Assembly: GCA_017414435.1 (NCBI GenBank)
Contig: JAFQMN010000006.1
Coordinates: 62,001-126,000, forward strand
DNA from: Oscillospiraceae bacterium
GTDB taxonomy: Bacteria > Bacillota > Clostridia > Oscillospirales > Ruminococcaceae
Length of the DNA: 64,000 nucleotides
Direction of reading: 5' to 3'
In this document: in pieces, positions 1-64,000 of the stretch
Position numbering within the stretch: the stretch's first letter is position 1
Layout of the letters: each line of letters begins with the position of its first letter
Made by a program: the position numbers and the translations under genes
The notes under the pieces: generated by a model
What the model was told of the DNA's origin: nothing
The model's database searches: none
What the model saw: only the letters and a program-made list of their open reading frames with translations

Positions 1-983
1 CTAATTTTGGAGAGTGTATTTTAAAACTTGCTCAAAATAATAAGCGAATTTGCACAATTACAGCAGCTATGCGAGATCAAGTGGGACTTTTGGAATTTGC
101 AAAGCAGTTGCCTAACCGCTTTTTTGATGTGGGAATAGCAGAAGAGCATGCAATTACATTTGCCGCTGGAATGGCAACTAATGGTTTTATTCCAGTGGTT
201 GCAATATATTCTACGTTTTTGCAGCGCGGGTTCGACCAGCTTGTTAATGATGTTGCGTGCCAGAATTGCCATGTTGTTCTTGCAGTGGATAGAGCCGGCT
301 TTGTTGGTGAAGATGGAGAAACTCATCAAGGTTTATTAGACGCCGCTTTTTTAAGCACGATTCCTAATACAACAATATATGCGCCGTCTAGCTACAAAGA
401 ACAGGAACAATGCTTAGCTTGGGCAATAAGTGGCAAAGGGCTTTGTGTGGTGCGTTATCCTAAAGGTAGCGAGCATAGTGCAGCTGATAGCTTTTTTGAG
501 CCGAACAAAGAATATTTGTGGCTGCCACAGCCAGATAAAGACATCTTGCTTGTAACGTATGGCAGACTTTTTGAAACGCTTGTGGAGCTTCCGGAACGGT
601 TTAAAAAATTGGGCATTAGTGTATCTTTACTTAAATTGATAAAAATACACCCTATTTTAGATAAGGTTTTAAAGATAGCAAGTGATTACCGCACGGTTAT
701 ATTTTTAGAAGAAGGAATTGAAACGGGTTCTATTGCACAGCAATTTGGAGCTAAATTGCATCAAGTGGGAGGCAAAACAAACTTCTTTATGCGAGCAGTA
801 CAAGATAAATTTATTGAGCAAGGCTCAATTGAACAGCAATACAAGCAGATAGGTTTAGATATAGCTTCGATTGAGCAGTTTATAAAAGAGGCATCTTTAA
901 CGGTGATTAAAAGAAAAAACCGAGAAGGTTTTAAAGCTGCAAAAGAAAAGGTACAGGATCTGAATTTTAAAGGAGCTAATTGA
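1..983 (+). CDS. dxs: 1-deoxy-D-xylulose-5-phosphate synthase, 5' truncated
   Basis: C-terminal half of DXS, which condenses pyruvate and glyceraldehyde-3-phosphate into DXP with thiamine diphosphate, the first step of the MEP isoprenoid pathway. The reading frame is open from base 3 at the window edge, so the N-terminal thiamine-binding part lies outside. Visible are the transketolase pyrimidine-binding segment (DVGIAEEHAITFAAGMA) and the VDRAGFVGEDGETHQG stretch typical of DXS, followed by the C-terminal transketolase domain. Its TGA stop overlaps the ATG of tlyA, so the two are probably translationally coupled. Other MEP genes (dxr, ispG, ispH) are further along the window. The family assignment is firm. 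Confidence 0.96.
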   Translation, partial: NFGECILKLAQNNKRICTITAAMRDQVGLLEFAKQLPNRFFDVGIAEEHAITFAAGMATNGFIPVVAIYSTFLQRGFDQLVNDVACQNCHVVLAVDRAGFVGEDGETHQGLLDAAFLSTIPNTTIYAPSSYKEQEQCLAWAISGKGLCVVRYPKGSEHSAADSFFEPNKEYLWLPQPDKDILLVTYGRLFETLVELPERFKKLGISVSLLKLIKIHPILDKVLKIASDYRTVIFLEEGIETGSIAQQFGAKLHQVGGKTNFFMRAVQDKFIEQGSIEQQYKQIGLDIASIEQFIKEASLTVIKRKNREGFKAAKEKVQDLNFKGAN

Positions 984-1807
984 TGAAAAAAAGACTCGAT
1001 ATTTTAGCATTAGAGCAAGGGCTAGAAACCACGCGCGAACGTGTGCAAGCTTTAATTATGTCTGGCCAGATTTATGTTAACAACGAGCGGGCAACTAAGC
1101 CGGGTGATATGTACTCTGAAGATGTTTTACTGGAGTTTAGAGGAGAGAAGATAAAATATGTAAGCAGAGGAGGGTATAAGCTCGAAAAAGCTATAAAAAC
1201 TTTTGGCATTTCGATGCAAGGCAAAACTTGTATGGATATAGGCTGTTCTACTGGTGGTTTTATTGATTGTATGCTTCAAAATGGCATAAAAAAAGTACTT
1301 GGTGTGGATGTTGGTTATGGCCAATTAGACTGGAGGCTGCGGCAAGATAAGAGGGTATTTTTATTAGAGAAAACAAATATCAGAAATGTTACTAAAGAAG
1401 ATGTAAAAGATTTTGATATTAATTTTGTAACAGTTGATGTGTCGTTTATATCTTTAAAAAAGGTTTTGCCGCCTGCAAGTGCATTGGTTACAGATGGTTG
1501 TGAATTTGTGTGTTTAATAAAGCCACAATTTGAAGCGGAAAGGACAGAGGTAGGGAAAGGAGGGATTGTAAAAGATGCAAAATTACATAAAAAAATACTA
1601 AGCAAAATAATAGATTTTTTATCTAGTATGAATGTTTTATTGTTGGGCCTTACATTTTCGCCTATTAAAGGAACAAAAGGAAATATTGAATATTTGATCT
1701 ATTTTAAATTATTCCGTGAGAATTTAGCTAAGAATGTATTGGAAAATATGAAATTTTCTGATATAATAGAAAATGTGGTAAGCAATGCTTGCAAGGAGCT
1801 TAATTAA
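983..1807 (+). CDS. tlyA: TlyA-family rRNA 2'-O-methyltransferase
   Basis: Predicted S-adenosylmethionine-dependent 2'-O-methyltransferase acting on rRNA (TlyA/hemolysin A family). An N-terminal S4 RNA-binding domain (about residues 3-65) is followed by an FtsJ-like Rossmann methyltransferase domain with the SAM-binding DIGCSTGGF motif. Catalytic-tetrad candidates are the Lys of RGGYKLEKA, the Asp of VDVSF and the Lys of LIKPQFEA. I chose the ATG at 983 because AGGAG lies seven bases upstream and it overlaps the dxs stop; a TTG one codon earlier is unlikely. In many Clostridia the next gene is NAD kinase; here argR follows directly after 71 bases. Confidence 0.94.
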   Translation: MKKRLDILALEQGLETTRERVQALIMSGQIYVNNERATKPGDMYSEDVLLEFRGEKIKYVSRGGYKLEKAIKTFGISMQGKTCMDIGCSTGGFIDCMLQNGIKKVLGVDVGYGQLDWRLRQDKRVFLLEKTNIRNVTKEDVKDFDINFVTVDVSFISLKKVLPPASALVTDGCEFVCLIKPQFEAERTEVGKGGIVKDAKLHKKILSKIIDFLSSMNVLLLGLTFSPIKGTKGNIEYLIYFKLFRENLAKNVLENMKFSDIIENVVSNACKELN

Positions 1808-1878
1808 CTTTTGAGTTTTATTTAGGGAAGTTTTTGGTTATAAAGTGGAATAGGAATAAAACCAAAGGTTGATGTAAG

Positions 1879-2355
1879 ATGAAAAAAAACAGAAAAAAGC
1901 GGGCTAGGCAACAGCGAATTTCGGAGTTAGTTAACGAAATGGCGGTGAAGAATCAGGCGCATTTAATAGAGTTATTAAAGGCAGAAGGTTTTGAAGCTAC
2001 ACAAGCTACTGTTTCACGGGATATTAAAGAATTAAATTTGGTTAAAATTACATCTGGAACGCGCAATTTTAAATATATTAAATCCATTAAAGTTAATAAT
2101 TATGACCCTGCTCAAGTGAACAAACATATAAAAATATTAAAAGAAACTATTTTAGAAATTCATGTGGTAAGGAATCTAATTGTATTAAAATGCACATCTG
2201 GCGGCGCCGGAGCACTTTGCATGGCTATAGATTTTTTGAAAGATAATGAGATGCTAGGCACAATAGCAGGCGATGATACGGCATTAGTTATTTTTGATGA
2301 CGATGAAAGTGCGTTGCAATTTGAATCTTCGTTGCATGAGATGTTAGAGGTTTAA
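1879..2355 (+). CDS. argR: Arginine repressor ArgR
   Basis: Transcription factor that in its family binds arginine as a hexamer and represses biosynthesis or activates catabolism of arginine. The N-terminal winged helix-turn-helix (about residues 10-75) shows the ATQATVSRDIKEL recognition helix. The C-terminal oligomerisation and arginine-binding domain ends with LGTIAGDDTALVI, whose GTIAGDD is the ligand-binding hallmark. The very basic N-terminus (MKKNRKKRARQQR) is slightly longer than usual. The ribosome-binding site is weak (AAAGG about 11 bases upstream). It is followed after 15 bases by recN, the usual argR-recN order of Firmicutes. No arginine genes are in the window, so targets are elsewhere. 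Confidence 0.94.
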   Translation: MKKNRKKRARQQRISELVNEMAVKNQAHLIELLKAEGFEATQATVSRDIKELNLVKITSGTRNFKYIKSIKVNNYDPAQVNKHIKILKETILEIHVVRNLIVLKCTSGGAGALCMAIDFLKDNEMLGTIAGDDTALVIFDDDESALQFESSLHEMLEV

Positions 2356-2370
2356 GTAGGTGGTGAAAGA

Positions 2371-4062
2371 TTGCTATCGGAACTGCATATAAAAAATTTT
2401 GCAATAATTAACGAAGCAAACATTAAATTTACCGAAGGACTTAATATATTTACAGGTGAAACAGGGACGGGGAAATCGGTTATTATAAAAGCTTTAATTG
2501 CAGTATTAGGTGGGCCTTTTCGTAAAGATATGATTAAAATGGGGCAAGATTCTGCTTTGGTTGTTGCTGTATTTGAAAAGTTAAGTAATAAGCATATTGC
2601 TGCTTTAAAAGACTTAGGATGTTTTTTGGACGAAGAAAGAAAGCTAGTTATTACAAGAAGAATAAATTTATTAGGAAGAAGCTCTTGTGATATTAATGGT
2701 GTACCAGTTTCTGTGGCGGTGCTAAAGGCTGTAGCATTGCACATTGTAGATATTCACGGGCAGTTTGACAGTATAAAAATTAGTAAACATGCAGAACAGT
2801 TATTAATAATAGATAAATTTGGCAATTTACAAGAGCAAACTTTAAAATATTCAAAAGCATTCCAGCGTTGGCAAGAACGAAAAGAATATTTAGATAGTTT
2901 ATTGCTCCAGAATGAAAATAAAACACAAAGAATTGAATTCTTAAAATTTCAAATTGATGATATTGAAAGTGCAAAACTATATCCACACGAAGACGAAGAG
3001 CTGGCGAAAAAGAAAGAGTTAATAAATAAATCAGAAAAGTTTAAAAAGAATCTAACACAAATTATTAGTGAAATAAATAATGACAGCTCTAACAATGTGT
3101 TAGACGGTTTAAGAGTGATTTTGCAAAATTTAGAAGAATATACAGAGCAAGATGCCGAATTGAAAACCAAGGCTGAACAAGTGCAAGAGATGATTTACTC
3201 TATTGAAGATTTATTGGAAATTATATACAATAAATTAAGAGATTTTGAAGAGCAACAACTTGACATTAACAGCATTGAAGCACGGTTAGATGTTATTTAT
3301 AAATTAAAACTTAAATATGGTAATAGTGCCGAAGATATTATTAAAACGTGTGAGGCTTTTAAAGAAGAGCTAGCTACTTTAACTTTTTCTGAAGAAAACA
3401 TAAAAAAACTAAAGGAAGAAATAAATGTAATTTTTGCGGATTTAAAAGCTAAAGCAGAAAAATTAACAGAATTACGTTTAAAAGCGGCAAAACAGTTTGC
3501 AAGTGCAGTAGAAACTGAGTTACGATCGCTTAATATGCCATATGTTAAGTTTTTATGTAATTATAGCGCAGCTGAATTGGGAATTTGTGGTGCGGATAAT
3601 TTTGAATTTGCAATTTCTACAAATAAAGGGAATGTTCCCATGCCGATTTCTAAAATTGCATCTGGCGGAGAAATTTCTAGGATAATGCTGGCTATAAAAA
3701 CAGTGATGCACGATGAAGATGACGCGAATACAATGATTTTTGATGAGATAGATACAGGAATTAGTGGGTTGACCTCAAGGTTAGTGGGTGAAAGGTTAAA
3801 AGCACTTTCTTGTGGCTTGCAGGTGATTTGCATTACTCATTCAGCTGCCATAGCTGCATTTGCAGATACGCATTTTTTAATTGAAAAAGTATTTGATGCT
3901 AAGAATACGTTTACACAAATAAAAAAACTGGATGATTTAGGTAGAGAGCTTGAAATTGCTAGAATTATGAGTGGAGATTTAGAAAACCCGCAAGTTATAG
4001 AGAGTGCAAAAGAACTAATTAAAGCAGCAAAGCGCAAAAAAGAGAGGAATAAAGTTGGATAA
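2371..4062 (+). CDS. recN: DNA repair ATPase RecN
   Basis: SMC-like ATPase that acts at double-strand breaks. The N-terminal head carries Walker A GETGTGKS (residues 29-36), followed by a long charged coiled-coil region with a hinge. The C-terminal head has the signature ASGGEISR (about residue 430) and Walker B MIFDEIDTGISG (about residue 455). The length (563 residues) is normal. The start is TTG, preceded by AGGTGGTG, and the family N-terminus (ML..L.I.NFAII) begins exactly there. The 3' end overlaps the next gene by eight bases. Confidence 0.96.
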   Translation: MLSELHIKNFAIINEANIKFTEGLNIFTGETGTGKSVIIKALIAVLGGPFRKDMIKMGQDSALVVAVFEKLSNKHIAALKDLGCFLDEERKLVITRRINLLGRSSCDINGVPVSVAVLKAVALHIVDIHGQFDSIKISKHAEQLLIIDKFGNLQEQTLKYSKAFQRWQERKEYLDSLLLQNENKTQRIEFLKFQIDDIESAKLYPHEDEELAKKKELINKSEKFKKNLTQIISEINNDSSNNVLDGLRVILQNLEEYTEQDAELKTKAEQVQEMIYSIEDLLEIIYNKLRDFEEQQLDINSIEARLDVIYKLKLKYGNSAEDIIKTCEAFKEELATLTFSEENIKKLKEEINVIFADLKAKAEKLTELRLKAAKQFASAVETELRSLNMPYVKFLCNYSAAELGICGADNFEFAISTNKGNVPMPISKIASGGEISRIMLAIKTVMHDEDDANTMIFDEIDTGISGLTSRLVGERLKALSCGLQVICITHSAAIAAFADTHFLIEKVFDAKNTFTQIKKLDDLGRELEIARIMSGDLENPQVIESAKELIKAAKRKKERNKVG

Positions 4063-4384
4063 AAAGAACGAAAATACAGCATTTATTTGCGAAAATTGTG
4101 GCGAGTATGTTAAAGCATTAACAAATGGCAGTATTAGAAACCATTGCCCGTTTTGTTTGTTTTCTAAACATGTTGATGAGCACCCGGGAGATAGAGCTTG
4201 CGATTGCAGAGGAATGATGAGACCAATTGCAGTTGAGTTAAGTTCTAAAAAGGGGCAACAAATTCTGCACAAGTGTTTAAAGTGTGGAGCAGAAAAGTTA
4301 AATAAAATCGCAGTAGATTCAGAACAAAGTGATAATATGGAATTGATTTTAGATTTAATGAGAGGAAAGGGGAGGAAATGTTGA
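4055..4384 (+). CDS. RNHCP domain zinc-ribbon protein
   Basis: Small cysteine-rich protein (109 residues) with the motif I-R-N-H-C-P-F-C that names the RNHCP family, plus CENC near the N-terminus and a C-terminal CLKCG pair. The paired cysteines suggest one or two structural zinc sites. The family has no established function that I know. The start is TTG at 4055, inside the last codons of recN and behind AGAGAGGAA. The end overlaps the pyrH start by seven bases, so it is translated as part of the recN-pyrH transcript. This position is normally taken by rpsB-tsf before pyrH in Firmicutes. Confidence 0.75.
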   Translation: MDKKNENTAFICENCGEYVKALTNGSIRNHCPFCLFSKHVDEHPGDRACDCRGMMRPIAVELSSKKGQQILHKCLKCGAEKLNKIAVDSEQSDNMELILDLMRGKGRKC

Positions 4385-5091
4385 ATGCAAAATACAAAAA
4401 AGTACTGCTAAAGTTGAGCGGACAATATATAGCAGGCAAGAAAAATTGTGGTATTGATTTTGATATTTTGAAAGATTTAGCATGTGAAATAAAAAAGATT
4501 CAGAAAAGCGGTGTTAAAGTTGGAATTGTAATTGGTGGCGGTAATTTTTGGCGCGGAGCTTTTGCAAAAGAGATAAAGCGTGCGCAGGCAGATTATATTG
4601 GTATGCTTGCAACTGTTATGAATTCTTTAGCTATGTGTGATATCTTTAATTCATGTGGTTTGAGAGCAAGAGTGCAAACATTAATTCCAATGCCGCAATT
4701 AGCAGAAACTTATTCACGTGCAAAGGCTTTAAGTTATATTAAAGAAGATAAAGTTGTTATTTTTGGAGGAGGAAGTGGTAGCCCATATTTTTCAACAGAT
4801 ACAGCATCGGTTTTGCGCGCTATTGATATTGAAGCTGATGTAATTTTAAAGGCAACTCATACAGTTGATGGTGTTTATGATAAAGATCCAGCAAAGCACC
4901 CAGGTGCTATAAAATATGATTGTTTAACCTTTAAGGAAGCGCATGAAAAGCATTTGGCGGTGATGGATGAGACAGCAATGGTGCTTTGTGAAGAGCATAA
5001 TATTCCAATTGTTGTTTTTTGTGGTACACCTCTTAGTAATATTAGTGAGGTTATTTGTGGCTGCAAAATTGGAACTATAATTAAAAATTAA
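4378..5091 (+). CDS. pyrH: UMP kinase
   Basis: Phosphorylates UMP to UDP; cytoplasmic, amino-acid kinase fold, hexameric in the family. The N-terminal VLLKLSGQ segment, the glycine-rich IVIGGGNFWRG loop (about residue 45) and the D-P-A-K-H-P segment (about 165) are all present. The length of 237 residues is typical. The ATG at 4378 has an excellent GGGGAGG upstream and lies inside the end of the RNHCP gene. It is followed by frr, as almost everywhere in bacteria, but the usual upstream partners rpsB-tsf lie about 49 kb away in this window. Confidence 0.97.
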   Translation: MLNAKYKKVLLKLSGQYIAGKKNCGIDFDILKDLACEIKKIQKSGVKVGIVIGGGNFWRGAFAKEIKRAQADYIGMLATVMNSLAMCDIFNSCGLRARVQTLIPMPQLAETYSRAKALSYIKEDKVVIFGGGSGSPYFSTDTASVLRAIDIEADVILKATHTVDGVYDKDPAKHPGAIKYDCLTFKEAHEKHLAVMDETAMVLCEEHNIPIVVFCGTPLSNISEVICGCKIGTIIKN

Positions 5092-5106
5092 AAGGGAGAG
5101 CTAGTT

Positions 5107-5661
5107 ATGAATGAAATTTTCAATCAATTTAAAGAAAAAATGGATGCTGTGATAGACAGGTTGAATGGAGAATATGCCGCACTTAGGGCAGGCAGAGCTA
5201 ATCCAGCAATATTAGATAAAGTAATGGTAGATTATTATGGTACAAAAACACCAATTGTGCAGATGGCTGCTGTTAGTGTTGCAGAAGCGAGAATCTTGGT
5301 GATACAGCCGTGGGATAAATCATCACTTAAAGAAATTGAACATGCAATTCAAGCATCTGATATTGGAATTAATCCGACTAATGACGGTAATGTTATAAGA
5401 ATTGTATTCCCTGCATTAACGGAAGAGAGAAGAAAAGAGATTTGTAAATCTATTCACAAGATGGCAGAAGATGCAAAAGTAGCAATTCGTAATGTGCGCA
5501 GAGATGCGATGGAAAAAATAAAAACTCTAAAGAAATCTAATGAAATTACCGAAGATGATGTAAAAAACTATGAAAAAGATATACAAGATTTAACGGATAA
5601 TCATTGCAAAGATATTGACAATTTAGCAGCTAAAAAAGAAAAAGAAATAATGGAGATATAA
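5107..5661 (+). CDS. frr: Ribosome recycling factor
   Basis: RRF splits the post-termination ribosome together with EF-G. All 184 residues fit the family: a three-helix bundle with the LRAGRANPAILDKVMVDYYGT segment of the hinge and head region near residues 27-47, the conserved R-I-V-F-P-A-L-T-E-E-R-R stretch (about 100), and the basic C-terminal helix. The start is ATG with AAGGGAG upstream. It lies between pyrH (15 bases) and uppS (4 bases). Confidence 0.97.
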   Translation: MNEIFNQFKEKMDAVIDRLNGEYAALRAGRANPAILDKVMVDYYGTKTPIVQMAAVSVAEARILVIQPWDKSSLKEIEHAIQASDIGINPTNDGNVIRIVFPALTEERRKEICKSIHKMAEDAKVAIRNVRRDAMEKIKTLKKSNEITEDDVKNYEKDIQDLTDNHCKDIDNLAAKKEKEIMEI

Positions 5662-5665
5662 TAGA

Positions 5666-6385
5666 GTGGAAAACAAAATAGATCTGTGGGGCGTTAAGCA
5701 TGTTGCTATAATTATGGATGGCAATAGGCGCTGGGCAAAAGAGCATGGGTTTAAAGCAGAGCGTGGGCACAAAGAAGGGGTTAGTGCGTTACAAAATTTA
5801 ATTAAGTTTTGTTCCAAAACAACGCTCGACTTTTTAACGGTTTTTGCTTTCTCTACAGAAAATTGGTCACGCTCACCACAAGAAGTAAAGTATTTAATGT
5901 CTTTAATTGAAGATAATTTTGAAAAATATAAGAATGAGCCAGAAAAAGCACAAAATTGCAAGATTAATGTGATTGGAAGTTTTACTGGGCTTTCGGACCG
6001 AATGCAAAAAATAATTATAGATATTCAAGAACAAACAAAAAACAACACAGGTCTAAATTTAGTATTAGCTTTTAATTACGGTGGGCGGTTAGAGATAGTT
6101 GAAGCTGTTAAAAAAATAGCAACGTTGGTTAAAAATGAAACTTTGGATATTGAAGAAATTTCGGAAGAAACAGTTAAAAAATTCCTTTACACAAATAATA
6201 TTCCAGATCCAGATTTAGTTATTAGAACAGGTGGGCAAAAGAGAATTTCTAATTTTTTGCCCTGGCAGAGCATTTATTCGGAATATATATTTTTAGATAC
6301 TTTTTGGCCGGATTTTAAAGAAGCTGATTTTATGGCAGCTATTGAAGAATTTTACAAACGAGAAAGGCGCTTTGGGGGAGGCTAG
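5666..6385 (+). CDS. uppS: Undecaprenyl diphosphate synthase
   Basis: Cis-prenyltransferase that builds the C55 lipid carrier for peptidoglycan from FPP and IPP. The MDGNRRWA motif carries the catalytic Asp. FSTENW and the R-T-G-G segment follow, and the SIYSEYIF glutamate binds Mg in the family. One oddity is that the usual RT(S/G)GE.RISNF reads RTGGQKRISNF, with Gln for Glu. The start is GTG at 5666 after GGAG at the end of frr. It is followed by cdsA and dxr, the standard order. Confidence 0.95.
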   Translation: MENKIDLWGVKHVAIIMDGNRRWAKEHGFKAERGHKEGVSALQNLIKFCSKTTLDFLTVFAFSTENWSRSPQEVKYLMSLIEDNFEKYKNEPEKAQNCKINVIGSFTGLSDRMQKIIIDIQEQTKNNTGLNLVLAFNYGGRLEIVEAVKKIATLVKNETLDIEEISEETVKKFLYTNNIPDPDLVIRTGGQKRISNFLPWQSIYSEYIFLDTFWPDFKEADFMAAIEEFYKRERRFGGG

Positions 6386-6390
6386 GTGAT

Positions 6391-7227
6391 TTGTTTAAAC
6401 AACGTATAATATCTGCAGCTGTTGGTATACTTGCTTTTGGCATATTGCTATGTTTTGTAAATACTGTTCTATTCCATTTAGTAGTTGGGTCAATTTGTGC
6501 ACAGATTTCAAATGAGTTATGCACAGTTATTTTGGGTAAGAAATTTAAATTAATAAAATTTAGCAATGTTTTTATATCTGTTTGTGTACCGTTATTTATG
6601 TTATTTAATTTGGTTAGCAACTTTAAATATCTTATATGTTTGTTGATAATAATAGCTATTTTATGTTCTATGCAATATAGAAAAGAACTAAAAATGGAAA
6701 GAATATTTTTTGCGTTTATTGTATCTTTTGGCATGTCAATTTCTTTATCTACTTTTATATTAATTAGAGATTGTTTTTCGCTAAATTATAATTTGTGCTT
6801 GTTAGCGATTTTGTTAGTTGCATCTAGTGCATGGATGACCGACACAGGAGGATATTTTATAGGAAATGCTTTGGGAAAGCACAAATTAAATTGCTCTGAT
6901 ATTAGTCCGCACAAAACAAAAGAGGGTGTTGCTGGTGGGCTTGCAACATCTTTATGCTCTGGTTTGGTTATATGTTTAATATTTAAATTAATTACGCCAG
7001 AGTTAAAGTTCAACTGGCTTTTGCTTGCTGTTGTTCTGTTGATTGCTTCGGTTTTAGCTGTTTTGGGAGATTTATTTGCATCGTTAATTAAACGGCAGTA
7101 TGATGTAAAAGATTTTGGCAAAATTATGCCGGGGCATGGTGGTTTGTTAGATAGATTAGATAGCATGATATTTGTAATACCATTTTATTATTTTGTTTTT
7201 TGCAATTTTAAGGTGTTTTGGTTATGA
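6391..7227 (+). CDS. cdsA: Phosphatidate cytidylyltransferase (CDP-DAG synthase)
   Basis: Integral membrane enzyme that makes CDP-diacylglycerol from phosphatidate and CTP. About eight hydrophobic segments are visible in 278 residues. The family signature near the C-terminus, with D-L-F-A-S-L-I-K-R and GKIMPGHGGLLDRLDS (about residues 225-258), is intact, as is the D-T-G-G-Y-F segment. The start is TTG with a strong GGGGGAGG upstream. The stop overlaps the dxr ATG by four bases. The product feeds pgsA, which is also in this window. Confidence 0.95.
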   Translation: MFKQRIISAAVGILAFGILLCFVNTVLFHLVVGSICAQISNELCTVILGKKFKLIKFSNVFISVCVPLFMLFNLVSNFKYLICLLIIIAILCSMQYRKELKMERIFFAFIVSFGMSISLSTFILIRDCFSLNYNLCLLAILLVASSAWMTDTGGYFIGNALGKHKLNCSDISPHKTKEGVAGGLATSLCSGLVICLIFKLITPELKFNWLLLAVVLLIASVLAVLGDLFASLIKRQYDVKDFGKIMPGHGGLLDRLDSMIFVIPFYYFVFCNFKVFWL

Positions 7228-8378
7228 AGATAAAGAAAATTGTAGTTTTAGGTTCAACGGGTTCTATTGGCACGCAGGCATTACAAGTGGCAAGGACTTT
7301 AGGTATTGATGTTGTGGGGATCTCTTGCAATAAAAACATAAAATTACTTAAAGAGCAAATAGAAAAAGTAGCACCAAAATACATTGCAGTGGCAGATGAA
7401 AAAGCTTATAGGGAGATAAAAAGCGAGTTTGGTGCTAAGGATATAAAGATTTTTTATGGTGAAGAAGGACTAAAAACATTAGCTTCTTTGCATGAGGCAG
7501 ATGTTATTATAAATAGTATATCTGGAATTGCAGGGCTTACAGCGACGCTTTGTGCTTTAAGAGCAGGGAAAACGTTGGGTCTAGCAAATAAAGAATCTTT
7601 GGTTGTAGCAGGCAGCTTGGTAACAAAAACAGCTAAAGAATTTGGAAGCAGAATTCTGCCAATAGACAGTGAGCATTGTGCAATTTTGCAAGCGCTAAGA
7701 TCGGGTAAGCATAGTGAAATAAAGAGTTTAATTTTAACAGCATCTGGTGGGCCATTTTTTGGTATGAGTAGAGAGCAATTGAAAAGTGTTACAATTAAAG
7801 ACGCACTTAACCACCCTAATTGGCATATGGGCAAAAAAATCACAATAGATTCAGCAACTTTGCTTAATAAAGGTTTTGAAGTGATAGAGGCTAGCTGGTT
7901 ATTTTCGATTCCAATAGAAAAGATCAAGGTTGTAGTGCATCCGCAAAGCGTAGTACATTCTTTGGTAGAGTTTAAAGATAATAATATGATTGCGCAGTTG
8001 AGTGTGCCGGATATGAAGGGTGTGTTAGGGTATGTTATGGCCGGGCAAACACGCGAAGAAGCTGTGATACAAGAGTTAAGTCTTATAAATTCATCGCCGC
8101 TGGAATTTTTTGATGTAGATACAGAAACATTTAAAGGAATAGAATTAGTTAAATTTGCCAATTTGCGCGGAGAGCTTTATTTGAGCGTGTGTAATGGAGC
8201 TAGTGAAGAATTAGTAAAATTATTTTTAAATAGGAAGATAAAGTTTACAGATATAGATGGAATTTTATTAGAGTGTTTAAATGCTGTTACTCTTGAGAGA
8301 GAAGAAGTTACAGAAGACAATATATTTTGGGCAGATAGGATTGGCAAAGATTTTATAAAGGAAAAGATGGCGCGTTAA
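7224..8378 (+). CDS. dxr: 1-deoxy-D-xylulose-5-phosphate reductoisomerase
   Basis: Second MEP-pathway enzyme, NADPH-dependent conversion of DXP to MEP. The N-terminal Rossmann motif GSTGSIGTQ is at residues 9-17 and NKESLV near 120. The metal-binding segment I-D-S-E-H-C-A is near residue 148 and the flexible-loop H-P-N-W-H-M-G near 205. I chose ATG 7224 (ATGA overlap with cdsA, AAGGTG upstream) rather than the TTG two codons earlier. In Firmicutes rseP usually follows; here comFC occupies that slot. Confidence 0.96.
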   Translation: MKIKKIVVLGSTGSIGTQALQVARTLGIDVVGISCNKNIKLLKEQIEKVAPKYIAVADEKAYREIKSEFGAKDIKIFYGEEGLKTLASLHEADVIINSISGIAGLTATLCALRAGKTLGLANKESLVVAGSLVTKTAKEFGSRILPIDSEHCAILQALRSGKHSEIKSLILTASGGPFFGMSREQLKSVTIKDALNHPNWHMGKKITIDSATLLNKGFEVIEASWLFSIPIEKIKVVVHPQSVVHSLVEFKDNNMIAQLSVPDMKGVLGYVMAGQTREEAVIQELSLINSSPLEFFDVDTETFKGIELVKFANLRGELYLSVCNGASEELVKLFLNRKIKFTDIDGILLECLNAVTLEREEVTEDNIFWADRIGKDFIKEKMAR

Positions 8379-8380
8379 TT

Positions 8381-9031
8381 ATGACTTTTTTAAATAAAAT
8401 TATAGATGCATTTTTCCCTCCAAGATGTTTGATATGCAAACGGATAGTTAAATGTGATTATATCTTTTGTGATCACTGTTCTACAAGAGTGAAACAGATT
8501 GTAAATAAAGAGCAGATTAATTTTAAATATGGCAAACAATATTTTGATAAATGTGTGGCGGGTTTTTATTATCAAGAGCCGATGTCTAATATAGTATGTA
8601 ATTTTAAATTTAAAAAGAATTGGAACAAAACAAGAGTTTTGGCAAGGATACTTGAAAAGATTATAACTTTAAATTATGAAGAATATGCAATAGATATTAT
8701 AACGTTTGTGCCAGAGACAGATAAAAATAAAAAACATGCATTATTGCTAGCTCGTGAATTGGCAAGGCAATTAAATAAAAAGTATAAGCCGCTATTAAAA
8801 AAGATATGCAACAATAAAACACAGCATAACTTAAGCAGGCAGGAACGTTTGGATAATATTAAAGGTGTTTATATGTTGGAAGAAAATATTGATGTGCATG
8901 GCAAAAATATAATTTTAATAGATGATATTGTAACAACCGGTTCAACATTGAATGAATGTGCGAAAGTTTTTAAATTGGCTGGAGCAAATGCGGTATTTTG
9001 TGCTGCGATTTGTGCAACTAAAATAGATTAG
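8381..9031 (+). CDS. comFC: ComF family phosphoribosyltransferase-like protein
   Basis: ComFC is needed for DNA uptake in competent bacteria, but homologues are widespread and not all hosts are competent. An N-terminal zinc finger shows C-x2-C (CLIC, about residue 17) and C-x2-C (CDHC, about 33). The C-terminal PRTase domain has the PRPP-binding loop IDDIVTTGST (about residue 180). The length of 216 residues is usual. No comFA helicase is next to it. It lies two bases after dxr, where rseP would normally be, and 32 bases before ispG. Confidence 0.9.
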   Translation: MTFLNKIIDAFFPPRCLICKRIVKCDYIFCDHCSTRVKQIVNKEQINFKYGKQYFDKCVAGFYYQEPMSNIVCNFKFKKNWNKTRVLARILEKIITLNYEEYAIDIITFVPETDKNKKHALLLARELARQLNKKYKPLLKKICNNKTQHNLSRQERLDNIKGVYMLEENIDVHGKNIILIDDIVTTGSTLNECAKVFKLAGANAVFCAAICATKID

Positions 9032-9063
9032 AATTTTGATGCTTAATAAAGGAGGCAATAGCA

Positions 9064-10116
9064 GTGTTTTCAAAAAAGACAGTAAAAATTGGAAATGTAG
9101 AAATAGGTGGCAAGAATAAAATTTTAGTGCAATCTATGCTGAACAAACCAAGTGAAGATATAGCTGCTAATGTTGTGCAAGCTAAAGAACTAGAAGAAAG
9201 TGGCTGCGAAATTATCAGGATTAGCGTTCCAAATGTTGAAAGTGTGAAAACAGTTTTTGCATTAAAACAAGCATTAAAAATTCCAGTTGTTGCAGATATT
9301 CACTTTGATTATCGTATGGCGATAGAAAGTATATATGCCGGAGCAGATAAAATTAGAATTAACCCGGGGAATATTGAAGATAAAAATCAGTTAAAACAGA
9401 TTGTTAATTTATGCATGGAAAAAAATATTCCAATTAGGGTGGGTTTAAATTCTGGAAGTATACCCAAACACATTTTAGCCAAAAAGGGAGCAACTGCTGA
9501 GGCATTAGTGGATGCAACATTAGAATGTATATTAACTTTAAATTCTTTTGATTTTGATAACATAGTGGTATCTTTGAAATCTTCGAGTGTATTACAGACT
9601 ATAGAAGCTTACACGAGCATAAGTTCAAAAATAGATTACCCTCTGCATTTAGGAGTTACAGAAGCTGGAACAGCAGAAACAGGAATAGTTAAATCTTCAA
9701 TAGGAATTGGGCATTTGCTTCTTAGTGGGATTGGTGATACAATTAGAGTGGCGCTAACAGGCGACCCGATAGAAGAAGTTAAAACAGGTGTTAGTATTTT
9801 AAAAGCATTAAATTTAAAAAATGGATTAGATATAATTTCTTGCCCAACTTGTGGACGCTCAAAAACTGATTTGATTAAGATTACAAATCAAATTAAAGAT
9901 AAATTAATGAAAACAAGTATAAGAGATAAAGATATTAAAATTGCTGTAATGGGCTGCGCGGTGAACGGCCCGGGAGAGGCACGCAATGCAGATTTTGGAA
10001 TAGCTTGTGGTATTAAAGAAGGGCTGATTTTTAAACGTGGTGAGATTATAAAAAAAGTACCAGAAGAAAAATTAGTTATGGAGTTTATTAGTATTGTTTT
10101 ACAAGAAATGCAATAG
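9064..10116 (+). CDS. ispG: 4-hydroxy-3-methylbut-2-en-1-yl diphosphate synthase (flavodoxin)
   Basis: Penultimate MEP enzyme, a [4Fe-4S] protein converting MEcPP to HMBPP. A TIM-barrel N-domain includes V-A-D-I-H-F-D and R-I-N-P-G-N. The C-terminal cluster-binding domain carries C-P-T-C-G-R and M-G-C-A-V-N-G-P-G-E-A, giving the three cysteine ligands. This is the 350-residue form common in Firmicutes. The start is GTG at 9064 behind AGGAGG. It is followed by tmcAL. Confidence 0.96.
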   Translation: MFSKKTVKIGNVEIGGKNKILVQSMLNKPSEDIAANVVQAKELEESGCEIIRISVPNVESVKTVFALKQALKIPVVADIHFDYRMAIESIYAGADKIRINPGNIEDKNQLKQIVNLCMEKNIPIRVGLNSGSIPKHILAKKGATAEALVDATLECILTLNSFDFDNIVVSLKSSSVLQTIEAYTSISSKIDYPLHLGVTEAGTAETGIVKSSIGIGHLLLSGIGDTIRVALTGDPIEEVKTGVSILKALNLKNGLDIISCPTCGRSKTDLIKITNQIKDKLMKTSIRDKDIKIAVMGCAVNGPGEARNADFGIACGIKEGLIFKRGEIIKKVPEEKLVMEFISIVLQEMQ

Positions 10117-10130
10117 GAGGCAGCTTTAAT

Positions 10131-11339
10131 ATGCCCCGAGATAACCATAGAGTAGCTGCAGTGATAGCAGAATTTAATCCGTTTCACAATGGCCATAAAT
10201 ATTTATTAAATAAAATAAAAGATGAAGGTTTTGAATTTGTAATTGCAATAATGAGCGGCAATTTTGTACAGCGTGGAGAACCTGCAATTGTTAATAAATT
10301 TGTAAGAGCAAAAGCCGCACTTTCTGCCGGTTTTGACATGGTTTTAGAGTTACCAACAGTTTATTCTCTGGCAAGCGCTAATATTTTTGCATGTGCAGCT
10401 GTTTATATTTTAAATAGCACAAACATTGTTGATTGTGTGTTTTTTGGTAGTGAATCGGGTGATTTATCTTATTTAGAGTATCTGAAAAATATAACAGAGA
10501 CCTTGGATTTTAAAAATAAACTGAACTTAGAACTGAAAAAGGGTATTTCTTATCCAAAAGCAATAGAACATGCTATTTTAAGCATGGCACAAATACAGAA
10601 CATTAGCCTTTTAGATTCACCTAATGATATTTTAGCGCTAGAATATATTAGAGCACTATCTAGGTTAAATAGTAAAATAAAACCGTGGGCAGTAAAAAGA
10701 ATAGGTATGGGGCACAATGCTTTAAGTTTTACTAGTAATATAGCATCTGGGAACTTTTTAAGGAGTCAATTGAAAGTGGGCATAAATAATATAATGCCAT
10801 TTGTTCCGCAGAATGTGTTTGAAATTCTAAAAGATGCTAATTCTAAAGAAATTATGCCAGCTGATGTACACTTAGGTGAGCGTGCAATATTTGCCAAGTT
10901 AAGAAGTTTAACGCAAGAACAATTAAAGACAATAGCGGGGATAAACGAAGGTTTAGAGAATAGACTGACACAAAAATTAAAAACAGCTACTGATTTTGAA
11001 GATCTGCTCTTGGCAGTGAAATGTAAACGTTATACTAGATCTAGGATTTTGAGAATAATATTAAGTGCTTTTTTAGATATAAAAACAAAAGAACAATTGA
11101 AAATGCCGGAATATATCAGAGTTTTAGGGGTGCAGCATACTAAAGAAGTTTTAATTAGTCTACTTTATAAAAACAGCAAACTACCTATTGTTTTTAATGT
11201 AAATAAAGTTAATAATTTAAATTTATCAGTTCAAAATGCTCTACTACACGAAGCAAGAAATACAGACGCTTATTCTTTGTTTTTGCCGCAGATAGGTAAA
11301 AGCGGAGCAGAATATACTTATAAATTTATTAATGTTTAA
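10131..11339 (+). CDS. tmcAL: tRNA(Met) cytidine acetate ligase
   Basis: Formerly YlbM. In Bacillus it uses ATP and acetate to acetylate C34 of elongator tRNA-Met. The N-terminal nucleotidyltransferase motif A-E-F-N-P-F-H-N-G-H (about residues 13-22) contains the HxGH-type signature, and M-S-G-N-F-V-Q-R-G-E-P follows at about 41. A 402-residue length matches the family. The start is ATG with AGGAGG upstream. It lies between ispG and hemW. Confidence 0.93.
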   Translation: MPRDNHRVAAVIAEFNPFHNGHKYLLNKIKDEGFEFVIAIMSGNFVQRGEPAIVNKFVRAKAALSAGFDMVLELPTVYSLASANIFACAAVYILNSTNIVDCVFFGSESGDLSYLEYLKNITETLDFKNKLNLELKKGISYPKAIEHAILSMAQIQNISLLDSPNDILALEYIRALSRLNSKIKPWAVKRIGMGHNALSFTSNIASGNFLRSQLKVGINNIMPFVPQNVFEILKDANSKEIMPADVHLGERAIFAKLRSLTQEQLKTIAGINEGLENRLTQKLKTATDFEDLLLAVKCKRYTRSRILRIILSAFLDIKTKEQLKMPEYIRVLGVQHTKEVLISLLYKNSKLPIVFNVNKVNNLNLSVQNALLHEARNTDAYSLFLPQIGKSGAEYTYKFINV

Positions 11340-11356
11340 GAGAGTTGATACTGCTA

Positions 11357-12550
11357 ATGGATAATAGTTTGGGTTTATATATTCACATACCATTTTGTAC
11401 AAGTAAATGTGATTATTGTAATTTTTACTCTATAATGCCAAATGGCAGGATTATTTCGGATTATATTAAAGCCGTATGTACGGAAATAACTTTTTATAAA
11501 GGTATTAATAAGACAATTGATACCATATATTTTGGTGGTGGGACACCTAATATTTTAAACTTTAAAGATTTTGCCCGCATTTTAGAAACAATAAGAAAAG
11601 TTTTTAAAGTATCTTCGCAAGCAGAGATAACAATAGAAATGAATCCGAATTTAGTTACTAACGAAAATATGCAAGATTTTCGTTTTTTAGGAATAAATAG
11701 AGCCTCGCTTGGTGTACAATCTTTTAAAGATGGAGATTTAGCTTTCCTTAGAAGAGAGCATAATGTTAGTGAGGCAAAAGAGGCTATAACAAAAATAAAA
11801 ACGGTTTGTCAAAACATATCAATTGATTTTATTATTGGGCTTCCTGGGCAAACTGCAGAACAATATGAAGAAGCAGCAATTTTAGCTCAAAATTACGGCG
11901 TTAAGCATATATCGGGGTATTTGTTAAAAGTAGAAAATGGTACAAAGTTTTATAACAAGCAAACACTTGCTAAGTTACCTAACGATGAAGAAACAGCTAA
12001 TTTATATGAATGTTTTGTAGATAAAATGAATAAGTATGGTTATAATCAATATGAAATTTCTAACTTTGCAAAAGCATCATATGAATCTGTTCATAATTTA
12101 AAATATTGGGAATGTAAAGAATACATTGGCATAGGTCCATCAGCTCATTCATATTTTAAAGGCACAAGATACTATGTTTCTAATGACATATATAGCTACT
12201 TAAAAAATATGCAACAAGCGAATCAAAGATTAAAATTTAAAAAAGGAGCATTACCGCCGCATTTACAAACAAGGGAGAAAACATTTTCTATTTTTAATGA
12301 TTCGCAAATTTATTATACGGAGCCTTGCGATTTGTTTTCTGAACGTGTTATGTTAGGGCTGCGGCTTAATAAAGGGGTTTTGCTAAAAGAGCTGCAAGAA
12401 ATAGATGGAGATGAATATGGAAAATTTCTAGAAAGATTGCAATCTAACAAGGAGTTAGATAAATTTTTGATTAAAAATAATGATCGGGTGTCTCTTTCAA
12501 CTAGAGGGATGTTAATTAGCAACTATATAATTGCAACTCTGTTATATTAA
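11357..12550 (+). CDS. hemW: HemW-like radical SAM protein
   Basis: Radical SAM protein of the HemN/HemW family. The N-terminal LYIHIPFC with C-x3-C-x2-C (CTSKCDYC) binds the [4Fe-4S] cluster, and the G-G-G-T-P SAM-binding loop follows. Short HemN-like proteins of this kind are usually HemW, a heme chaperone, rather than coproporphyrinogen oxidase. No heme gene is in this window. The start is uncertain: the ATG at 11357 matches the family N-terminus, but GAGAG is 12 bases upstream; a TTG at 11345 is the alternative. Confidence 0.85.
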   Translation: MDNSLGLYIHIPFCTSKCDYCNFYSIMPNGRIISDYIKAVCTEITFYKGINKTIDTIYFGGGTPNILNFKDFARILETIRKVFKVSSQAEITIEMNPNLVTNENMQDFRFLGINRASLGVQSFKDGDLAFLRREHNVSEAKEAITKIKTVCQNISIDFIIGLPGQTAEQYEEAAILAQNYGVKHISGYLLKVENGTKFYNKQTLAKLPNDEETANLYECFVDKMNKYGYNQYEISNFAKASYESVHNLKYWECKEYIGIGPSAHSYFKGTRYYVSNDIYSYLKNMQQANQRLKFKKGALPPHLQTREKTFSIFNDSQIYYTEPCDLFSERVMLGLRLNKGVLLKELQEIDGDEYGKFLERLQSNKELDKFLIKNNDRVSLSTRGMLISNYIIATLLY

Positions 12551-12568
12551 TATGAGTAAGGTGATTTT

Positions 12569-13492
12569 ATGAAGGCAGCAGGGGTCTCTGTTTTAAAGAT
12601 AATAGAAAAAATTGGGTTGAATATTATAGATAAGCCAATTAATATAAATAATAAATTGGTGAAAAGCAAAAATGTAAATACAGCAGGGTTATGTTTGGCT
12701 GGGTTTTTGGAAGATTTTGAACCGGAAAGTATTTATGTTTTGGGGCCCAAGGAGATAAACTATTTAAAGCGTATGAATATTGATGTAAGAATAAAGGCTT
12801 TGGATCAATTTTTTAGCTTAAAACCAGCTATGATTGTTATAACTGATGAGGAAAATAAAATCCCGGAGATTGAAATTGTAGCTAAAAAGTATTTTATATG
12901 TTGCACCCAAACACAGGAGCAAATGGCAGTTGTAATGCTTAAAATAATGAAATTTTTAAATGCAGAATTAGCACAATCTGTATCTTTGCATGGAGAGCTA
13001 TTAGTTATTTATGGTGAAGGGGTATTAATTACAGGGCCTAGCAAAATAGGCAAAAGTGAAACCGCTGTGGAGCTAATTAATAGAGGGCACCATTTGGTGG
13101 CTGATGATGTGATTGAAGTAAAAAAAGTGTCTGACCAAAAATTAGTTGGTGCAGCACCAGAAAGTATAAAAAACTTTATTGAACTGCGCGGGGTGGGTAT
13201 TATTGATGCGGAAAAAATGTTTGGAATGGATGCAGTAAAGATTTCTTCTCAGATTGATTTTGCAATAGAGTTGATAGATTATGGGAATCAAGATTTTTAT
13301 TCTACAAACCTTTCTAATAAGGAAAATATAGAAATTTTGGGGATAAAAATACCACTCACGAGGATACCAGTGCAAATAGGTCGTAATATTGCAACATTGG
13401 TAGAGGTGGCAACAATGGCAGAAAAGCAAAAAAAATCAGGTTACGATGCCACAAAAACATTGCTTAAAAACATTAAAAAATATTGGAGATAA
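12569..13492 (+). CDS. hprK: HPr kinase/phosphorylase
   Basis: Bifunctional regulator that phosphorylates and dephosphorylates Ser46 of HPr and so controls carbon catabolite repression in Firmicutes. The N-terminal DRTGG-like domain is followed by the kinase domain with catalytic-region His (SLHGELL, about residue 139), P-loop GPSKIGKS (about 156-163), L-V-A-D-D and the family signature ELRGVGIID. The P-loop is unusual, because most members read G-D/E-S-G-I-G-K-S. Length (307) is normal. The start is ATG behind AAGGTGA; murB follows after three bases. Confidence 0.93.
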   Translation: MKAAGVSVLKIIEKIGLNIIDKPININNKLVKSKNVNTAGLCLAGFLEDFEPESIYVLGPKEINYLKRMNIDVRIKALDQFFSLKPAMIVITDEENKIPEIEIVAKKYFICCTQTQEQMAVVMLKIMKFLNAELAQSVSLHGELLVIYGEGVLITGPSKIGKSETAVELINRGHHLVADDVIEVKKVSDQKLVGAAPESIKNFIELRGVGIIDAEKMFGMDAVKISSQIDFAIELIDYGNQDFYSTNLSNKENIEILGIKIPLTRIPVQIGRNIATLVEVATMAEKQKKSGYDATKTLLKNIKKYWR

Positions 13493-13495
13493 AAC

Positions 13496-14410
13496 ATGAT
13501 TAACGGGCAAGAAAAAAAATTGTTAGAATTTGCAGAAAGTTTAAATATAGTTGTTTTGAAAAATGAACCTATGGCAAAGCATACAACTTTTAAAATAGGA
13601 GGTTTTGCCGATTTATTTATAACTGTAGATACAGAAGAAAAATTAGAGGCATTGATTAAATTTTTATATAAAAATGCTATAGATTACCGCATTATAGGCA
13701 ATGGGTCTAATTTATTGGTTACAGATGAAAATATACATAAAGTTGTTATACAAACAACTGCCAATAAAGATAAAATAAAACTAATTGATGATACAAATAT
13801 ATATGCTTTTGCAGGTGCTTTTTTACCGCAATTGTGTGACTTTGCTTTAGAAAATGCTTTAACAGGGCTAGAATTTGCTTGTGGGATTCCGGCAAAACTT
13901 GGTGGAGCAATATATATGAATGCGGCCGCCTATGGTAGTGATATGGCCATGGTATTAAAAGAAATTTATTATATTGATGAAACAGGAAACAAACAAAAAA
14001 TCTCAGCAAACGATGCTCAGTTTGGCTATAAAAACACTATTTTTATGCATAAAAAATATACAATCACAGGTGCTCTGTTAGAGTTACAAAGTGGAAAGAG
14101 AGAGCAAATTGCAGAAAACATGCAAGAATTATTAGTAAAAAGGCGCAATAGTCAACCATTAGAATTACCGAATGCGGGTAGTATTTTTAAACGGCCCGAA
14201 GGTCATTTTGCTGGACGATTGGTTGAAGAATGTGGGTTAAAAGGCAGACGTGTGGGACAAGCTATGGTTAGTGAAAAACATGCAGGTTTTATTGTTAACT
14301 TAGGTGGAGCTAAATGTTCGGAAGTGCTTGAATTAGTAAAGATAATACAAGATGAAGTATGGCGCCAAAAAGGGGTAAAACTAGAAACAGAAATAGAATC
14401 TTTTTGTTAG
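13496..14410 (+). CDS. murB: UDP-N-acetylenolpyruvoylglucosamine reductase
   Basis: Cytoplasmic FAD enzyme that reduces UDP-GlcNAc-enolpyruvate to UDP-MurNAc. It has the type II layout of Gram-positives: H-T-T-F-K-I-G-G (about residue 25), the FAD-binding I-G-N-G-S-N-L-L (about 67), G-I-P-A-K-L-G-G-A and the catalytic N-A-G-S-I-F-K-R-P (about 225), which includes the active Ser. 304 residues is typical. hprK-murB is a normal clostridial pair, but rapZ, yvcK and whiA do not follow. Confidence 0.96.
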   Translation: MINGQEKKLLEFAESLNIVVLKNEPMAKHTTFKIGGFADLFITVDTEEKLEALIKFLYKNAIDYRIIGNGSNLLVTDENIHKVVIQTTANKDKIKLIDDTNIYAFAGAFLPQLCDFALENALTGLEFACGIPAKLGGAIYMNAAAYGSDMAMVLKEIYYIDETGNKQKISANDAQFGYKNTIFMHKKYTITGALLELQSGKREQIAENMQELLVKRRNSQPLELPNAGSIFKRPEGHFAGRLVEECGLKGRRVGQAMVSEKHAGFIVNLGGAKCSEVLELVKIIQDEVWRQKGVKLETEIESFC

Positions 14411-14415
14411 ATGAC

Positions 14416-14444
14416 TTGACATGGTATTTTAAGAATGATAAAAT
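14416..14444 (+). promoter_or_regulatory. Consensus sigma-A promoter of the ABC-F leader
   Basis: A perfect TTGACA at 14416-14421 and TAAAAT at 14439-14444 are separated by 17 bases, directly after the murB stop. It would start transcription near 14451, about 310 bases before the ABC-F start codon. Confidence 0.8.
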
Positions 14445-14483
14445 GAAAAGTGTAAATCTAGAAAGTAATTGAAGGTATATAAT

Positions 14484-14564
14484 ATGAATGGAGAATATGG
14501 TATTTTAACAATTGATTTGGCTCTGTGCAATAAGAATATTGATGTAGCATTGTATAGAGCCTGA
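14484..14564 (+). CDS. Upstream leader peptide, 26 codons
   Basis: A short ORF encoding MNGEYGILTIDL followed by 14 more residues ending in ALYRA. It starts at ATG 14484 behind GAAGG and ends with TGA at 14562-14564. It lies just downstream of the leader promoter, and its last third runs through the 5' arm of the first leader helix, so ribosome position would decide whether that helix forms. It is too short for homology judgement. A regulatory rather than a protein role is likely. Confidence 0.55.
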   Translation: MNGEYGILTIDLALCNKNIDVALYRA

Positions 14565-14670
14565 TGTTTAGCTACATCGTGCAATTTTGGTTTAGTCAGC
14601 CTGGCAGTTTTAAATATCTTTCAGGTTAAGCTATGCTTTTGCGCGATGTTATTTTAAAAAATATATTTAG

Positions 14671-14709
14671 GCCATAACTTTGCTAAAAAAGTTATGGCTC
14701 ATTTTTTTT
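14671..14709 (+). terminator. Intrinsic terminator 1 in the ABC-F leader
   Basis: An 11-bp perfect stem (14671-14681 with 14688-14698) with a six-base loop is followed by eight consecutive T at 14702-14709. It lies upstream of the ABC-F start codon, so the gene needs readthrough. Confidence 0.85.
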
Positions 14710-14747
14710 GCAGAGGGCCAACAGTTTAAGCTCTCTGCTTATTTTTT
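14710..14747 (+). terminator. Intrinsic terminator 2 in the ABC-F leader
   Basis: An eight-pair stem (14710-14717 with 14731-14738, one G-U) with a 13-base loop is followed by TTATTTTTTT. It begins immediately after the T-run of terminator 1 and ends a few bases before the SD of the ABC-F gene. Confidence 0.7.
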
Positions 14748-14763
14748 TAGGAGTGATTTTATT

Positions 14764-16293
14764 ATGGGGTTATTAAAATTAACAAATGTTTCGTACTCAT
14801 TTGGAGAGAAAATACTTTATAAAGATGCTGAATTTGAGTTGTTCAAAGGTGAACATGTGGGGCTTATTGGCAAAAATGGCACAGGCAAGACTACACTTAT
14901 TAATATGATAGTCGGCGATGTTATACCAGATTCAGGCGAAATTCGCTTACAGAAAGATATTAGTTTAGGGTATTTAGATCAATATGCAAATGTTGATGGG
15001 GACTTGAGCATATTTGACTATTTAAAAACCGCTTTTGATAAATTGTATGAGATCGAAAGAGAGTTAAATGCTATATATTCAAAAGAAGAAAACTATAACA
15101 ATTCTAAGCTGATGGAAAAGGCGTCAGATTATCAGTCGTTGTTGGTAAATTGCAGCTTTTACGAAATTGAGAGCAATATTTTAAAAGTAGCAGATGGTCT
15201 GGGAGTTACTGCATTAGGTATGGGAACAAAAATGGGTGAATTAAGCGGAGGGCAAAAGGCAAAAGTAATTCTTAGCAAATTGTTGCTGGGCAATTATGAT
15301 CTGCTTTTGTTAGATGAACCTACAAACTTTTTAGATAAACAACATGTAGAGTGGTTGTCTGAATATCTAAAATCATTTAAAGGAGCTTTTATTGTAATAT
15401 CTCATGATTATGCATTTCTTGATAAAGTTACTACTTGTATACTTGATATTGAATTTGCTAAGATTAAAAAGTATTCGGGCAACCTTTTTAAGGTGCTAAG
15501 TACAAAAGAGCTTCACGACAAGAGCTTTTTAAATGAATATAATGCACAACAAAAGCAGATTAAAAAATATGAAATATATATTCAAAAAAATAAAGCAAGA
15601 GCCTCTACTGCGGCTATGGCTAAAAGCAGGCAGAAACAATTAGATAAAATAGATCGTTTGGTTTTATCAAAAAGTTCGGGGAAAATAAATTTTAAATTAA
15701 ATGCAATACCAATTACTGCTAAGAGGATATTAAAAGTTGAAAATTTGCGAGTAGGTTATAGTTTTCCTATTTTACCGGCGCTTAATTTTGAATTACAATC
15801 GGATCAAAAATTAGTAATCACAGGGTTTAATGGCATTGGGAAAACAACTTTATTAAAAACTTTAATAGGGGAATTACAACCGCTATCTGGGCAGTTTGAA
15901 TTTGCTAGCAACGTGAAGATAGGCTATTTTGAGCAAGATTTTAAATGGCAAAATAAATCAATAACACCAATAGATATTGTATTAGATAAATTTCCTAAGC
16001 TTTCAGAAAAACAAATCCGCAGCAGTTTGGCTCAATGTGGAGTTAATGCAAAAAACGCCTTGCAACCAATTAGCACACTTAGCGGAGGAGAGCAATCCAA
16101 GGTGAAGTTATGCCTGTTAAGTCTTACATCTGCAAATTTTTTAATATTAGATGAACCGACAAATCATCTTGATATAGATGCAAAAGAAGTGTTAAAACAA
16201 GAGTTAAAGAATTGGCAAGGAGGAATGATTTTGGTGTCGCATGAGAAAGAATTTTATGCCGATTGGTGTGATGAAATCCTTGAGATAAAGTAA
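14764..16293 (+). CDS. ABC-F family ATPase (ribosome-acting)
   Basis: Soluble protein with two ABC ATPase domains and no membrane segment. The first has Walker A GKNGTGKT (about residue 38), LSGGQKAK and LLLDEPTNFLD. The second has GFNGIGKT, LSGGEQSK and LILDEPTNHLD. A charged linker of about 80 residues connects them. ABC-F proteins bind the ribosomal E site; some relieve stalling and others give resistance to ribosome-targeting antibiotics, and sequence alone does not tell which. I chose ATG 14764 (AGGAG upstream) rather than an upstream ATG at 14680, which lies inside terminator 1. The leader implies inducible expression. 509 residues. Confidence 0.88.
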   Translation: MGLLKLTNVSYSFGEKILYKDAEFELFKGEHVGLIGKNGTGKTTLINMIVGDVIPDSGEIRLQKDISLGYLDQYANVDGDLSIFDYLKTAFDKLYEIERELNAIYSKEENYNNSKLMEKASDYQSLLVNCSFYEIESNILKVADGLGVTALGMGTKMGELSGGQKAKVILSKLLLGNYDLLLLDEPTNFLDKQHVEWLSEYLKSFKGAFIVISHDYAFLDKVTTCILDIEFAKIKKYSGNLFKVLSTKELHDKSFLNEYNAQQKQIKKYEIYIQKNKARASTAAMAKSRQKQLDKIDRLVLSKSSGKINFKLNAIPITAKRILKVENLRVGYSFPILPALNFELQSDQKLVITGFNGIGKTTLLKTLIGELQPLSGQFEFASNVKIGYFEQDFKWQNKSITPIDIVLDKFPKLSEKQIRSSLAQCGVNAKNALQPISTLSGGEQSKVKLCLLSLTSANFLILDEPTNHLDIDAKEVLKQELKNWQGGMILVSHEKEFYADWCDEILEIK

Positions 16294-16304
16294 TAGTGAT
16301 TGGC

Positions 16305-16333
16305 TTGACAAACGTTGATGTATAAACTATTAT
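16305..16333 (+). promoter_or_regulatory. Sigma-A promoter of the secreted hypothetical gene
   Basis: TTGACA at 16305-16310 and TATTAT at 16328-16333 with a 17-base spacer, about 35 bases upstream of the chosen ATG. It begins only 11 bases after the ABC-F stop. Confidence 0.75.
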
Positions 16334-16368
16334 TTAATATAATGATTTATGAGACGAGGGAGATAGCT

Positions 16369-17199
16369 ATGTTGAAGAGCATGAAAAGATTTGTAATTGT
16401 TATACTAGCAGTAGTTATACAGGTAAGCGGAATAGTAGTTGATACAACAATTAAAACTTGTGCAGCACCACCAGTAGATGAATTTATTTCAACTTTATGT
16501 GAAACAAATATTTTAATGAATGCTTGTGGAATGCCATGTTGGCCAAATGACCAACATGATATAGAGCTCGGCAAGGTTATTAAAGCATTGCGTGAAAATC
16601 CAGAGGGGATTGATACGTTAGTTAGAAAAATTCATACAGAGGTCAAAAATGTTTTAAAATCTTTTTATAGCTTTAACCCACAAAGGAAAAAGTCAATTAA
16701 GGATAATGTAATCTCTTTTGAACTTACTTATGTAAATTCTAATGATGTAGATGATATATTCAAAGAAATTATGGGTGGGCAGGTTATGGCAATAGATATT
16801 AGATATAAAGACATACCTTTAAGTTATGGAGCAAAAATTATGACAGCATTAATTGAAAAAATAATAAAACCAAAAGAAGAAAAAAGCAAGATGCGCTTTA
16901 TGTTTCAACCTGAACCAGAAAAGAAGGAACCAGATAAAAAGCAAGTACAACTAGCCCTTTATAGGGCGGGAATGGTAGCATTAGATTTAGGTATTGCCCC
17001 GGAAGAGACAAAAAAATGGTTTGGTGAAGATCTTTCGGCATATATGACATTATTAGGAATTAGAACGATATCTGCCATTAAAGCCAAGAGTGAGTTCGAA
17101 GCTAAAAGTGGTTTAAAAACAAAAGATGAATGTAGAACTGAAGATGAGTTTAAAGCGCCATCTGTTAAGAAAGTAATTGAAAGTGTAGACACCGAATAA
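16369..17199 (+). CDS. Predicted secreted protein, unknown function
   Basis: I do not recognise a family. The N-terminus MLKSMKRFVIVILAVVIQ is a Sec signal peptide with a probable cleavage after T-C-A (about residue 30). The mature part, about 245 residues, has two early cysteines in N-A-C-G-M-P-C that could form a disulphide, a predicted mixed helical region, a lysine- and glutamate-rich stretch around residue 180 and a charged C-terminus. I chose ATG 16369 because GAGGGAG precedes it and the promoter lies just upstream; a longer frame from 16315 would start inside the promoter. It has its own promoter. Confidence 0.6.
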   Translation: MLKSMKRFVIVILAVVIQVSGIVVDTTIKTCAAPPVDEFISTLCETNILMNACGMPCWPNDQHDIELGKVIKALRENPEGIDTLVRKIHTEVKNVLKSFYSFNPQRKKSIKDNVISFELTYVNSNDVDDIFKEIMGGQVMAIDIRYKDIPLSYGAKIMTALIEKIIKPKEEKSKMRFMFQPEPEKKEPDKKQVQLALYRAGMVALDLGIAPEETKKWFGEDLSAYMTLLGIRTISAIKAKSEFEAKSGLKTKDECRTEDEFKAPSVKKVIESVDTE

Positions 17200-17321
17200 A
17201 TAATGAAATGTTTTTTAAAATTGAATTTCGACTTTTTTTAAAATTATTGTTTGTTTTTATTTTATATTTATTGTAATATAAAATAAAAAAACATATCAAA
17301 TCTTAAAGGGAGTTGAGATAT

Positions 17322-17771
17322 ATGGACATTTCTACTATGATTTCTGCATTTTCTATGGCTATTGCGGCGCTGACTTTGTTGTTTTCTATGATCACTAGTT
17401 ATAAAAGTGCTTTGCGTGTTAAAAAACAGGCAACATTAGATGCTTATAATTTATTGCAAGAGCAAGCATTAGATAGATTAAATGATTATCATCCAGAGAA
17501 TGTAAAAGAGATAATTAAAAATGAAGAAAGCAATGAATATAAAGAAGTAAGTAAAATTCTTGCACGGATTGAACACTTTAGTGCAGGAATTAATGAAGGT
17601 ATATATGATATTAACACTTTGTATGAACTGGCACATGGATATTTTGACGAAGCGGTTTATAATACAGTAATAAAGTTAATAAATCAGAAAGAAGAGGATG
17701 AAGAGGTTTTTAATAACTACAAAAGAGTAGTGAAAAAGATGCGAATAAAACATAGAAAACAGAGCTATTAA
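17322..17771 (+). CDS. Small membrane-anchored protein, DUF4760-like
   Basis: A 149-residue protein with one N-terminal hydrophobic segment (ISAFSMAIAALTLLFSMI, about residues 5-22) followed by a soluble, mostly helical, acidic and basic tail. The tail (K-K-Q-A-T-L-D-A-Y and the ARIEHFSAGINEGIYD stretch) resembles DUF4760-type proteins, which have no known role. I chose ATG 17322, seven bases after GGGAG. It is followed by a clear terminator and is unrelated to the rpoB transcript downstream. Confidence 0.6.
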   Translation: MDISTMISAFSMAIAALTLLFSMITSYKSALRVKKQATLDAYNLLQEQALDRLNDYHPENVKEIIKNEESNEYKEVSKILARIEHFSAGINEGIYDINTLYELAHGYFDEAVYNTVIKLINQKEEDEEVFNNYKRVVKKMRIKHRKQSY

Positions 17772-17775
17772 GTTT

Positions 17776-17815
17776 AAAAAGGAGGCATGTTTAGGTGTAT
17801 GTCTCCTTTTTGGTG
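17776..17815 (+). terminator. Intrinsic terminator before rpoB
   Basis: A 13-pair stem (17776-17788 with 17799-17811, one G-U) flanked by an A-run on the 5' side and TTTTT on the 3' side. It isolates rpoBC from the upstream hypothetical gene. Confidence 0.85.
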
Positions 17816-17847
17816 CAAAAAAACAGATAAAAATCTATTTTTTATGC

Positions 17848-17876
17848 TTTACAAATTTAGGAATTCATGTTAAAAT
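17848..17876 (+). promoter_or_regulatory. Promoter of rpoB-rpoC
   Basis: TTTACA at 17848-17853, 17-base spacer, TAAAAT at 17871-17876, followed by an 80-base leader. The leader contains a small hairpin (17886-17894 with 17905-17912, one bulge). In most bacteria rpoB is read from the rplJL operon; here it appears to have its own promoter. Confidence 0.75.
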
Positions 17877-17965
17877 AAATAGATGTACTTTTGCATGCCT
17901 CATAGCAAAGTATTTGTTTATATTATCTTAATGCTTTATAAAAACCAGATGGAGGCAATTTTTAT

Positions 17966-20900
17966 ATGCTGAATGTAAAAGAGGTCAAATTAGGTAAGAC
18001 TTCTAGAATGAGTTTTGCTAAAATTGAAGAACAACTTGAAGCACCAGATTTGATTGAGGTGCAAAAAAATTCATATAATTGGTTTATAACAGATGGGCTT
18101 AAAGAAGTTTTTGAAGAAATGGAACCTGTAACAGATTATTCTGGTAATTTGATTTTAGAATTTGTAGATTTTACATTAGAAAAAAGACCAAAATATACAA
18201 TAGAAGAATGTAAGGAACGCGATTTAACTTACTCTGCTCCGCTTAGGGTAAAAGTGCGATTCATTAATAAAGAAACAAATGAAATTAAAGAACAGGATAT
18301 TTTTATATGCGATATGCCATTGATGACAGACAGCGGTACTTTTATTATTAATGGAGCGGAACGTGTTATTGTTTCTCAGTTAGTAAGATCATCTGGTATT
18401 TATTATGCATTTACACATGATAAAACTGGTAAAAAACTGTTCACGTGCACGGTAATACCAAATAGAGGAGCTTGGCTAGAATACGAAACAGACTCGAGTG
18501 ACAATGTTTTTGTGAGAATAGATAAAAATAGGAAATTATCTATAGTAGCGTTGATTAAAGCGTTGGGGTTAGTGGAGCACAGAGAAATTTTAGAGTATTT
18601 TGGAGATAACGATCTTCTGCAAATAGCTTTAGAAAAAGATACAATTAGAACACGAGAAGAAGCTTTAATTGCTATTTATAAAAAATTGAGACCGGGAGAA
18701 CCACCATCGCTAGACGGAGCAATATCTCATTTTGAAAATTTATTTTTTGATGCAAGACGTTACGATGTTGCAAAAGTAGGACGCTACAAATATAATAAAA
18801 AGTTGGGAATATCTGAACGCATTGCTGGCCAGAAAGTATTAGAAAATATAGTTGATCCTCAAACTGGAGAGCTGCTTGCAGGAGCAGGATCGATTTTGAA
18901 TAAAGAACAAGCTCAGCAGATAGAAGAGGCGGGAGTAAACCGCGTAATATTAGATGTAGATGGCAAATCTGTTGTTGTTATGTCTAATGGAATGGTAGAT
19001 ATTTCAAAATTTGTAGATATACCTTCAGAAAAGTTAGAAGAGTTGGGGATTAATGAAAAAGTATCTTTTAAAGTATTAGATGAAATATTACATAGCACAG
19101 AACCCGAAAATCTCGAAAAAGAATTAAAAAAGCGCAGAGATGAACTTATTCCAAAACATATAACAGTGGATGACATTTTAGCATCGATAAATTATATTTT
19201 TAATTTATATGATGGTGTAGGTTTAGTAGATGATATTGATCATTTGGGAAATCGGCGGATAAGGTCGGTGGGTGAACTTTTACAAAACCAGTTTAAAATT
19301 GGGATTTCGCGTCTTGAACGGGTTACAAAAGAGAGAATGCTGGTTCAAATGCAAGATATAGATGTGTTAACCCCGCAAGCTTTAATTAACATAAGGCCGG
19401 TTGTAGCAGCAATTAAAGAATTTTTTGGATCTTCACCACTTTCACAGTTTATGGATCAGATTAATCCACTGGCTGAACTTACGCATAAAAGGCGCCTTTC
19501 TGCTTTAGGCCCAGGTGGGCTTTCACGAGAGAGAGCGGGATTTGAAGTGCGTGATGTGCATTACACACATTATGGCAGGATGTGCCCAATAGAAACACCA
19601 GAAGGTCCGAATATTGGCTTGATTTCTTACCTTGCAACGTTTGCCAAAATAAATAAATATGGGTTTATAGAAGCACCATACCGTAAGGTAGAAAAAGGCA
19701 CAGGCCGAGTGCTAGACAAAGTTGAATATATGACAGCGGATATAGAAGACAACTATGTGGTTGCGCAAGCTAACGAAGCATTAGATGAAAATAATATATT
19801 CGTTCGACCAAGAGTTAATGCTAGATTTAGAGACAAGATTCTTGAAATTGAGCGTGAAGCCGTGGACTATATGGATGTTTCACCGAAAATGATGGTTTCT
19901 GTTGGAACGGCAATGATACCATTTTTGGAAAACGATGATTCTAGTAGAGCTTTAATGGGTTCTAACATGCAGAAGCAAGCAGTTCCGTTGCTTGTTCCAG
20001 AAGCACCATTGGTTGCAACAGGGATAGAGTATAAAGCAGCGGTTGATTCTGGGGCTGTGGTTGTGGCAAAAGAGGCTGGGATTGTAAAAGAAGTATCTGC
20101 AGATGTAATTAAAATTTTAAACGACCAAAACAAGCTAGATACTTATAAATTACTTAAGTTTGTGCGTTCTAATCAAGACACATGCATAAACCATCACCCA
20201 ATTGTAAATGTAGGTGAAGCAGTAAAAAAAGGGCAAGTTATTGCAGATGGTCCTTCGACAAAAAATGGGGAAATCAGCTTGGGCCGGAATGTGCTTGTGG
20301 CATTTATGACATGGGAAGGCTATAACTATGAAGATGCTGTTCTATTAAATGAACGCTTGGTTAAAGATGATGTGTTTACATCTGTTCATATTGTGGAATA
20401 TGAAACTAAGGCGAGAGAAACAAAATTAGGCAAAGAAGAGATTACAAGAGAAATTCCAAATGTGGGCGATGATGCAATTAAAGACTTAGATGAACGTGGT
20501 ATTATTAGAATTGGTGCGGAAGTTAGAGCAGGAGATATTTTAGTAGGTAAAGTTACTCCTAAAGGAGAGACAGAGCTAACCTCGGAAGAACGCTTGTTAA
20601 GAGCTATTTTTGGTGAGAAGGCGCGTGAGGTAAGGGATACATCTTTAAGAGTTCCACATGGCGGTTATGGAGTTGTTGTAGATGTAAAAGTCTTCACTAA
20701 AGAAACGTGTGAGGAACTTGCAGCTGGTGTGGATATGGTGGTTAGGTGCTATATAGCTCAAAAACGTAAGATTTCTGTGGGGGATAAAATGGCTGGAAGG
20801 CACGGAAATAAAGGTGTTGTTTCTAGGATTTTACCACAAGAAGATATGCCGTTCTTGCCAGATGGAACTCCAGTTGATATTGTTTTAAATCCTCTTGGAG

Positions 20901-21646
20901 TGCCTTCTAGAATGAATATTGGCCAGGTATTAGAGGTTCACTTAGGACGTGTGGCAGCGGCTTTGGGAATAAACGTGATGACGCCAGTATTTGATGGGGC
21001 TACTGAGACTGATATTACAGAAGGCTTAAAACAGGTGGGCTTAAAAGAAAACGGCAAAACAATTTTATATGATGGCAGAACAGGAGAACCGTTTGATAAT
21101 GAGGTAACCGTTGGGTATATGTATTACCTAAAATTGCACCACTTGGTTGACGATAAAATTCATGCAAGATCAACAGGGCCATATTCTTTGGTGACGCAGC
21201 AACCATTAGGAGGTAAAGCGCAATTTGGTGGTCAGCGCTTTGGCGAGATGGAGGTTTGGGCACTGGAGGCGTATGGAGCAGCATATACTTTGCAGGAACT
21301 TTTAACCGTTAAATCTGATGATATTGTAGGGCGTGTTAAAACTTATGAGTCTATAGTTAAAGGGCAGAATATTCCAAAAGCAGGATTGCCAGAGTCTTTT
21401 AAAGTGTTGCTGAAGGAACTTCAGTCACTGAGTTTAAATGTTCAGGTGTTAGATAAAAATGCCAATGAAGTTGATCTTATACAAACATTTGAGGATGAAA
21501 TAAAAGAGAGTATATCAAAAACATCTAATGAGCATATGCGTTTAGATGATAAAGATAACAGCATGCAGTATTTTTTAGAAGATACGATGGAAGATGAAAA
21601 TATAAGCAATGAAATGATTATAGAAGAACCGGAATTTGATGAATAA
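17966..21646 (+). CDS. rpoB: DNA-directed RNA polymerase subunit beta
   Basis: Catalytic-core subunit of RNA polymerase. 1226 residues with the conserved blocks in order. The rifampicin pocket ([20 protein letters not shown]) carries the drug-sensitive residues at the usual positions, with Ile where E. coli has Asn518. [12 protein letters not shown] follows, then [12 protein letters not shown] and the C-terminal clamp segment [19 protein letters not shown]. The acidic C-terminal tail is longer than the E. coli end. ATG follows GGAGG. rpoC begins 54 bases downstream. Confidence 0.99.
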
Positions 21647-21700
21647 TTGCTTGGCTAACTGAGTAATTTATAAATAACTTGAAAAGGAAGTTGTTTGTTC

Positions 21701-24700
21701 ATGGAATTTGATGATTTATCAACTATAAAAATAGGTTTAGCGTCGCCAGAACAGATTAGAAATTGGTCGTATGGAGAGGTAAAAAAACCAGAAACAATAA
21801 ATTACCGCACATTAAAGCCAGAACGTGATGGGCTTTTTTGCGAACGAATTTTTGGACCAGTTAAAGACTGGGAATGCCATTGTGGCAAATATAAAAGAAG
21901 ATATAAAGGCAAGGTATGCGATAGGTGTGGAGTGGAAGTAACAAGATCAAAAGTAAGACGTGAACGTATGGGGCATATTGAACTTGCTGTTCCGGTTTCA
22001 CATATTTGGTATTTTAAAGGTGTTTCTTCTAAAATAGGGCTAATGCTAGATATAACACCACGGATGTTAGAAAAAGTGATCTATTTTGCTTCTTATATTG
22101 TACTTAATCCAGGTGGAACGCCTCTTCTTAAGAAGCAAATATTGGATGAAGCTGAATATCAAGAAATGCGTGAAAAATATGAAGATGAATTTGAAGCAAA
22201 AATGGGTGCAGAAGCAATTAAACAGCTATTGCAAGAAATAGATGTAGAAAAACTTTATCTAGAGATTAAAGAGGAAATGGAAACGGCATCTAATCAAAGA
22301 AAAATTAGGCTGGTTAAGAGGTTGGAAGTTGTTAATGGCTTTAGAAAATCTAATAACAAGCCAGAGTGGATGATATTAGATGTACTACCAGTAATTCCAG
22401 CAGATTTAAGGCCAATGGTTCAGCTAGATGGTGGTAGATTTGCTACAAGCGATCTTAATGATCTTTATAGACGAGTGATAAACCGTAATAATAGGTTAAA
22501 GCGTTTGTTGGAGTTAAAAGCACCGGAAATAATTATAAGAAATGAAAAAAGAATGCTGCAGGAAGCGGTTGATGCATTAATTGATAACGGACGAAGAGGT
22601 AGACCGATTACAGGGGCAAACAATAGAGCACTTAAATCGCTTTCGGATATGCTTAAGGGTAAACAAGGCAGGTTTAGACAGAATTTGTTAGGTAAGCGTG
22701 TAGATTATGCAGGGCGTTCGGTTATAGTGGTTGGCCCTGAGCTTAAGATGTATCAATGCGGTCTTCCAAAAGAGATGGCGCTAGAACTTTTTAAGCCATT
22801 TGTGATGAAGCGTTTGGTGGAATTAGGTATAGCTGGTAATGTGAGAAGTGCGAGAAAAATGGTTGAGCGTGCAAGGCCAGAAGTTTGGGATTCATTAGAA
22901 AAAATTATAAAAGACCATCCTGTAATGCTAAATCGTGCACCAACTTTGCATAGGTTAGGTATACAGGCTTTTGAACCAGTATTAGTGGAAGGACGTGCTT
23001 TAAAGCTGCACCCGTTAGTTTGTACAGCATATAATGCAGACTTTGATGGTGACCAAATGGCAGTTCACGTACCACTTTCTGTGGAGGCACAAACAGAAGC
23101 CAGATTCTTAATGCTTGCAGCTAATAATCTATTAAAACCTTCGGATGGCAAACCTGTGGCAGTTCCAACACAAGATATGGTGTTAGGTTCTTATTACCTC
23201 ACCCAAGAGCGCCCAGGAGAAAAAGGAGAAGGGAATATATATAAAGATGTGAACGAAGCAATAATGGCGTATAGTGTTGGTTGTTTGGGTTTGCATGCAA
23301 AAATTAAGGTGAGAATGGAGAGAGAGTTTGCTGGCGAACATATTTCTGGATTGATTGAAACTACAATAGGGAAGATAATCTTCAATCAATCTATTCCGCA
23401 GGATTTAGGTTACGTGAATAGAAATGATAGAGATCAATGTTTAGGTCTAGAAATATCGTTTTTAGTAAATAAAAAAGCTTTGGGAGATATTGTAGATAAA
23501 TGTATTAAAATTCATGGTACATCAGTTGCAGCTACAATGTTAGATAGTATTAAAAGTTTAGGCTTTAAATATTCAACAAAGAGTGCAACAACGGTGGCTT
23601 TTAGTGATGTTGTTGTGCCAAAAGAAAAAAAAGTTTTAATTGATGAAGCAGAACAAATGGTAGAAAAAATCAATAAACAATTTAAACGTGGTTTAATTTC
23701 GGATGAAGAGCGTTTTGAATTGGTAATAAAAGTATGGAATGATACAACAGAAAAAGTATCAAACACTTTAACCAAAAACATGGATCCATATAACACAATC
23801 TTTATGATGGCAGATTCTGGTGCTCGTGGGAGCATTAACCAGATTCGTCAACTTGCTGGAATGCGTGGATTAATTGCAAACACATCTGGTACAACGATTG
23901 ACATACCAATTAAGGCAAATTACCACGAGGGTTTAAATGTGCTAGAGTATTTCATTTCTTCACGTGGGGCAAGAAAAGGTATGGCAGACACAGCGCTAAG
24001 AACAGCAGATTCTGGTTATTTAACAAGAAGGCTTGTGGATGTTGCGCAGGAGCTTATAATTAGAGAAGAAGATTGCCATACAACAACCGGCTTAGAAATT
24101 TGTGATATCACCGATTATAACGAGATGATAGAACCTTTAAAGGAGAGGCTAATAGGGCGTTATTTGCTAGAAGATCTGTTTGATAGTGAAGGTAAGTTAA
24201 TAGCTTCTAAAGATGTGTTGCTTAGTGAAAAAGAAGCAGACGATATTATTAAAGCTGGCATTACAAAGGTCAAAATTCGGTCAATTTTAAACTGTAAGTC
24301 TAAACATGGGATTTGTGCGAAATGTTATGGGTCTAATTTAGCAACTGGTAAAAATGTAACAATTGGAGAGGCAGTTGGAATCATTGCAGCTCAATCGATT
24401 GGTGAACCAGGCACACAGCTTACAATGAGAAACTTCCACACAGGGGGAATAGCTTCGGCAGAAGATATTACACAAGGTTTACCAAGGGTTGAAGAATTAT
24501 TTGAGGCAAGAAAACCCAAACGTCTGGCAATAATTAGTGCAATTAAAGGTATAGTAGCAATTGAAGAAGAAAACAATACAAAAGTTGTAATTGTTTTAGA
24601 TAAAGAAACCTTAGAGGAACATAGATATCAAATTCCATATGGGTCGAGAATAACAGTTTCGGAAGGGGATATTATAGAGAAAGGAGATGCGATAACAGAA

Positions 24701-25225
24701 GGGTCAATTAATCCGCACGATATTTTAGAAATTAAAGGAGAGCTGGCTGTTCAAGATTATTTAATTCAAGAGGTACAAAAAGTTTATAGGCTGCAAGGTG
24801 TAGATATAAACGATAAACATATAGAGGTAATAGTACGCCAAATGCTAAGTAAAGTACGAATAATAAATTCTGGGAGTACAGACTTTTTACAGGGTGCATT
24901 AGTTGACAGAATGAAAGCTGAAGAAGCTAATAAAGAAATTAATAAAAGGATAGAAAATGGAGAACAAGAACTGGAACCAGCAACATTAATGCCTATTTTA
25001 CTAGGAATAACAAAAGCATCACTAGCTACAGAAAGCTTTTTATCGGCAGCATCATTCCAAGAGACAACCAGAATTTTAACGGATGCGGCAATTAAAGGTA
25101 AAGAAGACAAATTAATTGGATTGAAAGAAAACGTAATTATAGGCAAATTGATTCCGGCAGGAACGGGTACAATAGATAGTTCTGCTATTAATATAATTGA
25201 AAATGCAGAAAATAATAATATTTAG
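21701..25225 (+). CDS. rpoC: DNA-directed RNA polymerase subunit beta'
   Basis: Catalytic beta' subunit, 1174 residues. The N-terminal zinc site C-H-C-G and C-D-R-C-G is near residues 58-76. The active-site motif N-A-D-F-D-G-D is near residue 445 with three Mg-binding Asp. The second zinc cluster (C-H, C-K, C-A-K-C) lies before [22 protein letters not shown] chose ATG 21701 (GGAAG upstream); a TTG two codons earlier is unlikely. The usual downstream genes rpsL-rpsG-fusA are absent and rplS follows. Confidence 0.99.
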
Positions 25226-25244
25226 CAAAACTTTAAAAAATTGC

Positions 25245-25273
25245 TTGAAAATTATTTATTTGTATGTTAAAAT
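25245..25273 (+). promoter_or_regulatory. Promoter of rplS
   Basis: TTGAAA at 25245-25250 and TAAAAT at 25268-25273 with a 17-base spacer, starting 20 bases after the rpoC stop. Confidence 0.7.
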
Positions 25274-25328
25274 AAAATTGTGTAAATGGAAATTAACATT
25301 AATGGTTTAATATTCTAGAAAGGAGCCT

Positions 25329-25352
25329 TGCAGTTAAAAACAAAAAACTGCA
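25329..25352 (+). promoter_or_regulatory. rplS leader hairpin, candidate autoregulatory site
   Basis: Perfect seven-base inverted repeat (TGCAGTT 25329-25335, AACTGCA 25346-25352) with an A-rich ten-base loop. A strong SD-like AAGGAG lies just upstream at about 25320-25325, while only a weak GAAGTGA lies between the hairpin and the ATG. L19 leaders with autoregulatory structure are known in Firmicutes; identity with that family is not tested. Confidence 0.45.
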
Positions 25353-25364
25353 GAAGTGATTGTA

Positions 25365-25706
25365 ATGAATTTAATAGACATAATCAAAAATAAGCATATG
25401 AAGCAACAATTGCCGGCATTTAATGTTGGTGATACTGTAAAAGTGCATGTAAAAATAAAAGAAGGCGAAAGAGAAAGAATACAGGTGTTTGAAGGGGTTG
25501 TTATAGCTAAAAAACATAGTAAAATAGAAGAAACTTTTACTGTACGTAAAGTTTCAAATGGAGTTGGAGTAGAAAGAGTATTCCCGGTTCATTCGCCTGT
25601 TGTTGCAGATGTAGAAGTTGTTAGAAAAGGTAAAGTTAAAAGAGGTAAACTCTATTATTTAAGAGGCAAAGTTGGTAAGGCAGCAAAAGTTAAAGAACTA
25701 ATATAA
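25365..25706 (+). CDS. rplS: 50S ribosomal protein L19
   Basis: L19 sits at the 30S-50S interface. All family blocks are visible: [12 protein letters not shown] near the N-terminus, [26 protein letters not shown] and K-R-G-K-L-Y-Y-L-R. 113 residues from ATG 25365, a normal length. In Firmicutes rplS often precedes lepB-rbgA-rnhB; in this window those genes start 8.5 kb later, with an ABC transporter, HU, YfbR, DegT and WhiA in between. Confidence 0.97.
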
Positions 25707-25719
25707 AATAATATTATTA

Positions 25720-25762
25720 AAAGAGCGCAGAAATACTAGAAGGTAGGTTTTTGCGCTTTTTT
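25720..25762 (+). terminator. Intrinsic terminator after rplS
   Basis: GAGCGCA and TGCGCT arms (25723-25729 with 25752-25757) are flanked by AAAA before and TTTTTT after. The loop is long (about 22 bases), so strength is moderate. Confidence 0.65.
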
Positions 25763-25810
25763 GTGTTTAATAATTTTTGGGAGTTGATTTTAATTAATAA
25801 AGAGAATGGC

Positions 25811-26506
25811 ATGGCAAAAATAGTAAAAATTATTGGGCTACGCAAAGTATATAAAATTGCTAAAGAAAAGGTTGTAGCTTTAAATAAAATAGATCTAGAG
25901 ATACCCAAAGGTGAGATATGTTGTATTTTAGGCACATCGGGTTCTGGCAAATCAACATTGCTTAATATGATGGCAGGATTAGAAAAACCAACAAGAGGCG
26001 ATGTATATATAAATGGCCATAATATATCAGCTATGAATGAAAAGCAACTAGCATCTCTTAGACGCAAATATGTAGGTTTTATCTTTCAGTCATATAACTT
26101 ATTACCAGCTTTAACCGCGTTAGAGAATGTAGCATTGCCATTAGTATTTCGTGGTGTGCCGAAATTTAAGCGTAATATAATAGCAAAAAAAATGATAAAA
26201 GATGTAGGTTTAAGTTCACGTATTAAACATAAACCTGCAGAAATGAGCGGAGGACAACAGCAAAGAGCAGGAATTGCACGTGCATTTGCAGCAAAACCGA
26301 TGCTTGTGTTTGCAGATGAGCCCACAGGGAACTTAGATTCGAAAACAACAACGGAAATTATGGAAATGATGGTAAAAATAGCCAGAGAACATAAGCAAAC
26401 TTTAGTTATAGTTACTCACGATAAATCTGTTGCAAGTTATGCAGATAGAATAATAACTTTGGTAGATGGGAATATTATAAGTGATTCATTGGTTCAAAAA
26501 GCATAA
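25811..26506 (+). CDS. ABC transporter ATP-binding protein (MacB/LolD type)
   Basis: ATPase of a type VII (FtsX/MacB-like) ABC system. Walker A is GTSGSGKS (about residue 40), the Q-loop F-I-F-Q-S-Y-N-L-L is near 90, the signature MSGGQQQRAGIARA near 140, and Walker B LVFADEPTGNLDS carries the DEPTGNLD typical of this subfamily. The start is uncertain; I chose the ATG at 25811 (GAG upstream), which gives the family N-terminus. It is the first gene of a three-gene cassette with the surface protein at 26547 and the permease at 28480. Confidence 0.88.
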   Translation: MAKIVKIIGLRKVYKIAKEKVVALNKIDLEIPKGEICCILGTSGSGKSTLLNMMAGLEKPTRGDVYINGHNISAMNEKQLASLRRKYVGFIFQSYNLLPALTALENVALPLVFRGVPKFKRNIIAKKMIKDVGLSSRIKHKPAEMSGGQQQRAGIARAFAAKPMLVFADEPTGNLDSKTTTEIMEMMVKIAREHKQTLVIVTHDKSVASYADRIITLVDGNIISDSLVQKA

Positions 26507-26546
26507 TATAAAAAGTTTTATTTGAAATACGAAAGGGATAAACTTC

Positions 26547-28496
26547 ATGAAAAGGATAAAAAGAGAAATTTCTATATTTTTAATGTTTATAATTTTACTA
26601 GGCTTAAATTCATTTGGTATTGTGAATAAAGTGAATGCGGTAGAAACTAGTATGACAATTCGTGCATATTCAGGGATTCCTAAATATTTAGATGCTGATA
26701 CAGACCCGTTTGATATGACGGTAGAAATAATTGATACTGAACATAGAGCATATGATTCAATTGAACCGGGCACAGCTAATGCAACATTTGATTCAGATGA
26801 ATTTGAATTAGAAGATCCAAGTGTATTACCTGAGATAAAACAGCTCTCAGTAACAGATGTGCAGGGTAGTTTACGCTTTAAGGTAACATTTAAAAATGTG
26901 GTATATATTGGTAAAGAATCGCAGAACACAGAAGCCTCACAAAGTAATAAATATGGCGATATTTCTATTGCGGTTTCATACCGGGTGGGTAATACAGTAG
27001 TTGCAGGCTCGGTAAAACTTTCAGTGAAAAAGCCAAAAAATCAGATTCAAAATGCAGAGACAAAGATATTAGCAAAACCACAAATCCGGCTGGAAAACTA
27101 TTCTTATGATAAAGATAAAGTTATGGCAGATAAAACGTTCGATTTGAGTTTTTCAGTAGTCAACACGAGCTGGAATTATAACTTAGAAAATGTAAAAACC
27201 ACAATTAATGGTGGAGAAGTGTTTACACCAACAAATGGTTCCAACAATATTTTTTTCGATGAAACTCTAGGCCCACAAAGTATTATGAACAAAAAAATTT
27301 CACTATACGTCAACCCAGAAGTAAAAGCATCAGTACAGCTGCTTAAGATATCAGTAAAGGCAGAATATATAGAAAACGGCACACGTAAAGATTTTGAAGA
27401 TGAACTAACACTTTCTTTACCAGTGGAAGCAGCAGATCAGACTAAACCAAGAATTCAGTTATCACAGTATTCTTACGGTAAAGAGAAGGTTATGGCAGAT
27501 AGCACGTTCAATTTGAATTTTTCTTTGTTAAACACCAGCAAAATTTATAAGTTAGAGAATGTTAAAACTACAGTAGATGGTGGTAATATTTTTACACCCG
27601 CAAATGCAACAATTAACACATTTATAGATGATGTATTGGAGCCAAGAGGCACAATTTCCAAAGGGCTTTCACTATATGTTAATCCAGAAACGCAAACATC
27701 AGTGCAAATGCTTAAGATATCAGTAAAAGCAGAATATATAGAAAACGGCACACGTAAAGATTTTGACGATGAATTAACGCTTTCATTGCCGGTAGAGGCG
27801 CACCAGACTGCATTAATAGCAAGTTTAAAAGCAATAACTAACACAAAAGAGATAACGGAAGGCGAGGACGTTAACATAAAAGTAATTGCAAGCAATGCAA
27901 CAATTACGAAAACAAAAGAAATAGCCCCAATCGCTTATAATCCGTATATAGAAGTAAAAGCGTTAGATGGTTTTGAATTCGACTCCGAGAATTCTGTAAT
28001 TAATTTAAGAAATTTAATGCAAGGGGAACCAATAGAAAAAACAATTACGATAACACCTAAATATAAGAGAACAACTCAAACACAAGAAACCAATTCAGAA
28101 GAAGTAAGTAGTGCAGAAAATTTAAATAATATAGGAGTAGAAAATGTAGCTCTAAATTCACCAGCAGAAGATGGTCCTCAAGTTTTTAGAGGCGAAATTT
28201 TGTTGACATATTACGACCAAGACCATAAAGAATATACTGAAAGAAGCGAGTTTTCTTTTAAAATTAATCCGATGGCACAAATGCAAGAAGATTTTGTAGG
28301 TGGAGGTATGGAAGGCGAAGCGAGTATGAACGGAGAAGCTGCACCAACAGATGAAAACGCAGAAAACAAGTTATCTGAAAAATTTGGAATCGTTTGGAAA
28401 TGTTCAATATTTGTATGTTTAATAGCAGTTATAGTTTTTGGTGTTAAAAAGGGCAGAGGAAAGAGGAGCTTGGATATAGATGATGAGGATATCTGA
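26547..28496 (+). CDS. Membrane-anchored surface protein of an ABC exporter, with two tandem repeats
   Basis: 649 residues. The N-terminus MKRIKREISIFLMFIILLGL is a signal peptide with cleavage near V-N-A (about residue 31). A C-terminal hydrophobic segment (W-K-C-S-I-F-V-C-L-I-A-V-I-V-F-G, about residues 617-632) is followed by a basic stop-transfer tail, so the bulk faces outward. Residues 177-299 and 300-422 are two copies of a 123-residue beta-rich unit, each ending in T-L-S-L-P-V-E-A. The overall layout recalls COG1361-type (S-layer-like, CARDB-like) proteins beside MacB-type transporters. The 3' end overlaps the permease by 17 bases, so both are probably parts of one complex. Confidence 0.7.
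   Translation: MKRIKREISIFLMFIILLGLNSFGIVNKVNAVETSMTIRAYSGIPKYLDADTDPFDMTVEIIDTEHRAYDSIEPGTANATFDSDEFELEDPSVLPEIKQLSVTDVQGSLRFKVTFKNVVYIGKESQNTEASQSNKYGDISIAVSYRVGNTVVAGSVKLSVKKPKNQIQNAETKILAKPQIRLENYSYDKDKVMADKTFDLSFSVVNTSWNYNLENVKTTINGGEVFTPTNGSNNIFFDETLGPQSIMNKKISLYVNPEVKASVQLLKISVKAEYIENGTRKDFEDELTLSLPVEAADQTKPRIQLSQYSYGKEKVMADSTFNLNFSLLNTSKIYKLENVKTTVDGGNIFTPANATINTFIDDVLEPRGTISKGLSLYVNPETQTSVQMLKISVKAEYIENGTRKDFDDELTLSLPVEAHQTALIASLKAITNTKEITEGEDVNIKVIASNATITKTKEIAPIAYNPYIEVKALDGFEFDSENSVINLRNLMQGEPIEKTITITPKYKRTTQTQETNSEEVSSAENLNNIGVENVALNSPAEDGPQVFRGEILLTYYDQDHKEYTERSEFSFKINPMAQMQEDFVGGGMEGEASMNGEAAPTDENAENKLSEKFGIVWKCSIFVCLIAVIVFGVKKGRGKRSLDIDDEDI
27075..27812 (+). repeat. Two tandem 369-bp repeats inside the surface-protein gene
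   Basis: Copy 1 is 27075-27443 and copy 2 is 27444-27812, exactly in frame (123 codons each). The last 90 bases of the two copies are almost identical at DNA level, including silent positions, while the middle has diverged. This suggests a fairly recent duplication or gene conversion. Confidence 0.85.
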
Positions 28497-30180
28497 TATA
28501 ATAGAGTTTTCCGTAAAGAATCTCACACGCCGTAAACTTAGAACATTTTTAACAATTGCGGGGATAGTTTTGGGCACTTGTTCCATTGTGTTAACATTTG
28601 CGTTTAGTTATACAATAACAACCAACATAGAAGAAGTTATGAAAAGCGGAGCAGATATTAACCAAATTACAATTTTAAGACGAAAATATAATCCTAATAA
28701 AGGAGAAAACAAAAAGAAGAATAGAGAACTACTGCAAAACCAGAATCAAGATCAAGATGATGAAACACTCGATTACGGAGATGAATTAGTTGAAAAACTT
28801 TCTAAAATTAACGGTGTAGATTTTGTATTTCCACAGTGCGAAACCTATGATCTAATGCATTTTTGTGTGGGCAATCAATATGTTTCTAGCTATTTTACTA
28901 CAATGGCATTTGATTTTAATATCTGTACACCGGCTAACTTAAAAAAAATGGGCTACACACTGGCACCAAACTGTAAATTTATTAAAAATACTCCAAAATC
29001 TAAAAAAAAGAATATTGTTGTTGGTTCGCTATTTCCGTATCGTTTTTTGGACTTAAAGGCTAAAAGATGGGAGGATTTACAAAGAAGTCCGTATAGAGTG
29101 ATGTATAGCTACGATACAAAAAAAGATATGGAACCATTTTTTGATATTAGGAAAGAAAAACTAAAAGGTATTATTTTTAATTCTAGTGGTGAAAAACAGT
29201 TACGTAAATTAATAGAAAAACTTTATAGCCAGATGGATTCAGAAAACCTAGCTGATGAGGATGATGAAACAGAAGATGTATCAGTTACATCTTTAGAAAA
29301 CATTTCGGGAGACAGATTTGATATAAACATAACAGGCTTTTTAACAGAAGGAGATTTTGATCTCTTTAATAACCGAAATTGGCAGCTGCTGAAAGAACTT
29401 GATGAAAAAGAAAATGGCTGGCAAAAAATAGATAATCTTGGTAGTATATATATGGATATTGATACATTCAAAGAGTTAAAGAAAATAAAAGAAAAATCTA
29501 GCATTAATAACTTTAATTCAAGTGATAGTAAGAATAATAAATTTGCATACGACACAATAACTGTAGTTGCCAAAGATTGGAATGCGGTGCAAGGAATTGT
29601 AGAAGCAGTGCAGAACAATTTAAACTACAAAACAAAGAGTTTGTTAGGAGACATAAAAGAGAAACAAAAACAATCAGCAGGTATTCGTTCAATGCTTTTA
29701 GCACTTGGAGTAATTACAGTAATCGTTTCGGCATTAGGTATAGCTAATATGATGTTCATGTCTATATCTGAACGCACTAAAGAGATTGGTGTTATGAAGG
29801 TTTTAGGTTGTAGCTTGCGTAATATTAGAGAGATGTTCTTAACTGAAGCAGGAACAGTTGGACTTTGTGGTGGAATTATTGGTGTTGGCAGTTCATATGG
29901 TATAGCAAAAGGACTTTCTGCAATTGTACGTTTAGCCAGCAATGAAAATTTTATTCAGAGTGCAGTGAATAATAAATTCCGCGCAGAGTTAGTTGAATTT
30001 GTAAATAACTTTACTAACATGTTCGATTTAATGGAAGGAAAAGATGTAATAACGATACCAATATATTTAATTATAGGCGGAATATTATTTGGTTTATTAG
30101 TAGGCTTAGTTTCTGGACTTGCACCAGCAAATCGTGCGGTTAAAATAAGTGCGCTTGCAGCCATAAAACAAGAACAATAA
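28480..30180 (+). CDS. FtsX-like permease of a MacB-type ABC transporter
   Basis: 566 residues with MacB topology: one N-terminal membrane segment (about residues 20-42), a large extracytoplasmic region of about 360 residues, then three membrane segments (about 408-430, 450-475 and 525-550). The S-E-R-T-K-E-I-G-V-M-K-V-L-G block that follows the second segment is the FtsX-domain hallmark, and the C-terminus has A-N-R-A-V-K-I-S-A-L-A-A-I-K. The start is ATG 28480 (GAGGAG upstream), overlapping the surface protein. Substrate unknown; MacB-type systems extrude peptides or lipids or act as mechanotransducers. Confidence 0.88.
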   Translation: MMRISDIIEFSVKNLTRRKLRTFLTIAGIVLGTCSIVLTFAFSYTITTNIEEVMKSGADINQITILRRKYNPNKGENKKKNRELLQNQNQDQDDETLDYGDELVEKLSKINGVDFVFPQCETYDLMHFCVGNQYVSSYFTTMAFDFNICTPANLKKMGYTLAPNCKFIKNTPKSKKKNIVVGSLFPYRFLDLKAKRWEDLQRSPYRVMYSYDTKKDMEPFFDIRKEKLKGIIFNSSGEKQLRKLIEKLYSQMDSENLADEDDETEDVSVTSLENISGDRFDINITGFLTEGDFDLFNNRNWQLLKELDEKENGWQKIDNLGSIYMDIDTFKELKKIKEKSSINNFNSSDSKNNKFAYDTITVVAKDWNAVQGIVEAVQNNLNYKTKSLLGDIKEKQKQSAGIRSMLLALGVITVIVSALGIANMMFMSISERTKEIGVMKVLGCSLRNIREMFLTEAGTVGLCGGIIGVGSSYGIAKGLSAIVRLASNENFIQSAVNNKFRAELVEFVNNFTNMFDLMEGKDVITIPIYLIIGGILFGLLVGLVSGLAPANRAVKISALAAIKQEQ

Positions 30181-30382
30181 TATATAGAATTAGTAGCGTT
30201 ATATATTGATTAAGAAAGTTTTTTAATGTAAATAGTGCATTTTGCAAATGTTGTAAACATTGATTTTATCATAACAACCTCATGATTGTGAACATTTTAT
30301 TAACAAAAAGTCTGAGTTTTAACTAAAAATTGTTTTTTTAAGAAAAAAACAATAAAAAATCGCGAAAAATAAATAAAGAAGC
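30181..30382. other. AT-rich intergenic region with an inverted repeat
   Basis: No gene is seen. It contains an 11-bp perfect inverted repeat with a three-base loop (30329-30339 with 30343-30353, mainly a T-run facing an A-run) and a short palindromic AATGTT/AACATT pair at 30247-30261. The repeat could be a weak bidirectional terminator after the permease gene or a site of DNA bending. Confidence 0.4.
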
Positions 30383-30411
30383 TTGCTGTAATTTAATATT
30401 TGTGCTAAAAT
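30383..30411 (+). promoter_or_regulatory. Promoter of the HU gene
   Basis: TTGCTG at 30383-30388, 17 bases, TAAAAT at 30406-30411. The -10 context TGTGCTAAAAT is the same as in the rpsB promoter at 53783-53811. Confidence 0.65.
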
Positions 30412-30486
30412 TATATCATGGCCGTATGTAAATTTATTATATTTTCGGTCAATGAATGAAATAGAATTTTTGGGAGGGTTTAGATC

Positions 30487-30759
30487 ATGACAAAGCAAGA
30501 TGTTATAGATGCTATTGTTAAACAAACAAAAGCAACTAAAAAGGATGTAAATATCTTTTTAGATGCATTTATGGACACTGTGAAGAAAACTCTTAAATCT
30601 GGCGATAAGCTTACTTTAACCGGTTTTGGAACATTTGAAGTTAGAGAACGCGCAGCAAGAAAAGGAATTAATCCAAGAACGAAACAAGAAATTAAAATTC
30701 CAGCTTCTAAATACCCAGCATTTAAACCAGGTAAAGGTCTTAAAGACGTTATTGGTTAG
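30487..30759 (+). CDS. hup: HU family DNA-binding protein
   Basis: Histone-like dimeric protein that bends and compacts DNA. 90 residues with the complete HU pattern: N-terminal helices, the G-F-G-T-F-E-V-R-E-R-A-A-R-K-G-I-N-P-R-T arm segment with the intercalating proline, and F-K-P-G-K-G-L-K near the end. ATG follows GGGAGG. It has its own promoter and is followed by a long hairpin, so it is monocistronic. Confidence 0.97.
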   Translation: MTKQDVIDAIVKQTKATKKDVNIFLDAFMDTVKKTLKSGDKLTLTGFGTFEVRERAARKGINPRTKQEIKIPASKYPAFKPGKGLKDVIG

Positions 30760-30778
30760 AGCTTAGTCTATTTTATAG

Positions 30779-30821
30779 TTAGGTGAGTGGTCTTAAACAA
30801 AATATAAGATCACTTGCCTAA
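30779..30821 (+). terminator. Long hairpin after the HU gene
   Basis: A 16-pair stem (30779-30794 with 30806-30821, three G-U pairs) with an 11-base loop. The downstream tail is only moderately T-rich (ATTGCTTTATTAC), so it may terminate or protect the mRNA end. Confidence 0.6.
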
Positions 30822-30873
30822 TTGCTTTATTACTTTATAGCATTAATATAGAAGGGGGATTGTAAATTTTTTA

Positions 30874-31470
30874 ATGAAGAGTAATTTTTTTGCAATGGTT
30901 TTTAGAATGAGATATATTACCCGTTGGGGGCTGGCTAGAAATATAAAAAATGAAAGTGTTTGTGAACATAGTTTGGATGTGGCGGTTATTGCACATGCAT
31001 TGGCATTACTTTGCAATAAAAAATTAGGTAGTAAATTTGATCCAGGTTATGTGGCTTTGGTAGGAATGTATCATGATGCATCTGAAATTTTAACAGGAGA
31101 TTTGCCTACTACAATAAAATATAAGAATCCAGAGATTTGTAAAGAATATAAAAAAATTGAAAAGTTGGCAACAGAAAAGCTTATTAATATGTTGCCGAAA
31201 GAGTTGCAAATGGAGTACAAACTTATTTTAGATCCGCAAGATGAGGAAGTTTTAAGGCTAGTGAAAGAAGCAGATAAATTTGCAGCTCTTATAAAATGTA
31301 TAGAGGAAAATAAATCTGGCAATGCGGAATTTGTTAATTTTGAAAAAAAATTAACAAATGAACTAAAGAATTTAAACAGGCCAGAAGTAGATATGTTCTT
31401 AGAAGAGTTTATTCCGGCATATAAATTATCATTAGATAATCAGGAATTTTTAAGAAATCTTGAAATTTAA
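30874..31470 (+). CDS. 5'-deoxynucleotidase, YfbR-like HD hydrolase
   Basis: Metal-dependent nucleoside-5'-monophosphatase that in E. coli YfbR acts on deoxynucleotides. The match runs end to end over 198 residues: I-T-R-W-G-L-A-R-N, S-V-C-E-H-S-L-D-V-A with the first His, the HD pair in G-M-Y-H-D-A-S-E-I-L-T-G-D-L-P-T, and V-K-E-A-D-K with the final Asp. The SD GGGGG lies 15 bases before the ATG, a wide spacing. It could serve dNMP recycling together with the dCMP deaminase and thymidine kinase elsewhere in the window. Confidence 0.92.
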   Translation: MKSNFFAMVFRMRYITRWGLARNIKNESVCEHSLDVAVIAHALALLCNKKLGSKFDPGYVALVGMYHDASEILTGDLPTTIKYKNPEICKEYKKIEKLATEKLINMLPKELQMEYKLILDPQDEEVLRLVKEADKFAALIKCIEENKSGNAEFVNFEKKLTNELKNLNRPEVDMFLEEFIPAYKLSLDNQEFLRNLEI

Positions 31471-31491
31471 AGAGTTATAAAGGTGAATAGT

Positions 31492-32706
31492 ATGAAGATA
31501 ACATTCTCTCCGCCAGATATTAGTCAAGAGGAAATTGACTCAGTTGTCTCTGTACTTAAATCTGGATGGTTAACAACAGGGCCTAAAACAAAAGAATTTG
31601 AAAGAGAAATTACACACAGATGTCAAAACAGTAAAGCAGTTTGTTTAAATAGTGCTACAGCAGCACTTGAACTGACATTACGCCTGCTGGGGATAGGGGA
31701 AGGTGATGAAGTAATTACAACACCTTACACCTACTCAGCATCGGCGAGTGTTATTGATCATGTGGGAGCGAAAATTGTTTTTGCTGATGTGAAAAAGGGC
31801 GGTTTATATATAGATCCGCAGGCAATTGAAGAAAAAATTACGCAAAAAACTAAAGCAGTCATTGCAGTTGATGTTGCTGGTGGTTGCCCCGATTACAACA
31901 ATATAAAAAAAGTGTTAGAAGAAAAGCGTGCTGAATTTGAGCCAAAAAACGAACTGCAAAAGCGGATTGGCAGAATTGCTTTGATTGCAGATGCCGCTCA
32001 CTCTTTTGGGTCAAATAGTAACGGTGTGCCAGTAGGACATTTAGCGGATTTTTCTTGTTTTTCTTTTCACGCTGTGAAAAATTTAGTTTGTGGCGAAGGT
32101 GGGGCAGTTACTTGGTGTGATTTTGGCGAGGGTTTAGACGAAGAGATATATAACGAGTTTATGCTTTGGGCGTTGCATGGCCAAAATAAAGATGCGCTGG
32201 CTAAATCTCAAATAGGTGGATGGCGTTATGATATTAGGTTTTTGGGATATAAATGTAACATGCCAGATATTTTAGCAGCATTAGGGCTTGCTCAACTTAA
32301 ACGCTATAATAATATTATTGAAAAAAGAAAACATTTAATTGAGAATTATGAAAAAAAGATATATAGTTTACTAGGAGAAAAAGTTAAAATTTTGCCACAC
32401 AAAACAAAAGACTATGATTCAGTTGGGCATTTAATGATTACAAATATTCAGGGAATAACAGACAAAACTAGAGATGCAATAATAGACTATATGGCTACTC
32501 AAAAAAATGTGGCTACAAATGTTCACTATGTGCCTTTGCCGATGCATACCGCTTATAAGAATTTAGGATTTAAGGCTAGCAGTTATCCAAATTCAGTTAA
32601 AGCGTACGAAAATGAAATATCTCTACCACTTTTTAATAAACTGACGGAACTAGAGCAAGATTATATTGTAAACTCTTTAAAAGAAGCTATTGAAAAATGT
32701 GGATAG
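31492..32706 (+). CDS. DegT/DnrJ/EryC1/StrS aminotransferase (sugar aminotransferase)
   Basis: PLP-dependent enzyme that usually transfers an amino group to a nucleotide-linked keto sugar for surface glycans. Typical blocks are S-G-W-L-T-T-G-P near residue 28, S-A-T-A-A-L-E-L, T-P-Y-T-Y-S-A-S, D-A-A-H-S-F-G and the PLP-lysine region F-S-F-H-A-V-K-N-L-V-C-G-E-G-G-A (about residue 198). The specific sugar cannot be read from sequence; it resembles the PseC and ArnB groups. No other sugar-nucleotide gene is adjacent. I chose ATG 31492 behind AAGGTGA. Confidence 0.88.
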   Translation: MKITFSPPDISQEEIDSVVSVLKSGWLTTGPKTKEFEREITHRCQNSKAVCLNSATAALELTLRLLGIGEGDEVITTPYTYSASASVIDHVGAKIVFADVKKGGLYIDPQAIEEKITQKTKAVIAVDVAGGCPDYNNIKKVLEEKRAEFEPKNELQKRIGRIALIADAAHSFGSNSNGVPVGHLADFSCFSFHAVKNLVCGEGGAVTWCDFGEGLDEEIYNEFMLWALHGQNKDALAKSQIGGWRYDIRFLGYKCNMPDILAALGLAQLKRYNNIIEKRKHLIENYEKKIYSLLGEKVKILPHKTKDYDSVGHLMITNIQGITDKTRDAIIDYMATQKNVATNVHYVPLPMHTAYKNLGFKASSYPNSVKAYENEISLPLFNKLTELEQDYIVNSLKEAIEKCG

Positions 32707-32719
32707 AGGGTATTTATAA

Positions 32720-33604
32720 ATGTCTTTTAATAAACAAGTAAAAACTGAGATATGTGCGAACAAAGCGATAAAAAGTCAAGAAAAAGAAGCTCGGCTTTAT
32801 GGACTAATGCTACCATGGTTGAGTAATCAAAATAAAGATGTTATTTTCATAAAATCCGAAAGCGAAGAAACAGTATCCGAAATATTTAAGCTTATTGAAG
32901 ATCTTACAGAAAGAACGCTCGAAATAGAAAAAATCATTAATTCTACAAAACTTTCGGTGCAGATGAATTTTACGATGTTGCCACTTTTTATTAGACGTAT
33001 AATTAAAGATGATTTAAAAGTGAAATTTATCAACGATTATTGCAATTCTGAAAAATTAAGGGTATTCTTTTTACAAGGTTTATTTTTAAGCTGTGGTAGA
33101 TTTTCTAATCCACAAAAAGAATATAGAATAGAATTTGTATTGAAAAATCAGCAACAAGTGGCAGAAACTATTTATGAACATTTACATAACTTATTTTTTA
33201 AGATTAATTTAACAAAAAGAATAGATAACATAATAATTTATACAAAAGATAGTGAAACAATTGAAGAAATGTTAACCTATTTAGGTTCAATTAAGACCTG
33301 CTTTGAAGTTATGAATACTAAAATATATAAAGAGCTACGCAATAGAGTAAATAGAATAACAAATTGCGATAATGCTAATATAGATAAAACTATTTGTGCA
33401 GCAGAAATTCAAATTAAAAAAATTTTGGCACTAAAAAAATGTGGTAAGTTTGAATGCTTACCACCAAAATTAAAAAAAGTTGCAGAATTACGACTTAAAA
33501 ATCCACAAGCTTCAAATAGTGAATTAGCTTCTATGTTAGGTGATACCACACGGGCAGCAATTGGTAATAGTTTAAAAAAAATAACATTGTTAAACAAAAA
33601 TTAA
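32720..33604 (+). CDS. whiA: Sporulation/cell-division regulator WhiA
   Basis: Gram-positive DNA-binding protein with an N-terminal LAGLIDADG-like domain (degenerate, no nuclease activity expected) and a C-terminal helix-turn-helix. The family marks are F-F-L-Q-G-L-F-L-S-C-G-R-F-S-N-P near residue 116 and the C-terminal L-P-P-K-L-K-K-V-A-E-L-R-L-K-N-P. 294 residues, slightly short. It normally sits with rapZ and yvcK after murB; here it stands alone about 18 kb from murB. Its TAA shares bases with the TAA of the opposite-strand gene. Confidence 0.9.
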   Translation: MSFNKQVKTEICANKAIKSQEKEARLYGLMLPWLSNQNKDVIFIKSESEETVSEIFKLIEDLTERTLEIEKIINSTKLSVQMNFTMLPLFIRRIIKDDLKVKFINDYCNSEKLRVFFLQGLFLSCGRFSNPQKEYRIEFVLKNQQQVAETIYEHLHNLFFKINLTKRIDNIIIYTKDSETIEEMLTYLGSIKTCFEVMNTKIYKELRNRVNRITNCDNANIDKTICAAEIQIKKILALKKCGKFECLPPKLKKVAELRLKNPQASNSELASMLGDTTRAAIGNSLKKITLLNKN

Positions 33605-34062
33605 TGTGCTATTAATTTGGCTTGGGAATTTGACATATTAGTTGTGTTAATTGTATCTAAAGGAACTATATTTAACTTAATACCAGAAAAATGTTCTAAT
33701 GTATCAAAGGAATTAGTATCATGTAGTGTTTTTAAGTATGATACAATATTTATAACGTGATATTTTTTTATTATACGATACATACTCTGTTTTGAAGTTT
33801 TAGAATTTATCACAAACATTTGACAATTGTTGTCTGAGCTTTTTGAAAATAAATCATTAATATATTCTATTCTTATTTTTTGGTTTAATTCATTATACGA
33901 ATCTGTCATTATATGTAATATTATAAGGTTTGTATTTGTGAAATGAGCAATTTTCTTACCATATTCAAATAAAGTATCAGAAGGTAGATTATTTGAATTT
34001 ATTATTAAAGTAGATACTTTATTCTTTTTATCATCGTCATTTAAAGAAACCACTTTAATCAT
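33601..34062 (-). CDS. Usp-like (KdpD Usp domain-like) protein
   Basis: 153 residues read leftward, with AAAGGA before the ATG. The pattern T-L-I-I-N-S-N-N-L-P near residue 18, then A-H-F-T-N-T-N-L-I-I-L-H-I, and K-Y-H-V-I-N-I-V near 105 gives alternating strands and helices like the universal stress fold, closest to the Usp domain of KdpD. No clear ATP-binding G-x2-G-x9-G is visible. One of only two - strand genes here, and its upstream region has two 0A-like boxes and a palindrome over the -10 site. Function unknown. Confidence 0.6.
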   Translation of the reverse strand: MIKVVSLNDDDKKNKVSTLIINSNNLPSDTLFEYGKKIAHFTNTNLIILHIMTDSYNELNQKIRIEYINDLFSKSSDNNCQMFVINSKTSKQSMYRIIKKYHVINIVSYLKTLHDTNSFDTLEHFSGIKLNIVPLDTINTTNMSNSQAKLIAH

Positions 34063-34101
34063 ATCCTTTCTGATTAGCTATTGAATATTATTCATTATTT
34101 T

Positions 34102-34117
34102 ATGTATAATTATACAT
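34102..34117. promoter_or_regulatory. 16-bp perfect palindrome over a - strand -10 element
   Basis: ATGTATAATTATACAT is perfectly self-complementary and contains TATAAT on the - strand (34109-34114). A weak -35 (ATGATA on the - strand) lies 17 bases further upstream at 34132-34137. It would cover the promoter of the Usp-like gene, so it may be a repressor operator. Confidence 0.5.
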
Positions 34118-34151
34118 CTAAATCTAGAGTATATCATCAGACTTTGCATTT

Positions 34152-34171
34152 ATTTGTCGAATTTTGTCGTA
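34152..34171. promoter_or_regulatory. Tandem 0A-like boxes between the Usp-like gene and lepB
   Basis: TGTCGAA at 34155-34161 and TGTCGTA at 34165-34171, ten bases apart, match the Spo0A box (TGTCGAA) in direct repeat. The same 18-base core, with one difference, recurs at 40357-40374 upstream of the other - strand gene. Confidence 0.5.
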
Positions 34172-34210
34172 TTGTATTGAAAATTAGCAATAAAAAAGGA
34201 GTGAAATTCT

Positions 34211-34810
34211 ATGGAAGCAAATGATCAAAGAATTATAAACAATGAACTAACTTTAGAAGCACAAAAATCCGTTAAACATAATGCTTGGAACAGCATCTAT
34301 GAATTTGCAGAATTAATAGTTGGTGCAATTTGCTTAATGTTATTCTTAACTTCGTTTATATTTAGAACAGCAGATGTTGATGGTGATTCTATGAATCCAA
34401 CGCTATTTCATAACGAAAAATTAGTAGTACTTATCAATAATAATGTGTTTGGTAAAATTAAAAAAGGCGATATTGTTGTTGTTAATCAACCGAATCTTTT
34501 TAATGAAAGTATAATAAAAAGGGTTATTGGAGAAGAAGGCGATGAGGTCAATATAGATTTTGAAAAAGGAGAAGTTTGGGTTAACGGAATTTTACAAGAA
34601 GAAGACTATGTTAACACACCAACTAATCGTTTTGAGGGAGTAGAATTCCCTGTAACAGTACCAAAAGGTTGTGTATTTGTTTTAGGTGATAATCGCAATT
34701 ATTCATCCGACAGTAGATACCCTGGTATTGGAATGATTGACAAGCGTTATATAAATGCAAAAGCAGTGTTTAGATATCAGCCATTAAAACGTTTAGGTAG
34801 AGTAAAATAA
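34211..34810 (+). CDS. lepB: Signal peptidase I
   Basis: Membrane-bound peptidase that cleaves Sec signal peptides. One N-terminal membrane segment (about residues 35-52) is followed by the catalytic-serine motif G-D-S-M-N-P-T (Ser60), the general-base lysine in I-I-K-R-V-I-G (about residue 101) and the conserved GDNRNYSSDSR box. 199 residues. ATG follows AAAGGAG. It is followed by rbgA, rnhB and yraN as in many Firmicutes. Confidence 0.95.
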   Translation: MEANDQRIINNELTLEAQKSVKHNAWNSIYEFAELIVGAICLMLFLTSFIFRTADVDGDSMNPTLFHNEKLVVLINNNVFGKIKKGDIVVVNQPNLFNESIIKRVIGEEGDEVNIDFEKGEVWVNGILQEEDYVNTPTNRFEGVEFPVTVPKGCVFVLGDNRNYSSDSRYPGIGMIDKRYINAKAVFRYQPLKRLGRVK

Positions 34811-34812
34811 TT

Positions 34813-35676
34813 ATGCAAAAAGTTGACAATATAAACTGGTTTCCCGGGCATATGGCAAAAGGGCTGCACCAGCTTAAAAAAAGCCTTTTGTTGGTTGATG
34901 GGGTTTTAGAATTGGTTGATGCACGGGCTCCAATTAGCTCTAAAAGCCCAGAATTTGAAAAGATAATAGGTAATAAAAAAAGAATAATTCTTTTAACAAA
35001 AGCTGATCTAGTTTTAATGCCAGAACTGGTTAGATTTAAAAACTTTTTAACAGATAAATATAATGCAAAAGTAGTTATTACAAATACTTCTAAACAACAA
35101 GAATCTAGTAAATTATTGCCTCTTATTAATTTAGAATTCAAAGAAGAATTTTCAAAGAATAAAACTAAGGGTATGGTTGGACGTACTCTAAAATTAATGG
35201 CTGTTGGAGTCCCAAATGTAGGGAAGTCATCTTTAATTAATCAGCTGGCAAAAGGGAAAAAAACAAAAGTGCAAAACAAACCTGGAGTAACAAAAACTCA
35301 GCAATGGGTAAAAATAGACAATAATATAGAGTTATTAGATACTCCCGGGATTTTGTGGCCCAAATTTGAAGATCGCAATATTGCTGTTAGGTTAGCTCTT
35401 ATTGGAGCTATTAGAGATGAAATTTTAGATAAAGAAAGTTTGGCTTTGGAATTACTCTCTATTTTAAAAGATAAATATCCTAATTACTTAAAACAAAGAT
35501 ATGACCTTACAGAGAATGATTTAAAAAAAGAAAGCTATCAAATAATTGAAATAATTGGTAAAAAGCGCGGTGTTTTAGGCGCTGGCGGGAGTGTAATAAA
35601 CGAACGTATAAGTGCGCTAATAATTGATGAGTTTAGAACAGGTAAGATTGGCAAGATAATTTTAGACTGTTTATAA
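34813..35676 (+). CDS. rbgA: Ribosome biogenesis GTPase RbgA (YlqF)
   Basis: Circularly permuted GTPase that completes 50S assembly in Firmicutes. The N-terminal N-W-F-P-G-H-M-A-K-G is diagnostic. G4 L-T-K-A-D-L comes first, then G1 G-V-P-N-V-G-K-S-S (about residue 135) and G3 D-T-P-G-I-L-W-P. The C-terminal RNA-binding helical domain ends with I-D-E-F-R-T-G-K-I-G-K. 287 residues. The SD is weak; translation may couple to lepB, two bases upstream. Confidence 0.95.
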   Translation: MQKVDNINWFPGHMAKGLHQLKKSLLLVDGVLELVDARAPISSKSPEFEKIIGNKKRIILLTKADLVLMPELVRFKNFLTDKYNAKVVITNTSKQQESSKLLPLINLEFKEEFSKNKTKGMVGRTLKLMAVGVPNVGKSSLINQLAKGKKTKVQNKPGVTKTQQWVKIDNNIELLDTPGILWPKFEDRNIAVRLALIGAIRDEILDKESLALELLSILKDKYPNYLKQRYDLTENDLKKESYQIIEIIGKKRGVLGAGGSVINERISALIIDEFRTGKIGKIILDCL

Positions 35677-35694
35677 CAAAGTGGTTGATGAAAA

Positions 35695-36303
35695 ATGGAT
35701 TTGGGTTTTGAGCAAAGATTAAGATTAGAAGGATATAAAGCTATATGTGGAATTGATGAAGCTGGAAGAGGACCATTAGCAGGACCTGTTTGTGTGGCTG
35801 CGGTAATACTTTCTGAAGATTTTAATTTGCCAGGGCTTAATGATTCTAAAAAGTTAAGCGCAAAAAAACGAGAAGATCTTTTTGAATTGATCAAGTTGCA
35901 AGCACTTGATTTTAATATTGTGTTTATAGACGAGAAAGTAATAGATGAGATGAACATTCTAAAAGCAACCCTTTTAGGTATGAAACAAGCAAAAGACGGG
36001 TTAAAAATAAAGCCAGACATTGTTTTGGTGGATGGCAATGCAAAACCCGATTTGGAATGCAAAACTGAATGTATTGTTAAAGGTGATGGCAAGATTGCTT
36101 CAATAGCAGCTGCTTCTATTTTAGCGAAAGTTTCTAGAGATAAATTTATGGAAGAATTGGCATTAAAGTATCCTGGGTATTTTTTTGAAAAACATAAAGG
36201 CTATGGTACCAAGGAACATTATGAAGCAATAAATAAGTTAGGAATTTGTGATGCTCACAGGCGGACATTTTGTAAAAAGATATTAGGTGAAAATGTTATT
36301 TGA
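35695..36303 (+). CDS. rnhB: Ribonuclease HII
   Basis: Removes ribonucleotides from DNA and RNA-DNA hybrids. The acidic active site is seen as C-G-I-D-E-A-G-R-G-P-L-A-G-P near residue 20 (Asp, Glu) and V-D-G-N near 105. The conserved S-I-A-A-A-S-I-L-A-K-V-S-R-D region and H-K-G-Y-G-T follow. 202 residues, normal. It lies between rbgA and yraN in the typical order. Confidence 0.96.
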   Translation: MDLGFEQRLRLEGYKAICGIDEAGRGPLAGPVCVAAVILSEDFNLPGLNDSKKLSAKKREDLFELIKLQALDFNIVFIDEKVIDEMNILKATLLGMKQAKDGLKIKPDIVLVDGNAKPDLECKTECIVKGDGKIASIAAASILAKVSRDKFMEELALKYPGYFFEKHKGYGTKEHYEAINKLGICDAHRRTFCKKILGENVI

Positions 36304-36315
36304 AGAGGCATTTAT

Positions 36316-36696
36316 ATGAATTCTAGAAAATGCGGTATGCAAGGCGAGGAGTTAACAGCTAAATATTTAACGGGGTTAGGGTTTAAAGTTATTGCAAAAA
36401 ATTTTCATTCGCGTTATGGAGAGCTTGATCTAGTTGCTGTGGATGAAATTTTTATTCTTTTTGTTGAAGTTAAAACTCGCAAGGCTAACAGTTTGGTGCT
36501 GCCGGCAGAAGCAGTTTTTAACTCTAAAATAAAAAAGATTATAAAAACCGCTGCCGTATTTTTAGAAAAAAATCCACAGTTTAATTTTTTGCAACCTCGT
36601 TTTGATGTCTCTGAAGTAGTAATAAAATCATTAGACTCTATAAATTTGAATTATATTGAAAATGCTTTTGACTTTGACATGGCAATGCTAAACTGA
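36316..36696 (+). CDS. yraN: UPF0102 protein YraN
   Basis: 126 residues of the YraN family with an endonuclease-like (PD-(D/E)XK) fold: G-E-L-D-L-V-A then F-V-E-V-K-T-R, giving the acidic residue, E-x-K and downstream basic residues. Function not established; the link to rnhB is conserved in many bacteria. ATG follows GAGG. Confidence 0.9.
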   Translation: MNSRKCGMQGEELTAKYLTGLGFKVIAKNFHSRYGELDLVAVDEIFILFVEVKTRKANSLVLPAEAVFNSKIKKIIKTAAVFLEKNPQFNFLQPRFDVSEVVIKSLDSINLNYIENAFDFDMAMLN

Positions 36697-36711
36697 AGAA
36701 AGGTGACGGCA

Positions 36712-37305
36712 ATGAACTTTAATATAGTGGAATTTGAGGCATCATTTGGAACAAGCAAACAAATAAAGCCTTCTTGTTGCCCTGAATTTGTGTTTGTCGG
36801 ACGTTCTAACGTTGGTAAGTCATCTCTTATTAATAAGCTTTTTAACAGAAATAAGTTGGCACGTGTTAGTTCTATGCCAGGGAAAACTGCTACAATCAAT
36901 TTTTTTAAGTCTGAAGCGGTTAGATTTGTAGATTTGCCCGGCTATGGGTATGCCAAAACCTCTAAGAAAGAGAAAACCAGGTGGAACGAACTGATTAACG
37001 GTTACTTTTTGGGTAACAGAAACATTGCTATAGTGTTTCTGTTACTAGATATTAGAAACAAACCGTCTAACGAAGATATGATTATGATTAGTATGCTAAA
37101 ACAGATGCAAATACCGTTTACTATTATATTTACAAAAGTAGATAAGATAGCAAAAACGAAAATTCCTGATCAAATAAAATATATTAGCTCATTTATCAAT
37201 ATGGGCAATGTAAAAAGTTTAGCTTTTTCTGCAGAAACCGGACAAGGAGTGGCAGAGATTAAAACTTTAATTGATAAGATTTTAAATAAATTAAACAAGA
37301 AATGA
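36712..37305 (+). CDS. ysxC: Ribosome biogenesis GTP-binding protein YsxC/EngB
   Basis: TRAFAC GTPase needed for large-subunit assembly. G1 G-R-S-N-V-G-K-S-S is near residue 29, the switch T is in P-G-K-T-A-T, G3 is D-L-P-G-Y-G-Y-A, G4 is T-K-V-D-K and G5 is F-S-A-E-T. 197 residues from ATG 36712, behind GAAAGG; a GTG three codons earlier overlaps that SD. It is usually next to lon; here it lies between yraN and the dCMP deaminase gene. Confidence 0.95.
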   Translation: MNFNIVEFEASFGTSKQIKPSCCPEFVFVGRSNVGKSSLINKLFNRNKLARVSSMPGKTATINFFKSEAVRFVDLPGYGYAKTSKKEKTRWNELINGYFLGNRNIAIVFLLLDIRNKPSNEDMIMISMLKQMQIPFTIIFTKVDKIAKTKIPDQIKYISSFINMGNVKSLAFSAETGQGVAEIKTLIDKILNKLNKK

Positions 37306-37313
37306 GGTATTAT

Positions 37314-37790
37314 ATGGAAAACAGACTTGGCTGGGATGAATATTTTATTAAAATGGCGTTTTTGGTGGCAGAACGTTCTACCTGTTTAAGAAGACATGTT
37401 GGGGCTATTATTGTTAAAGAGAATCGGGTTATTTCTACTGGATATAATGGCGCGGGTTCTGGAATTGAAGATTGCCGTGTTATTGGATGCATTAGAGATG
37501 AATTAAAAATTGAATCTGGCAAAAATCAAGAAATCTGCAGAGCTATTCATGCTGAGCAAAATGCAATAATTCATGCGGCTTTGCAGGGCGGGAATATTTC
37601 AGGAAGTACCCTTTATTGCACTCATTCACCATGTATAATCTGTGCTAAAATGATAGTGAACGCCAAAATAAAAAGGGTGGTATGTTGCCACACTTATTCA
37701 GAGGAAGCGTTTATTAATATATTAAAAGAGGCTCAAATTAAATTTGAGACAATTAAAGAGCCGAACTTGAACATTAGTAAAAAGATTTAG
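37314..37790 (+). CDS. dCMP deaminase family protein
   Basis: Zinc cytidine/deoxycytidylate deaminase fold. H-A-E-Q-N-A-I supplies the zinc His and catalytic Glu, and C-T-H-S-P-C-I-I-C supplies the zinc cysteines. The N-terminal W-D-E-Y-F-I-K-M-A and R-R-H-V-G-A-I-I are typical of dCMP deaminase/ComEB. It would make dUMP for thymidylate synthesis. I chose ATG 37314, six bases after GAGG; another ATG at 37302 overlaps the ysxC stop but has a poor SD. 158 residues. Confidence 0.92.
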   Translation: MENRLGWDEYFIKMAFLVAERSTCLRRHVGAIIVKENRVISTGYNGAGSGIEDCRVIGCIRDELKIESGKNQEICRAIHAEQNAIIHAALQGGNISGSTLYCTHSPCIICAKMIVNAKIKRVVCCHTYSEEAFINILKEAQIKFETIKEPNLNISKKI

Positions 37791-37800
37791 AGGAAAAAAA

Positions 37801-38745
37801 GTGGAGGATAGAAAGATTTTATTCATTGCCGGGCCAACAGCTGTGGGCAAAACAGATTTATCTTTAAAGTTAGCAAAAATTTTTAATGGCGAAATTATTA
37901 ATGCAGATTCAATGCAGATTTATTGCGGAATGGATATTGGAACGGGTAAGCCTACCTTGCAAGAAAGGAAGCATATTCCTCATCATATGTTTGATGTGGC
38001 AAAACCTTGTGAAACATTTAACGTAGTAACTTACCAAAGTATGGCTTTAAATATTATTGAAAAAATTCTAGAACGAGGCCATCTACCAATTGTTGTAGGA
38101 GGAACCGGTCTCTATATTAGTGCATTGTTTTATGATGTTAAATTTGAAACCGCACCTAGTAATGAACTTACTAGAAAGAAGATAAATGAAATGATTGATG
38201 AAAAAGGATTAGATGAAATTTATAATATGCTTAAAAAATGCGATAGTTATGCGGCAAATTTTATAAACAGAAACGACAGAATACGTATAGTTAGGGCTTT
38301 AGAATTACAGCAAAATGCATTAACCACCAAAAGGGAAAAACGTGCTAATTGGTGTAAACAAATGAGATGCTACATTGGGAAGTATAAAGTAAAATCAAAT
38401 TTGTTTATATTAAATTGTGAACCAAGAGAACGCCTTTATAGTAGAATAAATGATAGGGTAGATGCTATGGTGAAAGATGGTTTGTTACAAGAAGTAGAGT
38501 TGCTTTATCAGAAAGGAATGGGACAAACGGCAAGGCAAGCAATTGGTTATAAAGAATTTTTCCCATTAATAAATGGTGAATCAGTTAATTGTAAAGAAGT
38601 TGTTGACACCATTAAGCAGAATACTAGACATTATGCCAAGAGACAATTAACTTGGTTTAGGCAAATGAAAGAGGCTAGTTGGATTTCTGCAGAGGATAGT
38701 ATGAAAAGAATTATAGAACAATTGCAGATAAAATCAAGTTACTAA
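37801..38745 (+). CDS. miaA: tRNA dimethylallyltransferase
   Basis: Adds dimethylallyl to N6 of A37 in tRNAs reading UNN codons, using DMAPP from the MEP pathway. The P-loop is G-P-T-A-V-G-K-T (about residue 12), then N-A-D-S-M-Q-I-Y, D-I-G-T-G-K-P and V-G-G-T-G-L-Y-I. The Q-A-I-G-Y-K-E-F block is in the C-terminal half. 314 residues. GTG start behind AGAGGA. It closes this operon: a terminator follows. Confidence 0.96.
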   Translation: MEDRKILFIAGPTAVGKTDLSLKLAKIFNGEIINADSMQIYCGMDIGTGKPTLQERKHIPHHMFDVAKPCETFNVVTYQSMALNIIEKILERGHLPIVVGGTGLYISALFYDVKFETAPSNELTRKKINEMIDEKGLDEIYNMLKKCDSYAANFINRNDRIRIVRALELQQNALTTKREKRANWCKQMRCYIGKYKVKSNLFILNCEPRERLYSRINDRVDAMVKDGLLQEVELLYQKGMGQTARQAIGYKEFFPLINGESVNCKEVVDTIKQNTRHYAKRQLTWFRQMKEASWISAEDSMKRIIEQLQIKSSY

Positions 38746-38757
38746 TGCTTTTTAGTT

Positions 38758-38784
38758 AGAAGGTATATTATATCTTCTTTTTTT
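38758..38784 (+). terminator. Intrinsic terminator after miaA
   Basis: Arms AGAAGGTATA and TATATCTTCT (one G-U) with almost no loop, followed by seven T at 38778-38784. Confidence 0.75.
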
Positions 38785-38789
38785 ACAGC

Positions 38790-38818
38790 AAAAATATCTC
38801 CAGCATAACTGGAGATAT
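38790..38818 (-). terminator. Intrinsic terminator of the M18 aminopeptidase gene
   Basis: Perfect ten-base arms 38794-38803 and 38809-38818 with a five-base loop. Read on the - strand it is followed by TTTTT. It faces the miaA terminator, giving clean convergent termination. Confidence 0.85.
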
Positions 38819-38844
38819 ACAGAAACTTTAAGTATGAATAAGAA

Positions 38845-40251
38845 TCACATTAGAAAGGCAGAAATAGCTTTTAACATCATATATGCATCTAACTTAGATA
38901 CAATTTCATAAGGAGAATGCATCGATAAAATAGGTACACCAATATCTATAACTTCAATGCCTAGGTTAGCAATAAACCTAGCAACGGTTCCTCCACCACC
39001 TTGATCTACTTTGTTTGAACTAGTCTGCCATGCTATTTTATTTTTATTTAAAGTGTTCACTATTCTTCTAGTAAATTCTGCCCTTGCTTCAGATGTTCCT
39101 GCTTTGCCTCCGCCTCCTGTATACCTAGAAATGCATATTCCATGGTTTAAATACGCACAATTATTCCTTTCATACGCATGTGCCCAAGTAGGATCAAATG
39201 CAGCCTTAACATCTGCAGAAAGGCAGATACTATTTTCTACACATTCTAAATACATATTAATATCCATTTTACATAGCATCATTAAATAGTTTTTAAGCAT
39301 GTCTGATGCCAAACCTGTATTGCCATCACTACCAATTTCCTCACGATCTGTAAACACGCTTATTGTTGTTTGCTTGTTGTTTTTCGTCTGCAGTTCTGCC
39401 ATTAACGAGGCATAAACGCACACTTTGTCATCTTGACCATAGCCACCAATTAAGCTTTTATCTAAACCAATATTCTTTGCATTAAATGCTGGAACTAAAG
39501 ATAAGTCTGCACAAATTAGATCTTCTTCAGTTATATTATACTTTTTATTTAATAATTTTAGTATACTAAACTTAGCATCACTATTTTCATTTTTTTCTTT
39601 AAACGGTAAACTACCTGCAATAACATTAAGTTGTTCTCCCGCAATAACTTCTCCCCACATTCTTTCTCGGTCATTCATTCTGTCTAGATGCGGTAGCAGA
39701 TCTGTTATGCAAAATGTAGTATCATCACTTGGTTCTCCTATAATTACTTCTATAACTTTTTCATTTTTACCTGCTATAACGCCGTGTAAAGCTAGTGGAA
39801 TAGTAATCCAGTGATGCTTTTTTATTCCGCCATAATAATGAGTTTTAAACATGGCAAGTTCGCTATCGGAATATAGCGGTTTAGTTTTCAAATCTATTCT
39901 CGGAGAGTCCACATGCGATGCTACAATACATGTACCGTTGCTTAATTGGGAATTCCCAATTGTAGATAAGATAATAGACTTGTTTTTTATATTGAAATAT
40001 ATTTTATCACCAGGTTTATAATTAATATTTTTATCGAACCTTTTATAACCATATTTAGTAGCAATTTGTTGAATGTATTTTATAGTTTCTCGTTCGGTTT
40101 TGCAATTGTTCAAAAAATTAATATATTTCTGGGTGTACTTGTCAGCTTCTATTTGAATTTTGCTACTTAATTCTGCTATATGTTTAGGCTTAAATTCTAA
40201 TTCTTCTTTTTTATCTTTTATTTTTTTAGTTTTTTTCTTTTTTTCCATCAT
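38845..40251 (-). CDS. M18 family aminopeptidase (aspartyl aminopeptidase-like)
   Basis: Zinc aminopeptidase of the M18 family, cytosolic, preferring acidic N-terminal residues in known members. Metal and catalytic motifs are A-S-H-V-D-S-P-R near residue 113, G-Y-G-Q-D-D, D-R-E-E-I-G-S-D-G, D-P-T-W-A-H and the C-terminal S-M-H-S-P-Y-E. 468 residues, with a lysine-rich N-terminal extension (MMEKKKKTKKIKDKK). ATG follows AAAAGGAG on the - strand. Its promoter region has two 0A-like boxes, so it may respond to Spo0A. Confidence 0.93.
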   Translation of the reverse strand: MMEKKKKTKKIKDKKEELEFKPKHIAELSSKIQIEADKYTQKYINFLNNCKTERETIKYIQQIATKYGYKRFDKNINYKPGDKIYFNIKNKSIILSTIGNSQLSNGTCIVASHVDSPRIDLKTKPLYSDSELAMFKTHYYGGIKKHHWITIPLALHGVIAGKNEKVIEVIIGEPSDDTTFCITDLLPHLDRMNDRERMWGEVIAGEQLNVIAGSLPFKEKNENSDAKFSILKLLNKKYNITEEDLICADLSLVPAFNAKNIGLDKSLIGGYGQDDKVCVYASLMAELQTKNNKQTTISVFTDREEIGSDGNTGLASDMLKNYLMMLCKMDINMYLECVENSICLSADVKAAFDPTWAHAYERNNCAYLNHGICISRYTGGGGKAGTSEARAEFTRRIVNTLNKNKIAWQTSSNKVDQGGGGTVARFIANLGIEVIDIGVPILSMHSPYEIVSKLDAYMMLKAISAFLM

Positions 40252-40309
40252 AAATTTTCTCCTTTTTTATATCTTATCACATCTTTATAATTAACGTGAT
40301 ATCATAATA

Positions 40310-40338
40310 AATATAATATAGACAAAAATATATTACAA
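40310..40338 (-). promoter_or_regulatory. Possible promoter of the M18 aminopeptidase gene
   Basis: On the - strand, TTGTAA (40333-40338) and TATATT (40310-40315) are 17 bases apart. The 0A-like boxes end about 21 bases upstream of the -35, a layout close to that of the Usp-like gene. Confidence 0.4.
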
Positions 40339-40356
40339 TTGAATATTTACTGTTTC

Positions 40357-40376
40357 ATTTGCCGAATTTTGTCGAA
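40357..40376. promoter_or_regulatory. Tandem 0A-like boxes upstream of the M18 gene
   Basis: TGCCGAA at 40360-40366 and TGTCGAA at 40370-40376, ten bases apart, fit the Spo0A box pair. The core 40357-40374 equals 34152-34169 at 17 of 18 bases. Confidence 0.5.
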
Positions 40377-40512
40377 CCTTTGAGTAGTACATAATGATAT
40401 TTTTACATAAACCCAGGCAGCGTTCTGCTGTAATATTACAAAAATTATTTACATGTATATATAGTACTTAAACTCTAAAGATGCAAAAAATCATTTTTTT
40501 ATTAGTAAATAG

Positions 40513-40542
40513 TTGACTAACAAATGAATTGTGTGATATAAT
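40513..40542 (+). promoter_or_regulatory. Promoter of rpsT
   Basis: TTGACT at 40513-40518 and a perfect TATAAT at 40537-40542 with an 18-base spacer. The leader that follows can form a nine-pair stem (40552-40560 with 40576-40584, one G-U) upstream of the SD. Confidence 0.75.
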
Positions 40543-40614
40543 AAACAATGTAATTATTGCTTATTAATATTATTTGCAATAGTTAATTTATATGAATTTT
40601 AGGAGGAATATATA

Positions 40615-40866
40615 GTGCCAAATATCAGATCGGCAAAAAAAAGAGTAAAAATTGAATCTAAGAGAAAGATGCATAATAAAATTTTAAAAACAAATCTTAA
40701 AACTGTAATTAAGCGGGCAAAAGCTTCTGCTGTAAAAGATGGAAAAATAAGTGTAGACGCTTTTAAATTGGCTGTAAAAAAAATAGATCAAGCAGCAAAT
40801 AAAGGGATAATCCATAAAAATTGTGCAGCCAGAAAGAAATCTCAGTTGGCCAAAATGTCTCATTAA
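40615..40866 (+). CDS. rpsT: 30S ribosomal protein S20
   Basis: Small 16S-binding protein, 83 residues, highly basic and helical. The N-terminus M-P-N-I-R-S-A-K-K-R-V and the C-terminal G-I-I-H-K-N-C-A-A-R-K-K-S-Q-L are family marks. GTG start directly behind AGGAGGA. S20 genes often use non-AUG starts, which lowers translation. Confidence 0.96.
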   Translation: MPNIRSAKKRVKIESKRKMHNKILKTNLKTVIKRAKASAVKDGKISVDAFKLAVKKIDQAANKGIIHKNCAARKKSQLAKMSH

Positions 40867-40926
40867 ATAAAAGCTTAAAAGTTAGTGTCTATAAAAATAT
40901 CTGCTTTTCAGTTTAGGGGTGAACAT

Positions 40927-41484
40927 ATGAAACCAGTTGAATTTAATACAGCATTTGTGGGATTTAATAAAACAGAAGTGTTAGATTACATCTCGTGCCT
41001 AACAAAAGAATTTAACAAAGTAACTGAGGGACATCAAAAAAAGATAAAAGAATTAACAGAACAAAACAGTACAATAGCTAGTGAAATTAACAGCAAAAAT
41101 GAAACAATTAAGCTTTTAGAACAAGAAATAAAAACCATGAATGCCCGAATAGATGAACTTAATAATAAAGAAGCCACTTATAATTCTGCAATAGAAAATG
41201 TAGGAGCGGCTATGCTTACCATTAAAAAAACAGCGAACTCTTTGTTAGAAGAAGCAGAAAACAAAGTGCGTACATTTGTTTCCAGCTTTTCTAACATGAA
41301 GGAAAATGCCTGCAATAACATATTATCGTTTGAGCGAAATTTAAAAGAAATTAATATAACAGTTAACAATGCAACTGCTAATTTTAATAATCAAGTAGAA
41401 GGTGCTTTATCTTCTTTGTTGGAGTTACGCGAAGGGTTAATGAAGATGGACATTCTTAATGAAGATTTCGATAAAATAAAATAA
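40927..41484 (+). CDS. divIVA: DivIVA domain protein
   Basis: 185 residues. The N-terminal DivIVA domain is recognised by the short membrane-binding start followed by F-V-G-F-N-K-T-E-V-L-D-Y-I (about residues 10-22). A coiled coil runs from about 23 to 80 and a second helical region to the end. DivIVA proteins mark negatively curved membrane at poles and septa in Gram-positives. ATG 40927 follows AGGGGTGA; an in-frame GTG at 40885 has no SD. It may be cotranscribed with rpsT. Confidence 0.85.
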   Translation: MKPVEFNTAFVGFNKTEVLDYISCLTKEFNKVTEGHQKKIKELTEQNSTIASEINSKNETIKLLEQEIKTMNARIDELNNKEATYNSAIENVGAAMLTIKKTANSLLEEAENKVRTFVSSFSNMKENACNNILSFERNLKEINITVNNATANFNNQVEGALSSLLELREGLMKMDILNEDFDKIK

Positions 41485-41493
41485 TACACTTTT

Positions 41494-41515
41494 CAGTTTG
41501 TGTTAACACAAACTG
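41494..41515. promoter_or_regulatory. 22-bp perfect palindrome after divIVA
   Basis: CAGTTTGTGTTAACACAAACTG is self-complementary over all 22 bases. It lies nine bases after the divIVA stop and six before the SRP RNA. No T-run follows, so a protein-binding operator is as likely as a weak terminator. Confidence 0.55.
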
Positions 41516-41521
41516 TATCTT

Positions 41522-41629
41522 GTGCAATGCAGAAAACACTAGCAATAAAACGCTATGAACCATGTTAGGCGGGAAACCGAGCAGCATTAAATGGTAGTTT
41601 TATGTGTTAGAACATTTTCTGCATTGCAG
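41522..41629 (+). ncRNA. ffs: Signal recognition particle RNA, small bacterial form
   Basis: The terminal arms pair over 14 bases (41523-41536 with 41615-41628). The apical part has the Ffh-binding hallmark: GTTAGG on the 5' side, a CGG-GAAA-CCG tetraloop stem and AGCAGC on the 3' side, then outer CCAT/ATGG pairs. Length about 108 bases fits the 4.5S-like type without an Alu domain. Position just upstream of dnaX matches the scr-dnaX order of Firmicutes. Exact ends are estimated. Confidence 0.9.
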
Positions 41630-41646
41630 AATATATTATATCCAAT

Positions 41647-41683
41647 TGCACGTAAATGGGCAAAGCCATAATGTGCATTTTTT
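41647..41683 (+). terminator. Intrinsic terminator of the SRP RNA gene
   Basis: TGCAC/GTGCA outer stem (41647-41651 with 41673-41677) and an inner TGG-GC/GC-CA stem, followed by TTTTTT at 41678-41683. Confidence 0.7.
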
Positions 41684-41721
41684 CTGTAATATCTGTAAAT
41701 ACATTGTAGAGGTGCTCAATA

Positions 41722-43098
41722 ATGTATAAAGCATTATATAGAAGATCTAGACCAAATAGATTCAGTGAGATTGTTGGGCAAGAGCATATATCTTTAACTC
41801 TAAAGAACGAAGTAATTAACGGAACATTCTCTCATGCGTATATCTTCACAGGAAGTAGAGGAATTGGGAAAACAACAACAGCTAAAATATTAGCTAAGGC
41901 GCTTAATTGTGCAGCACTTCAAAATGGTGAACCATGTTGTGAATGCAATATTTGTAAAGGCATAGATGCTGGGAACATTCCAGATGTTCAAGAAATTGAT
42001 GCAGCGAGTAATACTGGCGTAGATAATATTCGCGCAATTAAAGAAGATGCTCAATTTGCTCCAACTGTTGGGAAATATAGAGTCTATATAATAGATGAAG
42101 CACATATGTTGAGCATTGGGGCATTTAACGCATTGCTTAAAATTATGGAGGAGCCACCAAACAATGTAGTTTTTATTTTGGCAACAACCCAAATTAATAA
42201 GATCCCGGCAACTATACTTTCTAGATGCCAGAGGTTTGATTTCTTAAGGCCATCTGTTTTGACAATAGAGCAATTGTTGTTAAAAGTTGCATCTAAAGAA
42301 GATATTGCTATAAATAGTGATGCAGTTAGACTGATAGCTGTTTTATCTGATGGCGGAATGCGTGATGCACTTTCTTTGTTAGATGTATGTAGTAATGTTA
42401 GTAACGGTAAAGTTATTGATGAATCACTTGTGGAAAGCATTGCCGCAATTCCATTAGATAAAGAATGCTTAAATTTATTAGAAGCAGCTATAAACAGCGA
42501 TTATGAACTATGCATAAAGATTATAAACGAATGCTATGTTAAAGCAGTAGATATCAGTTCTTTATGTGAAAGCTTATTAAGGCATTGCCGTAATATACTT
42601 TTATTAAAAACATGTAAAAAAGAGATAAATTTGCTGGAAATCTCGCAAAAAAGTTTGAAAAAAACTCAAGAAATTGCATTTAAAATCTCATTAAATCAAA
42701 TAATGTTAATATTAGAAGAAATAAAATTAGCTTATGAAAAATTAAATAAATCTTCTATGCCTAAAATTGAACTGGAACTTTGTTTACTGAATTTATGCAA
42801 AAAACTCCATGTTTTACCTGTAAATGAATGTAATAGCAATCAAGCTTCTGAGGATGAGTCTTTTAGAATTAAAAATTGGCAGCAAGTAATAGAGTGTTTA
42901 ACAGAAACAAATTCTATATTAGCTGGTGCTTTAAACGATTCCAGTGCATATATTAAAAATGATACTGTGCTGATTGATTCTGAGAATAGCATATTTTTAG
43001 AACTAATCCGTAATGATGAGAATGCAAAAAAAGACTTAAAAGTGGCGATGGTTAAAATATTAGGAAAACGCTATAGAATTGGGCCATATAAAAAATAA
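41722..43098 (+). CDS. dnaX: DNA polymerase III subunit gamma/tau, short form
   Basis: Clamp-loader ATPase. P-loop G-S-R-G-I-G-K-T is near residue 44, the zinc-binding C-x8-C-x2-C-x2-C follows (CAALQNGEPCCECNIC), Walker B-type D-E-A-H-M-L is near 126 and sensor L-A-T-T is near 155. 458 residues is short for Firmicutes, where tau usually exceeds 530; the C-terminal tau extension is reduced. ATG follows GAGGTG. The usual partners yaaK/ebfC and recR do not follow; recA does. Confidence 0.95.
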   Translation: MYKALYRRSRPNRFSEIVGQEHISLTLKNEVINGTFSHAYIFTGSRGIGKTTTAKILAKALNCAALQNGEPCCECNICKGIDAGNIPDVQEIDAASNTGVDNIRAIKEDAQFAPTVGKYRVYIIDEAHMLSIGAFNALLKIMEEPPNNVVFILATTQINKIPATILSRCQRFDFLRPSVLTIEQLLLKVASKEDIAINSDAVRLIAVLSDGGMRDALSLLDVCSNVSNGKVIDESLVESIAAIPLDKECLNLLEAAINSDYELCIKIINECYVKAVDISSLCESLLRHCRNILLLKTCKKEINLLEISQKSLKKTQEIAFKISLNQIMLILEEIKLAYEKLNKSSMPKIELELCLLNLCKKLHVLPVNECNSNQASEDESFRIKNWQQVIECLTETNSILAGALNDSSAYIKNDTVLIDSENSIFLELIRNDENAKKDLKVAMVKILGKRYRIGPYKK

Positions 43099-43136
43099 AA
43101 CGTTATAAAACCATAAATTAAGGAGAATTTATTTTT

Positions 43137-44195
43137 ATGGAAGACAAACAAAAAGTGTTAGAAGCAGCAATATTCCAAATTGAAAAGAATTTTGGCAAAG
43201 GCTCTATTATGAAGTTAGGGCAAAACGCTCTAAATATCGAGGCTATTCCAACTGGTTCAATTTCTTTAGATCTAGCTTTAGGGGTGGGAGGGTTCCCAAG
43301 AGGAAGAATTATTGAAATTTTTGGACCAGAAAGCTCTGGGAAAACTACAGTTGCACTTCATGTAGTTGCCTCTGCACAAAAGATGGGTGGAACTGCTGCG
43401 TTTATAGATGTTGAGCATGCGTTAGACCCGGTGTATGCTGCAGCATTAGGTGTTGATGTTGATTCATTGTTAGTTTCTCAACCAGATACAGGAGAGCAAG
43501 CATTAGAAATAACAGAAACATTGGTGCGTTCCGGCGCCATTGATGTTATTGTTATAGACTCTGTTGCAGCACTAGTACCTCGGCAAGAAATTGAAGGCGA
43601 TATGGGTGATGCCCATGTTGGCTTGCAGGCACGGCTTATGTCTCAGGCCCTTAGAAAGTTAACTGCAATAATTTCTAAAACAAATTGTGTGGCATTGTTC
43701 ATTAATCAATTGCGTGAAAAAGTAGGTATAATGTTTGGAAACCCAGAAGTTACCCCAGGTGGACGTGCGCTAAAGTTTTATTCTTCGGTTAGGTTAGATG
43801 TTAGGCGCATTGAAACTCTAAAAAATGGTACAGAAGTTATTGGGAATAGAACTAGATGCAAAGTAGTAAAAAATAAAGTTGCACCGCCATTTAGAGAAGC
43901 CGAGTTCGACATTATGTATGGTAGTGGTATCTCTAAAGAAGGTGAACTGTTAGATATTGCCACTAAAAAAGATATTATAAGTAAAAGTGGAACATGGTTT
44001 AACTATGGTGAGGTTAGGCTAGGACAAGGGAGAGACAATGCAAAAGAATACCTTAAGAATGACCCAGATTTAATGAAAGAAATAAGTGAAAAAGTATTAG
44101 GAAGCATTGCTAAAGACAATCCAAAATTAGAAAAAGAACAGCAAAAAAATGAATTAGAAACAACGGGGAATAATGTAAAAAAGGAAAAGAAGTAA
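43137..44195 (+). CDS. recA: Recombinase RecA
   Basis: Strand-exchange ATPase and SOS co-protease. Walker A G-P-E-S-S-G-K-T is near residue 62, D-V-E-H-A-L-D-P near 91, Walker [11 protein letters not shown] and the L2-loop region [15 protein letters not shown]. 352 residues with a lysine- and glutamate-rich C-terminus. ATG behind TAAGGAG. I see no clostridial LexA box directly upstream. recX follows after 12 bases. Confidence 0.99.
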
Positions 44196-44207
44196 GGTGA
44201 CTTAAAA

Positions 44208-44519
44208 ATGATTCAAGATTTTGAAGAAGCACTTAAATTAGGAGAAAATCTGTTTTTTGAACGAAAATTTGGACGTATTAGGGTTAGAAAAGAATTAGAA
44301 AAAAAAGAAATAAATACAAATGTTATAGAAAAAGTTATGGAAAAATTAGATCCAGGATTTGAAGAACGACATATCAAATATATTATCTTGAATAAATATG
44401 GTCGCCGCATTTTTATTGATCAAGAACGTGAAAAAATTGTTAGACTTATGGTTAGGTATGGATACGATGCAGATAAAGCAGTTTATGTTTTAGACTGTTT
44501 AGAAAGAGCGGAACTTTAA
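44208..44519 (+). CDS. recX: RecX-like regulatory protein, short
   Basis: 103 residues of three-helix repeat character: R-K-F-G-R-I-R-V-R-K-E-L, R-H-I-K-Y-I-I-L-N-K-Y-G-R-R and V-R-L-M-V-R-Y-G-Y-D, which are RecX-type repeats. Family members are commonly 150-270 residues, so this is a minimal form. Position directly after recA supports the call. ATG follows AAGGTGA. The stop overlaps the rimO ATG by one base. Confidence 0.8.
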   Translation: MIQDFEEALKLGENLFFERKFGRIRVRKELEKKEINTNVIEKVMEKLDPGFEERHIKYIILNKYGRRIFIDQEREKIVRLMVRYGYDADKAVYVLDCLERAEL

Positions 44520-45844
44520 TGAAAATTGGATTAATTTCTTTAGGATGCTTTAAAAACCAAGTTGATGCGGAAAAAATGTTATTTAAACTTAAACAATCTG
44601 GCTTTGAAATTTGTACAAATTTATCTCTTTGCGAGATTATTATAATAAACACTTGTGGCTTTATAGAATCTGCGAAACAAGAGGCTATTAACACTATTTT
44701 AGAGATCTGCGAATTAAAAAAATCATCTTCATCTCTTAAAAAAGTAATTGTAACCGGGTGCTTGGCTCAACGCTATAAAACAGAAATCTTAAAAAATATT
44801 CCAGAAGTTGATGTGGTATTGGGGATAGGCGCAAACGAAAATATTGTTGATTTAATAAAAAAGTCTATTCAAACAGACGAGAAAATTGAAAGCTTTCCCG
44901 CAATTAATAAGTTCTCTATGGAAGGTGACCGAATAATAGATTCTAGTGTACCATTTGCTTATGTCAAAATTGCAGATGGTTGCAATAATCGGTGCTCTTA
45001 TTGTGCAATTCCTTTAATCCGTGGCCCGTTTAAAAGCAGAAAAAAAGAAAATATCCTAAATGAGATCCACCATTTAGCAGAAAGTGGTGTGCGAGAAGTT
45101 AATTTAATAGCACAAGATACAACTAGCTACGGCTCCGATATATATGGCGAATTTAAATTGCAAGAACTTATTGAAGAGATATCTAAAATTGATGGAATTA
45201 AATGGATAAGAATTCTGTATTGCTATCCGGACCACATTACAGATGAACTACTACAAGAAATAAAGAACAACCCAAAAGTTGTTAAATATTTTGATATACC
45301 TCTTCAACATGTTGACGGGGAAATATTAAAACAAATGAATAGAACAGGAGATATAAAGTCTATTGCTGCCTTGTTGCATAAAATTCGCACAGTTATCCCA
45401 GAAGCTGTTATAAGAACAACTTTTATTATTGGTTTTCCTGGTGAATCTGGTGCACAGTTCGAAGCTCTTTGCAAATTTGCAGAAGATCATAAATTTGAAC
45501 GTTTAGGTTGCTTTACTTATTCACAAGAAGAAAATACTAAAGCTGCACAACTACCAGATCAAATTGATTATGAAATAAAAGCGGCAAGAGAACAAACATT
45601 AATGGATATTCAATCACTAATTATAGATAAATTTTCTGCAAACTTGGTTGGTAAGACATTTGAAGTTTTAGTAGAAAAAGCGACTAAAGATGGCAATTTT
45701 GTAGGTAGAACTTATATGGATGCTCCTGATGTGGACGGTATGGTTTATTTTAACGGGAATAGTAATTGCAAAATTGGCGATTTTGTAAAAGTTCAAATTG
45801 ACGATTACGAGGGTTATGAGCTGTTTGGGCACTTAATAAAGTAA
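44519..45844 (+). CDS. rimO: Ribosomal protein S12 methylthiotransferase RimO
   Basis: Radical SAM enzyme that methylthiolates an Asp of S12. The N-terminal UPF0004 domain has three cluster cysteines (S-L-G-C-F-K-N-Q-V-D, I-N-T-C-G-F, V-T-G-C-L-A). The radical SAM motif is C-N-N-R-C-S-Y-C-A-I-P (about residue 158). The C-terminal TRAM domain ends G-Y-E-L-F-G-H. 441 residues. MiaB is the alternative, but the VDAE and CGFIESAK context favours RimO. It overlaps recX by one base. Confidence 0.92.
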   Translation: MKIGLISLGCFKNQVDAEKMLFKLKQSGFEICTNLSLCEIIIINTCGFIESAKQEAINTILEICELKKSSSSLKKVIVTGCLAQRYKTEILKNIPEVDVVLGIGANENIVDLIKKSIQTDEKIESFPAINKFSMEGDRIIDSSVPFAYVKIADGCNNRCSYCAIPLIRGPFKSRKKENILNEIHHLAESGVREVNLIAQDTTSYGSDIYGEFKLQELIEEISKIDGIKWIRILYCYPDHITDELLQEIKNNPKVVKYFDIPLQHVDGEILKQMNRTGDIKSIAALLHKIRTVIPEAVIRTTFIIGFPGESGAQFEALCKFAEDHKFERLGCFTYSQEENTKAAQLPDQIDYEIKAAREQTLMDIQSLIIDKFSANLVGKTFEVLVEKATKDGNFVGRTYMDAPDVDGMVYFNGNSNCKIGDFVKVQIDDYEGYELFGHLIK

Positions 45845-45871
45845 ACTAGTAGTAAAAATGGAGGCGAAATT

Positions 45872-46453
45872 TTGACTACCGCAAATAGATTAACGCTATT
45901 TAGAATTTTATTAGTACCTTTGTTTATATTCTTTATTCTTTCTTATAACTTCGTACCACATAGTTTTTTATGGGCGCTTATAGTTTTCATCATAGCATCA
46001 GTTACAGATATGCTAGATGGAATAATTGCCAGAAAGTACAATCAAATAACTGACTTTGGTAAACTTTTAGACCCTCTGGCAGATAAAATGTTAATTATTT
46101 CTGCACTTATTTGCTTAGTTCATTTAAATCTTATAAATGTAGTTGCTGTAATTATTGTAATTATGCGCGAATTTTTAATAACAGCATTCAGAGCCTTTGC
46201 ACAAGAAAAACAAGTAATTATTGCTGCCGGAATGTTGGGAAAGATAAAAACAGTTAGCCAAATAATATGTGTAATTTTCATTTTAATATCTCAAGAATTA
46301 ATTTTTGCAAATTTAATTAAAAACGTACAAATTTATTCGGTTGTTAATTTTATATTAGTTTGGCTAATGGTTCTGTTTACAGTTCTTTCTGCAATAAATT
46401 ATATTTATGCTAACACTAGCCTATTTTGCAATATAACCAAAACAAAGGAATGA
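45872..46453 (+). CDS. pgsA: CDP-diacylglycerol-glycerol-3-phosphate 3-phosphatidyltransferase
   Basis: Integral membrane CDP-alcohol phosphotransferase that makes phosphatidylglycerophosphate. The catalytic pattern D-M-L-D-G-I-I-A-R-K-Y-N-Q-I-T-D-F-G-K-L-L-D fits D-x2-D-G-x2-A-R-x8-G-x3-D (about residues 49-71). About five membrane segments in 193 residues. TTG start behind GGAGGCG. The rimO-pgsA order is common in Clostridia. Confidence 0.95.
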   Translation: MTTANRLTLFRILLVPLFIFFILSYNFVPHSFLWALIVFIIASVTDMLDGIIARKYNQITDFGKLLDPLADKMLIISALICLVHLNLINVVAVIIVIMREFLITAFRAFAQEKQVIIAAGMLGKIKTVSQIICVIFILISQELIFANLIKNVQIYSVVNFILVWLMVLFTVLSAINYIYANTSLFCNITKTKE

Positions 46454-46459
46454 GACTTT

Positions 46460-47875
46460 TTGATTCTATATAACACATTAACAAAAAAAAATGAAGAATT
46501 TACACCAATTAAAGATAAAGAGATAAAAATGTACGAATGTGGCCCCACTGTATATGATTTTATTCATATAGGCAATGCAAGGCCTATGTGTGTTTTTGAC
46601 TCTTTAAGAAGGTATTTTTTATATTTAGGTTACAATGTTACTTTTGCTCAAAATTTTACAGATGTAGATGATAAAATAATCAATAAAGCAAAAATACAAA
46701 ACAAAACTTGCAAAGAAATAGCAGATGAATTTATTGCCGAATATTACACAGACGCGCAAGGTTTGAATATTATACCGGCAACCTATGCTCCTAAAGCAAC
46801 AGAGACAATCGAAAACATTCAAAAAATTATTCAAAAACTTTGCGAACTGAACATGGCATATTGTAAAGATGGAACGGTTTACTTTAGAGCAAAACGATTT
46901 AAAGAATACGGCAAACTTTCCGGTATGCCTATTGATGAGTTAAACGCCGGTGCTAGAGTGGAAATTAACACTAATAAAGAAGATAGTTTGGATTTTGCTT
47001 TGTGGAAGGCAGCAAAGCCAGGCGAAATATATTGGCCTTCTTTATGGGGGAATGGCAGACCAGGCTGGCATATTGAATGCTCTGCAATGATAGATAAAAT
47101 ATTTGGTACTACAATAGACATTCACTGTGGTGGTCAAGATTTAATTTTTCCACATCACGAAAATGAAATTGCACAATCAGTTACATATAGCGGTGTTAAT
47201 TTGGCAAATTATTGGCTGCATAATGGGCATATCAACATATCTGGCAATAAAATGTCTAAATCTGCTGGCAACTTTTTTACCGTACGAGAAATAGCTCAAA
47301 AGTATGGTTATATGCCAATTCGTTTAATGATGTTGCAATCTCATTACAGAACTCCAATTAATTATAGCGAAGAGATAATGGCACAAAATTTATCTGCTTT
47401 AGAACGTGTAAATTCTTGTAGAGAAGCTTTACAAGATGCAATAAAAAAGCCGAAAAATGCATCCAATACTTCAAGTTCAATAAAAATAGAACGTTTAGCT
47501 AAGTTTAAGGAACAGTTTAAATATGAATTAGATAACGATTTTAATACAGCCGGAGCACTTGGAGTGCTGTTTAATATGGTTAAAGAGATCAATACCACAT
47601 GTTTTTTAAATAAAATGTTAAATCCTTCTTATGTAAAAATGGCATATGAACAATTAGAAGAGTTTTTATATATTTTGGGGTTAAATTTAGATGAATTAAA
47701 AATAAAGGTGGAACTAGAGATTCAAAAGCTAATTGACGCACGGCAAGAAGCGCGAAAAAATAAAGATTTTAAAACCGCTGACGAAATCCGTAGCAAATTG
47801 CAAGAGTTAGGAATTATTTTAGAAGATACAGCAACAGGGGTAAAGATAAAAAAACTCGGAGGGAATAAAAAATGA
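46460..47875 (+). CDS. cysS: Cysteinyl-tRNA synthetase
   Basis: Class I synthetase. The N-terminal C-G-P-T-V-Y-D-F-I-H-I-G-N-A-R includes the HIGH-type motif and the first zinc Cys. The other zinc ligands are in W-H-I-E-C-S and F-P-H-H-E-N-E, and K-M-S-K-S is near residue 268. 471 residues. TTG start behind AAAGGAATGAG. The TGA overlaps the ATG of the following secreted-protein gene by four bases. Confidence 0.98.
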   Translation: MILYNTLTKKNEEFTPIKDKEIKMYECGPTVYDFIHIGNARPMCVFDSLRRYFLYLGYNVTFAQNFTDVDDKIINKAKIQNKTCKEIADEFIAEYYTDAQGLNIIPATYAPKATETIENIQKIIQKLCELNMAYCKDGTVYFRAKRFKEYGKLSGMPIDELNAGARVEINTNKEDSLDFALWKAAKPGEIYWPSLWGNGRPGWHIECSAMIDKIFGTTIDIHCGGQDLIFPHHENEIAQSVTYSGVNLANYWLHNGHINISGNKMSKSAGNFFTVREIAQKYGYMPIRLMMLQSHYRTPINYSEEIMAQNLSALERVNSCREALQDAIKKPKNASNTSSSIKIERLAKFKEQFKYELDNDFNTAGALGVLFNMVKEINTTCFLNKMLNPSYVKMAYEQLEEFLYILGLNLDELKIKVELEIQKLIDARQEARKNKDFKTADEIRSKLQELGIILEDTATGVKIKKLGGNKK

Positions 47876-49008
47876 AAAATATAAATAAAAAAATTTTATT
47901 GTTTTTGTCTTTTTGCTTTAGTATAAGCAGTTTTAATACATCATTTGTAGCTGCTGCAGCAGAAAGTAATGTTAGTGTGCAAGGTACTTTGTTTAAAGCT
48001 GGTTCTATAAGTGAGCTAAGAATAAAAACGGTTAGTGATTTTAAAGCAATGAATGGTAAGACTTTAAGATTAATTGTGGACTCTAAACCAATTGAATTTG
48101 GTATTAAGAACACAACAAGAGCAGCTTATAAAGGTGCAAATAACCAAACTATATTTAATGCGTTAAATGAAGTACTTAACGTCAATGAAGATGCTGATGA
48201 TAGTATATACGAACAAATTGTCAATGTTAAAAAAGGAGATCAAAGCTACGAAAAATTAATAAAAAGCTTGAACAGCGGCAGCTTAAATAATTCTGTGGAG
48301 CTCGTCGAAGTGCAATTATTTGATGAAAGCTACAATGCAAAAAGCAGCAATAAAATCACAGTACGCTTTGTTGTTGGTGGTGGTGAATATACAAATGGGA
48401 ATTTAGCGGCCAAAACAGAAGAAGAGGAAGAAATTTTAAACGCAACTCAAATTAAAACAACAGTTAACCAAAAAAAGATGGATGCGGCTATATCATTAAT
48501 TACAAAAAATAAAAAAACTGCTAAGAATATTAACATTAGCTTAAATAAAATCGGAACAATTGTAAGTTCAGACGTTTTTGATGCGGTACAATCAATTAAC
48601 AGCAATAGTATTGTTTCTTTTCGTTATAGAAACTCAACATCTAAGGCATTACTATATGAATGGCAGGCCACGCCTAATAATATTTTGAATCCAAAACAGA
48701 TAAATTTAAAACTCTCTTTTAAAAATAATAAAATTGATGAAATTGTTAAAAAATATAATATAAATAGATATAAAACTATAACTATGCAAACACATGGTCC
48801 TTTGGGTGCAAAATTAACAGTAGGTGCAAAATTAAACCTTGCTGATTATAACAAGAACTCACTCAAACTTTACTCTATAGATACAAAAACAGGCAATATC
48901 GAGCGTAAAAACCAAACTATCTCTTATGATGACCAGAAACAAATGGTATGTTTTTCCACAGCATATGGAGAAAACTATATCATCACTGATGAAGAGATAG
49001 CTCTATAA
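47872..49008 (+). CDS. Predicted secreted protein, unknown function
   Basis: 378 residues with a Sec signal peptide (MKNINKKILLFLSFCFSIS) and likely cleavage at V-A-A-A-A (about residue 32). No catalytic motif recognised. The C-terminal third (K-T-I-T-M-Q-T-H-G-P-L-G then Y-S-I-D-T-K-T-G-N-I-E and G-E-N-Y-I-I-T-D) resembles the beta-sandwich repeat found in many clostridial surface proteins, where Y-x-P-E-T-G-K and S-x-Y-x-L-T-D occur; this is inference. It overlaps cysS by four bases and precedes mnmA by 20, an odd place for a secreted protein. Confidence 0.6.
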   Translation: MKNINKKILLFLSFCFSISSFNTSFVAAAAESNVSVQGTLFKAGSISELRIKTVSDFKAMNGKTLRLIVDSKPIEFGIKNTTRAAYKGANNQTIFNALNEVLNVNEDADDSIYEQIVNVKKGDQSYEKLIKSLNSGSLNNSVELVEVQLFDESYNAKSSNKITVRFVVGGGEYTNGNLAAKTEEEEEILNATQIKTTVNQKKMDAAISLITKNKKTAKNINISLNKIGTIVSSDVFDAVQSINSNSIVSFRYRNSTSKALLYEWQATPNNILNPKQINLKLSFKNNKIDEIVKKYNINRYKTITMQTHGPLGAKLTVGAKLNLADYNKNSLKLYSIDTKTGNIERKNQTISYDDQKQMVCFSTAYGENYIITDEEIAL

Positions 49009-49028
49009 ATTAAGGCGGTGTTTTTCAG

Positions 49029-50084
49029 TTGGAAAAAGTTATGGTAGCTATGAGTGGTGGAGTAGACAGCTCCGTTTCTGCCGCTATGCTTCATAATCAA
49101 GGCTTAGAAGTTGAGGGAGTTACACTTAAGCTATTCGATTTTAAAAAAATCGGTCTTAATATAAGCAATAAAGATATAACAGATGCACGGAATGTAGCGA
49201 AACTATTAAACATTATACACAGTGTAGTTAATTTGGAAAATCTGTTCGAAGAACAGGTAATAAACAAATTTGTTGAGGGTTATTTAAATGGAATTACCCC
49301 CAACCCATGCATATTTTGTAACAAACATGTTAAATTTGGAGCGCTTTTAGATTATGCAAAATCTCATGGATGCAGTAAACTTGCAACAGGTCACTATGCA
49401 GTAATTGAACACGATTCTGCAAGTAAGCGATTTTTAATAAAAAGACCTACAGATAGTCACAAAGATCAAACGTACGTGCTTTGCTTTTTAACACAAGAAC
49501 AACTCTCCCATGTAATTTTTCCTTTGGCGAGTACTACTAAACAAGAAACACGAAAATTAGCACAACAATTAGGTCTTCCTATTTTTAATAAACCAGAAAG
49601 TCAAGATATTTGCTTTATAAAAAATGGTAATTACGTAGATTTTATTAAACATTATGCCAAATTACAAAATAACCCTGGCGATTTTGTTAACGCGGCAGGG
49701 CAAGTAATAGGAACACATAAAGGGATTATTAATTATACAATAGGGCAAAGGCGTTGGCTAGGTGTTAGTTTTGGCAAACCAATGTATGTAATTGCAAAAA
49801 ACAGTGCCAATAATACTGTGGTTTTAGGTGAAGAAAATGAGCTTTTAAAAAAGAAGTTCATAGCACAAAGTGTTAACTTTATTCCGTTTGCATCATTAAA
49901 TGGTACTATGGAAGTAGATGCAAAAATACGTTATAATCACGCCGGGAGTCCGGCAATAATTAGTATGTTAAATGCAAATGAAGTACTTGTTGAATTTAAA
50001 ACACCTCAAAAATCAATAACCCCTGGGCAAACCGTTGCATTTTATAAAGATGAATACCTTATTGGTGGCGGAATTATTATTTAA
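49029..50084 (+). CDS. mnmA: tRNA-uridine 2-sulfurtransferase
   Basis: Thiolates U34 of Lys, Glu and Gln tRNAs. The PP-loop is S-G-G-V-D-S (about residue 9). Catalytic cysteines are in N-P-C-I-F-C-N-K (about residue 98) and Q-D-I-C-F-I (about 197), and G-H-Y-A-V-I is present. 351 residues. The start is TTG at 49029, about ten bases after AAGGCGG. tRNA-Lys(UUU), a probable substrate, is encoded at 58389-58464. Confidence 0.95.
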   Translation: MEKVMVAMSGGVDSSVSAAMLHNQGLEVEGVTLKLFDFKKIGLNISNKDITDARNVAKLLNIIHSVVNLENLFEEQVINKFVEGYLNGITPNPCIFCNKHVKFGALLDYAKSHGCSKLATGHYAVIEHDSASKRFLIKRPTDSHKDQTYVLCFLTQEQLSHVIFPLASTTKQETRKLAQQLGLPIFNKPESQDICFIKNGNYVDFIKHYAKLQNNPGDFVNAAGQVIGTHKGIINYTIGQRRWLGVSFGKPMYVIAKNSANNTVVLGEENELLKKKFIAQSVNFIPFASLNGTMEVDAKIRYNHAGSPAIISMLNANEVLVEFKTPQKSITPGQTVAFYKDEYLIGGGIII

Positions 50085-50114
50085 GGCCTTAATATTTAAT
50101 TAGGAGTGATTATA

Positions 50115-50789
50115 TTGGCAATAAACATTGCGGTAGACGGACCAGCGGCATCTGGTAAAAGTAGTTTGGCAAAAGCACTAGCACAAAAATTAGGCTACAT
50201 GTACCTCGGCACCGGTGAACTTTATAGAGCAGTGGGTTACTATATGGTAAAAAACTATCCACAAGGCTACAAAATAGAAGATGTAATAGCCTCTTTAAAG
50301 AATATTAATATACAACTGCAATTTCACAATGGAACTCAAAATGTCATCTTGAATGGTAAGGCAGTATCTGCATTTTTAGATGAAGATGATATCTCTATGG
50401 CAGCTTCACAGGTATCTAAAATTAAAGAAGTGCGAGATTTTTTGCTAGATTTACAGAGAGATTTAGCAAAAAATAACAATATCGTAATGGACGGTCGCGA
50501 TATTGGCACTGTTATATTGCCCAACGCACAGGTCAAGTTCTTTTTAACCGCATCACCAGAAGTGCGCGCAACAAGAAGATATAATCAGCTAAAGGAAGCG
50601 AATAAAAAAGCAGATTATAACGAGATTCTAGCAAATATAATTGAGCGAGATAAAAATGATACAACTAGAGAACTTGCCCCTTTAAAAAAAGCGGATGATG
50701 CTATAGAACTCGATAATACAGCATATGATTTTAACACTAATTTAGAACACATGTATAAATTGTTTTCAGAAAAAGATGTGGTAGAATGA
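50115..50789 (+). CDS. cmk: Cytidylate kinase
   Basis: Phosphorylates CMP and dCMP. The P-loop is G-P-A-A-S-G-K-S (about residues 9-16), then Y-L-G-T-G-E-L-Y-R, M-D-G-R-D-I-G-T-V and R-A-T-R-R-Y. I chose TTG 50115, eight bases after AGGAG, because the family N-terminus (I-N-I-A-V-D-G-P) starts there; the GTG at 50106 overlaps the SD. 224 residues. The ATGA overlap with plsC gives the conserved cmk-plsC-ispH/rpsA order of Clostridia. Confidence 0.95.
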   Translation: MAINIAVDGPAASGKSSLAKALAQKLGYMYLGTGELYRAVGYYMVKNYPQGYKIEDVIASLKNINIQLQFHNGTQNVILNGKAVSAFLDEDDISMAASQVSKIKEVRDFLLDLQRDLAKNNNIVMDGRDIGTVILPNAQVKFFLTASPEVRATRRYNQLKEANKKADYNEILANIIERDKNDTTRELAPLKKADDAIELDNTAYDFNTNLEHMYKLFSEKDVVE

Positions 50790-51400
50790 ACTTTTATAAT
50801 TGCGTAAAGTCTTCTGTTCATTTTCTATTGCACATATTATATAAAGTCGAGGTAAAAGGCTATAATAATTTGAATAACATACAAAATAAAGGTACAATTA
50901 TATGTTGTAACCACGTTAGCCTTATAGACCCAGTTGCAATTCTTTCAGAAGCAAAAGGTAAAGTCAACTTTTTAGGTAAAATTGAACTTTTTAAAAATAA
51001 ATTATTGTCATGGTTATTCAAAAAAATGGCAGTAATTCCTGTTAACAGAGGGCATGGTAGTTCCAATGCTATTAAAACTTCTGTAGATTTACTGAACAAA
51101 AAAGAAACTCTATGTATCTTCCCCGAAGGAACACGTTCTAAAACTAAACAATTATTGCCAGCTAAATCTGGTGCAGCATTAATTGCTTTTATGGCAAAGG
51201 CAGATGTTTTGCCAGTGAGTATTAAATATGAAAAATATTTGTTTATAAGAAAAAAAATCGTTTTGAACTGTGGTGAGGTAATAAAGTATAACGAGTTTAA
51301 TTTTAAAGAAGGAATGCCTGGTGAATTAAAAGCTGCTAGCAAAATGATTATGAATCACATAGCTAATTTGCTTTATAACCAAGGAGGGGAAGAATTATAA
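50786..51400 (+). CDS. plsC: 1-acyl-sn-glycerol-3-phosphate acyltransferase
   Basis: Makes phosphatidate, the cdsA substrate. The acyltransferase H-x4-D motif is C-N-H-V-S-L-I-D-P (about residue 38); F-P-E-G-T-R-S follows near residue 113 and a membrane-associated N-terminus is visible. 204 residues. ATG overlaps the cmk stop. Its own stop (51398-51400) lies inside the start region of ispH-rpsA. Confidence 0.93.
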   Translation: MNFYNCVKSSVHFLLHILYKVEVKGYNNLNNIQNKGTIICCNHVSLIDPVAILSEAKGKVNFLGKIELFKNKLLSWLFKKMAVIPVNRGHGSSNAIKTSVDLLNKKETLCIFPEGTRSKTKQLLPAKSGAALIAFMAKADVLPVSIKYEKYLFIRKKIVLNCGEVIKYNEFNFKEGMPGELKAASKMIMNHIANLLYNQGGEEL

Positions 51401-53346
51401 AATTAATAGTTGCTCAAAATATCGGCTTCTGCTATGGCGTAAAAAAATCCATTGAATCAACTTATAATTTATTAAAAAATCATAAAAATGTTTGTATTCT
51501 AGGTGAGATTGTACACAATTCAGAAGTTATACAAAACTTAGAGGCAGCTGGTGCTCGTGAAATTTCCAGTTTAAATGAGATAAAAAATAACGAAATTTTA
51601 GTATTAAGAGCGCATGGCTCTACAAAAGAAACATATAAAGAACTAAATGAACGTGGTTTTGTTCCAATTGAGCAAAAAAATGTTACTGAACACAATAAAT
51701 TTTTAGATACGGCCTGCGTATTTGTAAAAAAAATCCACAATATAGTAAAAGCTCAAGATAAAGATACCAATATAATTATTTTCGGTGATACTAACCATTG
51801 TGAAGTGGTTGCAATTAAAAGTCACTGTGTTGGCAATTGCTATGTTGTTAACAATATAGTTGAACTTAAAAATCTTATAAATGAAAAACAACTTCAAAAC
51901 CAAAAGAATTGTGTGGTAGTTCAAACCACTTTTTTTGAAAATGAATTTATTCAAATGCAAAATGAATTAAAAAAGTTATGTACAAATACAACTTTTTTTG
52001 ATACAATATGTACAGAAACAAAATTGCGTCAGCACGAAGCAACTTCAATTGCACAAAAATGTGATCTTGTTTTGGTGCTGGGCTCTAAAAACAGTTCAAA
52101 TACCAATAAGCTGTTAAAAATATGCCAAAAATTCACAAAAGCTATTTTAATAGATTCAACTTTAGAACTTAAACAATATAATTTTAAAAACTTTAAAACC
52201 GTAGGTTTAGTAACAGGAGCATCGGCTCCACTTAATTTATTTATGGAGGTAAAGAGATTTGTGGAAAATATAGAAGATGAAATTTTTGATTTTGAAAAAG
52301 AGTTAGAGAGGTCGTTTACAAAATTAAAAGTTGGCGATTGTGTAAAAGGTATAGTAACACGTGTTACCCAATCCGAACTTCAACTAGATATCGGCTTTAA
52401 GTATACTGGGTACATTTCTGCTAATGAATATTCCAATACCGATGTTGACCTTGTAAATGACGTTAAATGTGGTCAAGAGATTGAGGCTGTTGTTGTTAAA
52501 ATAAATGACCAAGATGGCTCAGTCCAACTTTCAAGGAAAAAGTTTATAAATAAAAATGCATTCGAAGAAATTAAAACTGCATTATATAACTCAACTACTT
52601 TGTGTGGCCACGTATTTAAAATAGTAGACGCTGGTATTATGCTGCTATATAAAGGAATTAAAGTGTTCATACATAATTCTCAACTCGGCCTTGCAAAAAC
52701 AGAAAATGCCAATATTCTATTAAATAAAGATGTGGAATTTAAGATTTTTTCTATAGATGAACGGAGAAGATCAGCTAAAGGGTCCATTAGGGCTGCGGCT
52801 GCAGAAAAAGAAGCCGCTCTTAAAAATAAAGGCTGGGAAACTTTAGAAGTGGGGCAAACTTATTCTGGCAAAGTTAAGTCTATAACTAGTTTTGGGCTCT
52901 TTGTAAATGTTTGTGGCATCGATGGTCTTGTTCATATTTCAGATATTTCGTGGCAAAAAATAAATACACCAAGTGATGTTTACTCTGTGGGCGATGAAAT
53001 TGAAGTTACGGTTAAGAGCATAGATAGAGAAAATAATAGACTAGCTTTAACGTGTAAAAAAGAAGAAGACGACCCATGGTTAATATTTAATAATAAATTT
53101 AAAGTAGGCGATATTATAGACACTAAAATAATTTCTATAAGACCTTTCGGTGCATTTGCCCAAATAATTCCAGGGGTAGACGGTTTAATACACATTTCTC
53201 AACTTGCTAAAGATTATGTAAAAGATATTTCAAAATCTTTCAAGGTAGGAGATAGTATTAAAGTAAAAATATTAGAGATAGATAACGAAAATAAAAAAAT
53301 TAAACTCTCAGCAAGAGCTTTACAAGAAAATGAACCTGCAGATTAA
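51397..53346 (+). CDS. ispH-rpsA: Fused HMBPP reductase IspH and ribosomal protein S1
   Basis: IspH (about residues 1-285) makes IPP and DMAPP and has cluster cysteines in N-I-G-F-C-Y-G-V (C12), D-T-A-C-V-F-V and D-T-I-C-T-E-T, the His of G-E-I-V-H-N, R-A-H-G and N-H-C-E-V-V, and S-S-N-T. Four S1 repeats follow (about 308-375, 390-455, 485-552, 570-640), the second being weak. This fusion is known in Clostridia. No ATG, GTG or TTG lies in frame before the conserved start. The family alignment puts Met at an ATA (51397), with ATT at 51394 as alternative; AGGAGGGG at 51382-51389 fits both. 649 residues. Confidence 0.9.
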   Translation: MKLIVAQNIGFCYGVKKSIESTYNLLKNHKNVCILGEIVHNSEVIQNLEAAGAREISSLNEIKNNEILVLRAHGSTKETYKELNERGFVPIEQKNVTEHNKFLDTACVFVKKIHNIVKAQDKDTNIIIFGDTNHCEVVAIKSHCVGNCYVVNNIVELKNLINEKQLQNQKNCVVVQTTFFENEFIQMQNELKKLCTNTTFFDTICTETKLRQHEATSIAQKCDLVLVLGSKNSSNTNKLLKICQKFTKAILIDSTLELKQYNFKNFKTVGLVTGASAPLNLFMEVKRFVENIEDEIFDFEKELERSFTKLKVGDCVKGIVTRVTQSELQLDIGFKYTGYISANEYSNTDVDLVNDVKCGQEIEAVVVKINDQDGSVQLSRKKFINKNAFEEIKTALYNSTTLCGHVFKIVDAGIMLLYKGIKVFIHNSQLGLAKTENANILLNKDVEFKIFSIDERRRSAKGSIRAAAAEKEAALKNKGWETLEVGQTYSGKVKSITSFGLFVNVCGIDGLVHISDISWQKINTPSDVYSVGDEIEVTVKSIDRENNRLALTCKKEEDDPWLIFNNKFKVGDIIDTKIISIRPFGAFAQIIPGVDGLIHISQLAKDYVKDISKSFKVGDSIKVKILEIDNENKKIKLSARALQENEPAD

Positions 53347-53764
53347 AACGTTTAAAAAAGAAAATATATTCACTATTTTATTATTAATAATTATATTTTT
53401 TTCAATCGGTCTCAAACAGTTTAAGCCAGATATATTTAATAATGATGGAACAGAAGAATTGTATGGCTTTCGAATCGTGTTAAATTCCAATCTACTTTGC
53501 AAAGATGGTAAAGTTAATATATTTGCAGAGAATAAATCTACTAACAGATATAAAATGAGAATAAAAATCTACGATAACTGGGGTAATTTGCTTGCAGAAA
53601 GTAAAGTAAAGATCGGCAAAAAATTAAATTATCTTAAATTAAACAAAGAACTAGAAGTAGGTATCCATAAAGCAAACATACTTATTGATGCAATTGATAA
53701 AAATAATAATATCTTATTTAGCGTTGCACGAAAAGCCAAAATCAACAATATACCAAAAGGATAA
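53330..53764 (+). CDS. Small single-pass membrane protein, unknown function
   Basis: 144 residues. One hydrophobic helix near the N-terminus (I-F-T-I-L-L-L-I-I-I-F-F-S-I-G, about residues 13-27) with basic residues before it, so the rest should face outward. The outer part looks like one beta-sandwich (I-Y-D-N-W-G-N-L-L-A-E-S and the L-E-V-G-I-H-K-A-N-I segment). No family recognised. It overlaps the end of ispH-rpsA by 17 bases and has only a weak SD, so coupling is likely. Confidence 0.6.
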   Translation: MNLQIKTFKKENIFTILLLIIIFFSIGLKQFKPDIFNNDGTEELYGFRIVLNSNLLCKDGKVNIFAENKSTNRYKMRIKIYDNWGNLLAESKVKIGKKLNYLKLNKELEVGIHKANILIDAIDKNNNILFSVARKAKINNIPKG

Positions 53765-53782
53765 AAACTTTAATTAAAAATA

Positions 53783-53811
53783 TTGCTTTTTCAATTTAAT
53801 TGTGCTAAAAT
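53783..53811 (+). promoter_or_regulatory. Promoter of rpsB-tsf
   Basis: TTGCTT at 53783-53788, 17-base spacer, TAAAAT at 53806-53811, with TGTGC just before the -10, as in the HU promoter. Confidence 0.7.
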
Positions 53812-53842
53812 ATAACTTGTGTTAAAATCAAATTATTACACA

Positions 53843-53901
53843 CGCTTGGTAACAGCATTGTGCAAGTGCCTGTGAGTTTGCAGGTTGTCAATGTTCAAGC
53901 G
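53843..53901 (+). promoter_or_regulatory. Structured rpsB leader, candidate S2 autoregulatory site
   Basis: Three nested helices: CGCTTG 53843-53848 with CAAGCG 53896-53901, CATTG 53856-53860 with CAATG 53889-53893, and CCTG 53869-53872 with CAGG 53881-53884. The element ends just before a GGAGG at 53901-53905 that is too far from the start codon; a second AGGAGG serves the real start. Confidence 0.5.
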
Positions 53902-53931
53902 GAGGAAAAACTAATTTAGGAGGAATTATAA

Positions 53932-54675
53932 ATGAGTGTTGTTTCAATGAAACAATTGTTAGAGGCAGGGGTTCACTTTGGTCATCAGACCAGACGTTGG
54001 AACCCAAAAATGGCAGAATATATATTCACAGAGAGGAACGGAATATATATAATAGATTTACAAAAAACCGCAAAAAAGTTAAATGAGGCTTATGCATTTA
54101 TCCGCGAGGTAGCCGCAAATGGCGAAGATATTCTATTTGTTGGCACAAAAAAGCAAGCAAGTGAATCTATTAAAGAAGAGGCAGAAAGAGCTGGTGCATT
54201 TTATGTTAATGCCCGTTGGCTAGGTGGAATGCTTACTAATTTTAAAACTATCCATTTAAGAATATTGCGTTTAAACCAATTAAAACAGATGGAAGAAGAA
54301 GGTACTTTTAACTATTTAACTAAAAAAGAAGTTGGCAAACTCAAATTAGAAATGGAGAAATTAGAAAAATATCTAGGCGGTATAAAAGGCATGAAAAAAC
54401 TGCCGGGCGCAATGTTTATTGTAGACCCTCGCAAAGAACATATTGCAATTTTAGAAGCCAAAAAATTAGGCATTAAAACTGTTGCAATCGTAGATACAAA
54501 TTGTGATCCAGACGATGTAGATTACGTTATTCCGGGCAATGACGATGCAATTAGAGCAGTTAAACTGTTTGCTCAAACAATAGGCAGTGCTATTATAGAA
54601 GGTCGTCAAGGTGCAGATGCAGAAGTTGAACCACAAAAAACAGATGAGTCACAAGAAGAACAAAGTGCAGAATAG
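53932..54675 (+). CDS. rpsB: 30S ribosomal protein S2
   Basis: 247 residues with all family blocks: [39 protein letters not shown] and V-D-T-N-C-D-P. The acidic C-terminus is normal for Firmicutes. ATG behind TAGGAGGAA. It is paired with tsf as in most bacteria, but the rpsB-tsf pair is cut off from pyrH-frr. Confidence 0.98.
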
Positions 54676-54689
54676 TTAATAAATGATAT

Positions 54690-54714
54690 TTTCCCCACCA
54701 AAAAGGTGGGGAAA
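54690..54714 (+). promoter_or_regulatory. GC-rich hairpin between rpsB and tsf, no T-run
   Basis: Perfect ten-pair stem TTTCCCCACC/GGTGGGGAAA with a five-A loop. No T-tract follows, so it is better read as an attenuating or processing hairpin than a full terminator. Confidence 0.6.
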
Positions 54715-54744
54715 TCTATGAAAAAGATGTGGAGGCAATTATTT

Positions 54745-55653
54745 ATGAGTTTTACAGCAAAAGATGTTTCTAATTTAAGAGAAAAAACCGGTTGCGGTAT
54801 GATGGCTTGCAAACAAGCTTTGACAGAGGCAAACGGAGATTTTAACAAAGCTATAGACATTTTAAGAGAAAAAGGATTAGCAGCAGCTGCAAAAAAAGCA
54901 GAAAGAATTGCAGCAGAAGGAATTGTTGCTGCTGTAGTAAAACCCGAACAGAATGTTGGTGCAATAATTGAGGTCAATTCCGAAACGGATTTTGTAGCAA
55001 GAAATGCCGACTTTGTGCAATTTGTTAATGAATGCGCCAATGTGGTTATCAACCAAAACCCAGTAGATATCGAATCACTATTAACTTGCAGTTTAGGTGA
55101 AAAAACTGTGGATGCAGTTCTTAAAGAAAAAATTTTAGTTATCGGTGAAAACATCAAAATTAGAAGATTTAAAAGATTTGAAGGCAATTTATATTCTTAT
55201 ATTCATGGCGACGGTAGAATTGGTGTTATGGTTAAATTTAATGCAGATAAAAGCATTGTTAACTCAGAGGATTTTGCTTGCATGGCTAAAGATATTGCAA
55301 TGCAGATTGCTGCTGCAAACCCAACATACCTAAATAAAGATGCTGTGGAACCAGAAGTGCTAGAAAAAGAAAAACAGATTTTAATGACACAAGCAATAAA
55401 TGAAGGTAAGCCGCAAAATATAGCAGAAAAAATGGTAAATGGTCGAATTTCAAAATATTATAAAGAGAACTGCTTGGTAGAACAAGAGTTTATAAAAGAT
55501 CCTGATATTTCTGTGCAAAATTACATTGATTCCGTGGCAAAAAAACTAGATACTCAAATTAGTGTAGCAGATTTTGTAAGGTTCGAAAAAGGCGAAGGAA
55601 TAGAAAAAAGAGAAGATAACTTTGCCCAAGAAGTTGCCAACATGATAAAATAA
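54745..55653 (+). CDS. tsf: Translation elongation factor Ts
   Basis: Guanine-nucleotide exchange factor for EF-Tu. The N-terminal UBA-like domain is V-S-N-L-R-E-K-T-G-C-G-M-M-A-C-K. The E-V-N-S-E-T-D-F-V-A-R-N motif, which contacts EF-Tu, is near residue 77. The dimerisation region follows. I chose ATG 54745 with GGAGG upstream; an ATG further upstream, near 54718, is just after the intergenic hairpin and gives a non-family N-terminus. 302 residues. Confidence 0.97.
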   Translation: MSFTAKDVSNLREKTGCGMMACKQALTEANGDFNKAIDILREKGLAAAAKKAERIAAEGIVAAVVKPEQNVGAIIEVNSETDFVARNADFVQFVNECANVVINQNPVDIESLLTCSLGEKTVDAVLKEKILVIGENIKIRRFKRFEGNLYSYIHGDGRIGVMVKFNADKSIVNSEDFACMAKDIAMQIAAANPTYLNKDAVEPEVLEKEKQILMTQAINEGKPQNIAEKMVNGRISKYYKENCLVEQEFIKDPDISVQNYIDSVAKKLDTQISVADFVRFEKGEGIEKREDNFAQEVANMIK

Positions 55654-55683
55654 ATTAACATTAAAGAATAAAGAGCTAACACA

Positions 55684-55703
55684 CCCCTGGCTCATGCCAG
55701 GGG
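55684..55703 (+). terminator. Hairpin after tsf, weak T-tract
   Basis: Perfect eight-pair CCCCTGGC/GCCAGGGG stem with a four-base loop. TTTTT appears only about 16 bases later, so termination efficiency is unclear. Confidence 0.5.
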
Positions 55704-55746
55704 ATGAACATAATAATATTTTTATCGCTTTTTATAAAAAATATTC

Positions 55747-55776
55747 TTGATTTTTACAGAGGTATTATGTTACAAT
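55747..55776 (+). promoter_or_regulatory. Promoter of tRNA-Ser and probably the genes behind it
   Basis: TTGATT at 55747-55752 and TACAAT at 55771-55776 with an 18-base spacer, 11 bases before the tRNA. Confidence 0.65.
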
Positions 55777-55787
55777 AGATATGTTAT

Positions 55788-55878
55788 GGAGAGATGGCCG
55801 AGCGGCTGAAGGCGCACGACTGGAAATCGTGTGAGCGTTAATAGCGCTTCGAGGGTTCGAATCCCTCTCTCTCTGCCA
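55788..55878 (+). tRNA. trnS: tRNA-Ser (GGA)
   Basis: 91 bases with an encoded CCA end and a class II long variable arm (GAGCG...CGCTTC). The anticodon stem CACGA/TCGTG encloses CTGGAAA, so the anticodon is GGA. The T arm GAGGG-TTCGAAT-CCCTC is perfect. The first acceptor pair is a G-U. It has its own promoter, no terminator is seen behind it, and a coding gene starts 28 bases later. Confidence 0.97.
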
Positions 55879-55906
55879 AATAAAGTCAAAAAGTTGAGGA
55901 TTTACA

Positions 55907-57256
55907 ATGAAGTTTTTTAAATATTTATCTATTTTTGTGACTTGTTTGTCTTTAACAGGGTGCTCAAAATTTAACATAAATATCGATGCGGAGGATATTT
56001 TAAAAGACTTACAGCACGTTGATGGTAACTACAATGATTATGATAACAATAACACTTTAGCAAAAGAAGATAATTACTGGGTTCTTTTTGCATCTGGTCC
56101 AAATGTTAAAGAGAACGGAAAATCTCTTGAGTATAAAGCCAAAACACTCAAAGGCAATTTTTTAGTTGCGCAAGCAGATATTAAAGAAGATTGTGAATAT
56201 AGTTTTAATTTGGATATTTCTGCAGATGTTGGTAAAGCAAAGTTAATACTTATAAAACCAGATAACACTATAGGAATTTTAAAAGAAGTTTCTGCCGGCA
56301 GCGAAAATAAATTTAACGGACACATATCCTTCTGCTGCAATACAGGTCTTAACAGAATAAAATTCGTTGGTAGTAATTTTAAAGGCCAATTTAAGCTTAC
56401 ACAAACTGACAATTTATTTGATTTTGTTGAATTTAGTGTTTTTGACGATATACATGATGATCTTGAAAAAAGCATAGAAGATGAACTAAAGAATATTGAA
56501 GATATTGCAGAAAACCAAAAACACGTTATCAACGACACCGTAAATATAGAACAGACCAAACCAGATGTTAATTTAATAGAAAAAACTTTAAATTCTCTTA
56601 AAAATAGAATAAAACATATCTTTGAACATAGCGTTAATTCGTTTAAATTATTAAAGTTCAAATTTCTGTTTATTTGGTCCTATATAAAGGGGATGACTCC
56701 TATAATCAACTACATAGGAACACAGAATATAGAAACTAACCGGCTTTTACTTAGAAAATTCACACTCAAAGATGCTGAACCTATATTTAATAATTGGGCC
56801 AAAGATCCAGAAAACGTAAAATATTTAGGTTGGCCAGCGCATAAAAATATAGACGAAACTTATAAAGTTCTCAACGAATGGCTAGACAGTTATACAAAAA
56901 ATAATTATTTTAAATGGTGTATAACTCTAAAAGAAAACAACGAAGCCATCGGTGATATTAGTATAATTTTGTTACTCGAAAGAGAGGCCTGTGGCGAAAT
57001 TGGTTATGTACTTTCTAAAAAATATTGGAATAATGGAATTATGACAGAAGCACTTACTGCAGTAATAGATTTTCTTTTTAAAAAAGCTAACTTTCACCGA
57101 ATTCAAGCTCGTCACGAAGCACCTAACATTGCATCTGGTCGCGTTATGTTAAAAAGTGGCATGCAGTTCGAGGGTATTTTGCGTGAAAGTACAAAAACAA
57201 ACAAAGGCACATGGTGCGATGCACCAATATATTCTGTAATAAATCGTATATTGTAG
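55907..57256 (+). CDS. Lipoprotein-like domain fused to a RimJ/RimL-type GNAT acetyltransferase
   Basis: One open frame of 449 residues. The N-terminus has a lipoprotein signal peptide with lipobox L-T-G-C (Cys19), then an asparagine- and aspartate-rich linker and a beta-rich domain (about residues 60-180). A helical region follows to about 260. From residue 263 (an internal ATG at 56693) a complete GNAT domain begins: I-E-T-N-R-L-L-L-R, the F-N-N-W region, G-E-I-G-Y-V-L and a C-terminal segment G-M-Q-F-E-G-I-L-R-E-S. GNAT needs cytosolic acetyl-CoA, which conflicts with a lipoprotein. Internal initiation giving two products is possible, though AAGGGG lies very close to that ATG. ORF start ATG follows GAGGA. 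Confidence 0.65.
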   Translation: MKFFKYLSIFVTCLSLTGCSKFNINIDAEDILKDLQHVDGNYNDYDNNNTLAKEDNYWVLFASGPNVKENGKSLEYKAKTLKGNFLVAQADIKEDCEYSFNLDISADVGKAKLILIKPDNTIGILKEVSAGSENKFNGHISFCCNTGLNRIKFVGSNFKGQFKLTQTDNLFDFVEFSVFDDIHDDLEKSIEDELKNIEDIAENQKHVINDTVNIEQTKPDVNLIEKTLNSLKNRIKHIFEHSVNSFKLLKFKFLFIWSYIKGMTPIINYIGTQNIETNRLLLRKFTLKDAEPIFNNWAKDPENVKYLGWPAHKNIDETYKVLNEWLDSYTKNNYFKWCITLKENNEAIGDISIILLLEREACGEIGYVLSKKYWNNGIMTEALTAVIDFLFKKANFHRIQARHEAPNIASGRVMLKSGMQFEGILRESTKTNKGTWCDAPIYSVINRIL

Positions 57257-57269
57257 GAGAGTAAAATTT

Positions 57270-57812
57270 ATGGGTAAAATTGAAGTCATTGCCGGACCAA
57301 TGTATGCTGGAAAAACAGAGGAATTAATACGTAGAGTTAGACGAACAATTTACACAAAACAAAAATGTGTCGTCTTTAAACATAGTTTCGATACCCGTTA
57401 TTCTTGTGAAAATGTGGTCACTCACGATGGCCAAAAGATTGACTGCATAACTGTTAAAACTGCAGATGATCTGCTTAAGAATTTGAATGGCCTTGCAGAA
57501 GCACCAGAAATTATTGCTATTGATGAGGTTCAATTCTTTGATGAAGATATCGTTAGTTTGGTAAGTGATCTTGCCAACCAACGCAAGAGGATAATAGTTG
57601 CAGGGCTAGATATGGATTACAAAGGGTTGCCTTTTGGACCAATGCCACAACTTTTAGCAATTGCAAACGAGGTTACCAAATTAAGAGCGGTTTGCTCAAT
57701 TTGCGGTGCTGATGCTTTGTTTAGTAAAAGAACCGTGGATTGTGACGGAACAATTTTAGTTGGGGCAAAAGATGAATATATTGCGGTTTGCCGCGAACAT
57801 TTTAAAAATTAA
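57270..57812 (+). CDS. tdk: Thymidine kinase, class II
   Basis: Phosphorylates thymidine in the salvage pathway. P-loop G-P-M-Y-A-G-K-T is near residues 9-16, the D-E-V-Q-F-F motif is near 90, D-M-D-Y-K-G is near 115 and zinc ligands are C-S-I-C and C-R-E-H. 180 residues is slightly below usual. ATG behind TAGGAG. It follows the lipoprotein-GNAT fusion. Confidence 0.96.
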   Translation: MGKIEVIAGPMYAGKTEELIRRVRRTIYTKQKCVVFKHSFDTRYSCENVVTHDGQKIDCITVKTADDLLKNLNGLAEAPEIIAIDEVQFFDEDIVSLVSDLANQRKRIIVAGLDMDYKGLPFGPMPQLLAIANEVTKLRAVCSICGADALFSKRTVDCDGTILVGAKDEYIAVCREHFKN

Positions 57813-57827
57813 AAAAGGAGTGTTTTC

Positions 57828-58073
57828 ATGGAATACGTAGGTTGGGTTTTTACAACAATTGCGTTAGTAGGTACTTTTTTAAATGCACAGATGAACGTGT
57901 TAGGTTTCTTTGCCTGGATTGTATCTAATATAGGTTTTATGACACTTAACATAATCGACCATAGATATTCTCAAGCAGCGTTGTTTTTTGTAAATACATT
58001 ATTTTCAATATGGGGTATTTACACTTGGCGGCAAAAACAAAAAGAGAATGATAACAAACATGATAACATTTAA
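57828..58073 (+). CDS. Small PnuC-like membrane protein
   Basis: 81 residues with three membrane segments (about 4-22, 26-45 and 51-68). F-F-A-W-I-V-S-N-I-G-F and W-G-I-Y-T-W resemble half of a PnuC/SWEET-type transporter, where a three-helix unit can act as a dimer. Substrate unknown; nicotinamide riboside or a related vitamin is only a guess. ATG follows AAAGGAG. It is the last gene before the parS-like region. Confidence 0.55.
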   Translation: MEYVGWVFTTIALVGTFLNAQMNVLGFFAWIVSNIGFMTLNIIDHRYSQAALFFVNTLFSIWGIYTWRQKQKENDNKHDNI

Positions 58074-58332
58074 AAAACATTAAAAAAATATGTAAAAATA
58101 TATAGTTTGCAGTTTAGTAAATTAAACAAACACATTCCCCGTTTCGCAGGGAACAAAATAAACAATCAAATTCAAAAAAGTACAAAAAATGTGGATTTCA
58201 TGGCTTTGTTAAAACATTTTTTTAATTTTGTTCCACGTGGAACAAATGTTAATAACTTTTTTGTGCATAAAAACTGCTAGAAAATATAAGGTCAATTTTT
58301 TAAAAATATCTATAATATTTATGTAAAAGGGC
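58074..58332. other. AT-rich intergenic region with a parS-like site
   Basis: No gene is seen. It contains the parS-like palindrome, a TTCCC/GGGAA inverted repeat at 58135-58153 with a nine-base loop, and a GTTTA/TAAAC pair near 58110-58130. Unusually long for this window. Confidence 0.5.
58227..58246. promoter_or_regulatory. parS: parS-like chromosome segregation site
   Basis: A perfect 20-bp palindrome. Its central 16 bases, TGTTCCACGTGGAACA at 58229-58244, differ from the Bacillus parS consensus TGTTNCACGTGAAACA at one position. ParB (Spo0J) spreads from such sites, which in Firmicutes cluster around the replication origin. Only this copy was seen. Confidence 0.75.
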
Positions 58333-58361
58333 TTGACTTTTCGAGATAATGGTGTTAGAAT
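58333..58361 (+). promoter_or_regulatory. Promoter of tRNA-Lys
   Basis: TTGACT at 58333-58338 and TAGAAT at 58356-58361 with a 17-base spacer. Confidence 0.75.
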
Positions 58362-58388
58362 ACTAAGTGTTGTGCTAATAAAATTTGT

Positions 58389-58464
58389 GGGCCATTAGCT
58401 CAGTTGGCAGAGCACTTGACTTTTAATCAAGTTGTCGCGCGTTCGAATCGCGCATGGCTCACCA
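58389..58464 (+). tRNA. trnK: tRNA-Lys (UUU)
   Basis: 76 bases with encoded CCA. The anticodon stem ACTTG/CAAGT encloses a loop containing TTT. D arm GCTC...GAGC and T arm GCGCG-TTCGAAT-CGCGC are perfect. The acceptor stem has one G-U. Its wobble U would be a target of MnmA. Confidence 0.97.
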
Positions 58465-58481
58465 AACACAATACAATTCTT

Positions 58482-58522
58482 ATCACAAATCACATAAATT
58501 CACATGTGGTTTGTGATTTTTT
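58482..58522 (+). terminator. Intrinsic terminator or attenuator between tRNA-Lys and folA
   Basis: A 13-pair stem (58482-58494 with 58505-58517, one G-U) followed by TTTTT. It ends eight bases before the folA SD. Confidence 0.75.
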
Positions 58523-58543
58523 ATTTAGCAAGGAGTGATACCT

Positions 58544-59038
58544 CTGATTTATAACTGGTTCGCTATTGCAGCAGTTGCAAAAAATGGTGTAATTGGCAAT
58601 AAAAATAGTATTCCATGGAATATCCCTGTAGATATGAACTGGTTTAGATCAAAAACTGCCGGTCAAATTCTGGTTGTCGGCAGAAAAACATTCGAAACAA
58701 TAAAAATATTAAATCCACAAAGCATATACCTTGTTTTAACTCAAAAAAAAGATTATAATATAATAAATAAAAACGTAACAATAATTAATAGCATAAATCA
58801 AATTCCCAAAAGCACAAAAACTAACCGCCAAATCTGGATTTGCGGCGGGAAACAAATATATGAACAAACATTAAAAAGCTGTAGTTTTTTATTCCTCACT
58901 ACAATAAAAAAAGCATATAAAGGAGATACTTACTTCCCTAAATTTAAACATATATTTAAACTTCAAACACAAATTTTTGAAGACGACCTTATAGTAATCC
59001 AAAAATTCAAGAATAAACAATTGGAGGAAATTAATTAA
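58544..59038 (+). CDS. folA: Dihydrofolate reductase
   Basis: NADPH-dependent reduction of dihydrofolate. I-A-A-V-A-K-N-G-V-I-G-N-K-N-S-I-P-W begins the protein. V-V-G-R-K-T-F-E is the cofactor-binding segment, W-I-C-G-G-K-Q-I-Y-E is the second, and the acidic substrate-binding residue in the usual D-M-x-x-F region is present (V-D-M-N-W-F). 164 residues. The start appears to be CTG at 58544, eight bases after AGGAG; GTG 58535 overlaps the SD and no ATG is available. First gene of the folate operon. Confidence 0.92.
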   Translation: MIYNWFAIAAVAKNGVIGNKNSIPWNIPVDMNWFRSKTAGQILVVGRKTFETIKILNPQSIYLVLTQKKDYNIINKNVTIINSINQIPKSTKTNRQIWICGGKQIYEQTLKSCSFLFLTTIKKAYKGDTYFPKFKHIFKLQTQIFEDDLIVIQKFKNKQLEEIN

Positions 59039-59598
59039 TGATAGATAAAGAACGCATTAAAAACGCTGTAAACGAAATAATTCTTGCAATAGGAGATAAT
59101 CCAAAAAGAGCTGGCCTTAAAGAAACCCCTGCTCGTGTAGCTAATATGTGCGAAGAACTTTTTGCTGATATAAACACTAATAGATCAGAGGTCATTAAAT
59201 GTTTTGAAACCGGCTCATATAAAGATATGGTTATTGTAAAAAACATAGATTTTTATTCGGTTTGTGAACATCATCTAATGCCATTTTTTGGTAAGGTTAA
59301 TATAGCTTATATCCCCAAAAAAGACCATTTGTTGGGTCTTAGCAAAGTGGCAAAAATTGTAGATCTATTTTCTAAACAACTTCAGCTTCAAGAAACTTTC
59401 ACTTGCCAGATTGCAGATTTTTTTGAAAAAGAGGTAAAAGCTCTTGGTGTGGGCGTGTTTGTAGAAGCACAGCATATGTGTATTGCTATGCGCGGAATTA
59501 AAAAAAGCGATTGCAAGGTAACAACTATGGCCTTTCGCGGTAGACTAGAAGAAAACGAAACCATGCAACAACGAGCTTTGGAGTTGATTTGCAAATGA
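59038..59598 (+). CDS. folE: GTP cyclohydrolase I
   Basis: First enzyme of pterin synthesis. The zinc-binding segment V-C-E-H-H-L-M-P-F is near residue 75, then H-L-L-G-L-S-K, and E-A-Q-H-M-C-I with the second zinc Cys and the catalytic His is near 140. 186 residues, normal. ATG overlaps the folA stop by one base and has GGAGG upstream. Confidence 0.97.
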   Translation: MIDKERIKNAVNEIILAIGDNPKRAGLKETPARVANMCEELFADINTNRSEVIKCFETGSYKDMVIVKNIDFYSVCEHHLMPFFGKVNIAYIPKKDHLLGLSKVAKIVDLFSKQLQLQETFTCQIADFFEKEVKALGVGVFVEAQHMCIAMRGIKKSDCKVTTMAFRGRLEENETMQQRALELICK

Positions 59599-60395
59599 TT
59601 ATTGGAAACACAACTTTTAACCTTGGCAAAAGAACTTATCTAGTAGGAATTTTAAACATAACCCCAGATTCTTTTTCAGATGGTGGAAAATATAATTCTG
59701 TTCAGAATGCAATAAAACACGCTAAACAGATGACAAGTGACGGAGCTGATATAATAGATGTTGGTGGAGAATCAACACGTCCAGGATTCACACCGGTTTC
59801 AGAAGAAGAGGAGCTGGCACGTGTTATTCCGGTTTTAAATGAGCTTAAAAAAAATATAACAATTCCAATATCTATAGACACTCAAAAGCCTGCAGTAGCA
59901 CTAAAAGCAGCTAAAATCGGTGTTTCTATGGTCAATAACTGTGGTGCTTTAAAAGATATAAAAATAGCAGAAATTTGCAAAGAATATAATATAACCTACT
60001 GCATTACACACAACCGAACTAATACTAACTACAATAACTTTTTAATAGATTGCTGCAATAATTTAGAGCAAGAGCTTGAAAATATAACAAAAATCGGGCT
60101 TTCACTACAGAATATAATAATAGACCCTGGGATAGGTTTTGCAAAAAACTACGATCAAAATTTAGAAATTTTAAAAAATTTGCACCTGTTTAAAAAATTT
60201 GGTTGTGCAATTATGCTTGGAATTTCTAGAAAAAGTTTTTTTGGGCAAATGTTAAATTTACCCCTTAATAAAAGAGACGAAGCTACAGCTGTAGCCACGG
60301 CCATTGCTGCAAAAGATTGTGATTTTGTTAGGGTTCATAATGTTAAAATTAATAAAATGGCGGCACTTTTTGCAGATGCTATTGTTAGGAAGTGA
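59595..60395 (+). CDS. folP: Dihydropteroate synthase
   Basis: Joins pterin pyrophosphate with p-aminobenzoate; the sulfonamide target. G-I-L-N-I-T-P-D-S-F-S-D-G-G (about residue 17) and D-V-G-G-E-S-T-R-P-G (about 57) are the two family signatures, and D-P-G-I-G-F-A-K and R-V-H-N-V follow. 266 residues. Start: ATG 59595, which overlaps the folE stop (ATGA); a TTG at 59589 has a better SD spacing (GGAG, five bases) and is the alternative. Confidence 0.95.
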   Translation: MIIGNTTFNLGKRTYLVGILNITPDSFSDGGKYNSVQNAIKHAKQMTSDGADIIDVGGESTRPGFTPVSEEEELARVIPVLNELKKNITIPISIDTQKPAVALKAAKIGVSMVNNCGALKDIKIAEICKEYNITYCITHNRTNTNYNNFLIDCCNNLEQELENITKIGLSLQNIIIDPGIGFAKNYDQNLEILKNLHLFKKFGCAIMLGISRKSFFGQMLNLPLNKRDEATAVATAIAAKDCDFVRVHNVKINKMAALFADAIVRK

Positions 60396-60400
60396 AGTTT

Positions 60401-61231
60401 TTGAATTCAATAATAATTAAAGATTTAGAGATTTTTGCGTGCCATGGCGTTTTAAATGAAGAAAAAAATATAAAACAAAAATTTTTAATTTCTGTGCAGC
60501 TAAATTCAGATTATTGGAACTATAACGATGATATTAAAAATGCAGTTAATTATTCCGAAACTTGTGACTTTATTGTAGATTTTATAACCACCAATTGCTT
60601 TAATTTAATAGAAACCTGCGCAGAACAACTGGCAGAACGTTTATTGCAAAAATATAATAATCAACTCACTAGTGTTGATGTAACAATAAAAAAACCATGG
60701 GCTCCACTTAATAAAAACTTAAGCTTTGTGGCTGCAAACACACACAAAAGTTGGAACAACGCTTTTATAGGCATAGGTTCTAACTTAGGTGATCCTCATG
60801 CTAATATACAACAAGCTTTAAAACTCATTAATACAAAAAACACTTATGTTTTAAAAACCTCTCAAATATACGAAACAACTCCTATTAGCAATATTCCTCA
60901 AAATAACTACCTAAACTGTGTTACTCAAATTAAAACTTTGCTAGCACCGCCACAGCTTATGCAATTTTTGTTGGGGATCGAACAAGAATTAAAACGTGTA
61001 CGTACAGTCAAAAATGGCCCAAGAACAATTGATTTAGATATATTACTATTCAATAATTGTGTTTTAAACACCGAACTTGTAACAATTCCACACCCAAGAA
61101 TGCATAAACGCCTCTTTGTTTTAATACCTTTGTGTGAACTCGCACCAGGTTATGTGCATCCAGTTTTAAACCAAACAATCTATAACTTATCTAAACAGCT
61201 CCAAAAAACTCAGCAATTACTTAAAACTTAA
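60401..61231 (+). CDS. folBK: Fused dihydroneopterin aldolase and HPPK
   Basis: FolB domain (about residues 1-115) cleaves dihydroneopterin: I-K-D-L-E-I-F-A-C-H-G-V and V-T-I-K-K-P-W-A-P are its marks. FolK domain (about 120-270) pyrophosphorylates the product: I-G-I-G-S-N-L-G-D-P, Q-I-Y-E-T-T-P, then G-P-R-T-I-D-L-D-I-L-L with the two magnesium Asp, and H-P-R-M. Such fusions are known in several Firmicutes. TTG 60401 fits the FolB N-terminus; GTG 60392, overlapping folP, is the alternative. Confidence 0.92.
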   Translation: MNSIIIKDLEIFACHGVLNEEKNIKQKFLISVQLNSDYWNYNDDIKNAVNYSETCDFIVDFITTNCFNLIETCAEQLAERLLQKYNNQLTSVDVTIKKPWAPLNKNLSFVAANTHKSWNNAFIGIGSNLGDPHANIQQALKLINTKNTYVLKTSQIYETTPISNIPQNNYLNCVTQIKTLLAPPQLMQFLLGIEQELKRVRTVKNGPRTIDLDILLFNNCVLNTELVTIPHPRMHKRLFVLIPLCELAPGYVHPVLNQTIYNLSKQLQKTQQLLKT

Positions 61232-61253
61232 AAAATATTTAAGGAGAACCATT

Positions 61254-61880
61254 ATGGAACAAACTCTTTTTGAATGTGAATCCTTCATAAAAAAACTTGC
61301 ATCCAGCTCTCCAACACCAGGTGGAGGTGGAGCTTCAGCGTTTGTGGGTGCAGTTGCTGCTGCACTTGCTAGCATGGCAGCTAATATAACACTTAAAAAT
61401 AATAAAGACGATGCTTTAATAAATTTAATAACTGCTTTAACAACCTTGCAAAAAGATTTACTAACTTTAATTGAAGAAGATGCTAAAGCATTCTTGCCAC
61501 TTGCTGCAGTCTATAAATCACCTGCAACAACAGCGCAAGAGCAGGCTGAAAAAGAGCAAAAAAAAGAAGAAGCATTAAAAAATGCTTGCCACACTCCTTT
61601 ACAGATTATGAAAAAATGCTGCCAGGTTATTGATATCTGCATTGAGTTAAAAACGCTTGCTAAGCCAATTGTCATCAGTGATATTGGGGTTGGAATAATT
61701 CTATGTAAATCTGCTTTAGAAGGAGCCAGTTTAAATGTGTTTTGCAATACTAAATTAATGAATAATAGACAAATAGCAATAGAACTTAATAAAGAAGCTG
61801 AAAATTTATTAAGTATTTTTTGTGCTAAATTTAGCGCGTTATTTTTTCAAATTAAAAACCAATTACTAGAGGAGGGATAA
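61254..61880 (+). CDS. fchA: Methenyltetrahydrofolate cyclohydrolase (formiminotransferase-cyclodeaminase family)
   Basis: 208 residues, mostly helical. The N-terminal S-S-P-T-P-G-G-G-G-A-S-A glycine-rich motif (about residues 19-30) is diagnostic of the cyclodeaminase/FchA family. Known members hydrolyse methenyl-THF to formyl-THF or deaminate formimino-THF. The gene lies three bases before folD, whose cyclohydrolase lysine is missing, so the cyclohydrolase role is the better reading here. ATG behind AAGGAG. Confidence 0.9.
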   Translation: MEQTLFECESFIKKLASSSPTPGGGGASAFVGAVAAALASMAANITLKNNKDDALINLITALTTLQKDLLTLIEEDAKAFLPLAAVYKSPATTAQEQAEKEQKKEEALKNACHTPLQIMKKCCQVIDICIELKTLAKPIVISDIGVGIILCKSALEGASLNVFCNTKLMNNRQIAIELNKEAENLLSIFCAKFSALFFQIKNQLLEEG

Positions 61881-61883
61881 AAA

Positions 61884-62756
61884 ATGCCAGTCATATTAAA
61901 AGGTGCAAATGTAGCGAATGCTATAAATAAAAACACACAAACACTGGTGCAAATGCTTAAAAAAACTGGCATAGAACCTACTCTTGCTGTAATTGCAATA
62001 ATGCCAAACAACTCAGATCTGGCTTACCAAAACACAATAAAAAAAGAATGCTCAGTATTGGGTATAACTTTAAAAGTTATAAATATGCCGCATAATACAT
62101 CAACAACACAACTATGTGAGCAGATTGAACAAATAAATAAAAATAACTCTATTCATGGCTGCCTATTATTCCAACCAACGCCTAAGAATATAGATATAAA
62201 TAAAATTCGAACCTTGTTAAAACCACAAAAAGATGTAGATGGAATTACTTCAACATCTCTTTCTGCGGTCTTTACTGATATTTTAGATAATAATTTGGGC
62301 TTTGCTCCTTGTACTGCACAAGCCTGCATTAATATATTAGATTACTATAACATTAAAATAATAGGCAAACATATTGCAGTTATTGGCAGAAGCTTGGTTG
62401 TTGGCCGCCCGGTAGCTTTGTTGCTTTCTAACCGGCACGCCACCGTAACAATATGCCATTCCAAAACTCAAAATCTTGCCAATATTTGCCGTAATGCCGA
62501 TATAATTATTTCTGCAGCAGGAGTTGCTAATTTAGTAGACAAAACCTTTTTATCTAAAAACCAAGTGATATTAGATGTGGGTATCAACATAGTAACAAAT
62601 GGCAAAATTTGTGGCGATGTAGATTATGAAACAGTATTAAATTATGTTGAAGCAATAACTCCGGTCCCTGGCGGAGTTGGTACCGTTACAACAGCTGTAT
62701 TATTATATAACGTAGCGACTGCCGCTAAAAATTCAGTTAAAAAAGAGGTCGTTTAA
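61884..62756 (+). CDS. folD: Methylenetetrahydrofolate dehydrogenase FolD
   Basis: NADP-dependent oxidation of methylene-THF; most FolD proteins are also cyclohydrolases. Visible are Q-P-T-P near residue 94, K-D-V-D-G, P-C-T-A near 138, G-R-S-L-V-V-G-R-P (NADP site) and T-P-V-P-G-G-V-G-T. The active-site segment Y-Q-N-T-I-K-K-E-C has Ile four residues after the Tyr, where bifunctional FolDs have the catalytic Lys. This resembles the clostridial clade reading A-Y-E-R-G-A-M-K-R, probably a dehydrogenase only. 290 residues. Confidence 0.94.
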   Translation: MPVILKGANVANAINKNTQTLVQMLKKTGIEPTLAVIAIMPNNSDLAYQNTIKKECSVLGITLKVINMPHNTSTTQLCEQIEQINKNNSIHGCLLFQPTPKNIDINKIRTLLKPQKDVDGITSTSLSAVFTDILDNNLGFAPCTAQACINILDYYNIKIIGKHIAVIGRSLVVGRPVALLLSNRHATVTICHSKTQNLANICRNADIIISAAGVANLVDKTFLSKNQVILDVGINIVTNGKICGDVDYETVLNYVEAITPVPGGVGTVTTAVLLYNVATAAKNSVKKEVV

Positions 62757-64000
62757 GTGACATACGAAGAAGCGCAAAACACCATTCTTAAATATTCAAG
62801 CCATAGATCTTGCTTGGGCCTTAAACGAATGCAACAGCTTAATACTCTAGCTGGTGAACCAGATAACAGCTTAAAATTTATACATGTTGCAGGAACTAAC
62901 GGCAAAGGCTCAACTTCTGTTATGATAGCACAGATTTTAAAAGAAGCCGGTTACAAAGTTGGACTTTTCACGTCACCCTCTTTACAAGAATTCAACGAAA
63001 GACTTCAAATTAATGGTACCACGATCTCTGATAACGAACTATTTACCATATCAAAAACACTAGAGCCATTGCTCAAAAAAATGGAAGAATTACCAACCGA
63101 ATATGAATTAACAGTAGAAATAGCATTTAATTATTTTAAGAACAATAATTGCGATATCGTAATATTAGAGGTTGGGCTAGGCGGTAGATTCGACGCTACA
63201 AACATAATTAAAGCTCCGGAACTTGCCATAATTACGGCAATTAATTTCGACCATACTGAGTTGCTGGGTAACACTTTAAGAGCTATCACTCTAGAAAAAT
63301 GTGGAATAATTAAGCCTAATTCCAATGTACTTTTATTTGAACAAGAAGATGAAATTTGCAACACCGTTGCAGAAGTATGTAAACAACGCGGTGCTAGCCT
63401 CACAATAGCGGACTTTAACCAAATTCATATAAAATCTCAAACTTTAAAAGGCCAAACTTTAGATATAAATGAACTCCATAATATATTTTTACCTCTTTTA
63501 GGCAATCATCAAAGTAAAAATGCTTGCATGGCAATTAATTCTGTAAAGCTTTTAAACAAACAACAGCTTAATATCAGCAATAACGCAATATATACTGGCC
63601 TAAAAAATGCTTTCATCCCAGCTAGATTCGAAATAATTAACCAGAATCCACTTGTAATTTTAGATGGTGGGCATAACCCGCAATGCTTTGATGTTTTAAT
63701 AGATACTCTAAATGAATATTTTAATAAAAAAATTGTATTTATAATTGGTGTACTAAAAGATAAAGATTATGAATTGATGATTAAAAAAATCGTTCCAATT
63801 GCAAAATTTTGTTATACTGTTGCTCCCAACAGCCAAAGAGCTTTACAAGCCGATGAACTATCAAAATTATTAACATCATTAAATGTTCAAAATATTTCTT
63901 GTGAATCTGTAGATCAAGCTTTAAACCTTGCATTGCGTAACACAAAAGATATAATATGCTGCGCGGGGTCGCTTTATCTTGCAGGAGACATTAGAAATTA
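62757..64000 (+). CDS. folC: Folylpolyglutamate/dihydrofolate synthase, 3' truncated
   Basis: Adds glutamate to folates. The frame runs open to the window edge from a GTG at 62757 that directly follows the folD stop. P-loop G-T-N-G-K-G-S-T is near residue 45, then F-T-S-P-S-L, V-G-L-G-G-R-F-D-A-T, N-F-D-H-T-E, L-G-N-H-Q and D-G-G-H-N-P. The last residues seen, C-A-G-S-L-Y-L-A-G-D-I-R, are close to the usual C-terminus, so only a few codons are missing. Last visible gene of the folate operon. Confidence 0.95.
   Translation, partial: MTYEEAQNTILKYSSHRSCLGLKRMQQLNTLAGEPDNSLKFIHVAGTNGKGSTSVMIAQILKEAGYKVGLFTSPSLQEFNERLQINGTTISDNELFTISKTLEPLLKKMEELPTEYELTVEIAFNYFKNNNCDIVILEVGLGGRFDATNIIKAPELAIITAINFDHTELLGNTLRAITLEKCGIIKPNSNVLLFEQEDEICNTVAEVCKQRGASLTIADFNQIHIKSQTLKGQTLDINELHNIFLPLLGNHQSKNACMAINSVKLLNKQQLNISNNAIYTGLKNAFIPARFEIINQNPLVILDGGHNPQCFDVLIDTLNEYFNKKIVFIIGVLKDKDYELMIKKIVPIAKFCYTVAPNSQRALQADELSKLLTSLNVQNISCESVDQALNLALRNTKDIICCAGSLYLAGDIRN

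Follow-up and report, generated by a model that had tools for sequence, protein, structure and literature searches.

The DNA analysed here, a stretch of 64,000 nucleotides (the window), holds a leader between murB, which ends at position 14410, and an ABC-F gene (14764-16293). The question raised by this locus is whether the leader controls the gene and, if so, by what signal. An earlier note, made from the sequence alone, proposed that ribosomes stalling on an upstream open reading frame (uORF) open the gene by attenuation. We present here a comparison of the leader with its relatives, which strongly supports the core of that idea and corrects its pairing logic, in which a hairpin, P1, had been overlooked and the antiterminator misplaced. 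The leader is, with good confidence, to be read as a ribosome-sensing transcription attenuator of the ABC-F gene and a divergent relative of the uup RNA (Rfam RF03060). The uup RNA has so far been catalogued without a mechanism, and the comparison offers one that can be tested, a ribosome-sensing attenuator whose parts are defined.

Locus and leader features

The window belongs to a nearly complete genome of 0.94 Mb. The ABC-F gene scores 390.2 bits against NCBIfam NF000355 (ribosomal protection-like ABC-F; cut-off, 380), and by this model its product is classed as ribosomal protection-like, with a putative role in resistance. It is far under the cut-offs of the named ARE subfamilies Vga, Lsa, Msr, OptrA, Sal, and CplR. 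Its nearest solved chain by sequence is YbiT, and it is the sole match in the genome to the linker domain PF12848. Immediately 3′ of the gene, an ORF at 16369-17199 has a signal-peptide-like N-terminus, no NCBIfam match, and its own promoter-like site at 16305-16333.

The features of the leader are listed in Table 1. The consensus promoter, the 26-codon uORF with its own Shine-Dalgarno (SD) sequence, and the two back-to-back intrinsic terminators before the ABC-F gene all lie where the earlier note had placed them. The same promoter is also present in L031, the leader of the sole same-genus relative found, a rumen genome labelled Oscillospiraceae; L031 is of the same type as the window leader.

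Table 1. Features of the ABC-F leader and gene (window coordinates)
Feature	Positions	Strand	Details	Basis
Promoter	14416-14444	+	TTGACA (14416-14421), 17 nt, TAAAAT (14439-14444); extended -10 TG	11/12 consensus matches
uORF SD	14471-14475	+	GAAGG, 8 nt 5′ of ATG	Sequence
uORF	14484-14564	+	26 codons, MNGEYGILTIDLALCNKNIDVALYRA; traverses P1; ATG 14484, TGA 14562-14564	Predicted
P1	14519-14561	+	Hairpin, arms 14519-14531 and 14549-14561; proposed anti-antiterminator, uup RNA-like	RF03060 match, covariation
Helix A	14541-14578	+	P1 loop GATGTAGC (14541-14548) with GCTACATC (14571-14578), 8/8 pairs	Permutation, covariation
P2	14574-14649	+	14574-14584/14639-14649 (10/11 pairs) plus upper helices; base competes with helix A	Folds
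AT1 (antiterminator)	14545-14685	+	14559-14564/14667-14672 plus 14545-14549/14681-14685; P2 nested inside	Complementarity, folds
AT2 (candidate)	14517-14721	+	P1 5′ arm/T2 5′ arm, 14517-14530/14708-14721 (one mismatch), or T1 3′ arm/T2 5′ arm, 14695-14700/14715-14720	
T1 (first intrinsic terminator)	14670-14709	+	Stem 14670-14681/14688-14699, T8	Scan and folds
T2 (second intrinsic terminator)	14710-14748	+	Stem 14710-14718/14730-14738, tail TTATTTTTTT	Folds
ABC-F SD	14749-14753	+	AGGAG	
ABC-F protein	14764-16293	+	509 aa	NCBIfam NF000355 and PF12848 matches

Relatives and the uup RNA

The comparison covered 18 leaders: that of the window, L031, 13 above the RF03060 cut-off (L098, L104, L105, L106, L107, L116, L117, L118, L119, L123, L124, L125, and L126), and 3 below it (L108, L114, and L121). 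Further leaders were gathered by searches of the family, order, and class. On inspection, no leader layout was seen after the weak RF03060 matches L109-L113 and L120/L122, and these were left out. The 17 other leaders present the uORF, P1, a helix between the P1 loop and a downstream strand, P2, T1, and often T2, mostly before ABC-F or MATE genes. The downstream gene is one of these two kinds in 16 of the 18, namely ABC-F in 8 (window, L031, L116, L098, L105, L107, L104, and L124) and MATE in 8 (L106, L114, L117, L118, L119, L123, L125, and L126); the MATE calls were confirmed by Pfam MatE for L114, L119, and L123 and read from translations for the remaining five. As the same leader type precedes MATE efflux genes, in some cases with two terminators, one sensor design appears to serve two resistance-type gene kinds, and ABC-F and MATE genes of gut and rumen Clostridia are linked through it. 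Two uup-like leaders under the cut-off stand before other genes, L108 (36.5 bits) before a SAM methyltransferase gene and L121 (30.6 bits) before an ORF without a Pfam match.

The Rfam search that the earlier note had proposed returned no family within the leader at curated cut-offs. RF03060 scores 19.1 bits at 14511-14560, under its cut-off of 36.8, and for this reason we call the leader a divergent relative and do not file it as a member of the family. This segment is the top RF03060 match in its own genome (E, 0.15). The stem CTCYG...CRGAG is present 5′ of a uup/ABC-F-type gene, with compatible substitutions in 11 of 11 arm pairs. Other sub-threshold Rfam matches (SpF39, tsr26, and miRNAs) are far under their cut-offs and were dismissed. 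RF03060 is found above its cut-off in leaders of ABC-F orthologues from other genera (L074, L096, L098, and L058), and the match in the window lies precisely at the equivalent position.

The RF03060 model spans just the 48-nt P1 part and is without the uORF, helix A, antiterminators, and terminators. In the 13 above-cut-off leaders the order is uORF, P1, helix A, P2, and T1, and many have T2 as well. The window leader has the same P1 hairpin sequence and position 5′ of an ABC-F gene; it differs from these leaders in its score and in a uORF that reads P1 in another frame. It has their layout and would be expected to function as they do. The earlier view that the peptide and double terminator set this leader apart from known ones is answered in part: the element is divergent but related to a catalogued RNA, and double terminators occur in 13 of the 18 leaders.

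Conserved helices

The window leader folds better than 100 of 100 shuffles (z, -3.6), and P1 is its strongest hairpin. Helix A and P2, already described in the earlier note, are mutually exclusive because positions 14574-14578 are common to both. Across the leaders, the partner strand of helix A lies about 7 to 31 nt 3′ of the P1 loop, and the paired strands are CGATGAA/TTCATCG in most leaders and TGGCGAG/CTCGCCA in L107. When the partners were swapped among leaders, with each pairing free to choose its own register, the cognate mean was reached in 0 of 20,000 permutations, and the window pair was the best in its row and column of the swap matrix. The covariation that had been suggested as a check is present in P1 and helix A. 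Six of the eight helix A pairs are changed on both sides across the leaders, as are 11 of 19 pairs when P1 and helix A are taken together on 16 distinct leaders. In that alignment 95.1% of cells are paired, compared with 30 to 45% in slid controls, a figure that leans towards structure because the segment register was picked by the analyst.

Upstream open reading frame

An ATG-started uORF is present in all 18 leaders, starts 22 to 48 nt 5′ of P1 (36 nt in the window), and reads through the P1 5′ arm. A strict rule combining SD and uORF is passed by 15 of them, compared with 1.8 expected from shuffled flanks, which together with its recurrence in the 17 other leaders places the layout above chance. 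In the window, the ATG, the SD, and the open frame predict that the uORF, which runs into the first hairpin, can be translated.

The encoded peptide is less uniform. The uORF of L031 keeps the window's frame over its first 16 codons and stops after codon 19 (26 in the window), which makes a role for the C-terminal part of the peptide improbable. Over 11 codons, the two peptides differ by four amino-acid-changing and two silent differences. The peptide is thus poorly conserved between the two species of the window genus, which counts against the stall-sensor reading. The conservation on which the earlier note had staked its proposal holds for the helices and, for the uORF, for position and frame within the window genus, but not for the last codons. 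Purifying selection on the peptide 5′ of P1 is seen in one MATE-linked clade (pN/pS, 0.25). At the P1 arm, most uORFs encode C/S-S-x-Q, preceded by basic residues; those of the window, L031, and L105, and within the 18-leader set just these three, read the P1 RNA in another frame as DLAL[CY]N (ALCN in the window). This suggests two uORF subtypes, one frame apart, on one RNA scaffold.

As to the inducer, an Arg/Lys-X-Arg/Lys macrolide-arrest motif was rejected as the signal, as the window uORF is without it and its occurrence 5′ of P1 in 5 of 15 peptides is not significant (p = 0.08). Stall sites with a penultimate Ala or Ser are phenicol/oxazolidinone-like. A candidate residue of this kind lies at the P1 5′ arm, as Ala13 in the window and Ser in most relatives, but it is followed by Gly in three leaders. 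We take such a stall as a weak lead to the inducer.

The leading alternative to a stall sensor is a ligand-binding riboswitch, in which an aptamer of P1, helix A, and P2 would control T1 and T2 and the uORF would be incidental. Helix A provides a conserved, pseudoknot-like core, and the motif, which is listed as a cis-regulatory RNA, is discussed among riboswitch-like motifs in a 2024 review (PMC11477304); that review itself, however, reports no further evidence for riboswitch function. Our search of the literature on uup RNA function, which was not exhaustive, returned just a note that none is established. An incidental uORF is hard to square with one that enters P1 in every leader, with the strict count given above, and with the purifying selection in one clade, and most of the leaders stand before ABC-F and MATE genes, not metabolic ones. 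We regard a riboswitch as unlikely.

Terminators and antiterminators

T2 is weaker than T1 and was missed by a simple terminator scan; in L031, its 3′ arm carries two changes and the stem is kept. The antiterminator of the earlier note, 14628-14635 with 14673-14680, contains a C.A mismatch (7 of 8 pairs) and was not seen in any fold. It is replaced here by AT1, formed between the P1 3′ arm and the T1 5′ side. Cognate AT1 pairing exceeds swapped pairing among leaders (p about 0.002). Because base composition could help this swap test, a within-leader control was run, and in 14 of the 18, including the window, no other 18-nt segment upstream of T1 paired better with the T1 5′ side than the P1 3′ arm did (exceptions, L119, L108, L121, and L114). 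When the P1 5′ arm is masked and just the T1 5′ half has been transcribed, AT1 dominates the folds of all 18 leaders (8.5 to 13.7 expected pairs) and exceeds shuffled-arm controls in most; in the unmasked fold of the window, P1 dominates. The window AT1 is among the weakest of the set (-9.4 kcal/mol), which speaks against the attenuator reading. Antiterminator and terminator are predicted in silico to exclude each other, a trait that, like a uORF running into the first hairpin, marks ribosome-mediated transcription attenuators such as vmlR, ermK, and bmrB.

For T2, pairing of its 5′ arm with the T1 3′ arm is supported by a swap test (p about 0.003), and in each of the 11 T2-bearing leaders outside the window genus the T2 5′ side finds its best upstream match in the T1 3′ arm. 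In the window and L031, which are nearly identical here and are the two sequences behind this pairing, the best partner is the P1 5′ arm (13 of 14 pairs, -21.0 kcal/mol), a value matched by 0.6 to 1.6% of shuffles. AT1 and AT2 both appear along the nascent-chain folding path of the window. In equilibrium folds of the full-length window RNA, T1 and T2 win out even when the P1 5′ arm is masked; therefore, antitermination has to be kinetic.

The equilibrium dominance of T1 and T2 is equally what plain tandem terminators would give, with constant low read-through and no regulation. Against this, P1, helix A, AT1, and AT2 are conserved across leaders as alternative pairings, and the window and L031 are 93 to 97% identical from P1 to the ABC-F start, compared with 68% in the promoter and 5′ UTR and 85% in murB (83% in the uORF 5′ of P1 and 94% in the ABC-F gene fragment). 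Unregulated tandem terminators are therefore very unlikely.

Proposed mechanism and known attenuators

Sequence and comparison show the uORF position, P1, helix A, the terminators, and the AT1 and AT2 complementarity; we infer the stall itself, the sequence of steps, what helix A does, the nature of the inducer, and any change in expression. For the ribosome-sensing attenuator, the steps would be as follows. Without stress, the ribosome would clear the uORF, P1 would form, and T1 and then T2 would end transcription before the ABC-F gene. Helix A, which competes with P2, is likely to hold P1 locked in a pseudoknot in this off state. An elongating ribosome that stalls at roughly uORF codons 9 to 16, where its leading edge covers the P1 5′ arm, would leave the P1 3′ arm free to capture the T1 5′ side once transcribed, with P2 nested inside AT1, and T1 would not form. 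T2 would be opened in the relatives by the released T1 3′ arm taking the T2 5′ arm, and in the window genus the P1 5′ arm may take it instead. The leading edge of a ribosome at a start codon lies about 16 nt downstream (toeprint distance, PMC9226507). Start-codon arrest would therefore fall short of P1, and an elongation-stage inhibitor is expected.

By analogy, the same logic is found in the vmlR leader of B. subtilis, whose attenuation mechanism was shown experimentally (PMC9226507): the uORF lies inside an anti-antiterminator hairpin that is opened by a stalled ribosome, an antiterminator with an apical hairpin blocks the intrinsic terminator, and the gene is ABC-F. The vmlR uORF has 3 codons (MIN), which suits initiation-stage drugs, and the leader has a single terminator, whereas the window leader has a 26-codon uORF that starts well before P1, two terminators, and a loop helix. 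The cplR leader of C. difficile (PMC10201436) also controls an ABC-F gene through a uORF and early transcription termination; it differs in its MR[I/M] tripeptide, likewise suited to initiation-stage drugs, and in a terminator stem that hides the SD. The bmrB-bmrCD leader of B. subtilis (PMC4191407) differs in its 53-aa leader peptide, a single terminator inside the ORF, and an ABC transporter that is not ABC-F. It is possible that the inducer is new.

Translation attenuation, in which the switch would chiefly hide or free the ABC-F ribosome binding site, has a precedent in the two layers combined by cplR and vmlR (PMC10201436, PMC9226507) and a candidate helix in 14648-14655 with the ABC-F SD region 14750-14757, but this helix is confined to one masked fold of the window and two terminators with T-runs precede the SD, which leaves it the least probable reading.

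For the uup RNA class as a whole, we lean slightly towards a more general model. All members would be stall sensors with a two-step "domino" antitermination, in which the P1 3′ arm takes T1 and the T1 3′ arm takes T2, with a P1-loop helix as off-state lock and with ABC-F and MATE genes as targets; in the window genus, the P1 5′ arm would have taken over step two and the uORF would have shifted to another frame. The rule offered for serial terminators is that every freed arm disarms the next one.

Other leaders

The window-type leader is absent from the sister genus g149, whose ABC-F protein is 60% identical, a point against the attenuator reading. The leaders found there, L069 and L070 (genomes G208 and G267; about 1 to 190 nt before the ABC-F start), carry the palindrome AACCTCTTAATAATTTGACATTATTAAGAGGTT over the promoter and a possible 4-codon uORF (MANF), with no clear SD, in a terminator-like hairpin, CCATGGC...GTCGTGG, with T7. 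No leader-like DNA was found in plasmids and phages. Four exact-pattern matches in IMG/VR contigs, which are catalogued as viral (L127-L130), are P1 leaders, one before an ABC-F gene and three before MATE genes, in either a phage part or a host flank.
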